From Lineus longissimus (Eukaryota > Nemertea > Pilidiophora > Heteronemertea > Lineidae), in the NCBI RefSeq assembly GCF_910592395.1, contig NC_088313.1, forward strand, positions 21,096,437 through 21,160,436: 64,000 bases of DNA. The letters are read 5' to 3'. The translations under genes were made by a program, and so were the position numbers. How positions within the stretch are numbered: position 1 is the first letter of the stretch; the number at the start of each line of letters is the position of its first letter. Under the pieces are notes generated by a model, which saw only the letters and a program-made list of their open reading frames with translations, searched no databases and was not told the origin of the DNA. Positions 1 to 64,000 of this stretch are shown one piece after another.

Positions 1-3000
1 AATATTTTTCTCTCATTCATTCAGCTTCCTGATTTTCTGCACTGCCAAAGTGCGATATTCCCTTTCTAACTTGACCTGGTGTCAGTTGGGCCTTTTTGCC
101 CGAATAACTTCAGTTTGTTTTGTGCAAAATATATGCCTATGACCTTGATATCAAATAAATTTGATCGAATATCACATGTTTATATTTGTATTGTGCTAAA
201 ACAGTCTTCCTTTCTTGCACCAAATCGTATGTGTTTTGGCATTTCATCAGATACCGGTCCCTAGTGCATTTAACATCCTGGACCAGCAGTTGGTAAGCTT
301 TATACCTCGTGATTTGAATACATCTATTCTCCATGTCGAGTTTGCAAAAGAATCTGTACAGTGGAACCCGGTAACACGACTTGGGACCGATGATGTTGGT
401 TCATTTTGAGCAGAAAACAAAAAAAACAGTGAACAAATTTTTTGGACCTGTTTCTTCATCTGTAGCATAACAAATGTGGGCCATTGGTAAGTACATGTAT
501 GAGTCAGCTCATCTACGAAGTGATTAAAATGAAGTGGAATTACCATTGTTTTTGCTGACATTCTAATGTGACATTTTTGTTTTCAGAGAAGCATGATTTC
601 AGGTGATGAGCATGATACCTCAAGTGAAGTTCTGTTGGAGTAGCTCCAGAGTCGTTGCTTACTTCTCCCCCTGGCCAATGTTGTTGACTTCTCAGCAGAG
701 ACACACTGGGAATCAATGGAGGAATCACACTTATTGCATGATTTTCTCCCCTAATTCGATTAACAGAGGAGGCTCCTCTTGCTCAAAATCGGATATAAGG
801 CCATCTTCGAAAGCTGGTCTCAACAAAATTCGATGTCGATCTACAAAAGGTGGTGTTATTTCATACTTTCTTTCAGATATCAACACGGCAACTTTCTCTT
901 CTGGTAAAAAATAATGTGGGTCAAAAGCGCCATGATTTTGCTCTGACCGAGTCTCCAGTCTTTCAAGTTTGTACTAAATGAACGTATGATACAAAAAAAT
1001 ATTCAATATAGTCATCATTCAGATTTGCTCAATGATTCTGTTGCATACTTTATGTGTGTGTGACAACGCATCCCATTCAAATGAGTTCCATAATGTCAGT
1101 GACTTTGCCCTTGGTTGGACAATAATACAACCAGATATCATTCATACGTGTGATGGAATTTAACCGCAGTTGAATTCCTTCTTTTCTATGTGTGGTGTGT
1201 GACATGGTGTATCTCGCTAGTCCCACGACCAGAGAGAAGCGTACCTCACCACCTGTCCAGGGATGCCACAGCCTTTGTCAGAAGACAACATCAACCGCTG
1301 ACTTCAAGAAAAAACCTCTAAACTTTCCTATTATTACCCCAATAAGTTCATCGGTCGAGTGCAGAAAATTGTAACATCATGACGGAGCCAACTAAAGACG
1401 GTTTTATGCCTTGCATTCCTGGGCATCAAAGAGATGTTTGTGAAAAATGGTGGATAACCCAAGTGAACAAACGTGCAAGAATGGTGTTTTATTATTGCTG
1501 TTGTATACGTTATCAAATATCATGTGGTTAAAGGAACACCAGCCTAGGGAAGACGCACAATACAACTACAGGAGAACGGACAGTTTTTGGCAACCTTTTT
1601 TGTCTTTGGGCCTCCAGTCTCGAATGAGTGGAGGGAAATGGTAAGGAGACCTTAATATGTTTTCTCTCGTTTTTTGCCTTTCCTAACCCCTATTTTGATG
1701 TGGAATTTGCTGCTGTTGTACCTTGCATTTGATAAAGAGATCCGTCGTCTGTTCATCCTAGCTGTAGGCTTATGTCTAAAGCTGAGTCAAAGTTGTCGTG
1801 GTATTGAGTGAGTAACAGATATGCAAGAATTTTGTAAGCTAGTCTCCCTTTAATGGCAGGGATGTTCAAATCACATTCCAAGCTTGCAATGTTCTCATAG
1901 GGCTCCCGTTCCATGACCATCCAACCATGACCTCCTACACATGACCTAATGTGGACTCTTTCACCTTCTTAATAAAAGAATACAATCAAAGAAATGGGTA
2001 GGGTATTGTGTTTGAGGACATGATTCCCTGGGGCTGATGTCTCGTAGGATCGTTGAGTCATTTGACTTTGAGTTGGACAGGCCATGGAGTAGCTCCTCCT
2101 GTGCCCATATGAAGTGAGTTTAAACGGGCATATGATCACCATGAGGAATTACCATATATTTCGTAAGTACTTCAAATTGTTCTCATCTTGCACCTCCCAG
2201 ATTTCACCATAAATACTGACCTATACAAGAGTAAAAAGCTCTAAAAGGAAACTTGTAGTGCACTGAAACATGGAGAAGTCGGCGGCCAGCATCAAGACAT
2301 TTTCGTCTGAACAACCAACATTCTCATTACAAACTAGGCAGCGGGGATAACATACTCCATCGTGTGAATGGCTGCATCAGCATTAGCGCATTCCCAATCT
2401 ACTATTCAGGCCCTTGCAATGCTCTGCAAGAGGCCCATTGAATGTTTTTTCTCGATACTTGATTGTTTGCTTCCTGCATTCTGCCTTCTCCTTTGAAGTT
2501 TGACATTTCAAATTGATAAAAATCTCCACGCATCTCTTTTCATCTTCTCGCCTCTGCAAACTAAACTCTTCGTATTGAAGATATTAAACTTGCTGCTGGT
2601 AGGACTCGTTCATGTTGATGCCTTGACAAGTACAAATGATACATGTCAATGTATGATGTGGCCATGCGTGCTGAAAGACCGATCCTAATTTAGAACAATA
2701 CGCCCCAAGGACCTGAACAGTACTCTGTATTTCTGTTGTTTTATTACCTTATCAATTCACATTCTCCGTTGGCATGGTCAACATGGTCAAAGGTCATGGT
2801 GTGAAATGTACATGTTGTCAACGGAAATAACCATTAGACACATTGACGTCGAAGCCTTAAATGATATACGCACAGTTCATTTGGCGTGTTTGTGATGATG
2901 CCTCTGGCCCAGTGATAAAGTATGGTTTCAGAAGCTTCTCTCTCGCCATGGCCGCCGGGCACATGGTCCTAGGATGGTCAACATGTTACTTCACACAATC

Positions 3001-3907
3001 ACAACGTATTGTTGAAGCAGCAACACGTTCTCGCTAATTCATTCTAATTAGAATCCTGCTCCTCTGTCGCCGAATCAAGAGGACACCTGAATGATCGACC
3101 CGAGTCCATCTGATGGAGTGTATCTACTGCGGGCCCATTGATTTGATTATCAAAATCAAGTGTCAATTAAAACTGTAATTGATTGAGATCAACAGATGTC
3201 GACTGACGTAGGACTGTAAAAGTTTGGGTAGGCGAGGCATTCTTTCTCTTGCCGTGTGGGCTGCAAAACAACATCGGGCTTTACTCTTTCTTCTCCCTTG
3301 TTAACGTGGGCCTGATTTAGTAAAACATGGAACGCTATAACTTCTTCCAACAGTTTAACTGTCGAGGTAAGTGACGCAACATCTGGAAGAACGAACTTTT
3401 CTCATTTTGGAACCCGTTGCAGCGCAGAATGCTTCATGTCATTTGCTTCGTTTCGCTTCACCGCTTAATTGCTATCACAGAATTTGAATAACGACAGCGG
3501 TCCAACCCTACCCCACATCGCAATAAGAACATTGCCGCTTGGACCTGAGCCGAATTAAGGACTCAAGTTGCTATCTGCTGGATCAAGATCTTAGCAGACG
3601 CTGAAGAAGATGGTGTAGCGATGGTGTAGTGATGTCAACATTAGGCGATTCTTTTCACGCCGCGGTGCTCCTGATCTCGGTGAGAATTCCTCTCGGCTTC
3701 TCGCGCACGATTGTCACTTTTGCTTCTCTGATACACCTGCTTCACTTCTTATGTCAATGTCAAGGTCAAGAGGACATCCCTCCTTCATCGATCCACCAAG
3801 CAGACGATGCTCCTAGAGGGAATTTCCGACTTGCTAATGACGCAGGACTGTCGGCTAAATATGCGTTCAGGGATTCCCTAACGATGTTAGCGGCGGCCCC
3901 GGTCTAA

Positions 3908-4103
3908 TGACGTCAACGCCATTAGGGCTCGGGATTTCCTTTTCACTGGAATTACGTCAGAGGGTGATACCCGATGCCTTATTTAGCTAAAGTCATTAGG
4001 GAAAGTCCCTTGGCAGCGATTGTACAATTGCTTCATCAGGTTATTGGCACCAGTTGTCGGGGATGCCCTCCACCGGAAGCGACTTGATGGTGTTTTGACG
4101 TCA
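3908..4103. promoter_or_regulatory. Pair of perfect CRE motifs
   Basis: Two full palindromic cAMP-response elements (TGACGTCA) lie at 3908-3915 and 4096-4103, with an ACGTCA half-site near 3954. CREs are bound by CREB/ATF factors and are usually functional close to promoters. No gene start is recognisable next to them, so this could be an unannotated promoter, an enhancer or chance. Confidence 0.3.
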
Positions 4104-5599
4104 TCTGCTCTGAGAGAATCCAATTTGTATTGCCATGTTGAACATTTTGCCAATAAAAAAGCGATGGTGCATTCCCGACATTCAGGATGATGTTAAGTAG
4201 AACGGAATATTGGAGCCTGGACGTCGCTGGCTGTGGGCTATTGACCAGTCGTAGCGAAATTATCAGTCGAGGGCTATATACCCTTTTCACACTGTCACTG
4301 TAGAGGTAAATTAACTATTCGCCTTCAAATTGATAAAAGAACTATATTTATACTGCCTTGGAGAACTGAAAGTACAAAACACTAGTTGATTACGTTCCTC
4401 TCCGTCAAGTCCCTTTGTTGACGTACTAAGTGGTTTTCTGGGACCTAAATATCACCAAGGACGCTATTCAATACTCCCACCATCGACACGAGGTAAAGGT
4501 TCCAACTAATGCGAATGCCCTTCAGGGTACTGAAGTCTTACTTCGCTCTCTCTTAGTTATGCTATTTATCGCCTTTTAAACAATTCGTGAACAAGTAACA
4601 CAATTCGGTTGAAATATGTTGTATTTTTTCATTTATTGGCTCTAACGATGACCTTATTACGTGGAATCTTTGATATCTATTTCATCTTAAAACACTATTG
4701 TGCAAGAAACTGAAATCAGCTTACGACGAGGTCGGGATCAAAGACCGTCAAGGACAATAGTAATGTCACACGAATCCTTTCTTGTTGTGATATTTCCAGT
4801 GAGTCTACAGAATGTGCATTGTATGGTGAAATGGCAAGAAAGTTAACTGTAATACATGACTGATGAGTTGAATAAGTCGTCAAGGGATTTACATCATCAA
4901 TGACCAGAAGGTCGTTTCATATCTGATATGTCGCCAACAAGTCACTAATCTTGAACAGGACGACTTGTATAAACCTTCCCTTGTCTTCACACCCACATTG
5001 CCTTGCTTGTCCTTTTCTCCGCGGGGTTAATTAGTCTAATCGAGATGAGCTACTTATTTTACCTGTTATCCTTGATGGAGATGGGGAGAAAAGTCTTGGT
5101 AACAATGATTCATGCCGCACTGTCTTCGTTGGCCCACGCTTGCTGCACTGAGCTAGGGGTGAAACGAGACAGAATCTCTTTGGCCTTTGAATAGTAGTGT
5201 CTACGTTTAAGCAAGAGGACAGTGACAGAGGCTGAACCTCGAACCGAATGCGGAATGGTCATGGAGGTTAACTGATGGTAAGGTACCATCAGAGAGTGCT
5301 GCTCGTAAGCATTCCAACGAATGGTCATGACAATTAATAGGTGATCTGATGGTACGGTACCAGCAGAGAGTGCTAATCGAAAGCTTTCCAAATATAGCTC
5401 CTTGGTAAACTTGAGTAGGCCCACAATGTTAAAATATGATTTTCCCTGAAACTGCTTGCACACTTGTATCACAAACGTGGAGGGTTTGTTTGTTTGTTGA
5501 TTATTTTGCTGAATTCAAATAGCTGTTCGAAGAAATACATGTATGTTGGTGTACTCATAAGTGGGTGGGGGCTTATTGACAAAGAATGTATAGAAGTGT

Positions 5600-5930
5600 T
5601 ACCTTTTTCTTTTCCCCTTTGAACATCCCAATTACACTAGATGTTGATATATCTAATGGTACGCCCTATTCAATATAACCCGTAAATATCACTGCCTCTG
5701 AGTTTATTGGCGATCGTTTCCACGAAAACCAGAATTGTCACTAATCCAGAACATGCCGATGCCAATACTTTGTTTTTTACCTCTTTGAACATCGCGGCAC
5801 TCGATTTAATTTAGGGTCCCCTTTCCAGATCAACCTTTTTCACTGCCTCCAAGTCAGATATGGATAATCATTTCCACGAAAACCAGGATTGCCCTTGAAT
5901 TGATAGCTTACGTGACCTTTACTTGGTACT
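5600..5930. repeat. Diverged tandem duplication of about 165 bp
   Basis: Two adjacent copies share, in the same order, a pyrimidine-rich stretch followed by TTTGAACATC, then CACTGCCTC, then TTTCCACGAAAACCAG. The copies begin near 5600 and 5768 and are clearly diverged between these words. No coding potential is seen. Confidence 0.5.
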
Positions 5931-8045
5931 TGACGCCTAGAACGCCCAGCTGGCGTCCCACCCACAGTCAAGTCCCCAGACGATATCTGACCCGTCCAAG
6001 CGGACGCTGGAGGAGATCTAACGATTCCGATGGAAAAAACTATGTTAACGTTACTGAAGTAGGCCAATTATTTGATCTGTAATTCAACTTTGTTACATGT
6101 GGAAATGCCTACATTTGTCAATTGTACTTTGTCAATTACATGTTCTTGCTTCTGTCGTGCTCATGTTTCCACAGCCGTTCTGTGCCCCCGCATTCTACTC
6201 GGCGCAACCAGTGACAGCGCGCGTAGTATCTTGATATCGTAGATCGTCCACCAATCATATTGAAAGGCCGCGCCGGCAAATGGGAACGCCACCACCTCAC
6301 GTGAAACTATAGATTGTACTTTGTCAATTACATATTCTTTCATCTACTTTACTTGTTTGTAATTAGGTAGCGTGGGTGAGACGTTCTACGCCTGTACGCG
6401 CCTCCGGGACATATGGGCATGAAAACAGACTTAAAATAATGCCATATTCTGTACCAGTCATCGTGTTAAACCCACACATTCTGATTCACTGGTTAAGGTC
6501 CTCAGCTAAGCTCGTTCCTTCCATTCTGAATGTTACCACACCACCAGGACACATAGGCTTAGCTTCACGGTTTATGACAGATTCGCTCATTCGTAGACCA
6601 GCCACTGCATCCCCGTTTTCTCATTTGCGGATACAATCGTATAGCCCCTGTTGGACGTAGGTTTACCTGTGATTATAGGCTTTATGAAGTGTCTATTGGA
6701 GGACTGGTTGTTAGCTCAGACTGCCGAGGGAACAATAATGCAGGTATGGTCGTCGTCTGTTACGTCTGTCATGCTTGGTCTCTCTGTATACACTTCATTT
6801 AAACATTAGTTAAGTTTGATTTCTTTAAATTCGCAATCACACAGAACCATGCACAGTCTGCTATTGTAAGATTTCGTCAGAATAATAAAGCCAAATTTCC
6901 CATACTCCAGTAGTCATTTTAGGCCTGCAACTCTGGATTCCGCCATGGCTTCATCGGGGAAATTAACTCTTGTTGTGGTAAATTTGTAAATCGCACCTTG
7001 GTACAACAATAAAACCATCAGCATGGCTGACTTCGGATCGCCTTGAACGCCGTTGTACCCGGCTGTGTAATGTGCTCGCATGTGCAAAAACTTAATTGCA
7101 GTCCTTAAAAAATCAGAATTGTCATATTTAAGCCTGCACACACTAGAGTAAATAACTGCTATGCCTTGTCTGTACAGACCTACATGCATCCATGTGTGGA
7201 TGATAGTACGATGTCTTGTACATAGTATTGATTTTCGCCGGTTGAGATAGCTCTACAGTATCCCTTCCATGACAAGCTGCAGCAGGGAAGCCATTTAAGT
7301 CAGTATTTGTAAAATAAACTCGTCACATGTAATGTGTCATTTGCATTCGTCCTTGAATACATGTCCCTAGACTTAATGCATTTCTGATACTCGTATTGTT
7401 GCCTTGGCAATGGTTTCTTGGAGCCTCAATATGACATTGTCGTATCTTTGACAAGTGCAAAAATGAACCACAAAATCCAAAAAGCAGTGATCCACACAGC
7501 TTGTTTTTGGCTGATCTGTTTTCTGCCTCCTTAATTTTCCCGATAATGGTAGGGTGAAACAAAGCGACCTATCGTAGTGGTAGCCTGAGCTGTGTGAAAG
7601 AAAAAAGGCGCTACAGAGAGGGTTGAGGATTACTGATGTTTATCAGATGGAGATGGTAACTCTTGGGTCAGTTTTCTCGTATATAGGACTTGTGCATCGT
7701 TTTTGGAAATATCGGTGGAGTGTCGTGGAACATGAGCCCCATGATTGATAAAAAATGACCTAATTAGTGTAAATTTCACATCAATAGCAACCTACGTGAG
7801 AATTCTAAGCACATTTGAAATGAGAAAGAATATCTGATTGTCACCTTATGCACATTTAAAGTCATTCCTTGATAATTTTATCCACATGTTTTTGTTTTAA
7901 TTAGAACTTTTCTTTTCTTACTTTGATATGATTCGATTTGACCACAGGATGAAGTGTGTATACCAGCATGTGGTGTGTCCATGATGTTTAATGTTGTCTT
8001 ATGTTGCATGGTCTATGTTGTGCATACCAACCACCTACACGAACT

Positions 8046-9115
8046 GGCAAGAAAACGCAGCACACTGTCTATATGCTTGCCAACCAATAACATGTACTAG
8101 TTATGAAACGTAGCACACTGTCTACAAAATGTATGCTTTGTCATCCAATATCTTACATGTACTAGTTAAGAAACGTAGCACACTGTCTACAAAATGTATG
8201 CTTTGTCATCCAATATCTTACATGTACTAGTTAAGAAACGCAGCACACTGTCTACAAAATGTATGCTTTGTCATCCAATATCTTACATGTACTAGTTAAG
8301 AAACGCAGCACACTGTCTACAAAATGTATGCTTTGTCATCCAATATCTTACATGTGCTAGTTAAGAAACGCAGCACACTGTCTACAAAATGTATGCTTGT
8401 CATCCAATATCTTACATGTACTAGTTGAGAAACGTAGCACACTGTCTACAAAATGTATGCTTTGTCATCCAATATCTTACATGTACTAGTTAAGAAACGT
8501 AGCACACTGTCTACAAAATGTATATGCCTGCCAACCAATAACATGTACTAGTTATGAAACGTAGCACACTGTCTACAAAATGTATGCTTGCCATCCAATA
8601 TCTTACATGTACTAGTTAAGAAACGTAGCACACTGTCTACAAAATGTATGCTTTGTCATCCAATATCTTACATGTACTAGTTAAGAAACGTAGCACACTG
8701 TCTACAAAATGTATGCTTGCCATCCAATATCTTACATGTACTAGTTGAGAAACGTAGCACACTGTCTACAAAATGTATGCTTTGTCATCCAATATCTTAC
8801 ATGTACTAGTTAAGAAACGTAGCACACTGTCTACAAAATGTATGCTTGCCAACCAATAACATGTACTAGTTAAGAAACGTAGCACACTGTCTACAAAATG
8901 TATGCTTGCCAACCAATAACATGTACTAGTTATGAAACGTAGCACACTGTCTACAAAATGTATGCTTGCCAACCAATAACATGTACTAGTTATGAAACGT
9001 AGCACACTGTCTAAAAGCATACCGACTACATGCACTAGCAAGAAAAAGCAGCACACTGTCTCTGCATACCAACCAGGTACAAGGACTGGCAAGAAAAGGC
9101 AGCACATTGTCATTT
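8046..9115. repeat. Minisatellite, about 65-bp and 60-bp units
   Basis: A tandem array of about 18 copies marked by the shared word AGCACACTGTCT. Most units are 65 bp and contain GTCATCCAATATCTTACATG; a shorter 60-bp variant carries GCCAACCAATAACATG instead and dominates the right end (about 8835-9000). The first copy and the last two (about 9045-9115) are degenerate, as expected at array edges. The periodic reading frame on the minus strand simply translates the repeat and is not a gene. Confidence 0.92.
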
Positions 9116-12100
9116 ACATGTACTGGGTAGGAAATGGTGTGTATGTTGTAGAACTTGCTTGGCGTGGGCTTGCCGTGACAGTGTCGAATAAGTGATCAAA
9201 GATAATCCACCGCCTACAGGTGACCGAACGTCCACCATCGTGAAAATATGAAGGAGGCAAAATCAGCAGGTGACGGGGAATAGCTTTGGTAAGCTCATTT
9301 TGATGATAGACCTTTACGATGTAGGTCTACATACAGTATTCCATGTCTGTTTTAAGATTAGGCCTATACTTTAAAATCCTTTAAGAGAGGTCAATGACCA
9401 GGCCTGATCATTGGCCTCCTAAAAAGGATTTCACCCTACGGTGCTATACCGATGACAAGTTTCATTTTGATCTTTAATTTCTCGGCGAATTCAGGCCATC
9501 AGAAATACTGGGTGTGTTCTAAATACCCCATTTCATATTGACTACCATGAAATTGTCCAATCGAAAAAAGAAGAATCGTGATTTTATTTTCTTCTGAAAA
9601 GTTTGATTCGACATCGTTATGTTATAAATCAAACTCTTCGCGGGTAAATTTTTTTATGGATGTTCAAGGTTTCTTGCATTCCTAACTTCAGTGCTATTAT
9701 ACATGCACTTCGAAGTAAAATCACCTTTGGCGTGCACTGATAAAGATGATGTACACCGATGTATCAACCCAACACTCCGTTATTCGCGGTAATAATTTCC
9801 CTTTGAAAAATCGCATCTTACTTTGCCAACAAGCCGATATGTGAAGGTCATATTCAAAGCAGGATCCTTCCTATGCATTGAGGTCTCCTTGACGTACCCT
9901 GACTGTAGCTCAGCCTGGGAGCTCAGCGAAGACGCAAGAGAAGAATTTGTACGAGAGAATTACATGTAGCTTATGCACAAGAAGAGGATAGTGCGGAAGC
10001 ATACGTTTCTCACAGCCATTTTTACAGAGTGTGGTATTTAAATCGTGGAGTTTTGATTCCGGGCATATAAGTCACGCTTTGAGAGAAAACTCGCCTGGAA
10101 ATTGTATGTGTTTTGGTCAAAGTTAGAAAATATCCTCTTTGACTGCGTCGTGTTTCGTAGGATGAAGCACACCGGCTCGAGGGTTCATCGGGAAAGGCCT
10201 CCGCCTCTAAATCGGTTTTCGAATCAGAAAGCAAATTTCCGAGGAGTTTAGTGCTTCATGCCAAGCTGACAGCCATACACCTACTGTTGGTCGAGTCCAT
10301 TTATCCATTTTGCTACCCGTACTGTAGTTTTGAAAGCTCCTCTCCAGCCCTATCTGAGCAATACCCACTTTATTCCTATGTTTCGCAACATGTACATATG
10401 TACTTTCTTTTCAAGGATCCATTTCAAGGATAAGACCTCTGGCATGTAGGCTGTAGCTTTTTATACGAGGAGCCTTGAGATCTATGCTCGAAAACAACAT
10501 ATCGATATGAAAAAAATATTTGTAAAGGAGAGAAAAACTGACGACGATGATGTCATCACTGTGGTGACAGTTTCAAGGACGTTTCTTAAACAGCTTGTTA
10601 ATGGACTGCGAATGATAAACAATTTATTTCATCAAATTAGGAGGCCTCCATTTATAATGCCTACGCAGGGAGAGTATCCAGTACTAAACGTAGTGTAGGA
10701 TGGAATCCTGTGTAGGTTTTGTGTTTGATTTGTATAGAATTTTCATAGAACATTTGAGAACAAAATTTGAGAAAAAAATTGAAAATCTTGGAATTTTTTT
10801 CATCACGATTTTCTGATATTAGGAGGAATCCTTCCTTACAGCGGTTTACATAAGTTGTGCTTTTCTCGTCTAAAACTTGGTCTGAGGCTCGCTCAGTAAA
10901 TTTGTCACTTCTTGGTTCAGATAAAAAATGTGTTATACAGTTTATGGAAGGGCTTCTCTTTAGGATGTCAGAATCGTCTCTAAAGGAAGTAAAGAGGTGA
11001 CTTTATTGAACCAATCACTGTTATTCCCTCAATTTGCTATTCTCGATACGTCCTAGAAACAACACTGGCTTGTTTTGATCATATTCACAGTGATCGAAAT
11101 TAACTCCATTCTTTGGACCCCTCCACTCTGATCAAAAGTTCGGTATGAAAACCTCGACTTTAGTTAGCATCATGTTACAAAATGGACCCTATTAATGCCC
11201 TTCATCGACACTTTATTATGCTTGTTTGTTTCTGTCGGTGGATCGGCCGGTGTTTTTGGGGTAGCCTAATGTTTTCGCCTAAGAAGACTGTCTTGTCGGA
11301 TTTAATGGTCGTCCACTGTCCACTGTCCAAAGATACTTACACTCGTGTTGTGACAATTGTTCCAACAAGAAGTGCAGACATCAAATCAACACCAGTAAGG
11401 TCAACTAACTCTGTCGAATCAGCATTTTGGCCAATCAGAAATGGGTTTACGGTAGAATTACACTGGATGCAATTGGCACTGCTTCGTTAGTTGATACAGC
11501 ACTGCACCCAAACAGTGTAACACCGCATGCACTGTGAATCGCATGCTGTCTGGAAAAAAACATACCCTTAGCCAGTAGCTGGTGTTGCGTGCCGCGTGGT
11601 TGTCGATCGAAACGTCGGTGGAGGAGCGGTTAAAGCCTTTCCCTTGTTTTCTTTGCACCAGTTTGTTATTTCCGCTCTGTTCTCTTCGCTGTTAACATCC
11701 AAGCATTAACACCCCATTCTCACTTGCCCCAGTTATGATTTATCTTGGAGATGTCTTGGATATCACACAACACGATTTTTAACACCCACCAGTGAGGATA
11801 TCGAACCGTCCCCTGCCGCGCACCGAAGTGAGTTTGATCCAACCCGTGTCCCGGAACCCTCTAGGTTCCTGCCGCTGGTAACCACATACCGCAAATAAGG
11901 CGCGAAGCAGGGATCATTTGTGGTGAGTTTTACCTGTGGTGTTAAGGGTTGAGAAGGGAGATGGATAAGACTTAAGTTGACACAAAACTGCGAGCTTTGG
12001 AATTCTGGAGCTTCACTGCTGCTGTGTGGAGTTATTTCCTGAGACTGAAATCCTTTTCTTGATTAAGGAATGAATCTTAGATCTCCTACTTAAAGGCGCA

Positions 12101-13908
12101 GATCTCCGTTTGAATCGCTGCCTTACGATTTTGTAGTTCTCTCTCTCAGACTCGAACCAACCGCAGGTCCAGTACCGACAGTGAGGTATTAATTTCTATT
12201 CTCAAACACCTCAAAGTCGAATGCATTTCGAAAGTTGCCTTGCGAATGCTTTAAGAGTAGATCACAATAGTTCCACGAGTAATAGTATTTTAATTCAGGG
12301 TAAACACTGGTTTGAATTTGTGAGTAACAATACGAACAGATTTGATAGGTTGTCAGGAATCTGGTTTTGGGCATTGTTTGGTTTTTGGGCATCCCCGGAA
12401 CAATAGGGCGGCGCGTGTCACGAGCGAGCCGGCATGTGCGACCCCGTAGCTACCGTCCGCGCGCCCCTCGACCGTGAACTTGTCGCCGACAAATAAAGGA
12501 TTAGAGTTTAAGTTGAGGAATCAGCGATAAAGATTCTGCAGGTGGAAACTGGGCTTGGAACAATAATGTTCCCGAGGGGCCAATAGGTTCTGAATAGGAG
12601 GCGTTCCTATGGCATGATGACGATGAAGCCGGTGTCCCGCGACCCACGTGGGTTTAGCTCAATGCCCTTATATGAGCATGGCCCGCCTTATCCGTGGCTA
12701 TATGTAGACACAAGCTGGCTTTGGGGTTTGCGGCCGACCCTGGCGTAACTGGCACTCGCACAATACGAGCATACGTTTTGGATGGTGATAACTCGTGCAT
12801 TGTGAATAATTAGACGCCCATCAAGTGACGGAGAACTTTCTCATGGTTTTGCGGTGATTTGGCCTTAACCTAAATTTTGATGGGGTTTGTAACATGAATT
12901 TGCTTTACACATTGTGGGAAAAAAATTCGGGAGTTTGTTGTATTTCAAATAGACACATCATTCTATAACATCTTTCCCTACCAAGACCGCTTAAAACACA
13001 AATGCGGGGTTTTAAATCCCATCATTCCAATAAGGGTGATGCATTGGGAGATGATACAGTATACACTGTCTGATTAAACGGTATACATGTATATAGAAGA
13101 AGTCATGAAAGTCACTTTAACTGACATTGACTGACCTTGTAGTCTGGTGTGCTGTGGATGCAAGTCATGCTGTCGCGGGTTTATTCCCGTCTCCAGAACT
13201 GTCCACACGACTGACAAGGAATCACCAATTTAAACATTTAATATCTATTGGAATGATCATGATATACATGCTAATTTAACCAGCATCCTTTCCTTCCGTT
13301 CCGAAAATCGATTTTCCGACTATAGTACACAGCTACGCGAATTGATCGATTTTGATGGCTTTCAGATTAATTCGATCTGTTCGCATCAGGCAGTTCACCA
13401 CTCATTACTTAATCTCCGGTGTTTGATTCCGGTTTTTTGTCAATACAAAAATTATGACATCTATGGCCTATTGTCCGCGCCTCTGTGGAAATCGTTGTCA
13501 TACCTCTTTCCTTACCTCTCCTGAAGCAGCAGCATTGTCATCGGCAAAAGGATTTACCTCGAAATGACGGAGGTTTGGGCACTGATTGGATAAAACGACC
13601 GGAAGTCTCCTCTAACTTTGGTTTCCGGAAACACCCAAATGATATAAGCCAATCGAGTCGTGATCGAAGTAATCGTTCGCAGCCCAACGCCCAAATACAA
13701 ATCATTCCACTGGGTTATTATCAAACTTCAAAAATGGTCATTTCGATCACATGACGACACTTTCTATAGTGATTCTTTGCGGCAATCGGTCGACAGAGTA
13801 CAGTAACGGGAGTCCGATGATAGCTGCCTGATCGCTGCAGGCAGAATCAATCAATGCGTAGGGATTACCTGCAATAATAGTAAATAAATATCGATTCCTC
13901 TACTACTA

Positions 13909-14359
13909 TGACGTCACGCTTTGAAAGCAGAACTTGTCTTTTTGTTAACGTTTCACTTTTTCCCAATTTCCGCCGTCCTTGGTGTGCATTTTCAAAAGTT
14001 TGTCCGGAAGTGGATGGTAAACTCAATAGTTCATGGCATTATGTCGACTGTTTTACGCTATCACGCCCATATCTGATTTGGACTTCGACTCAAACACCCG
14101 TAAAAAAGTTCCGGCAATCCGAAAAGTGTGGTTCGAATCCCAGTGAAGGCACTAGATTTTCTGAACATACTTCATTATTTCACAAAATCTTCGCTTAAGA
14201 TTGATATAAAAACAAAGGTCCAGTCGCTAGTTTGAATTAGCCGCTGTGACGTCACCAATAACAATCACATGCCCTCTGTGACGTAACAAAATGTCCAGGC
14301 CTGTATAATGCCTATAGAAGAAAGTGCACGGATATTGATAAACCAATATCATGACGTCA
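13909..14359. promoter_or_regulatory. Cluster of CRE sites
   Basis: Perfect TGACGTCA palindromes occur at 13909-13916, 14247-14254 and 14352-14359, with the variant TGACGTAA at 14279-14286. Four CRE-type sites in 450 bp about 3 kb upstream of a stimulus-responsive gene suggest a distal CREB-responsive element. This is motif reading only. Confidence 0.4.
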
Positions 14360-14447
14360 TTGGTACGAGTTGTAGAATCAATATAATGTGCTCGGAGCGA
14401 CAGAAGTTGTAGTTCTACAATTGTATTTGGGTTGCAATAAAATACAA

Positions 14448-14515
14448 TGGAACCTCCCTTAGCGGACACCTCTCTATTGAGGACAATCTCGCTATTAAGG
14501 ACACCTGACACGTGA
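14448..14515. repeat. Possible short interspersed repeat
   Basis: The segment contains repeated GGACACCT / GAGGACA / AAGGACACC blocks (CGGACACCTCTCTATTGAGG, then CTATTAAGGACACC), giving a short internal periodicity of about 20-25 bp. This looks like a fragment of a dispersed element, but only one copy is in the window. Confidence 0.3.
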
Positions 14516-16612
14516 CAACTCGAGCTTTTATACCACAAGTCTAAGCCTTGAGTGTAAGCAGTGTTTCGATTCTCGCCTAGTATGACCTGAACGGTTACGC
14601 TCTCGCGCTAGGCCCGAGTAACCCAGGTTTAAACTGCTGTTGTTTTTGTTTGGGGGAGGGGGTGCATCACACCCTTGTGTGTCAATATGATTTCCATGCA
14701 TGTATAGTACTTGGCATGTGTTTTCCGTATTTGAGCAAAACCACAAGGAAATCCTTCAGCCGCAATGAGTTTATATATAGCATTATATTATTTGCTTGTT
14801 GTTGAGCAGGTTACAGATACATTGACTTCCGGCACCAGTTACGGAACGTGCTCCTGTTGTTTTGTCTCCGTGACCTTTCTGCCTCCTCATTTAGCTTAGA
14901 AATAGTAGTGAATCCAGGAAGGTGACACTCCTCTGTCGCACCCGTTCTAATTGAGACCTTCATGTTAATCTAGAAACCAAAACGGTCACAAATGATGTAC
15001 ATGTACTTAATTTCGACTCTGTGTTCAGCGTGAAGTTGCAAGTTTGTCGCCGTTGGTGTGTCGTGAAGATTCACCCTGAAGGCAGTGCAGAGCACAGCGG
15101 CTGCATCTGGGACATATATTTACCGCTTGACAAATCACCGCATGCTGGGTCTGGCAGTACGGCATCCTGAGATTCAGGTTTTTTTCACTCCTAGGTCATA
15201 TAAAAAATCAAATATTGCACCGAAAAATCGAGAGGCGGAGTGTGTGTGTGTGTGTGTTTTGAAAACCACTAGTTATTCGAGGAAGGCAGAGGCTAAATAA
15301 ACATTGGCTACGAAATAGAAACATCACTTCTGAGACGCTGTGGTAAAAGTGTTCGCCGTATCTGTACTAGATGTCTGTCGTATGGTTGCCGTAATGTAAT
15401 ATTGTACATCGTATCGAGACATCGTCTGCACCCACTGTCGTCTGCTCTTACTCTTTTGTAATTACCATGGAACGGCTTGTTTTGGTGCTTTTGGTGGAAA
15501 TAACTGTTCGATGCCAGTTTTATCTGCAAAATCCCATAACGGTGAAAATCATCTCCTTGTAAAACGACTTGTTACTCGCAGAGATATGTTAATTGGTGCC
15601 CTTGATTTCACTTTGTGAATTAAGCTAATCACTACGGCTAAAAGGTGCTAAACAACACCTTATACTTGAAATGACGTTTTGATAAAGGTGTATGCATTGA
15701 GAGTCAATTAAAAAAAATCGTGATCCTTCTGACAGAAACTCACTGGAAATTAGAATACGAAGTGCTGTTGTCGAAAAATGCAGTACTGAGAAGCAAAGAC
15801 TAGTGTCCTATTGTGCCTTTGATTGTCAGCAGATGCTTCAAAATGATTGTATTTGGCATGGATTCAGCTGGACCTCCGTATGGGCCATCTCTGCTCAGTG
15901 TGATTATTCCGTCCTCATCTCGCGAGATCAGCAAGTTTCAACGTATATCTGTATGCAAAGAACACACGGGGTGAAGTTTCATTTCTGTCAGAAAGCACGA
16001 CAGTCGAAGTTTGTTTTATTTTTGCGTTGTAGACCTCGAAAAGAGGGCGTCAAAATGTTCCACCATCCTGCTGAAGAACACATGTCATTTCCGGAACTTG
16101 TTTTGAAAATACAAATATGGAAGTATCCCTTGTTAATTGCCTTCACCAAAACATTTGATTCATCACCAACCCCTCCTCACCTATCAACGGCAGAAATTAA
16201 TAACTCTGGGATAAACAGTAAACAAATTATGATCGCACAGGAAAATGTTTTGAAAAGACATATAAGGAAGTCTGTTTCTTTAATAACAAACGCTCCTCCC
16301 ATCATATAAAAAATAAAATAAAATGTCCTTTAGAAATATTCTAATTAGTTCTTTGTATCCGCTTAGAAAGATCTATCAGCCGTAATCCAGCTTTTCAAAA
16401 CGCTCTAGTATGACGCGGGTAGCCCAGCCTTTGCTGATATCACTCTTATCTATTTGTGTCGAGCGACTGCATCATTGGGAACTCCCTTCTACTCTCTCAA
16501 TACCTGGTTTTCCCGGGCGAATGACCTTGACAAGCTTCTCCAATAGTAAACATACGCACGCGGCAATATTTTCCTCATTATACATCGGCTAACTTCGTAA
16601 AAGCCGAACCTT

Positions 16613-17145
16613 CCGGAAGTTTTCCAAATAAGGAAGAACTCGGAACCGATTATTTATGTTACGAAAAGACCCGAGTCGTGTCGGAAGTGTTTTCCATATA
16701 TGGGCATGAGTTTGCTGCCGACAATGACGTATCGTTAGCATCACAATAAAGTGGAATTCAATAGTGCTAGTGGTCTCCCAAATAAGGAAGTTTCCGTAAA
16801 TCTACTTCGGGAATTGATTATGTATCTAGGTCAAACGCTAATATCTTGCAAACCCGACGGTAATTTTTCCCGAAAGTTGGTATTTAAGTCAAAAACAACT
16901 TTGCAGGAATGCTTATGGTACAATTTTGACCGAAATCCGTCTACATTTTGTGAAATCGTGCATTTATAACGAACTTCCGAAGATTAATATATTCCTGGCT
17001 CGTCCTTTATTTATCAACACGTCACATTGACGTCACTACTATTAATCTCAATAGCTCGATTCTGATTGGTTGGCAAAATACACTATCGTCCAAATAAGGT
17101 AAAGAAGCGTAAAACAGCCCATTGATAAAAATTTTCGTATTTAAG
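16613..17145 (+). promoter_or_regulatory. Egr promoter: four SREs with Ets sites, CRE, CCAAT, TATA-like box
   Basis: Four perfect CArG boxes (CC(A/T)6GG) precede the Egr start: CCAAATAAGG at 16624-16633, CCATATATGG at 16694-16703, CCAAATAAGG at 16778-16787 and CCAAATAAGG at 17090-17099. The first two have an Ets core just upstream (CCGGAAGT at 16613-16620; TCGGAAGTG at 16681-16689) and the third runs into GGAAGT. This is the SRF plus ternary-complex-factor arrangement known from vertebrate immediate-early promoters. A CRE (TGACGTCA, 17028-17035), an inverted CCAAT box (ATTGG near 17065) and a TATA-like TATTTAAG (17138-17145) complete it. The TATA-like position predicts transcription starting near 17165-17175, leaving about 150 bases of 5' leader. 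Confidence 0.85.
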
Positions 17146-17319
17146 GGGCGTCGTTCATTCATAAGCGTTCATATCACTATAACTCTCCGTAGTAGAACAG
17201 TCTCACCTCAAACGTCGAGACGCTAACTTGGACTATAGAGAATTGTGTTTGTATCTTCACCCACGCTAGTGTTCTTGTATTTAATACGGAATATACGGTG
17301 AACATTCACAATTGCGAGC

Positions 17320-20463
<3,144 letters not shown>

Positions 20464-22037
20464 ATTTAGGATTATCTTAGGACATTTAACAAATTGGCAA
20501 CAAACTCTTTGACTCCTAAACGTGTCATAATACTTATTAGTACTGGTGACAGAATAGTGCATTTACACTGTGAGTGGACTTCTGCTTCGCTGAAGGTCAC
20601 GTGGTGTCATGTCGTCTGACGACAGGCACGTGTTGACTTCCATGGCAGCCTAAACACACTAATGATATTCAAGAGCATATAACCGTGGACACTCCTCAAA
20701 GACATAAAACAATTACTTTCACTGGATTATAATGTCTTCACAACGTCACTTATCACGTGACGACTACGTCTTGTCACGTGACAACAATATGTCGTGTGAT
20801 AAACTTTTGCCATCCTTCGTCATGGACTAAATCATTCTCACCCTTGATGGATTATCTGCACGCGGACTACTAGTATGCCAGCTCGAGCGTGGTTGTTGTG
20901 GTAGCAAAATACCAAAGACTCATTTCACGAACTATGTTTATGAATGCATTACCTTTTTATCAGAAATGGCGGGAAAATATCATTGTATACAACTGATTAT
21001 TTGAGTGAATCAAATGACATTTTTTTTACCCGGTGAAAGTTAAGTGCTAAAATTTACGAAGAAATTTTATTTTATTTCATCTAATTTCAATATGGGCATT
21101 AGTTTTCCCGCCATTTTCCTCTGTCCGAACGCAATCGTTTTTTGCTGGGGAAAAAACTCCCATGATTCTTGTTTCCCATCAGTTGAATCATGGAGCTGGA
21201 TGTAATGGCGACATCCAGATCCATGTACCCTGCTTGGATTGAGGCCTACTCTAATCTCATCAAAATCCCCCACAATCAGAAAGTAGGAGCGGGTTTAACT
21301 CCTTCAGTTACATTTACTTGTTCTGCATTTTACAAAGCTTTAAAACATTAACGCGATCTCTTGTTAAGATTTTATCAGTTTTTGGTCAGTATGGTGTTTT
21401 TAACTCGGAAAAAGCCTCAATCCTGTTCGGGTTCATTATGTGCTAATCGTCCCTTGTGTACTACAATCGCAGTGAGTATCCATTGTCAAAAATTGATAAT
21501 TACTTGAATCAAACTCGTATGGATCTTGCCCTAAGTTGCCATGTTTACGACGTATGATGACAAAGTCTTTTTCAAAAGAAAAGCATAAACTTCGCATAAT
21601 TCTTGATGAATTAAAGCTAAAGAAGTTAAGTTTGGTATACATATCGTTAAAGTAGTGTATTCAGTTTCACGTGATATTAAAGCGCTGCTGTGTGCAAATT
21701 TTGCCAATGTGTCCGAGACAGCTGGACTGTCCGATTGGACACAAAATGCATGACGTCACTGGCGGGAAACAGTGACACAGCGCTCGTATGGTAATGTTGT
21801 TTTCCATTTTTATAAAAGAGATGTTCAAATGTTCATGGTCGTTCATATTACGCCTTATACAAAACATCACGTTGTATTAAATACGCATTCATGGCTTAAT
21901 GGCTTCGTCAATTAAGTTTTTGTAACCGGTGGTAAATACTGAAATTTAAGTAAGACATATAGTTTCTTTTGTCTGTTTTAAGGAGACTATAGAAAAAAAT
22001 TATTTCTTTTCTTTCAAGTAAAACTCGTCTGAATAAA
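20464..22037 (+). other. Probable Egr 3' UTR and flank
   Basis: Directly downstream of the Egr stop. It contains an E-box cluster (see separate entry), an AT-rich tract (about 21063-21080) of the kind found in unstable immediate-early mRNAs, and an AATAAA at 22032-22037 that could be the polyadenylation signal, giving a 3' UTR of about 1.6 kb. The transcript end is inferred. Confidence 0.4.
20595..20782. promoter_or_regulatory. Cluster of CACGTG E-boxes 3' of Egr
   Basis: CACGTG occurs four times in under 190 bp: near 20598 (GGTCACGTGG), near 20625 (GGCACGTG), 20753-20761 (TCACGTGAC) and 20773-20782 (GTCACGTGAC). The last two sit in a 9-bp inverted repeat around an 11-base spacer. A perfect 7-bp stem, TGTCGTC-T-GACGACA, lies between the first two. 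These may be bHLH-zip sites in DNA or, if transcribed, stem-loops in the 3' UTR. Confidence 0.45.
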
Positions 22038-25000
22038 TTTCAAACACTTGTGTACGAATTGTACACAATTGTGAAATCTAGTTGTCAAAAGTCGTATTTT
22101 GATGTGCTGTTACAATATAATTGTTAATTTGGCCTTGGCGAAAAAAGACTAAAATTCTTTATATCGAGTTCTTTATTTTTCTATTCTCCTCTCAGAATCG
22201 ATGCAATGCGCAAGTTTGCTGGTACGCAATGAGTCCAGGTTTTGTGAGGCGACAGACCAATGACATCATAAGTTCATTTCATCTTTGGTTGACTGGTTTC
22301 ACGTATACATCTTGCATAGCAGATGTACAGGTGAATCGAGCAACCGAGAAGAAGCGGACGTCAGGAGCACAAATTCGGGGTATTCCCTTGGAAGAGGGTC
22401 AATTTTGGGGTTGGAGGCTCAAATCTGCCTGGCAAAGCACGAAAAGTGGATAATTTGGGGTGCCCTGTTTGGATTCAGTTGTTTTGATTTCTTGGTCTGT
22501 TGGGTCATGATATTTTTTGTGATACTACTGTTATGGTTTCTAACTGAGTTGGAGACTAAGTTGACATAAGTCCAAATCCGCACTCGTTAATTTAATTGGT
22601 GTCACGTGGCCACGGCCGATTGACAGTTGAGCGGACTATGCCGTTGTTTCAACTCCTCTATCAACTCTTTGTACATTCTGTGTATATTTTAAATATTTTA
22701 AGTACATTCGCGAAGCCAAAGGCTACATGTGGAGACTGTAAAGTGTAGTATTTGCTATTAATTTGCAATAAATATTTTTATCAATTAAATGATATCTGCT
22801 TTGGGCATTCTGATAATTTGAGACTGCATCCAGATTTTTCTCTGGATTACTACGTCATAACGCTGCTGTCGACCCTTACCCCTTATACTAGTCTCGAGGA
22901 AGCCAGCCTCTACCCCTTTCACAAGTTTAGAGGAAGCCGACAGATGCAAGGAAAGTCACCATGGATATTTTCTGTTGTGGACACCATCACTTCCCCCAAC
23001 ATCATTCTCAAAAGCTTGGCTATTCGTGACAGTAGGGGTCCCAAATAGTCATGATATGGATGGTGTTCATCCAGACATTTTGGGGCCCGTACAGTCAGGA
23101 TATTGTAAAACTCCGATGCACATACCGTGGTTGGTCTTTTGAGCAACTACAATGGTTCTACCAAACGCTGTGTAATTACTGCGTTGATTTCGAATCTTGA
23201 TGAAATCGCAAGTGGAAGCACTGCAGGTTCCGAGGCACTGGCCAATGTCCGCAGTAATCGTGGCCATTCGAATGAAAGGAGTCGAAATCGTTCCCTCGAT
23301 TTCAGGAAGTCATGTACCGAGAATGAAATCTCGGGCCATTTCTCAAAGAAATCATAAACCCAATTGCCCCTTTGAACACGTAATGATGAACGGAAAAGGA
23401 AAGGGGCTACTCGTAAGTTGCAAAGTTCACCGACAGTGACAAACTTCAAAGGATGCACTAACCACCAAAAGGGTTCCAGAAAGCCTAAACTGAATCTCCA
23501 GCCGATAGCTAGTCTCTCCCTCCATCACCCGAAGGAAGCTACATGTATGCTATTCTTGCCGTGGCTGACCCGCCGTGCCCTCCAACATGGATGAAGCCTT
23601 GCTGGTGCGACTGACCTTCCGTCGCGGATTATGCGGACCGAGCTTATAGCTTTGAAAACAGGGCCTAAAAAATCAAAGACTTGGTCCAGATGGCGATCTT
23701 TTCTTTTTCACTGTTTTCCTTGCTTCGGGTAAGAAATATGCTTCAGAGGCAATCTTTGTTGACCACTGACACCACAAGTGAGACGGGAAGAGAGTCGACC
23801 TGAATACGCAATTTGAGGACATGTATGTTTGCGTCCCCTGCGCAATAAAACCTTGACTGAGCCATTGATATCATGCCGCCATTTTTAATCATACTATTTG
23901 CGTTTTCAAAAATTGATATTTCTTGGAGACATAATAACTGCGGTGCAACAAGATGCATCGTACTTTACGAAATATTAAGAAAACCACATGTATATCTCTT
24001 TGGTTCTGGAATATAGAAACGATAATGCGACGCCATGATGGCGCATAGGCCCCTGTTCACGTTTGGTCAAAGGCCGCCATTTTGATTTTTCATGGCAAAG
24101 CTTTGATTTTTATTTCAAAATATAGTTGTAAATTGTAATCAAAACATAAAATGCACATGTGAGACGCATGTTAATTATTTGTTGACATGATGGTGAATGT
24201 TCCAAGATTGTGCGTGGGGCGGGTGTGGGAGTCCCTATAATAAGATAGCACCACTCTCCGGCACACTGTGGCAATTTATAGTGATTCATCCATCAACATA
24301 CACTATAGAACGTGTACAAATGTACACAACCATCTACTAATGCTACAGATTAACCCCTTACCAAACAAAACACTATTTCGAACGCAGCTCATCCACACTG
24401 CACCTAAGATATTATGATTGGCTGAGATATAGGAATAAACGCACAGGGAACGCCCTGCTGTTCACCAAACGAAAAAAACAACCCAGAGTATCGCATAACC
24501 ACATTCTAATAAAGGCCGTATCAGTAGTATCGACATGATCTAATTGTCTTCCTACCACGGTCTTCACTCATCACTCAAACTATCGAAATCACGGAACCAA
24601 GTACAAATAAAGACGTTTTATTGGTTGAACGTATTCACTGCACTTAAATATACTCTATATTTTCACCGATTTACAATTTCTTCAGCAATAACAATGACAG
24701 CAAGGTGAAATAACAATTGACAGCAAGGTGAAAACCGAGCACTACCTCATGGCTAGGCCATTGGACCATCTGGTGTCGCCAACCTAATGTAGTGTCCATC
24801 CAATGAAACATGTTGTGTCCAGTCAAGCAACCATGCGCATCTAGTAGGACTCGAAGATCCAGAAACGGTATTATAGTGGAGAAACTAGAGTAATTACTGC
24901 GAGGGCCAGGTTAGAAAACCTGTTTTTAACCACCATGTATTTCTCGCACATGTACCGCTCTGACGGAAGGAAGTTGACTTGATTTACCATTGGTCGCATC

Positions 25001-26585
25001 ATTTGATGTGGTCAGGGCTAGTATGAAGATTTAAAGGTCGAATACAACACTGGAACAGTAGTTTGGGGCCAAAATAGGTCAACATCTGCTGAGTTTGACA
25101 TCCAAGGACCAACAGCTGGTTACGTGAGTCACAAACCCGACAAGAGATGACACCCCGCAGCCAACATTTCGAATTGAGGATGTCTCCGTCGACAAGGACA
25201 ACATCACCATTTAGGACCTGTGAATGGAAATACTAGCGGCAGTTAATAAACCTTTGGGACAGTGATACCGACGACACATGTATTAACGCTGAGAGAACGT
25301 GATAACAACATGCGAAGAGTCTAACTTGAGGAGACAGCGAAAACATCTTGAAAAAATACGTCTTTACCGCAATAATCTGGCTTCTTTTTCAGATAGATTT
25401 AGGGATTGGCCGCCCTCTGTCTGGTGTCCAACTATCTAATCACTGTTCATTTCGTTAATATCATAGGGGGACACTGGCATTAGGTACCACTGCAATCATT
25501 ACACCGGGACAGCTTGTCGCGTGGCGGACGCCAAGTTCATTTTGAACACGAGGACAAACTGAATGAGAAAGGTACATGTACGCATGTTACAACATAGTAG
25601 AAGTTATTCAAACTCAATGACTAAAAGTTATTTCAATTTGTATTGTTTTTACCATTTGTGGGTGGAGTGAATCACTCGCCTCGTAACCCTCGAGTTGGCC
25701 AAGCTCCAGGTCCGGAAGAGACGGTTCAGCTTGCGGTTACAAGGGTTATGTTCAGTGGAGGTTAATAGGCTATATACTCTTACAGTGGCACACATTACTC
25801 ATCGCTGGGACGCTTGTCCTTGATGGAGAGACACCGAGACGGTCCGGTGACAAGACAGGAAAGACGTTCGATAGTGGAGTCAGTTCATCTGTACGACAAT
25901 TACATCTGTCACAATTGTCACAGGGCCCTAAAACTGCTCGGACGACACCACGGATGGAGCCCCTGAACTGCTCGGACAACACCACGGACGAACCTGGCTT
26001 GGATGTACAATTGCAATCAGCTAAGTATCGCGAGAAGTGAGGATTAAAAAAAGGAGCGATTGGTCACTAGACCATCGCTTGACCCTTTAATGTTGTCATT
26101 ACTGGTTACCGATCAACAGCAGCAACAGGTAGTCGCAGACGACTCGTGTTCAATACTAATATTAACCCTAAAAAAAGGTGTGCTCAGCCTGATTGAGTCT
26201 GGAAATAAGAACAGCTGGCTGTGACAACAGGACTGAATGACGAGGTTAGGATGGTTCTCATACATCTGGCAAACTGTTGTTGGCTTCATTCGCCCCTGAT
26301 TCATGCCAGTCACGGCGTGGGTGGAATTTTAATATGTTGTCTCAATTAAAAAAACATTCGCTCTTAATAATTTTATATGTGTGTACAGCTCGTACAATAA
26401 TTGCATATTTCGTATTGTTGATTTTATATCATGTGGATGTTGTTTTTGAATGTGTATAAATCAAGCATGGATATACCGGTAAGTATTAAGACCTGCATCA
26501 ATTCACTAAAAACCTTATCACGTGCTGTCTGTCATGTCTGTATCTAGAAAAAATGTCCATCAATTCACTAAAAATCGAATCAGTA
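22038..26585. other. Gene-poor intergenic DNA
   Basis: No gene family is recognised on either strand. Frames are short and unsupported. A small duplication with the word GACAGCAAGGTGAAA occurs around 24691-24735. Otherwise I see only AT-rich unique sequence. Confidence 0.45.
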
Positions 26586-27040
26586 GCGTTGGATCAGAGA
26601 GATAAAGCCTTTGCCTCTCTCTCTCTCTCATCTCAGCGTTGGATCAGACAGATAAAGCCTTTGCCTCTCTCTCTCTCTCATCTCAGCGTTGGATCAGACA
26701 GATAAAGCCTTTGCCTCTCTCTCTCTCTCTCATCTCAGCGTTGGATCAGACAGATAAAGCCTTTGCCTCTCTCACTCTCTCATCTCAGCGTTGGATCAGA
26801 CAGATAAAGCCTTTGCCTCTCTCTCTCTCTCATCTCAGCGTTGGATCAGACAGATAAAGCCTTTGCCTCTCTCTCTCTCTCATCTCAGCGTTGGATCAGA
26901 CAGATAAAGCCTTTGCCTCTCTCTCTCTCTCTCATCTCAGCGTTGGATGCGACAGATAAAGCCTTTGCCTCTCTCTCTCTCTCTCATCTCGGGTTGGATG
27001 CGACAGATAAAGCCTTTGCCTCTCTCTCATCTCGGTAAGA
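26586..27040. repeat. Minisatellite, 50-52-bp units with CT runs
   Basis: Nine tandem copies of a unit starting GTTGGATCAGACAGATAAAG, continuing CCTTTGCC and ending in a (CT)n run plus CATCTCAGC. Period is 50 bp in the first copies and 50-52 bp later as the CT run changes length; the last two copies read GGATGCGACAG. The long periodic frames on both strands are translations of the repeat. Confidence 0.93.
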
Positions 27041-27784
27041 GTCATATGACGTTCAAAGGTATTACAATAAACAATACGGTTACGTTTCCCAAAAATATAA
27101 GATTCGCTTGTATATTTGCCATTATCAATGTAATGAAACACTATTTTTGATTCCATCTGGCTCATTGTCCAATTCTGCCGGCTACACTGACAGCGTCGAT
27201 GAACGGTTTTGAAAATGTCTTTAGGACAGGTTTTTGAGAGATAACTCAAAGAGGTAACTCTGCCGGTGAGGGAAGGAGATACTTGATAACTTATCATTCC
27301 TCTTTGTACTTTCCCTTTCATGATTTTGAATTCACTGAACCCGACCTCAGAGCCACCGCTATGGAATGATTCCCCGATTCAAAAATATAGATATTAAAGA
27401 AGAAAAAAAAAACATTTAAAAAGAAGTCTTTTCTTTCGTCCTTGAGAATAAAGTCTCAGGTCACGTGCATCGCGTACCTGAGAATCATGACTCACCTTAG
27501 GCCTATATTGTACTATTAGCTTCTTAATCAAACAATGAACTTCATTCTTCTATTAAATATCAATTCGATTGTAAACAATTTTCATTTCACTTGACGCTTT
27601 CACAGGTGCTCTATTTATGTAAAGGTATTCAGCCTATTTAGGTTACGCGGTCTCTCATTGACAACTCCCACCGGAACTTCCTCTTTCCGGTTGTGCTATT
27701 TTGTGAAAAGATATGTTTTAATTTATCATATCATTGACCCGTTTAAGTGAATCCGTAATCAGGTTGCCGATTTGATCAATCAAT

Positions 27785-28275
27785 AGGCCTCGTGTTCTTG
27801 GAAACCTCTCTACTGGACCATAGGCAAAGGCCATGGCCCCGTGTACAGGGAAACCTCTCTACTGGACCAATATGGCCTCGTATACTTGGAAACATCTTTA
27901 ATGGACCATAAGCAAAGACCACGGCCCAGTGATCTGGGAAACCTCTCCAATGGACCATAGGCGAAGACCAATATGGCATGTGTACAGGGAAACCTCTCTA
28001 CTGGACCAATATGGCCTCGTGTACTTGGAAACATCTTTAATGGACCATAGGCAAAGACCACGGCCCAGTGATCTGGGAAACCTCTCCAATGGACCATAGG
28101 CGAAGACCAATATGGCATGTGTACTGGGAAACCTCTCTAATGGACCATAGGCATCTAGACCACGACCTCGTGTACTTTGAAACCTCTCTAATGGACCATA
28201 GGCATCTAGACCACGGCCCAGTGATCTGGGAAACCTCTCCAATGGACCATAGGCGAAGACCAATATGGCATCGCG
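27785..28275. repeat. Minisatellite with a higher-order unit of about 139 bp
   Basis: About ten copies of a short module (GGAAACCTCTCTA-TGGACCATAGGC and variants) spaced 40-50 bp apart. Modules alternate between types, so that the segment starting CCAATATGGCCTCGT near 27867 recurs near 28006, a period of about 139 bp. Open frames on both strands follow the repeat and carry no family signature. Confidence 0.88.
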
Positions 28276-29190
28276 GACGATAGGGACCTCTTTAGTAGGA
28301 ACATGAGAGTAAACAACGAGTCGACCTCCATAAGAGTGACACCATGGTTTCTTGTCAAACTTTGAGTCGAAGTGAAAGAGTTTATAAATCGGTTGTGTGA
28401 TCAATGATATCATATGATTATTAGTCGATCAACGGTTACTGTGCCACCGGAAAAAGCACCTCAGTGTGTCCTACATCTCTAAATACTCTAACACATTAGT
28501 CACAGGTTAACAACAATACCTCATGTTTTTATTTCGTATGACTTTCGTTTTCCTTTCCGGCCTGAAGTATTTTAATAACGTTTGTCTGTTGAATCATCGC
28601 ATGAGAGATGACCATGCTTTTCTCAAGGTCGACAAAAGTGTCCGCTCAGCCTAGATGTGAACGACCGGCCCCTCTAAAACATTGGGGGCATTTACGAGGT
28701 GTGATAAGGCGATGGTATTATTGACTATGAGGAAGATCATGCCAGCCAAACCACTGCGGGAAGCTGCTTCTTTTGCCTCGCGTTTACTGTGGCTAAATCA
28801 AAAGAAAAAGTCACACAAGTTGTTGGCCAGCCATAGCATCTCTCACACGTAGTCTAAATGATCCAACACTCTTGTCGCATTGGATCGGCCTCGTCCCTCT
28901 CACATGAAGGCAGTATGAGGAGGCTGACGAATGGACTGCCTCAGAAGTTGAGCGACATCTAACGGCAATGCCTGCCATGCCATCTGATGCTCTTTCTAAG
29001 AACTAAAGGTTTGCACTTGTCCTTATGATTGGACAAGACGGAGAGATGAGATAGGCACACCCAGGACGAATAAGGTCTAGCACCTCTCCATATCACGGAA
29101 ACAGTCTCGGATGCCCAAACTGAGTTGTCGACGTGGTAAGAGAGATGAGATGCCCGCATCCAGACCAACTCGGACCAAGTTGTTCCAACG
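28276..29190. other. Unique DNA between two minisatellites
   Basis: No gene recognised. From about 28850 onward the sequence holds decayed blocks (GGATCGGCCTCGTCCCTCTCAC and similar) that look like degenerate units of the array that follows. Confidence 0.4.
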
Positions 29191-31420
29191 TGTCACCGAC
29201 ATGGTTGGAGAGACGAGACAGCTACAGCCGTGCCTGGTTCATTTTGTGACTTCCTCATCTCTCTCATCATGTTGTCAACACGGTGGAGCAGCCAGGACTG
29301 ATTCGGCCTGGCTGTGACTTCCTCATCTTTCTCACCATATTGACAACTTGGCAGAGCCACCAAGACTGATTTGGCCTGGCTGTGACTGTCTCATCTCTCT
29401 CACCATAATTATTGTCAACACGGTGGAGCAGCCAGAACTGATTCGGCCTGGCTGTGACTGTCTCATCTCTCTCGCCATATTAACAACTAGACAGTGCGGC
29501 GAAGATTGATGTGGCCTGGCTGTGACTGTCTCATCTCTCGCATCATGTTGTCAGTACGGTGTAGCAGCCAGGATTGATTCGGCCTGGCTGTGACTTCCTC
29601 ATCTCTCTCATCATGTTGTCAGCACGGTGGAGCAGCCAGGATTGATTCGGCCTGGCTGTGACTTCCTCATCTCTCTCATCATGTTGTCAACACGGTGGAG
29701 CAGCCAGGACTGATTCGGCCTGGCTGTGACTTCCTCATCTCTCTCACCATGTTGACAACTTGGCAGAGCAGCCAAGACTAATTTGGCCTGGCTGTGACTG
29801 TCTCATCTCTCTCACCATATTAACAACTAGGCAGTGCGGCGAAGACTGATGCCGCCTGGCTGTGATTGTCTCATCTCTCTCGCCATATTAACAACTAGGC
29901 AGTGCGGCGAAGATTGATGCGGCCTGGCTGTGACTGTCTCATCACTCTCATCATGTTGTCAACACGGGGGAGCAGCCAGGACTGATTCGGCCTGGTCCTT
30001 GGGCGTTTTGTCTGAACACTGAAGGGCATGCGACTGCCACAACAGACCGAATTGGGCCAAGCAGCTCTATTGTATTGCTACCACGGGGAGAGTGTTGTGA
30101 CACAAACAGACCGAATCGAGCCTTGTTGCTACTGCACCGTGTCAGCGACGCTGTAGGAGTAGTGAGACAGTCCCAACCAGAACAAACTGGGCCCGGGAAC
30201 ACTGAGAGATGGACATGGCACAACCACAGGCTGAATTGGACTTGGTACCTCCACCGTGGGTGAGAGAGTTGACTATGTCATAAAATGATCCCATTCGGCC
30301 TGGTACCGACTGTCGCATCTTTTCACCCCGCATATGAGCAAGACGGTGGAGCTGAAATGTCGAATTCAATCAGATTGTGGCTGTCTCATCTGCCCAACCG
30401 AGGTGAGAGAGATGAGACAGCTACGGTCATACCAATTTGACCTTGTTGCCCGAGCTCCATATCAGTCTGGTTGTGGCTGTTGTGATTGAATCATTTCTTG
30501 CATTGTATCGGCAACACGGTGAATGTGACTGTTTCAACTGTCTTGTTGGCGCGACGGCGCGGCGGTGCTGCCTGGCCCGATTATGTCTGGATTTGGGTTT
30601 CTCAGCGCGATGACGACACGGTGGAGCTGCCAGGTCGATTTGATCAAGTTGTGACTGTCTCAACGCCAACTCTGTGTGAGATGCCCCAGCTCCAATTCGG
30701 CCGGTGGACCATTCACAGTTCGGTTTACTTTCTTCCTGACCCAGTTGTCTCAGCATGGTCGATTCGGTCTGCTCTTGCTGTCCCCCTCTCTCACAATGGA
30801 CAGGTCAGGTCCATAAAGTCTATTTGTGGCTGTCTCATCTCCCCCACTGTGCTTGCAACGGTGAACATGCCAGGTCCGACTCGGTCTGGTTGTGACTGTC
30901 CTGTTTTTCTCTTTGCCACAGGCACTAAGAGAGAAGACAAAACCAGAAAAAAGGGCCATGTCCCCGACATGGTGAAGACACGAGACAAGTCACTGCTCTG
31001 GAAGAGTGCCAAAACCTGACCAAGCGGTACCTGGGCGCTCTACCATGTCACCGCAAACGGTGCCGAGAGAGATGAGACAGCTAAAACCAGACCAATTTCA
31101 CTGCCTTAACTCTCTCACCGTAATGGAAAGATGGTGGAGCTTCCAGGTCATATTCGGCCTGGTTGTGGTTGTCATATCTTTCCCAGTGTGTAGACAAACG
31201 GAGCGACTGCCTGGTCCGATTTGTTCAGGTTGTGACTGTCTCGCTGTGATGGCAAGACGATGGTTGTGACCGACTGGTCACATGCAGGCAATACGTAACC
31301 AAGTCACTGAATCAAGACGGTGGAGACGCCAGCTCCCAATCGGTCTGGATGTGGCCGTCTCATCTCCCTCACCATCGTGGCAAGACAGTGGAGCAGCCAG
31401 GTTCAATTCGATCTGGTTCT
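29190..31420. repeat. Long diverged minisatellite, about 67-bp units
   Basis: Over 2.2 kb of tandem units of about 67 bp. The best copies (about 29230-29990) follow the order CGGTGGAGCAGCCAGGACTG, ATTCGGCCTGGCTGTGACT, GTCTCATCTCTCTCACCATG, TTGTCAACA. From about 30000 the units are increasingly diverged but keep TGTGACTGTCTCATCTC and GGTGGAGC. Each good unit contains the inverted pair AGCCAGG ... CCTGGCT. The 177-codon frame at 30486-31019 is inside the array and not supported as a gene. Confidence 0.85.
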
Positions 31421-31777
31421 GTTCTACGACAGCAAAAGACTGTACAACAGCAGAAGACTGTATTATCTTACAACTTTCTTTTTTAACAGACAATGACGTG
31501 CCTTTTACAAAGTACATGACATTGTACATGTAGTTTATATACATTCCCATGGTCAATTCTGTATTTATGAACATTTTCTCGTCTACAACAACCATTCACA
31601 CACAATTCAGTATTTGGCACAGTCTATCATAGTCTATCTGGAAAAGTACTGAAGTTTATCAGAACCTGGCACATTTCCTTGAATCACAGACAGTAAACAG
31701 CATTACACTGGCAAAGTCTATCACGGTCTATTAAAGCACTTTTAGTTAATTCATGACCTGTTAACAGGGCAACATTC

Positions 31778-32554
31778 TTATGTCACATCCTGGTCACCGT
31801 GTTTTTCCTCAGATAATGCCAGAGGATTTAGAGGAGGTCCCGTGTAGGGATGAGTATCACACCAGAAATCCAAAGGCTGTGGGACTCTCAGGAGCCACGA
31901 GACTGCAGGGACACAGGACTCGGATTGTCCTGTGTCTGATGACTTCGGGGTAACGTCTTTGAAGTAGTGACACACATTTATCTCCGTCGAGTTATAAGGC
32001 GGGGCAAGAATGTCAAGAAATGCTGCCGGCCCATTTATCGCCTGAATTTCATGAAAGTTTTCTTCTATAGGTGAAAGGCAGCAGGCGTCCAGATCTGTTT
32101 CAGCATTGATCCTTGTCACGGGTGTCCGACGGGCGGGCTGAAGATATTTCTTCCAGTTGGTGTATTTCTCTGCCAGTTCCGATGGAATTGCGACATTGTT
32201 CGACACCAATGCAGTGTACCGTTTGACGTCAACTGTCCCGCTGATTATTTTGCACAGCCCATGCATGCCAGGGTGGTCATGCATGGGCAAGGTCACCCCA
32301 TTCTTCAACACAAATACCCCCATAGAAAAACAATCATCCTCCCACAGCCCTATGTACGTGACTGGCGCTTTCCCACCTTCAGGCTTGAATAGCTCATTAC
32401 TTTTTACAAGTTCTTGGTTAAAATCGATATCAGCAGCAGTCACATGTCTAATCATCCGTTTTAGTCGATTGAAATTATCAAGAAACGCCTTGTCAGGTGC
32501 TGATTTGGAGAAAGTTTGATAAGCAAGTCTAGCAACTTTCTGGATGGTCGCCAT
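31778..32554 (-). CDS. ADO: ADO: 2-aminoethanethiol (cysteamine) dioxygenase / N-terminal cysteine dioxygenase
   Basis: Non-haem iron thiol dioxygenase of the PCO/ADO cupin family. It adds O2 to cysteamine (giving hypotaurine) and, in mammals, to N-terminal cysteines of proteins such as RGS4/5, acting as an oxygen sensor feeding the Arg/N-degron pathway. The frame is single-exon, 258 aa from the ATG at 32554 (MATIQK), close to the 270 aa of human ADO; the in-frame extension upstream starts from a non-ATG codon and is left out. Iron ligands are visible: the HDHPGMHG motif (His92, His94) and the third His in FHEIQAINGPAAFLDILAPP (His168). The Cys-His-Tyr trio (Cys195, Tyr197) matches the position of the human Cys-Tyr crosslink. 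It is divergent to BIN3. Confidence 0.95.
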   Translation of the reverse strand: MATIQKVARLAYQTFSKSAPDKAFLDNFNRLKRMIRHVTAADIDFNQELVKSNELFKPEGGKAPVTYIGLWEDDCFSMGVFVLKNGVTLPMHDHPGMHGLCKIISGTVDVKRYTALVSNNVAIPSELAEKYTNWKKYLQPARRTPVTRINAETDLDACCLSPIEENFHEIQAINGPAAFLDILAPPYNSTEINVCHYFKDVTPKSSDTGQSESCVPAVSWLLRVPQPLDFWCDTHPYTGPPLNPLALSEEKHGDQDVT

Positions 32555-32802
32555 CTTGAATGTGACTGAATGAAGACAAGAAATTGCCGATGATAGGAAG
32601 GTTCCTTCTACAACAATGATGAATTGTTTCATGATATATATGAAGAACAATACAAAACTAATCATGTTAGAAAATATCAGTGTGTGATGTGTATACCTAT
32701 TGGTATAAAACAGCCTTCAAGTGAAAAGACACTCTTACCGGCATATACGGAGTATGTAAAGGAGAAACGACGACCACAACACTTAAAGGGACAACAGAGA
32801 AA
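32555..32802. promoter_or_regulatory. Putative bidirectional promoter between ADO and BIN3
   Basis: Only 248 bp separate the ADO ATG (minus strand) from the BIN3 ATG (plus strand), so both transcripts must start in or near this segment unless one has an upstream leader inside its neighbour. It is AT-rich, with no CpG-rich core and no clear TATA box. Confidence 0.55.
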
Positions 32803-35038
32803 ATGAGTTGGTGTGTTGATTTCCTGGTTAAAAGATGCCGTCTTACCACCGCAAAATACGCAATATTTCAAATTAAACTCGTTATTCTGATACTTTAATG
32901 TATTCTTTATTCTGATTTTCAGGAATCCATTTAATCGGCACAACCAGCCGAGAAAGAGCATCGTTTCTAAAACGGTATGTCTGTTTTGTACAGAGGGTGT
33001 GCCAAAAAAGCTGCTGCAAAACCAAACCAAAAAATGTAGCTGGGCCTTCTCATGTCAATGGTGCCTCAGTACACATCCGAGGGCCCTATGTTTACTTATT
33101 AGAATCAATGTCTGGGGGATAAAGATTGTGCCAGGAGTCTAGGGCTTCTTCAAAGTAGATAGATCTGCGCTGCGGGATTAGTACGGCCCGTGAGGACTGA
33201 GATTGGAATTTGAGGGGTGCGTACCGTAGTATTGATGAGAGGTGATGATGTTTGTGGTTTCAAATGTTAAAATGGCTGCGTTGGCCTACCCTGAGTTGAT
33301 CAGCTGGGGTTCTATCTCCTGATATCTTCCATGATTGTTGATTCCCATTTTTGCTCAGTCATCATCTGGATTTTCACATAGGTTTAATGTTGTGTCTTTT
33401 ATCATTATTAGGCCACAAGAGAATTTGAACGAGAAGTCACAAGAATAGAGGAGTAAGTATATGAGGAGGGAATGCCCGAAAGTGATTTTTAGGATTCAGC
33501 ATTGAAGAGAACAGTCTCTGGAAAATCAGCATAGAGGGGTTCTTTTAATAACGGGATGTCAGGAATCGTAGATTTGATGTCATCAAAAAGTTTATGCATG
33601 AAGAACAGACTAAACTTTTATCATCTAACTTTAGGCAAGACAATGTTGTGACTACAGCTTTATGGCCCTTTGTCAAGAATGCATCATAATAATGATGTCT
33701 TATTTGTTTTCAGTCTTGATGAAGCTGTTAAGAAACTCAGCAAAGATATGAAGAAATGCACAGATGCATTTTCAAGTGCGTACAAGTTGAGCATTGTTTC
33801 TGGTAGTGAAATAAGATTTATTCAACTGTACATTTTATTCCTTGTTTCCACCTTGCCAGGCATAGGGCAATAGCTGAAAGATCCTGAATTTCAATACAAA
33901 AATATATGCCCTGTTGACAGGATTTCCCTTTGTAATGGATACCCTTTCAGAGACCAAAGCAGAGTAAATGTTTAGGTAACGTGATGTTTCTTACAGCAAT
34001 GTCTAAGACTGAGGTGAAGATAGCTCAAGACCTGGCCACGGGTAACCTGTGTCTCCACTGTGGAGAAGACCATCTCAAGGCTGACATGGACCAATGGGGC
34101 CATGCTCTCACAAAGCTTGATCAACATACACAGGATCTGGTGAGTTTATCTCCTTGTTGTTGACTTCAGGCTTTACTCAGACTCGCCAGGATATTGGAAT
34201 TCAGTGACCAAAAGCAGATTGATTGAGTAAACGGGAATTATAGTATCGATGCGACTTCCTGGCACTTACTCTCACTATATATTGAGGATTCGACTCAGTT
34301 TTGTCTATTTGCTGTGGAGAGAAATGGTGCATAAACTGGATCCCAATGGGTTAAAAGAGGTGTCTTCTCCGATGCTTTCTTTATACTGCGTAAACTGTAA
34401 ACTTCTTGGTGTTTATATTTCAGAATTCAGTCGCACAAAAGACAGTAATGGACCCAATGAAAAAATTAGGCAGTGTGTTCCCAAGTCTCCAGGCTGCCGT
34501 CAAGAAAAGAGAACAGAGTCTGCAGGAATGTAACAAGTGCCAAGCTAGAGTGGAGAAGTACCAGGACCGCGAGAGGACGGGCTCAAACATTGCTAAGTTA
34601 GATCAGGTATGTTGGACAAAAGTTTTGCGAGGCTGTCTGCAGGTTTTCAGTTCGTCAAAATGTCAAGAGATGGCAGCACTGAAGGCGAGGCATAAAGTAT
34701 GTCCTTTGGGGTTTCAAGATTGAGATTAGTCTTCATGATGTTCTTATTTCTTTCAGAGTAAAAAAGCCTTGCAAACTGCCAAGGAAGAATTTGAAACCCA
34801 GAATAAACTTTTACAAGAAGATCTACCAACGTTCTATGAGGGCCGTATCGGCTATATTGAGCCATGTTTCCAGGCGCTTGTGTTGTCTCAGGCGCACCAC
34901 ATCGGGGAGGCACGCAAGATCTACAGTGAGATATACGACTCGCTAACACAGCAACAGGATTTATTGATAACAGATGATGATGATGTGATTCAGAGTAAAC
35001 TGGCAGAGATTAGGGCTTTGTCGATTGTTGTGGAATAG
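32803..35038 (+). CDS. BIN3: BIN3-like BAR-domain protein (seven coding exons)
   Basis: Bridging integrator 3: an N-BAR membrane-curvature and actin-linked protein of the amphiphysin/Rvs161 family without an SH3 domain. Coding exons: 32803-32810, 32923-32974, 33412-33452, 33714-33775, 33997-34139, 34424-34606 and 34757-35038, all GT-AG and in frame, totalling 256 aa (human BIN3 is 253). Exon 1 is only 8 coding bases; joining it to exon 2 restores the family start MSWNPFNRHNQP. Family blocks follow in order: EFEREV, LSKDMKKCTDA, the QKTVMDPMKKLGSVFPSLQA block, KVEKYQDRERTG-type coiled coil, LPTFYEGRIGYIEPCFQAL, and the C-terminal ALSIVVE that aligns with the human end. Nearly the whole protein is BAR helix. 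AATAAA at 35306-35311 probably ends the mRNA. Confidence 0.95.
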
Positions 35039-35855
35039 ACTTAAGATTTGGACTGTTTTTGATATCTCGGTACGGCGCCTAATATGTTTTAGTTGTGGCC
35101 TAAATGATTAACTGGCCATAATGTTATTACTGCTGCATGTCTATGGACGCTTACACTATTCTGTGTTGTTTCAGAATCCATAACTGTTTGTATACCTTGA
35201 TTGGGATACAGAAATATAATATACATAAATACATATTTTTAGCCTTTCTGCAGGATATTTCTTAATTAGTTGTGCTCGTTTGTCTGGAGAGCTGGCTCTC
35301 TGTAGAATAAACAGTTTATGTGTAAAATATTGTTGTTGTCCAGTCCTTCAAGCTTTCTCTGTTCATTGTGAAGAGGCCTACCAATATGAAGACAACAGTC
35401 ATTAAAGACTTTCTCTTCCTGGACAGCTAGAATTTAATTGACTTTGGCACAGATGTCCAGAGCCAGAATGATGTGACTTATACGTTCCTTTCACCATTCA
35501 AATCAGCACAGATGTTTATTTGTGATGGGTGTCTTGGATGTGACAACAAGTTGTCCTTGACTTTAGATGTCTCACAGCCCAGGTTGTGACATTTGATTGT
35601 TGATTGTGACATTGGTTGGATCTTGATACGCATGTCTTTGAGATCGTAAAGTCCCCTTACCAATAAGGTGGGATTGCATGTAACATTTGGGACATGAGCC
35701 CAGTGACCAAATCAGTGACAGCGTATGAATTTTAAAATCCCGCCACAGAATATGCCACGCCCATTCCGGAACCGATATGTCATAATGACGTCATGGGAGG
35801 GTGTGACTCACTGGAGTAGCCATTGACTGTCCGTCTCGAAACAAGAACACGTGGA
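35039..35855 (+). promoter_or_regulatory. BIN3 3' UTR and polyamine oxidase promoter region
   Basis: Left part: BIN3 3' UTR, with AATAAA at 35306-35311. Right part: upstream region of the oxidase gene, with a perfect CRE (TGACGTCA, 35786-35793) 63 bp before the ATG and a TTCCGG Ets-like core at 35764-35769. I see no gene in between. Confidence 0.6.
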
Positions 35856-38789
35856 ATGGCTAAGGAGTGTCCTAAAATCATCATTATTGGTGCCGGTATA
35901 GCCGGGATTTCTGCTGTAGCTGAATTATATAAGCAAGGCTTCACTAATACGGTCATTCTAGAAGCTCAGGACATCATAGGAGGGCGGATACAGACAAGAC
36001 ATTTTGGTAAACTGATTTAGGTCACATACTCACATGGCACATGCCGCAATCAACAATGGCAATATGCCAAGTGCCATCTTAGCGTAACCATTTCGCAAAC
36101 AATTCATCATGCATGAATTGATTTGTATAGGCAAGACAAGTGTCTCAGATATTTTGTCCTTGTGTTAGTAGGGAGGTAGTTGTGACAGTTGTGAGAAATG
36201 AATTTTTACTTTGGGGCCTTTTGCGGGTGGCGGATAAGCTTACTCAATTCAGATTGGCTGTGACCCCCCCCCCCCCCCCCCCCCCGTAAGACCTGAGGCA
36301 AACACTTATTCATCCTTTTTGCCCTTGTAGGCGACAGTCATATTGAACTTGGTGCTCAGTGGATTCATGGCAAAGATGGCAACCCACTGTACAGCTTGGC
36401 ATCACAACACGACCTGATACCGACAGAAAAGTGCCACCGCTACGAAGATCCCAATAAAGAATCCTTCTTCTACTTTCAAAATGGCGAGAAGATAGATTCA
36501 GAAATCTTGACGGATGTCGAACGGTTCTTTACAACTACGAGTTGTCATCTAGACCAGTACTATCGAAACGGCCTCACATGTGAAGACAGCAAATCAGTTG
36601 GCGAGGTCTTCTATAAAGAATTTCAGGAGCACTTGGATAAATCGTCCGAATCCTTAGATGTAAAACGTCAAAAACAAGCTGTGTTTGACTGGTACTGTCG
36701 CGAGGAGTGTGCAGACACTGGTTGTCACTCAATTTACGATGCATCAGTCAATGGCTGGGGATTATTTTACGAATGTGGAGGTCAGATTGAGGTCAATCTC
36801 TCCACAGGTTACCGACCAATTCTAGAATTGATTCTGGCAAAGATCCCAAAGGAAGCCATCCTTCTTAATAAACCAGTCGAACATATCCTATGGCATGAAG
36901 GCGAGACGCCCTGTACAAATGCTTCACAACCAGTCACTCTGCAGTGTAAAGATGGTGGGACATTCAGTGCTGATCATGTCATTGTCACAGCGTCTGCTGG
37001 CTTCCTCAAGCAGAATGCGAACTCGATGTTCCACCCGCCACTGCCAAAGAGAAAAATGGATGCTCTGAAAGGCATTGGTTTTGGCACAGTCGACAAAATC
37101 TTTTTGGAGTTTGAGAAGCCATTTTGGGAGGAGCATTGTGACGGGATGCACTTTGTCTGGTCAGGGGACGAACCATTTCAGCTTGACTGCATAGATGCTG
37201 AACAGGTAGGAGGCATGCACTTGCTTATTGCTTTGTTGTAGTTTTTAGCTCAAACCAATTATGTCCCATTGGACGACTACGACACTCTATTGTGGTGACA
37301 CTTGATGGAGTAAAGTGACCTGTCCCTGTCTTTAGGTAAGGCCGATGGCGTGTCAGTAAGTTACTAAACTGCTGGTTGGCTCAGTTTTAATAAAGCAGTT
37401 TGATGTGTGCTGAGTCACATAAAAACTTGCCTTAAACCTTTCCTCTTCGCTCAAATAATTCAATAATTCTTTTGCATTTGGTGATTTCAGGATGTTGACA
37501 GGGAGTGGTACAAGAGCCTCCTTGGGTTTCAGACCGTTACTAACCACCCAAATATCCTCCTTGGGTGGATTGCTGGAACAGCAGCGAGACAGATGGAATC
37601 TTGCTCAGATGATATGGTGCTAAAAGTTTCGATGGCGGTGCTGAGACGATTCACTGGAAACCCAGATATCCCGCAACCAGTGAAGTTCTTCCGGTAGGTT
37701 CTTTCTCTTGGCTAGTTAGAAAACCGAAAAATGTCTTGGAAAATAGTTTTGAAATAGTCATTTCATCAGTTGAGGGTCTGTCCAAAGACAAGGGCTGGGT
37801 GGAAAATTGTCCCAAAGGTGGCTTTGTACATGTTTTAATGTCAGTTTCATGCTTGTATATTTCAGGACCAATTGGCATAGTAACCCTTACGTCTGTGGGT
37901 CTTACAGCTACCTCAGTGTCGCCGGCCACACAACTGATTTTGCAACGTTAGCTGAACCTCTGCCAAGTAAACAGGTGAGAAAAACTTTAGTGCCCATTCC
38001 TCAAAGTTTGGAAAGAGGCTTAAAATGTAGTATTCATAAATTGTGGACCAAAATCTGCATACGAAATGGGTGTCCTGCTGAGCCAACAGCGCTGTTATTA
38101 AATTCCAGACAAAAGGATTAAGCATGTGTTCATGTTGTATTACATGTAGATTGATTACATGGCCTCAAAGGAAACCATCTGTCATATCTCGCCTGATGTG
38201 CTTGATACATGTGCATCTGCTACCGTATATGCCAATCCCTATGGCCTTTATGTTGCCGAAAGTTTGAGGCTCGTGGATAGGTGATTCAGATGCTGCCAGT
38301 TGGTATTGAGCCGCCAGCTAGTTTAACATACGTGTATGATTACAAGTTTACAATTTTCAGTTGTTACTGATGCATTAGTAGGATTGTATAATACATTAAA
38401 GTAGGACAGCTGCTGTCACATATATCACATGGATCCTCTCACCAATTTTACATCCTGTCTCATGTTGGCTGTGGCCCCATTTTCATTGTAGCTATCAAAA
38501 AGTTATCAGCTTCAAATTGTGGATCATTTGACTAAACAGGTCCATCGGTATTAATCAACCCTCCATGACATCAAATAACAACCTTTGATCTGTTCTCTAG
38601 AATCCCCAGGTTTTGTTTGCGGGCGAGGCAACAAGCAGTCATCATTTCTCAACAACTCACGGCGCTTACAGCTCAGGCGTGAGAGCAGCTCACTCGATCA
38701 TCCAGATCTACAACAAGGACCATACGCATGATCTCCCAACCCCGTCCCCCTGGCAATATGAGCAGAGAGTTATGACCCGCCGTCAATAA
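35856..38789 (+). CDS. PAOX/SMOX-like: FAD-dependent polyamine oxidase (spermine oxidase / N1-acetylpolyamine oxidase family)
   Basis: Flavin amine oxidase of polyamine catabolism, oxidising spermine or N1-acetylated polyamines to shorter polyamines, an aminoaldehyde and H2O2. Exons 35856-36006, 36331-37205, 37491-37693, 37866-37974 and 38601-38789 join in frame to 508 aa. Visible motifs: N-terminal Rossmann GAGIAG (Gly12-Gly17), ILEAQDIIGGR FAD-ribose region, GAQWIHG (His63), the conserved active-site lysine in TVDKIFLEF (Lys306), NWHSNPYVCGSYSY, and the C-terminal FAD block LFAGEAT-SSHHFSTTHGAYSSG. The start at 35856 (MAKECPK) is the first ATG; an upstream in-frame stretch begins from a non-ATG codon. 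The C-terminus ends TRRQ, with no PTS1-like SKL/PRL signal, arguing for a cytosolic or nuclear spermine-oxidase-like enzyme rather than a peroxisomal one. AATAAA at 39351-39356 fits the transcript end. Confidence 0.94.
36264..36285. repeat. Poly-C tract of 22 bases
   Basis: An uninterrupted run of 22 cytosines in intron 1 of the polyamine oxidase gene, 45 bp before the exon 2 acceptor. Such runs are prone to length error in sequencing and assembly. Confidence 0.95.
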
Positions 38790-41036
38790 TCAGCTCTTTG
38801 TACGTGTTACAGGGTTGATGGAATCAGGTTTCTATATTTGTATCAATAGCGAAAGCTTTGAAGATATGGTATTTTATGATAGATGGTACCGTTCTGGATA
38901 GTTTCAGGGCTCCTGTGTACTTGATTATATTTGGATAGGTTATTACGATCATTTCCTTGGTTTTGTGAAGGAAACATTTGCTCATTATTTGTTAGATATC
39001 CTTTCTGTGAATTTCACTCAATCCATATGTAGGCCTATGTGATGATGAACTATGACAATACATGTAAATACATGTAGTGCCATGGTATATGCCTTCAGTA
39101 CCATGAATAGCATTTCCACTCAAGAGTTTTAGTAGGCCAAGTTTTGCAGAACATATGACACTGTAGGCCAAAGTATTGGCAATTTTGTTGTACATGTATA
39201 ATGTCATCAATGCTGTTTGCATTTGAGACCAAACTTGGTTTACTTTCAAACTTCTAAAGAATCTCAGGTTTTGCTTCAATACATCCTGGAAATTGTCCCA
39301 AGGTAATTATATTTTCCTGCTCACTGGTGCTTCGGTAATCAATTTTTGTCAATAAATGTGATATGTAGGTGTATGTATTTCACTGTATGCCTTGATTTGT
39401 TGTTTCAAGTAAAGATTAGAAATGTTCATTGAGTCTGCAGACAAGAGACTCGGCCAACCATGAAGCCATGCAGTACACCTACAAGATGTATATGTATAGC
39501 AACTCCTACAGGCTGCCAAGCAAGATGTACATATGTGACATTTTCAACTCGGCAGTAAATGGGGACTATAATGCAGAAGTTACAGGGTCCACATGTTCAG
39601 CGTTGATACTAGCTCATTGCTATTCACAGTTGGAGGATCTATATATTTTGACAATTCCTTCAAATACTAGGCCTCGATCAGCAGACACTGCAAAGATTGC
39701 TTATATCAGTTTACCGTAAAGACTTTATACAAGAGTAGTTTTTTAGCAAACAAGTCACTGTACAACATGGATGATTCAACATTAAACATATTTGTTGCAA
39801 TAAATTCAGGGATAGCATATTCTGTGTGTTTCGTCTTTCTTTACTCGATACATCTTGTGTAGTTTTTGACACCAGTCAGTGGACTACTGGCATCATGCAA
39901 GGAAGTGCTAGCTGTCGTCCTCATCACATAGAATGAGACTTTCAACCTGCAGATGGTAGCACCAGATGATGCATTGAAATTTCCCCCAACAACATTGGCG
40001 AGTATGACAAGGGGGCTCTCTCGTTGTCACAGCAGCAATCGTCTTATGATATCAACACTGGAAAGACCTGTAATGACCTCCTTCACGGGTCAACTTTGTT
40101 GTGGGTTGGAATGTGTCTTCTGCTGTGTGTCTGACTGACAATATTGAAGGATTACAGTCACAACCAGTCTTCATTGGTGTCAGGTCAGTAGCCAGCCAGC
40201 TATCCAGTTCCACAATGAATGCGTCTCTCGACCAAGTATGACCACTACACATTTTCATCAGACGTCACAACCAAGTTTTCACAAGCTATAGACGTCGAAC
40301 TAGTGTGGAGTGGGGATGCCAAGACTCAAGGTGCGAACTTGTCTGCCCCCAAGTATGATGATCGCGTGTTGGCAGAAGAAATGTTTACAAGAACGACTCT
40401 ATAAGGTTATGGTATTTTAATGAATTCAAATCAAATTGACAGATTTTCTTAGAAAATTAACTCGGTTGAGGAACAATCGACAAATTCAAAACATATTCAA
40501 ATAATTAATGTTTGGTACAATTTTATAACACACACCCAGAGTCAAAGTTGCCTTTTTCACAACCATTATTAACCATATGCATGCGGTTAGTGATTCAAAT
40601 GACTGCAGCAGGCACCATAACCTCAAAATGACTGAAATATTCATCTAGCTACCAAAGCTATGAAGACCCACATTTGTCGATTAATCTTCCTCTAACATGC
40701 AGGTCTAGTGCTATGCAGAGATGAGGGCGAATTCTGACACAGTGACACAACGGCAGACAGTGGTCGATAAGAGAAAACCAACACAAGTTATCACTTCAAA
40801 TACATTTCAAGCTCGTGTCATAAAATGTTGAGAGTCAAACACCAAAAGAAACGCAGGGAAAACTATATACATGTATACCAAGAAGCAGCACCCTCTATTA
40901 ATTATTCCTACAACCAAACGGAGCGTTTCATTAACAGAACTTTTGACAACATTTGACCAAATGTACCAATAATAATATCATCATACAAACATGTACACAT
41001 ATAATTAACACTTGCTCTTGCCACCTGATCACCGAG

Positions 41037-41105
41037 TGATTGACTAATATTGATAACCTAATCGAAGTGATCTGTACTTCAATTAGGTTATCAATTAGTT
41101 GATCC
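41037..41105. other. Long near-perfect hairpin, pre-miRNA-sized
   Basis: Arms of about 30 nt flank a 7-nt loop (GATCTGT). The left arm contains CTAATATTGATAACCTAATC-GAAGT, the right arm ACTTC-AATTAGGTTATCAATTAG. Inside the core they pair with one two-base bulge and one mismatch, then continue more weakly into GATTGA / TTGATC. The size fits a microRNA precursor or a tiny MITE remnant. I recognise no known mature miRNA. Confidence 0.4.
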
Positions 41106-43919
41106 CTATATACAGGGTGCTGACAGGCACTAAACAATCAAAATAATAACAAATGCATTTTTTACTGCTCCGCCAGCTGCTGAAGGAAGGAGAACCAACA
41201 TGTCAAACCAACAGTCAGTCCTTCAATACTCGACAGCTCAAGCAATTCTAATTACTAATAATTACTAACAATCAATCAATGATGACAGAGTCATCCAATC
41301 TGAACTAACATCATCTTTCAAACTCAAGTATACAAGATTAGATTGACTGGCGTCGCATGAAATGATCTCCTGCAATCTCCAAACAGCCCCGGAGCAATTT
41401 TTCTACATCTAATAGAGGTATAGGGCACCAGCTCTGCAGCACCTACTGTTACTAGGATATTGCATTGTCAAGACAGAGACGTAACATCAGTTTTGAGGTC
41501 AAAGTGACACATAACTAAGTGCTCATACCTTATTCTACAATTATTTTTTTTTGGTCACAGCCCTTGCATATTTCCTCACGCAGAGCTTGAACACTGCTAA
41601 CCCCGAAATATTTGTGAGCCTTTTCTTTTCGTGTTTACAGATAATTGTACCAATATGCAAAAGTTGCAACTACAGAAAACCGTCGCATAAAGGGGCCACA
41701 AATATTTCCGGGTCACAGTAATCATCCAGGCTCAATGATAAAGGAAACCCTTGTCAACAGCTAATTACTACCAAAGCTATCAGCTATGTGGATGCTCAAC
41801 AAGGACCAGTGAATTATTTAAAAGTTTACTTTCAACGTTTACTCATTTTTTTTCACAAGGGGCCATCCATTCAAATTGTATGCATCAATCACATCAACAG
41901 GCAAATCTTGGCTGATCTTTACCTTTCTTACCAAAAAGCCTTCTTTCACTGAGTTTCAGATGGGAATCAATGCATACAAAGTTTATGAATAGTGCCTTAT
42001 TATCATGCTATTTGTTTTTTACATTTTTCTTCTATATTACAAGTCATCAGAATTATGGCAAAGGCCTACAGTAGCTGCCTAAGATTCAACAACTTAAATT
42101 AGGAAGACGTATTATGACGAAACTGAGACCAGAGAGAACTAGAAAGAAAGGTCTCAACAACCCATTTAATGACAAATAATGTCAAATTACAAGCCTTACT
42201 TGAATGCTTCAACTGGTTTTGACACATCCAAAGCAGAGGGCAGCACCTACATGTGAAGAGTTATTTCTATTCAGTCTGCCTTAGAAAAGATGATTGTCCC
42301 AATTGTGTTGAGCCTAAAATCGGGCAAGATTTCATTGAACCACCAATTTCACATGTTTTGGATCTGCCACATTCAACAACAAATCACAAATCACAGAGCT
42401 GCTGAACTTGTAACATCATCCAATGTTTCAATTTGACGTCCAATATGGCAGTGATGAAACCATCTGTATCTCCTGTTATACATGTAGCTCAGTTCTCTAC
42501 AGGAAAAGTCATCAGAAGATATCAAGTTTGATAAAGAAAAAGCGATACTGACGACTCTGGATATATCAGAAATTTCTGAACGCATCAGAAGACAGTTTTC
42601 ATTGAAGCACAGTAATTTCTACCAACATTTACACTCCATACAGTACAAAGTAACCTGTATTCCAAGTGAAGTGTGTCTAGTTATTTACCACCTGTGACAG
42701 AAACCGAGTCAATAATGGTTTACAATGAAGCAAGTTTACTTAGCACTGGCTATACATTTCACTAGTCATATTATATGATATCACATCAATTTGCTGTGCT
42801 CTCAAGTTTCAGATCTATGTAGTGCTAAAGATCTAGTCATATAATCGTCCTAGTGCATCACTATCTTCGACAGACACAGACCACTGTACGCATCGTAAAC
42901 CTAACAATCATAGAACGTCACAACAAAATTCAACACACTTCACACAATTACACAGACTGAACATTGGCTGAGCTTTCCCTGTGTTCCTCCGTCTGACTCC
43001 AGAGCGAGGTGTGTTTATCCATCAGCCAGTGTCGAAGACAATCGGCGAAATATCAGCCATGCACTATCAGTCTAAACACGCTATTTACTACTTGTCAACG
43101 GTCTCTACAAACCCACTTACTATAAACCTCACCACTGTTCACTGAGGTTGGACACAAATCTGTATTGACCATTAAACACCATCCCATTAAAAGCGGTATA
43201 TTCATCTACTTAACAGCAACCAGACTAAAACCTATTTGCGGGCCTCAACTACATCAAATGCATCAGGACAGGGAACCAGCAACTACTGAAGTCAACTTTA
43301 GAACCCTGGAACGTCAACGTTTGTAGAAAATGGGAATGTTTTGCAAGATGGAATACATAGGAATTTTACTTTGACACTGAACACAATGTCTGTTTAAAAT
43401 ATTCCCTGACGTCACCAGTCCTCGACCCCTACGCATTATGATATTTCTGTGCATGGACAATATGATGATTGCACTTTTGCTTCAGGGTGGGATATTACAT
43501 GGATGCAATACAACACTGATTGTTACCCAAACCCCGTGATTCTCTGGTTTAATGATTCCAAACTTCTTCCTCAGGCAATAGATAATAAATATTCCCTAAA
43601 AAATAAATGCATTCTTATTCATCCAGAGTATCCCTGAGCGAGCAACAATACTCTCCCGACAGGGAGATATTGGGAGTTTGCAAGCTGCTAGTGGAATTGG
43701 AAGAGATTTTACTTGTTTCAAGGTAGGACCATGATCATGAGAATGACCGAGTCATCAATCTGGGACCTGTGCCCTCCCCTTGTTTCTCTGGTATTGACAG
43801 AAATCATGGTCCTAAGTATCACAGACAACCAGTCCCCATATGTTCTTCCTTGTAGGTTTTGAAGTCATTTAACACATTTTAAAAGGCTAAGACACCACGA
43901 AATGAGTGTCTTGTGTAGG

Positions 43920-44002
43920 TACAAGGCACGGATGACGGTCATGGCATTAACAGTTTGGACATGGTTTGATTGTGATCAACACTGTCTGATCCGTGCCTTG
44001 TA
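43920..44002 (-). other. 14-bp stem-loop just after the SLC7 stop codon
   Basis: TACAAGGCACGGAT (43920-43933) is the exact reverse complement of ATCCGTGCCTTGTA (43989-44002), separated by 55 bases. In the SLC7 mRNA the stem begins 31 bases after the stop codon. It could be a 3' UTR structure affecting stability or translation; no named element is recognised. Confidence 0.5.
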
Positions 44003-44033
44003 GAGTCCAAGTGGTAATTGCCCAGCGAGCTCC

Positions 44034-47000
44034 TCAATCCTCATGGGCCTCCTCGGGGATAACCATCAGTAACTTCTGGATTATGGCAGTACCCTTATCT
44101 GAAAAGACAAAAACAACATTTATGACCTCATGTGAGTGTCAAGTCATAAACTAAGCAACAACAAATAAACCTTTATTACCAATTAAGATAGGGAAAGTAA
44201 TATCACAAACTAATGAGGAGGGGAAAATGCCTGGGCCTGGATCCTTTCTTACAAGACAACATAAGCTGGCATTTTTTAAAGACTATTGCAAATTTTAAAA
44301 GGTTTTTTCTGAGCTCTATGATTTCCCTTTGCTTTCCCACATTGAACTGAAGGCTCAAGTTAGCAGTCCAATGTGAATACAGTGACCGGAGACATTGTAC
44401 TAACAGAACATAACCTACCCATCATTCTGTTGAAGACCTTTGGTTTTCGCTTCCAAGCGATGAAAATGATGTAGACTGGTATTCCAGTGGCAATGATGAG
44501 ACATCCCATTCCTGTAAAAGGACGCACAGACATAGAAGACACTGTATTCGTCGGAAGAAGTTATGCGGCAAAATATTTACATTTTTGATCAGAAGTCTTG
44601 ATTTGCAGAAGACCTGATTGTCATGAGCACTGTAGCCTCCATGATCTTTCTATAAGAAGAGTCATGACAAACTCATACGTGGACCAATCATTTCCTCTGA
44701 AACTACATGTATGACCTGAACAATGATTACAGGTATCTTTGCTCCATGTCAAAAGCAAAGAGATCTTGATATTGTAATAAGTCAAGAGTCACCTGAGTTC
44801 CACTATCATTCAAGTGTGACTTTCTCCTTACCTGTTTCCGTTGGGCTAGCGTAGAGAGGTACAATCACCAAGAACACAGAACAGCAACAATACAAGATCG
44901 GCCAGAATATGTTCACCTGGAAAGCAAAACAGAAATATCAAGTATTGACGACCACTGTGAGTATTCGGCCGCTTAGGAGAAACTTTTCTCACGACACAAC
45001 TATTCACTGGAAAGCTCTTGACGAAACCTTTCTAATCATATCAATGGTGTCAGGACCGATGGTCTTTTGAGCGAGGGGAGGGTAAACTACTGTCAGTTGG
45101 CCGGCCCTCTTTGTACATTCCCTAGAGGGCTTTCAAAAACAATCCTAGCCAAATAATATCGACAGTTTTTTCAATCCTCCTCACCTTGATTGGGCGTTCC
45201 ATCTTTGGTCTCTTCCACCGGAACCACAAGAGCACAAACACTGATAGTCCAATCGAAAGCCAGTTGACGAACGCTACGTAGTTGATTAAAGCGTACATAT
45301 CAGTCGAGCAGAGGTAGACTAACGACGTCAGTCCCATGAAGATGACGGCAGGTGCGGGCGTCATGCGCTGAACCTGAACATAGCTCAGCACTTGTGGCAT
45401 ATGGCCTTCACGGGCGCCCACGTAGAACAACCTGGATGGAGGGAAAGTCAAGCAAACATAGAGACATTTGATGATGTGGAAAACGTTTGTTTATGTTATT
45501 ATTGCAGATATCAAAGTATCCACTACTCTTGTTGCTATACATGTATATCATCCCATTTGTTTTCAAACATGGTAAAAAAACAAGGTCAGAGCGATCGCAG
45601 ACTTTTTGAGAAGTTAAATCAACTGTTCTGGATACATTTAGGCCTAATGGATCAACAAGGTTTATAGGTAAACTTGAGGCCAAAGATTGTCTAAATCTTC
45701 TTATTTGTCATAAAGCTGCTCTCGGTTTAGTATTAGCATGCAATTACCTTTCACACTTCATAAGATTTGAGAATCAGTAATCTGCCGGGGGCCGAGATTG
45801 GCAAGCTGCCTGTTCCCCACTAAAGTACATAATTTCCACAAACCAGTACAGATTGATTATTTCATCAGCTTGGTCTAAGGCCCAAGTGTTGGCATCCTGC
45901 CCAGAACTTTGCAAGTACCGGTATGTAACAGAGTCAATTCTGGTTGCGGCAGGTTCCGTAAAAACTCAACAAAAAACCCCACAATGGTCTATTCATATTT
46001 GCCATATAGTCACCGAGTCAATGGCCATTCATGTACGACCAATACAAAGAGGGTGTGTGCCATGATTTTAGGCCATGCCAACACCTACACTAGTGAAGAG
46101 TAAACAAACAAAATCAGGCTTCCTGTGAGTAACTCCCTTAACAGTACAGGGTGACAAGTCACAAGAATACACCTTTTTTAACACAACGGGCAGATTTCAG
46201 CAGGTGTAAATTTTTCATTTTTTTTCTTGCAAAATAGACTTGGATACCCACACCCCTATAACTGACTGACCATGAGCAGGAAATCCAGTAATAAACATAC
46301 CTTGATGTGGTGAAAAGAATGCCGTTGACCCCGCCAAATGTGGATAGTGACACAAAGACTGGCATAACCCACCACATGACGCCATACAATCTGTTTGAAA
46401 ACGTCTGAAAGTGAGGAAGAAATCAATGTGTTATAGTTGGTTCAAGAATGGTGGCAGCTGTGACCATGTAACAACCATCTAATTAAGCAGGAAACACGAT
46501 CAAAGATTGTGGCTCATGAAGTGTAAATATAAACAAAGAAAGGCAGAGATTCAGAATCACAGACTCAATTGATGAAGTTGTTCCACCAACATTGGTCGGG
46601 GTATAATGGAGATTTTCCTTTTTTGGAATGCCAAGGTGGCACAGTTTTAACCTCATCAGCCTGACATGATCAACAGTCTGGGAAGACCCTGCATTTGACT
46701 CAATACCCACTGAGTGACTTATCTTCTTTGAAGAACCCTCCCTAGTCTATAAATACCACAACTATAGATCTGTTGCTCTCATAACAATCCTTTATTCTTT
46801 TCATGACCCACCATCACAACATCAAAGGAGCCCATGGTGAATGCTTTTAGGCTAATGAATGTTGACTTTTACGATAAAAGAGAAGTTATCCACAGGGAGG
46901 CAGACGTCGGATTGCATGAGACAAGCACAACCAGACACTTTCTGACATTGGCCATAATATGGTCGAGTGGCTGTTTTGTTCGATTTCACTCATTTTTCCC

Positions 47001-50000
47001 CAACATGATTCATGACTGATTGGTAAATAAACCCAAAATGCTTATCGTCTGAATGATGTTTTCAACTTACCACCGCCACGGCCGATGAGGAGAGAATCTC
47101 TTCAGGAGACACTGTGGTGAAGTAGGCGACATTGGCGAGGACATACGTGAGCATCACCAAGATACACGAGATCCAGATAGCTTTGGGAAGGTTCCTGAAA
47201 CACAAACACATAGGAATAGAGGTTAGACTCTCATCAGAGGACACTGTGGTGAAGTACACAGAGTAAGATGACACTATCAAGGAAAGCTTTTCTGGCCAAA
47301 AACAGGCCCTGTTAGGGTTGTCACTCAGTACCTGTGCTTGGGACTTGTTCTCATCCCCGAGAAGCAGAGTAGACCTGCAATACTTCTCTTACCATAACAT
47401 GTTCATATTAAAGTATTTGTAAGAAAACAACAAAATTCTGTTATGAAGAAATGCCATTGCCAGTGATCAATATTTCGACTTCAAAGCATTTCAATTTGCT
47501 CTAGAGATTACTTTTAGCCTTGGTGTACCGGTAATGTATCGTCTGGTGTGCATTTCTATAACCAGGAGGGAAAGATGTCATCAAAATGAGCCGATTTCGA
47601 GGGATGTTTTGATATCACCAAGGGCACTAGCTTCGCAATCCCAGACATAGGTTTTTTAAGGTAATCATGGAATGTCTGAGCTGATGCAATGGTTCAACTC
47701 CCTAAAATTGGCAAGCAGTCAATGCACTGAAGGAATCCCATTTCATTCTATGCATGAATGGAAGTCATTTGAAATGTAGGGTGACTTATGAATTAATCAT
47801 GGAGTAATATTTTTACCATTTACTACATAGTTTAAATGCAGTTATTCCAGCTTAATAACAATGCGGTCTCACAGGGTTGGCCGACATTGTACTGAACTCC
47901 AGGAGGTCAGCTGAGCCATTGCCACAAGACATTGTTAGCTTAAGACACACTCATACTTGAAACATACCAATTACCATGAAATAACATGAATACTTGTGAA
48001 AAGCAAATAAGCTCAGATCAGGAAGAGATTCATATCAGCCAGTTTTGTTGTGAAACTTATACATGTATGCCCTACTAAATCAGAAGTATTTGTTCATGGA
48101 GATGGTGGAGCTGTGGTGTTCACTAGGTCTGTTCTTGGTTTATCACGAGCTAGGTCAAGACTGCGAGCGTTATTACCAACTCAATTTCTGATCATGATGA
48201 TGGCAACCCTGGAACTGTCTCACTCCCATGCCTTACAGCTGTGTCAACTGCAGCAGTCTAATGATCTAGTATTCATGCATGGCTCTGCACCTAATGATTC
48301 AGTTTTATCATGTCTGACAGTGGATGACAGCTTGGCCAAGCTGTGTAAACAATGAATAATTCAGGTGAAAAAGACAACACAGAATATACAGCCTTTGTAA
48401 AATCTAGTTGTGGAGATCCCATTAGCCAAGTTGACATTGTAAAAGGGCAAATGTCCATCTCAGACATCATTCGACAGATGAGAACATTGGTACTCCACTA
48501 ATTGCACTTGAAATGTAGGTTGATTGGCTTTTCAAACACTCAATCACTTTCCATTACTGATCAATACAAGTCACTGTACCAGTAATCAGCTGACCAACAA
48601 TGCCTTGAGTAAGTATGCATGTACCATACTTAACACGTCATACACCATGTTTCAAACCAATTGTGGACAACCTTGTGGCTATTGTGACCTTGGGACAGAT
48701 TTTATGGACACATTGTTTTCAATAATGCACTTTACACCACTGCACTTGTCTTGAATAATCAAGTCTGGGTTACTTTTTTTCACCCTTTGACTTTCACTTG
48801 AACTTCCTACTTAAGAGTTTCTATCAACTCAACACAAAGTGTAACAATTTTGGACTTGCATCATCATTGGTCCAAGGCTCTACAAGTGATCAATATTTAA
48901 GAGGTACCAATACCCCATTATCCTGAATTTCCAACTGCTTCTCTCTCAAGAGGAACAATTATGAGTCCTTCCCCTCGGTGGGACACTCTCATTATCTACA
49001 GTTATATAAAGGCCTGGCTTTAAGCTGTCATCAAAACTGAATGACCATGATACAACATCCCCTTTATATTCTTCAACTGCAATTTACGGCTCTAGGAAAA
49101 TTCGTCCCCGGATAATTCGTCCCCGGAAAACTCGTCCCCGGAAAATTCGTCCCCGAGAAAATTTGTCCCTGGAAAATTCGTCCCCGAGGAAAATTCGTCC
49201 CCAGATAATTCGTCCCCGTGGATAATTCGTCCCTGGAAAATTCGTCCCTGAGGAAAATTCGTCCCCGGAATATACGTCCCCGAGGATAATTCGTCCCCGG
49301 AAAATTTAACAAAAGTTGAAAGTTTCCGACATTACTTTCTAGTAATAACTACTACCTACTCCTTTCGACTTTTCTCATTCAGTGTTATATCTCTATTTAC
49401 TACCCTACTAGCTAGTTACCTACTCCACCTTTTTTCATAGTAGGTAGAGGTAGGCAGGCAAAATAAATTTTTTTTTCTTCAAATAAGTATTTTTACTGGT
49501 CAGAATGAAAGAAAAGCTCTAAATTCTTCCATAAAATATTTTGCCTGCCTACCCTACCTACTATAAAAATAGTGGGGTAGGCAACTAGCTAGTAGGGTAG
49601 TAAAGAGAGATATTACACTGAATGAGAAAAATCGAAAGTAGTAGTTATTACTACAGTCCATTCGACAAGACTTAAGGGTCTTAGAAAGTAAAGTCAGAAA
49701 CTTTTAACTTTGTAAAATTTTCTGGGGACGAATTATTTTCGGGGACAAATTTTCCTAGGGGACGAATTATCCAGGGACGAATTTTCCTTGGGGACGAATT
49801 ATCCGGGGACGAATTATCCGGGGACGAATTTTCCTAGGGGACGAATTATCCTCGGGGACGAATTATCCGGGGACGAATTTGCGGGGACGAATTTTCCGGG
49901 GACGAATTATCCGGGGACGAATTTTCCTGTAACCGCAATTTACACACTGATCAATCACCAATATCTTTGGTTATTCCAGACTGTGTGTCTACATTACGCT

Positions 50001-53000
50001 ACGAGTAACGATCAGCTTGTATTTATTTAATTATACTTACTTGACAGGGTCTTTCAACTCCTCCACAACAAAGTTCAAGTAGTTCCTGGAATAACATAAA
50101 GATATCATTGTAATTTACCTGGACATGAGAGATTAAGAACAGTTTGGCAATTTCTTTGTTTTATTTTCTCACATATTCTGCTCAAACTATTTCTTTCAGT
50201 TTCATATGAACTGCTTGATTTGATTGGCACTTTGATATACAGGCGGCCTGTCAATACCTGTGTGGATGATCCAGCAAAGTCTTGTTTGGGGAAAGCGGAG
50301 GATTGCAAAATAAGAGCACTGTCAACTTTCAGCTGAGATACATACCATCCATTGTAAGCGAAGAGACCGGAGTAGAATGCCAGTGACCACTCGCCTACAT
50401 TCATGATCGTGCCTTCGAAGGGGTCCTTGAAATGCTGGTAGCGACCTAGAATGAGAAAGGACAACAACATCAATGTCAGTCAGAGACCAGTGTTCTCAGT
50501 TTCTTACACAGAGACTGTCAACTTTTGTAATAAATGGCAGGCAGTGGTTAACAAGCACCAAACCAGGGACACATCTGAGAATAGGGCTGATACAGTGCTT
50601 TAGTTTGGTATCAAGTTAAACGTGGGCGACTCCATCTTCATCTTCCCAAGAAGTTCATCCAAGGCATCAAAAGATTAGCAACCAATCCCCTCAGATGTCT
50701 CACGTATTGATTCCCTGTCAATACAGAGAGTCTAAAGCCCCGTCATCAAGATGAATGGAATATACACCAAGTGAGGTGTCCTCTAACTATGGAATCTCTG
50801 TTTATGCCTCGATCATCAGCACAGTGCAAATCAAATTTATAATTCTTTGAAGAAGACACCATGGTCATCCTATAAAGGCAGTTCTCTTTAGAGAGATATC
50901 GTACATGTACATTATAAAATATGATTAGTTCTCTCTGGCAGATTCGAGATGGGGGATTACTGGGTCTCAGCTTGCTATAGTTCACTGCGTGGGTTGCTGG
51001 CACTCTGCCAAAGTTTTGATGAAGACGAGAGCAGACTTCAAGTCAGGGCTTCTTCTTGACAAATCTGATAATAGCAAGCCAACCAGAGCAGTTTCAGGGT
51101 AAACAAAACACTCAATGTGTTCAAAAGCAGGAGCATAATAAACTTGAATTGGCACATTCCACCATCATTATAAAAAATGTCAACATTGTCATTATTTCCA
51201 GCTCTGAGTCCGAGCCTGTCAAAACTCATTTCAATCACCGAACCTTACTACCACGCCACATTACAACGTGTATACTGATAAATTGGAGACCACTTTACAC
51301 TGGTTCTATAACTGGTTGTGCTCAGCAGGGAGTAAGCCAATCAATTGTACGCATTGAAATGCTCACATTGGTGCATATGTACATTCCATTTTACTTGGTT
51401 TGGAAATGAAAGCCATTGAGTCAACTTTTTGAAAATTGTTCACGGCCAAGGGGTCAGCAATTCAACCATTCAAGATGCAAAGAGTTAGCATCACCAATCA
51501 CAAAAGGGTTATTTAATGTGAAAACGGATAAGACAGGTTTTGTCCTCGATCAATAAATCGCTTGCGATCAATACAGATAATTGATTTAGGAACCATGTGA
51601 TCGAATCTCAGCCAATCACTCAAACCATAACAAATGACAAACTAATCCTGTTAGGCAGCATTCCGAGGCAGCCGTTATCCCTTCGTGTGATAAGTAACGA
51701 GATAATGGATTAAGAGAGACGATGACCTTTACAGGAGTCTGTGCTGCACTGTCGGTATTCATTGTACATACCATGATTACTTCATGTTGGAAAGAAGGGG
51801 CACCTTTAGGTAGAGCAAGCTAAATGGCAAATATGGATGCAGGACTATAGATTATACATGGAAGATCATGAAGATGGGTCGCAAGACTCAAGTGGTTCAT
51901 AGAAGGACCATGTCATTTAATTTAAAATTGAAGATACTGTATTTCACTTTTCAGGTCAATAACCTGATGAACTCAATCATTGTTAAGTGTAGACCTCATG
52001 CTAGTCACCTAATCTGATACCAATCATGCTAATGGATGTCGACAGGTGCCTTTCCCATCCAACACTCGGCATCAACAGACATCAAATTGGAAAACACAGC
52101 AGAAACATGATAATGTGGACATTACAAATACAGTGCATCAATTACTGTTGCCAGTAGCTTACACCATGTACACTATGTTACAGCAATTAGATTATGTATA
52201 AAATCAAAAAATTGTTGTGACTGACTGTTATGGCATACACTGTTAATGAATTTTTATATTTATGTTTGACGATTATGGGTTCAGACTCTGAGCAAAATCA
52301 TATCATTCATGTCATTAGTATGACCAAGTACGGATTATGGATTTAATCTATACTTGGTATGACATGATCATAATTTACCATCACTTCCAATTCAAACCCT
52401 GATTGAGCATGGTACACGTTTATGACATCACCCAAGGACATGATCAGTATATTGAAGTTCAGAGAACTTGACATTGTCGGCAATTATAGCCAACAATGGT
52501 AATAACTGATTGTATTTGTATTGTTTATTGGCCAGCATTTTGACATCTTTTGACAGGTCTCGGTCTCTCACTCAGTTTAAACTGGAATCAGACCAAGGAT
52601 TGCTTTAGTCCTCTGGGCAAAGATATGTTTCAAAGACTGTGGCTGCAGTGCCAAGCTCAAATGCCAATTCTCTCAGTACACAACATGGTATTACCAGGCA
52701 TGCCAGGACACATATCTACAGCTTTACTACAATATTCCTTCAGATTATCCCACACCAATGAACAACCAAAACACTTATCATGTGCATACTTACCAAGTCC
52801 AATCTGGACAAATCCCGTTATGATGATCAGGATCAGGGCCAAGACCTTGGCGTAGGTGAAGATGTCTTGTACCCGCGTCGCCCATTTCACGTCGAAACAG
52901 TTGATGAACGTCAGAATAGCTGGAAGATACAAAACATCAACAAATCAGTTTGGAGTACTTTTGTCGTTGGCTTTGAGACCATTTAATACTTGTTTACCGT

Positions 53001-56000
53001 ATTCAATCTACCTGGTATAATTTCAAAGGTTTTACACAATGCAGCATTCCAGTATGATATGAGTGATGTTGCTTGTCAATACTTTCTACTTTAGGCCATT
53101 TTGAACGTGCAGTACCACAGGTTTAGAACTTCATACAACCAAAATGTCATTCAATGATTTTATTCCAATTTATGACTCTTAAGTTGGAGAAGATCAATAA
53201 CAGAACATACTTCATTTCAGAATGACAACATGTTCTTGCAGCTGCTGAATTTACAATGCATGTATGATATTTCTCCCATTCCTCATACATGTAAACCGGT
53301 ACATCACACATCCTATCAAACCTCATGAAATACAGTCAACTGAACTGACGACCAAGCTATGGCGTGTGGGGATCACACAACCTCAAAACGTTCTTTACTA
53401 AATGAAGGAGAGCCCCCCCCCCCCCGACCGGCCAGCGATTCATACTTACTAATACAAACAACGGTCAGTAACACCACTGCACTGTCTGGCTGGGCACAGC
53501 CTGGAAACAATGGCTCGATAACGTAGTACGCAAACGTCAGCGCCACGATTGCCTGTGAACATGGGCGTACAATCATACACTCCACCCAAAGTCTTAGAAA
53601 AGCCAAGAAGGGTCCGAAGGCTTCCAAAATGTATGCGTAATCTGCCCCCGATCGTGTGATGCTGGTACCAAGTTCAGCGTAACAATACGCTCCGACCATG
53701 GAGAAGAGTCCACATAAGATCCACACAACTAGTGAGAAGCCAACACTGCCGGAATGAAGGAGAACTCCTTTCGGGCTTACAAAGATACCCGATCCAATTA
53801 TACTGCCAACAATCACTGTGACTCCATTTAGTAGTGAGATTTTGGGCTTCAAATTGACCGTTTCCGAGTAGACTGATGTGTTGCTCTCAATGAGACCACT
53901 CTCATCTTGACCTGGCACCTTCAGGTGCCGTCCATTGCTCGGGTTCACCCCGTTCTGGTCGATTTTCGAGTACTCTTTTGAGGGAGATTTTGAGGGAGAC
54001 TTATTGGCAGCCATTTTCAATCTGATGAAATACCCTGTCTGTCGAATTGACCCTAGTTACAGTTTTTGGATCACAGAAAAGTCGCTGAATACAGTAACTT
54101 CAATAAGAAATCGACAGTTCTAACTGATCACAACCTATTCAACTATCTTCTGGCACCTTTTGATTCGAAATATTCGACCACGATTTAGAGAAAAGCCGGG
54201 AAATTTGTTATCGTTGTTTACGATCCACGTGTGCAATGTACTGTATGGGGGATTCCAAGCACCTGCGCAATGACGTCACTTGGAGTTTCCTAGAATTTAG
54301 TTTCACGTAGTTTCAAGCTGGCCAATCCGGGTTGGCCCTTTTGGCGCGAAATGTTCATCAAACTCGCCCCAGTGCCGAAATTTAAAAAGCGTTGTAAGGA
54401 ACGAAATCAGCGCCTCTAGTGTCAAGATTGGCCCATTATATAGCCCATCCTGAGGAAATCAGGGGTTAATGTTCGCTTCTCCGGCGGAGAATGTATATAT
54501 CCTCAGGATGAGCCTCGGTCCGCTATGCTGTGGGGACGAAGTCTTAGTCCCCAAACGGATGCGTTGCGGATCGAGGCTAATGGGCTAACAAATTGGCCTG
54601 AATGAAAACGTGCTTTACTACAAAGCGGAAGTGATAGTAAATCATTTCCCGGGAACATTTCACCAGTGAGGTAATAACTTCCTGATTCCGCATTCAGCTA
54701 GCGTGAAGGAAATATATTCCTCGTTAGAATCAAATAGTCAAACCCATTAATTTCTCTCAAGGTATAAGTATAACAGATAAGGCAAGATTTTCTTTTCTGT
54801 ATCCATATTTCATTTCGAAATAAGACAAGATTCAGCTAGACTCCCGGGGCAGTCCATTGCAGTCCAGTGGGTCGGACCCGTCCCTCCCCCAGATTGGCCC
54901 GGCTGCCTCGGTAGTCCACTAACGAAGAGGCGTGGCACCGTCCGTACAAATACAGAACGCCCATGATGTCGTATCCTGAACTTCGGGAGCATCTTTTACC
55001 CTCAATCAGATTTTAAACATCCGTGCACTGGCGCGCCGTCTGCCGAAAACTGGAGAAACGACAATGGAACAACCGACAAGACGACTGAAGTGGAATGGTT
55101 GGACTGCCGTGTGTGTAGACTCTTTCAGTCTCTTCCATACAGAGACTGGTACTTGACGGCATTTCACTCGCCATAAACTAGATTAGGGGGCGTCCCATTC
55201 CGGTGTCCGGTCACGAGTTTCTAACAAAGATGGGCAACCTCGAGTGAAGGAATACCAGAGCGCTCGGTATTAATAGTACATTCGCTGTATGCACGGCTCG
55301 CCTCGGGTAAACCAATGAGGCCTTCTCGACCCTCACCTGCGCGGCGGATAGGGTCGAGGTTACCTGGACTAAATGCCATGCGACAGATGGCACCAGTGCG
55401 CCGAGCAGCATCACATTAGAGAGGTTTCGATAATGCACATTATGAAGTTTGCGGACCGCGATCTTGGCCTAGACCATTGGTTTCTTCAGCCATAAGTACA
55501 CACTCCTGACCATCATTGAATAGTCGGGGGGCGGGTCACAATTCTCCCGTAATAATGTATTATAACTGGCTATTTATTGTTTGGTTGTGCCAGTAAAGAC
55601 CAATTTGATCTCCAAGGATGTTCTCCCGTTGTCCTTAACAGAGTCTACTTACCAATGCAGACCGCAGCCAGCAAAACAACAGCTTCATCTGGTGGTTCAC
55701 AGCTCGGGAAGACAGGTTGCACAACATAGTAGGCAAAGACAAGCGCGACGATGGTGGTGGTACAAGGACGGATGATGAGACACTCGATCCAGATCCGCAG
55801 GAAAGCGACAAAAGGTCCGAATGCCTCGAGGATGTAGGAGTAGTCTGCTCCAGACTTGGGAATCATGAGGCCCAGCTCGGCGTAACACCAGGCTCCCATC
55901 ATTGAAAACAAACCACAGATAATCCATATTATGAGTGACAGTCCCACACTACCCGTGTGCATGAGCACACCCTTCGGGCTCACAAATATCCCTGATCCTA

Positions 56001-57801
56001 TGATGCTGCCGACGATTATCGTAATACCACTTACTAAATTCACATTCTGTTCGAGTTTGACTTTGATGGATCGGGAGGAGCCCATTCCACTCTGTGTGGC
56101 TGATCCCAAATCGTCCCTCGAGGGGACTGGACTCTCCCCCGTATTCGCTCTCTCATATGCCGCCATGTTGCACAAATCCGACTCAAACTGAACAGGTGTG
56201 CTATCCCTTCTCCATATTCATATGTAGGCATGTGCAATGTTCAAAAGCATGACAGTGGATCAGTGGGCGGTCAAACTCTGTTACGCCAAAGTAGTGGTCA
56301 GATTAGATACTATTCATTGCTTGATATGTCCGAGAGACACTCTAACCTGATTCCGAACAATGATATGATAAATCAATCTTATCGGGCAGAGCACTATCGC
56401 AATGAATTGGGCTTTCAGCTGGGACAAGTATAAACTTAGGGTAGAGCCTTTATTCCTCATACTTTTTTGGGCTCTGTGGTACTTTTTGTCTCAATTGACT
56501 ATGCCCTAAAACATGGTTTATTATCAATGACACTAGCGCAGCTCATACCATAGCTGGGACAATAATGTGTACCTAGAACAAATGATCATGATACGTGGAC
56601 CATTACCAAACTCAAATGTCCTTGTGTCCTACGCAGTCATATACCAACCTACCCTCCCCATTAGATCCCCTGCAGTGTAAAATTGATACAACAGGTAGCA
56701 GCACAGACGTTTGGCCAGCAAAAGGGCTTGCCAGGGATTTGAACCCGGGTCCTCTTACATCCAACGCAAGAATCGTACCACTAGACCAACGTGTCGTTCT
56801 ATCAGCAAGGTTCGTTACTGGTGCATTAATACAACAAGTGGCAGCACAGACGCCGGACATGTTTGTCAGCCCTGAGTTAGCGAGCGGATATAATTTTTTT
56901 CTGAATGGTGAATTGTCCTATATTGACAGAGACACAAAACGCCACCTTAAAGAGAGACTAACACGGATCGTATCATATCGAGAGGTCGTCACTGCACGTT
57001 ATCCAACATTCACCGAAAAAATCTCACCCCATCATCATCAGGCCGTCGGCCGATGCTGACGGCCCAAGCGGGTACGATGCTGTAGAGGCCCAAGACCGCG
57101 TTCAATACCTCAGAGATGAGAAACACATAACCGAATCCTTTGGCCCCCGGGAGACTCTCTTCTAATTGGGCATATTTTCCCACCACATCGGCATATTGGA
57201 CGCTCGTCGGAGCCATTGACGACGCTCCTGTTGGAAGTCTCAAAACAAAAAGATACTTACTGATACATATTCCCGCCAAAATGACCACTGTTTCAGTGGG
57301 TGGGTCACAATCTGGGAAGACAGGCTGCAGGACGTAGAAGGCGAACGCCAGGGCAACAATTGCAGTGGTCCCCGGTCGTAAGATCAGACACTCCACCCAG
57401 AGGCGGAGGAACGCCAACAGTGGTCCAAACGCTTCCAAGATGTACGAATAGTCGGCTCCCGATTTCGGGATGATGAGTCCAAGCTCCGCGAAACACCAGG
57501 CTCCACACAGCGAAAACAAACCACACGCGAGCCAGATGATCAAAGAAGCGCCTACACTTCCCGAGTGCTGGAGGACACCTTTTGGACTCACGAAGATTCC
57601 CGAACCGATGATACTTCCCACGATCATGGTGATGCCATTCAGCAAAGTCATGTTGGTCTGGAGACCGACTCCATCATGCCGTTTGGTAGCAGACGGATCG
57701 GCAGTGACATCACTGATGTGCCCGTTTGAATCGTAGCGCTTCCGGCGACCATCAGTGGATTGGTCCATTTTGGTCAAGCTGATGGTGTCACCTTCGATCA
57801 T
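44034..57801 (-). CDS. SLC7A5-like: SLC7 LAT-type amino-acid transporter with three alternative first coding exons
   Basis: Light-chain subunit of a heterodimeric amino-acid exchanger (APC superfamily, LeuT fold, 12 TM), which pairs through a disulphide with an SLC3 heavy chain at the plasma membrane. Shared exons in order of transcription: 52919-52794, 50445-50346, 50085-50041, 47194-47071, 46404-46301, 45431-45185, 44916-44832, 44511-44419 and 44098-44034, all GT-AG and in frame. They encode mid-TM4 to the C-terminus: [31 protein letters not shown] (TM6, Trp-Asn substrate-site pair), FGGVNGILF (TM8), [24 protein letters not shown] (TM10) and the LAT1-like tail [16 protein letters not shown]. 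Upstream are three homologous first exons (57801-57261, 56166-55653, 54014-53450), each ending at the same codon in phase 1, giving 509-, 500- and 517-aa proteins. TM6 Trp-Asn and the tail favour the SLC7A5/A8 branch, though the TM4-5 wording resembles y+LAT. Confidence 0.93.
47216..47265 (-). repeat. Fragment of the adjacent SLC7 exon duplicated in the intron
   Basis: The word GACACTGTGGTGAAGTA occurs in the exon (about 47108) and again in the upstream intron (about 47240). Read on the minus strand, the intron copy encodes [11 protein letters not shown] beside the true exon's [11 protein letters not shown]. It has no matching splice sites of its own, so it appears to be a small exon-derived duplication. 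Confidence 0.6.
49079..49943. mobile_element. Foldback-type transposon with repeat-built inverted arms and 9-bp target duplication
   Basis: The element spans 49088-49934 (847 bp) and is flanked by the 9-bp direct repeat GCAATTTAC (49079-49087 and 49935-49943). Its ends match in inverted orientation: GGCTCTAGGAAAATTCGTCC on the left and, on the reverse strand, GGTTACAGGAAAATTCGTCC on the right. The outer part of each arm is a tandem array of a 13-15-bp unit (AATTCGTCCCCGG, inverted on the right as CCGGGGACGAATT). The inner arms continue as an imperfect palindrome (CTACCCTACTAGCTAGTT against AACTAGCTAGTAGGGTAG) around a short loop. No transposase is encoded. Repeat-built arms and a 9-bp duplication are features of Foldback/MULE-related elements, so it is a non-autonomous member. 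It lies in an SLC7 intron between the exons at 50041 and 47194. Confidence 0.85.
53413..53425. repeat. Poly-C tract next to a splice donor
   Basis: Thirteen cytosines on the plus strand (G run in the transcript) starting 20 bp inside the intron after variable exon A. G-runs near donors can act as intronic splicing enhancers; this role is inference. Confidence 0.8.
53450..54014 (-). CDS. SLC7 variable first exon A (proximal)
   Basis: Encodes residues 1-188 plus one base: a Ser/Lys-rich cytoplasmic N-terminus ([11 protein letters not shown]), TM1 with [11 protein letters not shown]2, TM3 and the first half of TM4. The start is the ATG at 54014 in good context (AAAATGG). It contains the heavy-chain disulphide cysteine in LFPGC between TM3 and TM4, and [10 protein letters not shown] after TM3. 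The exon ends ...VCI in phase 1 before GTAAGT and joins the shared exon at 52919 to read VCI-T-ILTFINC. It is the nearest of the three to the shared exons and the most different from the other two (for example GTSITRSG against GLxIPKSG). A CRE (TGACGTCA, 54271-54278) lies 257 bp upstream. Confidence 0.93.
54271..54278. promoter_or_regulatory. CRE upstream of SLC7 exon A
   Basis: Perfect TGACGTCA preceded by a GCGCA motif, 257 bp upstream of the exon A start codon on the minus strand. The position fits a private promoter for exon A. Confidence 0.45.
54441..54587. repeat. Nested-palindrome (cloverleaf-like) element upstream of SLC7 exon A
   Basis: An outer pair TAGCCCAT (54441-54448) / ATGGGCTA (54580-54587) encloses two stems. 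Stem 1 is CATCCTGAGGA (54446-54456) with TCCTCAGGATG (54500-54510), itself enclosing TTCTCCG-G-CGGAGAA (54477-54491). Stem 2 is AGCCTCGGTCCGC (54511-54523) with GCGGATCGAGGCT (54566-54578, one mismatch), enclosing TGGGGAC ... GTCCCCA (54531-54553). Together they form a two-lobed fold covering the whole 147 bp. It may be a MITE-like repeat or a regulatory structure. Confidence 0.7.
55653..56166 (-). CDS. SLC7 variable first exon B (middle)
   Basis: Encodes residues 1-171 plus one base: N-terminus [21 protein letters not shown]1 [11 protein letters not shown]2, TM3, the extracellular cysteine in VFPSC and half of TM4. The start is the ATG at 56166 (ACATGGC context); the codons just upstream open from a TTG. 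The donor is GTAAGT after VCI + G, the same codon and phase as exons A and C, so splicing to 52919 gives VCI-A-ILTF and a 500-aa transporter. TM3 reads [19 protein letters not shown]. It is about three quarters identical to exon C by eye over the TM1-TM4 region. A pyrimidine stretch with AG upstream that would make this an internal exon is not obvious, so a private promoter is the simplest model. Confidence 0.92.
56684..56851 (-). repeat. tRNA-Pro-derived element (tRNA pseudogene or SINE) between SLC7 exons B and C
   Basis: On the minus strand a tRNA-like body lies at about 56727-56796: box A TGGTCTAGTGG, an anticodon stem CTTGC/GTAAG around a loop with anticodon TGG (proline), and box B GGTTCAAATCC. 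Both RNA polymerase III boxes match consensus, but the acceptor stem does not pair and the T stem has a mismatch, so it is not a functional tRNA. A 25-bp imperfect direct repeat flanks it (TACAACAGGTAGCAGCACAG near 56687 and TACAACAAGTGGCAGCACAG near 56830), suggesting a SINE or insertion-associated duplication. Confidence 0.65.
57261..57801 (-). CDS. SLC7 variable first exon C (distal)
   Basis: Encodes residues 1-180 plus one base: N-terminus [20 protein letters not shown]1 [11 protein letters not shown]2, TM3, the disulphide cysteine in VFPDC and half of TM4. The first ATG is at 57801; a second in-frame ATG at 57768 (MDQST) has a stronger AAAATGG context and could be used instead. The GTAAGT donor follows ICI + A, identical in phase to exons A and B, giving a 509-aa protein with the shared exons. 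After TM3 it reads [10 protein letters not shown], so the residue after Pro is Gly where A and B have Cys. The frame is intact, with no stops or indels, arguing against a decayed copy. Confidence 0.92.
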
Positions 57802-59870
57802 GATAAGAACGTTGTTAATGAACTTTCAATTTGACTGACTACTGCCTTTGCACGTTGTCTCTTTCACTTTTCAATACTGAAGGTAATCTCGACAGGACAT
57901 GAACGGGGCTCTTCCGATCATACGCTTCTTCTCCTTGAACAGAGATGTTCGTGTCAATTATTTCCAGATTCGAGGTGTAATATTCTCTCCAAGATATAGT
58001 GGATTTGCCAGTCATAGAGCACTCCATCGAGCCTGGCGCACAAGGTTCGAAATAAACCTCGCAGTGATCCTCTCCAAGAAAGTGAGCTCGGCAGTCATTA
58101 ACAAACCCGTCGCTTGAGACGGACCTGCTCCGAATGAGATCATCAGGAATCTGGGGCTTATCGAAGCAGCCTTCTTCATCACCTCCCACTAACTCAATCA
58201 ATCATGGTCACGTGACCATAGTAACGCGAGGGAGGTGGCAATTTCCCTAAAGTTCCGATGTCCACAAATTAAATCAAAAGTATTTATAGATCCAATCACT
58301 GCCATATAATTACGGACTTATTATCTCTTTATTGCTGCATTTTTTCTGTCCTGTCCTGTAGTAGATTGACAAGGAGATTTGGCACACTCTTGACGCTATT
58401 AGAAAACTTACATAACTTACATCCGATTAGGCTACCCTTTCCTTCTTCTCCGCAAGTCTCTCAGTGAGACCCTGGTGAACCCTCCAAAGGGTAGTCAAAA
58501 AGCCCAAAGTCGTCTATACTGCCTTTGTGAAGTGGCTTGTAGGCTTCCAAGGGTCTGATTGTGGCTGAAGTGAACAGCGATCGAGTGTTATTCTTTACAT
58601 CATAGTCAAAAATGTTTTTTTTCATCCGATTGGTTTATCTAATGAAGTGGGTCGTTTCTTCTAGCAACCTCTTCATTAAAGTCAGCTGCACGTTTTGCAA
58701 TATTCTGTTATATTTCGGTAAAGGGTGATATTTTGTACTTTTCTGAAATTTTAGAAATACTTATTTTTTAACGCTTCTAATATTTTCTGATTAGGGTAGC
58801 CAAACGGCCCCGTAATTGTGTCAAATTCTGACATGTCTCATGAAAACGCTTATAAAACAATTTAGAATCATTGGAACTTTTTCAAATTCACTCATGACAT
58901 TGACAAGATATAGTACTACACTTCAGCAAAGTTTGATGGAACTCCCAGCATTGGTTCTTTTTTAAATCACGAAAATGTATGTTTACAGAAAGTACACTGA
59001 CCCTAACACAGATTTGAGTGTCCTGCGCCCACTCCTGGCTCCCCTGCCGTTTGACGGGTAATTTTTAATTTTAATCAATCGCGTAGTTCCATTTTCTTAG
59101 CTCAGATGGCAGCACCTGCCAGCTAGGCAAGAAAAGACATCAGAGCGGGAGCGAATATCAGGACATTTCTGTTTTCCACCCCAACGGGCCTGTTTATTTT
59201 ACCGTCGCTCTATATTGTTACCTGCAGAAATGACTTTCGGTCAATGAGACTGTAGTGCACCATAGACCTATCTCTTCTGGATGTGCCCTCCCCTTCATAG
59301 CTCACCATGTTGCCACAGAGTATACCAAGTCTTTGCTGGATGTGCCATGCCCCTACACTGTGCGTACTCTGACTGATCTGGATGTGTACTCTCCCAACGT
59401 AGTGCACCATAATTCTACAGGGTGGTTTCTACAGGGTTCTACAAGATACTGCAACAACCATACCATAACATGCTGCACATGCTGCCACAACCAGACCTGA
59501 TAATACAGTTTATGCTGTCACAACCAGACCTGATAGACAGGAGATGCTTACACAAACAGACCTGATGAGATTGCAGATGGTGCCACAACCAATCATTTTC
59601 GCAATAGCCACCTCACACCTTGTCCCTTTTGGGGACAATTGGTCTAGGTGTGGTACAGGTTGTTCTTGGGGAGAGGTCCATCTAGCATTAGTACCTTATC
59701 GTTCAATCATGACAGATTAAGCTGTATGTCTGGAGTATGTCTGATACCAAAGGTTTATGAGACAAGACTTGGACACTGATCTGGAAATGTTGAGAAACAA
59801 TGATGGGCCAATCAGCCAAACAGCAGGCATGCGGGGGGGGGGATAAATAAAATACCAGAGTTACTGATGA
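57802..59870. other. SLC7 upstream region and intergenic DNA
   Basis: From 57802 to about 58200 lies the probable 5' leader and promoter of SLC7 exon C, with a 120-codon open frame on the minus strand that lacks an ATG at its start and any family motif. From 58230 to 59870 I see no gene; a G-run occurs at about 59831-59841. Confidence 0.45.
58206..58225. promoter_or_regulatory. CLEAR-type E-box overlapping an X-box, upstream of SLC7 exon C
   Basis: GGTCACGTGACC (58206-58217) is a perfect 12-bp palindrome containing GTCACGTGAC, the consensus for MiT/TFE factors (CLEAR motif). Overlapping it, GTGACC-AT-AGTAAC (58212-58225) fits the RFX X-box consensus GTNRCC-N-RGYAAC. It lies about 405 bp upstream of the exon C start. 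The X-box reading could matter if a ciliary gene starts nearby, but none is recognised. Confidence 0.5.
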
Positions 59871-59883
59871 CAACAAATGAAAA

Positions 59884-61248
59884 TTTATTGACACTAAAAG
59901 ATCACAGTTTTTGTATTTTGCTAAAAAAGTCCAGAAATAGACAATTTACAATGGGACTGATTCTTCAACTACAGCAGCCTATCAAATATATTTAATAACC
60001 AAAATATGAAAGTTATCAGTGTCAGTTACCCCCAGGGGACTGAAATGGTGTAAACTATGTAGTAACACAGACCACAATACCATAAAGGTGGGACGTCTCC
60101 TGGCTGAGTTTACAGTAGTCTGCATTAACAACAGTTTGAGTTACCCAATTGTTTCAGCACTCAGAGGATGAGCTGAGAGTGAGGTGAAGACAACAGACAG
60201 ACACTGAAATTATCTTTTTCACAATTTCATTGTTTGGCTACAGTTGATATTTGGCACTACAACAGAAATGTTACGATGTAAACAGAATAGAATTTCAATT
60301 ATGATCAAACAATAGTATACAATTTCATTCAATACACTTAAAACTGTGTATTTTTGTCATGATATCATGATTATGACTATCAGGATAGATTGAGTTACAT
60401 ATCATAATCATACAACTTATCGTATTTCTTCAGCATAACATTATTAACATCAGCTATTTGTGTCTGTGCAGCAAAGTAAAAGTGACCCAATACATGTGCA
60501 TGTACATGTATATTACAATGAGAAATGTCACATGAACATATTTATCATCACAACACGGGACAATGACATCGGTCCTAACAAGAGGCTCAAGGGCCTGCCA
60601 CTCAGCTGACACCAATGATCAAAGATTCAAGCTAAATCAGATTGAAAGTAAACACCGTAGGAAATGATCATATCACAGTTATTTAAGGCGTAACAAATGA
60701 ATAATTAGCAATCAAATGAATAGTTGTGCTTTATCAACTCTATGTCAGTAATTGTGGTGGCTCCTGACTAATTTTATGACAATATAAATACATAATAAAT
60801 GTACAAAATTCTGTAGAAAACATTCCTCTTTGCTGTGTTCCATGAGTCTCAGACGTACAACCGTCAAAAGAAGTCTTCATTTAACACATTCTTCTTACTG
60901 ACAGAGGCTCTCACTATATGCGACATCATTGAGTGACAATACACCCTTCCAAACTTTACAAATGTCATATGGAATGTTTTGAAGGACATGAAGGTCACAT
61001 GTACACATCAATTTCACCACACTGCTTATAGTGTAACCTACACTGGGTCAGGTCAAGTACCACAAACAGCAGTTTACAAACTATAGTATAACTAGGTTTC
61101 TCCAGATATAAATATGAGGGACGCATCATGACTTTTTGAAACCCTCGACTCGAACAAGGGCAATCCCTGCCAGTCAGGAATGAGCCAATAAGATGTTTAC
61201 CCAACCTTGTCCCCATTTCCCTTCTGGTTGAAACTATGCCCTGCAAAC
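59884..61248 (-). other. Probable 3' UTR of the CIMIP2-like gene
   Basis: AT-rich sequence downstream of the stop codon at 61249-61251. TTTATT at 59884-59889 reads AATAAA on the minus strand and would give a 3' UTR of about 1.4 kb. Short frames inside it are unsupported. Confidence 0.45.
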
Positions 61249-63850
61249 TTAAAGGTAAGCACTTGCAATGACGCGTCCATTGCCACGGACGTGATCGCCG
61301 TAGCTTGGAAGCTCATGGCGGCAGACCGGGAGTCCTCGGGTGGTGTCACCATAGGTATTCCCAAAGACAAAGCGACGTTCTGAAAAATATAACAACGAGA
61401 TAGTGAGGTGAAGATGATGACAACAGGGAATCATACTTTCATGATAATCAACAGCATTGGGCATATCATCATTATCATAATGGCTTCCTCATAAATCTCC
61501 TTCGTATTATTCAAAAGTGTTTTTCGATTAAAAGTTGCCGACTATCTGAATGAAAGCCTGTGTAAGGTAAAGAGGCATGTAAGGTGGGCGATGACACGAT
61601 TGTAAGGTAAGGACCAATCAATAACATGACTGGGAGATAACACCTGCTACTGATAAACTGTCAAATGGGCCATCCGATAAGTTTGTCTTGCAAAAATGTT
61701 TCACAGATGTTACGCAGATGTTGTATGTTTCTTTTGGCCAGAGCTGTAGGTGACACGAGAGCATTTTGCGACACAACTTCACTACACTTCGATCAAGAAC
61801 TGAAACCAATCGCCCGATGAATGGGACACATGTCTTCCCTAACTAATCACATTATGTCACCGACAGTGAATTAATTGCAATCAACCATACCCGGCTAAAT
61901 CAAGTTCATTAATGATTGTAAGATTTCTAGTCATGCACGGCTTTGTGGCGGTTGTTGCGATGACAATCAGTTCAGACATTTTTGGACGGAAATCTGGAGC
62001 CACATGCAATATAAGTCCATAATGAGAGTTTTAACTGCCATTCTATCATCCCCGCTTCAAAAAGAAACAGAATTGAGAGCTAGTTTTGTATTGTTGGCCA
62101 TCGGGCTTTAACCTTTTTAATAAAGTGCTTTGCAAACTGGGATTTTCATGGCAAAAGTTCAAAGATTGTTCCTGAAAGCCAGCCCCTTTGCCAACCCCTA
62201 TATGTCAGATTCATAATGTCAGGATTAGAATCGGCAGACCACATCTCCTCATACACTTCATTAATGAAGCATTACGCAGAATGAAAGCTATGGGATTATC
62301 TTGTTAATTCTACAAAAGTTTCTGTGTGGTTCTTACATACAATACATTGTGCATGGGAAGGATTAAATAATTACTTATGGCATTAATGGGTGATTAATTA
62401 TTGACAATAAATTTCTAACCGAGAGCTCCTGTAGCCTATGACAGCTCATGATCACATTTAACACTGACACATCACTTAAAGGGAGACTATAGGCGAATGA
62501 ATTGGGGGAAAGACCCCAGCTGGGCAGGGCCTGTGTCATCGTCAAGGAGAAGAAGCATTGATTGAGCCAATACGAAGCATAGTGCAAGTCACAGGTTAAC
62601 CAGAGATTGAAGAAAACTGTAAACTTGGAAATATGCGTGACCATTCTGATCACGGTTTTGCGAAGATGTCACTTTTGCATACTTTTAATGTAGCGTTTTG
62701 ACAAGGTTAACCTGTGACAAGACAAAGCATACAGTTTGCCTACACTGCTAGCTAGTGCTGCTAGTATACAACAGGTAAACCTTACCTCTACAGAAAATGA
62801 CATTATTATAGAACACTTTACTCGCACAGAGGTTGTTGGTCAAGTTCTTCTATAATAAAGAAACCAATGGCCAACTATTAGCTTATTGGCAGAGGGCTAA
62901 AGAGGCAGCCTGGCGGTGGGTAAAGCTGGAAACTTAGCAAATCTAGTCCCCCACATCCCACAATCACTCAGCGTCTAGTCCCCCACATCCCACAATCACT
63001 CAGCGTCTAGTCCCCCACATCCCACAATCACTCAGTGTCTAGTCCCCCACATCCCACAATCACTCAGCATCTAGTCCCCCACATCCCACAATCACTCAGC
63101 GTCTAGTCCCCCACATCCCACAATCACTCAGCGTCTAGTCCCCCACATCCCACAATCACTCAGCGTCTAGTCCCCCACATCCCACAATCACTCAGCATCT
63201 AGTCCCCCACATCCCACAATCACTCAGCGTCTAGTCCCCCACATCCCACAATCACTCAGCGTCTAGTCCCCCACATCCCACAATCACTCAGCGTCTAGTC
63301 CCCCACATCCCACAATCACTCAGCGAGCCAATGGACAGACTCGAAAACCACATTCAGGAGGGAATGTAAACCAATTAATTATGGCACCACTTGGTTTGTG
63401 GGAGGGTAATATAGTGTATACAGTTAGAGCACACGTGCAGGTGTCTTGTCAAGTAAGATAATTAGCTCACTGATTAGTAGTTGTATTACGGATTTATTGA
63501 GTGGATATTTCTCATTGAACTCAATCTTTACCTCCAGGAGAGACCATTCAGCACACAACTTTACAAGGGAAGCTGGTTTTCTACCTTACAGTTTTTACAA
63601 AGAGCATGACCTGATCCAAAGTTGACATAACCAGTGACAGAGCCTTGGCATTGAGAAGCCAGCCTGGGAGACCATGAGTCAAATTATCACTCGGAAAACG
63701 TATCAAACTATGGAAAACACAAACAATGGAACAAGCTAGATTGAAGTATGAAACTTACGTGGAAGATATCCAGTGTATTTGGGGATCATACCATCGTTCT
63801 GGTAGAGTCGTCGACTGTTGTCACCTTCGAATGCTGCACTGTCGGGATAG
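61249..63850 (-). CDS. CIMIP2/FAM166-like (UPF0605) ciliary microtubule inner protein, 3' part only
   Basis: Two exons are visible, 63850-63759 and 61379-61249, joined in phase 1 (donor GTAAGT, acceptor TTTTTCAG) and ending in TAA. The join reads DGMIPKYTGYLPQ-RRFVFGNTYG-DTTRG, the (I/V)PxYTGxxPxxxxxFGxTYG signature of the FAM166/CIMIP2 (formerly UPF0605) family, whose members bind inside doublet microtubules of motile cilia and sperm flagella. About 73 aa are seen; family proteins are usually near 280 aa and contain this motif more than once. The N-terminal exons must therefore lie beyond the right edge of the window, and this is probably the C-terminal repeat. The intron carries a 32-bp satellite. 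An alternative downstream splice before the TAA is possible but has a weak donor. Confidence 0.75.
62943..63325. repeat. Minisatellite, 32-bp unit, about 12 copies
   Basis: Tandem units CTAGTCCCCCACATCCCACA plus ATCACTCAGCGT, period 32 bp, almost identical over 380 bp; only the last two bases vary (GT, or AT in a few copies). High homogeneity implies recent expansion or conversion. It lies in an intron of the CIMIP2-like gene. There are no spacers between units, so it is not a CRISPR array. Confidence 0.95.
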
Positions 63851-64000
63851 CTGCAAGAGTAAAACATGGATTGATGATGTGAGATACTGATACAGTTTGA
63901 TTGACATATCACAACAGTTGAAGGTAGGAGACGACACTGGATCAACACAATCTGTCGTCATTGCTGCTTTGGTGGAAACAAGGAGTATCACTCGTCAGTC

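Follow-up and report, generated by a model that had tools for sequence, protein, structure and literature searches.

Results

Exon anatomy of the SLC7 gene

The stretch of DNA analyzed here (the window) is 64 kb long and corresponds to C6:21096437-21160436 in an assembly of 391118348 bases in 30 contigs. On its minus strand, from 57801 to 44034, lies an SLC7 gene in which the first coding exons A, B, and C are followed by nine shared exons (Table 1). All shared exons are bounded by canonical dinucleotides (AG acceptors, 9/9; GT internal donors, 8/8). When spliced to the acceptor before 52919, A, B, and C give open reading frames of 509, 500, and 517 aa, respectively, without internal stops, and an in-frame stop lies upstream of each ATG, with 8 (A), 17 (B), and 14 (C) codons in between. 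Using tblastn on the whole window, we identified three copies of the first exon and one set of body exons; up to an E value of 1, the only further matches were a short one at 24241 (E 0.29) and one at 47256 that overlaps shared exon 5 (E 0.13). The first-pass annotation had described three intact homologous ATG exons ending in phase 1 with a GTAAGT donor, full-length frames of 509, 500, and 517 aa through 52919, and upstream copies without downstream exons of their own. The coordinates, donors, and stop-free joins confirm the first two descriptions, and the single body set in the 64 kb confirms the third.

Table 1. First coding exons and shared exons of the two SLC7 arrays. Window features are numbered from the first letter of the window; C9 features are numbered along contig C9.
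Feature	Coordinates	Strand	Description
First coding exon A, alternative	57801-57261	-	541 nt, ATG, TM1 to start of TM4, phase 1, donor GTAAGT; Pfam AA_permease_2 E 2.4e-18
First coding exon B, alternative	56166-55653	-	514 nt, ATG, phase 1, donor GTAAGT; Pfam AA_permease_2 E 5.2e-20
First coding exon C, conserved type	54014-53450	-	565 nt, ATG, phase 1, donor GTAAGT; Pfam AA_permease_2 E 6.4e-14
Shared exon 2	52919-52794	-	Acceptor open to all three first exons
Shared exon 3	50445-50346	-	
Shared exon 4	50085-50041	-	
Shared exon 5	47194-47071	-	
Shared exon 6	46404-46301	-	
Shared exon 7	45431-45185	-	
Shared exon 8	44916-44832	-	
Shared exon 9	44511-44419	-	
Shared exon 10	44098-44034	-	Holds the stop codon
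C9 first exon 1	ATG 813437, end 812909		Isoform 508 aa
C9 first exon 2	ATG 810406, end 809965		Isoform 479 aa
C9 first exon 3	ATG 808282, end 807856		Isoform 474 aa
C9 first exon 4	ATG 806492, end 806063		Isoform 475 aa
C9 first exon 5	ATG 805459, end 805027		Isoform 476 aa

Among solved structures, isoform A has full-length homology to LAT1 (6jmq, E 1.5e-162) and y+LAT2 (9ky5, E 4.8e-155), and its best solved relatives are consensus xCT, LAT1, LAT2, and y+LAT. A, B, and C all retain the GSG motif of TM1 and a cysteine at LAT1 position 164, which we take to be the heavy-chain disulphide cysteine. Judged from its sequence, the locus is one SLC7 gene of the LAT type, encoding the light chain of a heteromeric amino-acid transporter, and its alternative first coding exons are arranged in tandem.

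The window also holds a C2H2 zinc-finger gene at 18985-20460 on the plus strand, EGR-like by eye, and a PCO_ADO gene (2-aminoethanethiol dioxygenase-like) at 31781-32716 on the minus strand. Human EGR2 and ADO are neighbours, and the pair in the window may represent old synteny with them. An exon of a polyamine or acetylspermine oxidase relative lies at 36297-37238 on the plus strand (Pfam Amino_oxidase; best PDB match 5lae, E 4.4e-46). The intron between shared exons 4 and 5 contains two 15/32-base minisatellites (GGAAAATTCGTCCCC and its reverse complement) at 49094-49306 and 49716-49927, about 400 bases apart, and at 62942-63325 a 32-base unit is repeated 12 times in tandem with 98% matches.

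Age and constraint of the three first exons

Over 128 core codons, A, B, and C are pairwise 70-77% identical at the amino acid level, with identities of 0.87-0.91 at second and 0.30-0.37 at third codon positions; by the NG86 method on the same codons, dN is 0.159-0.211, while dS is saturated and not computable. Because third positions are near random while dN is low, we conclude that the three exons are old and protein-constrained. Comparing the flanks of different first exons by blastn gave no match with an E value below 0.1; since the flanks cannot be aligned, a recent duplication and an assembly repeat are both excluded. The first-pass annotation had suggested dN/dS per exon as a check and had named an assembly artefact among the findings that would overturn its reading. 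Run here between pairs of exons, the check points to constraint on all three, and the artefact is excluded by the unalignable flanks and the saturated third positions.

We also scored codon usage, each exon being scored by a model trained without it. A, B, and C scored 0.34, 0.31, and 0.20, respectively, and the best of 266 other open frames (at least 60 codons, no overlap with the exons of the gene) scored 0.18; the model was trained on the remaining exons of this gene and therefore favours membrane proteins. A reading of A, B, and C as pseudogenes or artefacts was considered and is ruled out by the maintained frame, the donors, the saturated third positions, and the divergent flanks.

Two further stretches were noted near exons A and B. 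An open frame runs on from exon A through its donor (57258-57012, minus strand) with a codon score of 0.218, above all 266 other frames, and, by eye, an acceptor-like tract ends near 57213; this frame matches no Pfam family and nothing in the PDB at an E value below 0.48, and its best match among the SLC7 proteins compared has E 1.1. In the interval that separates exon A from exon B, at about 56793-56715 on the minus strand, a stretch resembles A and B boxes, presumably those of a tRNA-derived element; ARAGORN tRNA and Rfam scans of the window returned no hits.

A second array elsewhere in the Lineus longissimus genome

Searching the genome with the Pfam family gave 21 matches (23 of 59 candidates scored), and searching with exon C gave 26 matches (32 of 32 scored). 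The latter comprise the three exons in the window on C6, five at C9:805-813 kb, one each at C11:15.285, C9:2.082, C9:16.049, and C4:20.940 Mb, ten in loci whose N part is split (C11:3.79, C11:1.36, C11:17.50, and C2:26.77 Mb), three at C12, which we read as CAT-like by length, and a weak one at C17. By tblastn in 20 kb around each, the four single light-chain loci have one first exon, the same junction, and then body exons.

The five matches on C9 belong to a second SLC7 light-chain gene, outside the window, at C9:798106-813437, with five tandem first coding exons (Table 1) and one shared body. All five end in phase 1 with the donor GTGAGT or GTAAGT and have an in-frame stop 9-24 nt before the ATG. 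The body consists of nine exons from 804464 to the stop at 798106, with the same junction as in the window gene; it was modeled by spliced alignment to the body of the window gene, and its 3' half is least sure. Using tblastn, we found a single body set within C9:786000-835999 and no further first exons in that interval or from the window up to C6:21189999. The closest solved structures to the C9 isoform tested are light chains, and GSG and a cysteine at LAT1 position 164 are present in 5/5 exons of this array; the single locus at C9:2.08 Mb, one of the four, has Tyr at 164. Pairwise, the five exons have identities of 41-73%, third-position identities of 0.27-0.54, and dN of 0.16-0.58.

Tree building grouped all five C9 exons in a single clade (95/83) that excludes A, B, and C. 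Based on this separation, the most likely history is an independent expansion of each array, at an old exon boundary common to the two paralogous genes.

Two further loci show copies, or possible copies, of internal exons. An SLC7 light-chain gene on C9 has two near-alike internal exon copies at 16046218-16046108 and 16045448-16045350 (RVFHTGAIEGHLPSIMAMINYKWLTPAPAVIVL / RVFYCGAKEGHLPSIMAMINYKWLTPAPSVIVL), which are candidates for mutually exclusive splicing. At C11:1356424-1357632, two matches overlap within the N region (100-188 and 105-178) and may come from an internal exon that was duplicated in a further SLC7 gene.

The same layout in other animals

Protein searches yielded 220 proteins together, taken as the best 120 of 3974, 3699, and 344 hits. 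The database is clustered at 90%, so that isoforms have possibly been merged and rarity of pairs is no evidence of absence. Two gastropods have annotated isoforms X1/X2 with 329/329 identical body residues and different N parts, namely Haliotis asinina (P0010/P0013; N parts 82% identical over 130 residues) and Gigantopelta aegis (P0025/P0024; 78% over 130). Both pairs turn identical at or just before the codon split by the junction of the window gene. A search for proteins of 400-560 aa from the same species with an identical body and a different N part found no further pairs among the matches listed, though many names end in isoform X.

Of 26 long models, 2 have two N domains and a single body: P0005 of the mite Blomia tropicalis and P0007, which from its MAKER id with the tag Tk is probably from the copepod Tigriopus. 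A gene finder that ran two tandem first exons together would produce double-headed models of this kind; P0007 is untidy because exon 2 and part of a later exon are also repeated. The rest are P0188, with one N part, and 23 models in which two or three N parts accompany two complete or incomplete bodies (from Trichinella, Haemonchus, Trichostrongylus, Styela, two fish, and others), which are joined neighbouring genes.

From a relative, the 2095-base contig P0004 contains a 517-aa frame in which a C-type N part (94% identity) is joined to the shared body (95%); being without introns, it is cDNA-like. P0006, isoform X2 of Tubulanus polymorphus, is 80% identical to the shared part of the window gene; P0004 and P0006 are its closest proteins among the matches listed. 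The comparison with related species that had been proposed earlier thus yields same-junction annotated isoform pairs in two gastropods and the C-type join in P0004.

Origin of the alternative exons

Exon C has identities of 94% over its core to P0004, 73-88% to the named spiralian proteins, and 70-78% to the named arthropod proteins. A and B are near 70% identical to nearly everything compared, and among the matches listed, which come from searches other than one with the region of A itself, neither has an orthologue above 75% outside the L. longissimus genome. Trees place A and B next to each other as sister exons with long branches. They are joined by the N part of Tubulanus X2 with moderate support in three trees (91/90, 81/90, and 82/87), and this grouping is not resolved in the fourth tree, the one that includes the C9 exons.

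We used AU tests on groups that were named after seeing the trees, with one column dropped, meant as 144 although the exact column is uncertain. All seven alternates as one clade gave p 0.020, so that one ancient origin of all alternates is weakly rejected. A single origin within spiralians is not rejected (five spiralian alternates, p 0.168), and the two arthropod alternates gave p 0.276. In a separate set of tests, the values were p 0.444 for A, B, C, and P0004 as one clade, p 0.55 with Tubulanus X2 added, p 0.029 for Haliotis X1, H. rufescens, and Haliotis X2, and p 0.314 for Gigantopelta X1 and X2. Haliotis X2 with Gigantopelta X2 gave p 0.28.

Pocket residues in the exchanged part

Excerpts of three papers on LAT1 (PMC12444478, PMC11828871, and PMC7653941) describe TM1 residues 62-67 as holding the substrate backbone and TM3 residues Ile140, Ser144, Ile147, and Val148 as lining the pocket. 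In these excerpts, Ser144 corresponds to Asn134 in LAT2 and is one of four named pocket differences; according to one of the papers, it takes no part in binding in the LAT1-Trp complex, and according to another, S144N alone abolished Leu transport. The named TM1 and TM3 pocket positions fall in the variable exon, and Phe252, Gly255, Tyr259, Ser338, and Phe400 fall in the shared body. The earlier suggestion that the variable part holds the substrate-contact region agrees with these positions and with the difference between the exons at pocket residue 144.

At position 144, C has Ser, and A and B have Thr. The alternates of the other lineages have Thr (Haliotis X2, Gigantopelta X2, and the second N part, N2, of P0007) or Asn (N2 of Blomia), the partner exon having Ser each time. 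In 5/5 lineages, the conserved first exon thus has Ser and the alternates have Thr or Asn; Tubulanus X2 also has Thr. Ser occupies this position in 95% of 190 other homologues. Position 144 is non-Ser in 14 of 194 scored homologues (11 Thr, 2 Ala, and 1 Met); of these 14, four Thr proteins are alternates or Tubulanus. A column scan found no other equally conserved column that switches in all five lineages; column 91 differs in 5/5, yet is only 29% conserved, and position 62, also one of the four named differences, changes from Ser to Cys in 3/5 lineages and is unchanged in the window.

Position 144 had been noticed before the column scan. If the five lineages are treated as independent, a switch in every one of them at any column of equal conservation has a chance of 5e-5; reweighted, this chance is 0 to 0.00115 under three weightings and 0.042 with uniform weights. 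For three lineages, the chance is 0.007-0.12 weighted and 0.46 and 0.70 uniform, and for two lineages, the switch is not significant (0.17 or more). The five switches may not be five separate events, as the Haliotis and Gigantopelta alternates may share an origin, and the improbability of the pattern depends on the separateness of the events and on the weighting.

Within the window, five columns with at least the conservation of 144 (144 included) carry a change in A as well as in B, namely 118, 140, 144, 151, and 175. Positions 140, 144, and 151 are otherwise 95-100% conserved, and their spacing would place them on one face of TM3.

We also compared mean pairwise differences in TM3 segment 132-148. 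The value is 0.10 among 11 conserved-type orthologues across phyla, where this is the least variable segment, and 0.33, i.e., three times as high, in the window array. It is 0.76 in the C9 array and 0.70 among the four single-locus paralogues together with exon C, and in both sets it is the most variable segment; the C9 array therefore diverges where paralogous transporters diverge. The segment was chosen after seeing the five C9 exons; a sliding window of 17 columns peaks at 131 in the C9 array and at 132 in the paralogues. In the window trio, this segment is not enriched in differences (8/17 versus 39/113, p 0.42), and segment 161-175 is more variable (0.40).

These data bear on whether the array could be real but purely regulatory, the isoforms having the same substrates and different sites of production. 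The lack of TM3 enrichment in the window trio is in agreement with this, as is the location of pocket residues in the shared body. Against it stand the changes in both A and B at the conserved positions 140, 144, and 151, the switch at 144 in 5/5 lineages, and the TM3 divergence of the C9 array. We consider a purely regulatory role somewhat unlikely, though more probable than the alternatives considered below.

How a first exon may be selected

Within 120 nt upstream of A, B, and C, the AGs with a pyrimidine at -3 have at most 8 pyrimidines among the preceding 14 positions, compared with 9-13 of 14 in 15/15 acceptors of the two gene models (nine in the window and six of the nine at C9). An exon that opens a transcript can do without an acceptor and donate straight to the acceptor before 52919. 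Transcription would most likely begin at, or shortly upstream of, A, B, or C, the donor of that exon would join the acceptor before 52919, and any first exon in between would be removed as intron. A promoter motif common to the regions upstream of A, B, and C was sought, and none was found. The products are predicted to share TM4-TM12, the GSG substrate clasp of TM1, and the cysteine at LAT1 position 164, and to differ in the N-terminus, in TM1-TM3, and in the TM3 wall of the pocket. The likely outcome would be light chains that differ in substrate choice and expression from one locus.

We hold it highly probable that the gene has alternative N-terminal exons, each of which is joined to the shared body. 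We are less sure that the choice among them is made by promoters and that selectivity is altered; expression of the A, B, and C isoforms in L. longissimus and one promoter per exon are what the exon structure suggests.

Selection could alternatively be by splicing, with A, B, and C as internal mutually exclusive exons behind a common non-coding first exon and one promoter, an arrangement that leaves the joining of alternative N-terminal exons to the shared body untouched. Several SLC genes use mutually exclusive exons, as described in excerpts of PMC5740500 and PMC9741552. A pyrimidine-rich CAG lies 435 nt upstream of the ATG of C, and in the C9 array an acceptor-like site precedes the ATG of first exon 1 by 18 nt and that of first exon 3 by 17 nt, so an upstream non-coding exon is possible before some first exons. 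However, the 120 nt before A, B, and C contain no acceptor as good as the 15 compared, and we regard choice by splicing behind one promoter as unlikely.

It is much less probable that A and B are relics of whole-gene duplicates that lost their 3' exons and that only C is used. This would fit with C being of the conserved type and with the longer branches of A and B, but A and B keep the frame, the donor, GSG, and Cys164 despite saturated third positions, the 64 kb window contains no leftover body exons, and the layout recurs elsewhere. Separate transcription units with first exons trans-spliced to the body, although compatible with the sequence, have nothing specific in their favour and are hardly credible, since first exons and body follow one another in the right order on the same strand, span about 14 kb, and have ordinary donors, so that cis-splicing suffices.

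In excerpts of PMC1885805, UGT1 clusters are described as using cis-splicing, with the other first exons removed as intron. The UGT1-like reading given in the first-pass annotation is supported by the intact constrained exons, the lack of other 3' exons in the window, the same-junction pairs in gastropods, and the second array of five exons; in that reading, each first exon would have a promoter of its own.

Discussion

We propose, with confidence evenly divided for and against, that first-exon arrays of protostome SLC7 light-chain genes are interchangeable selectivity cassettes, in which TM1-TM3 modules set the TM3 wall on a fixed TM4-TM12 body that carries the other gates and pocket residues. 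The scheme would have arisen more than once, including at least twice in the L. longissimus genome, where the same intron of two paralogous genes would have been used. Within the LAT-like gene, Ser at 144 would belong to one module and Thr or Asn to the others, so that one locus would be the equivalent of the vertebrate LAT1 and LAT2 genes. If this is correct, part of the diversity of invertebrate amino-acid transport is hidden inside single genes, and annotation misses such isoforms or mis-joins them into double-headed models. The natural swaps of TM1-TM3 on a constant body would then offer a clean system for the study of substrate choice in LeuT-fold transporters, the Ser144 question of LAT1 and LAT2 would be directly testable with natural pairs from several animals, and a transporter family would be added to the UGT1-like loci.

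Among the best-matching open-licence papers, we found no SLC7 gene with tandem first coding exons, in agreement with the earlier statement that no described gene of this kind was known. In that literature, the nearest described neighbours are UGT1 and GCNT2 by layout and SLC7A2, with CAT-2A/CAT-2B, by family. According to excerpts of PMC1885805, vertebrate UGT1 and GCNT2 have multiple variable first exons in clusters that are called vertebrate-specific. As in the window gene, homologous first coding exons lie in tandem, share a frame, and are followed by one constant 3' exon set, and the variable part of UGT1 holds the substrate-binding side. They differ in being vertebrate genes for enzymes, whereas the window gene encodes an invertebrate 12-TM transporter and has fewer exons; one promoter per first exon, known from UGT1, is a prediction for the window gene.

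Within the SLC7 family, excerpts of PMC12839458 and PMC7584565 describe alternative exons with a measured change in affinity for CAT-2A/CAT-2B and an alternative exon 6a/6b for zebrafish slc7a1a. Those genes share with the window gene the family and the use of alternative exons. In contrast, the swap there is internal and in the CAT branch (42 residues in the TM8-TM9 region for CAT-2A/2B), while the window gene swaps the first exon of a light chain, covering TM1-TM3. SLC12A1, SLC25A3, and SLC39A14 are likewise solute carriers with exon swaps, but they are from other families and use mutually exclusive exons rather than alternative first coding exons (excerpts of PMC9741552 and PMC5740500). Drosophila minidiscs, a LAT1-like light chain with several 5' ends, has three predicted transcripts that differ only in their 5' UTRs and encode the same protein (excerpt of PMC11352668), unlike the window first exons, which encode different N parts.

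Human LAT1 and LAT2 (SLC7A5 and SLC7A8) are among the best solved relatives of the window gene; GSG and the cysteine are kept, and residue 144 is Ser in LAT1 and Asn134 in LAT2. In humans, LAT1 and LAT2 are two genes, whereas the window gene varies residue 144 through alternative first exons of one gene.
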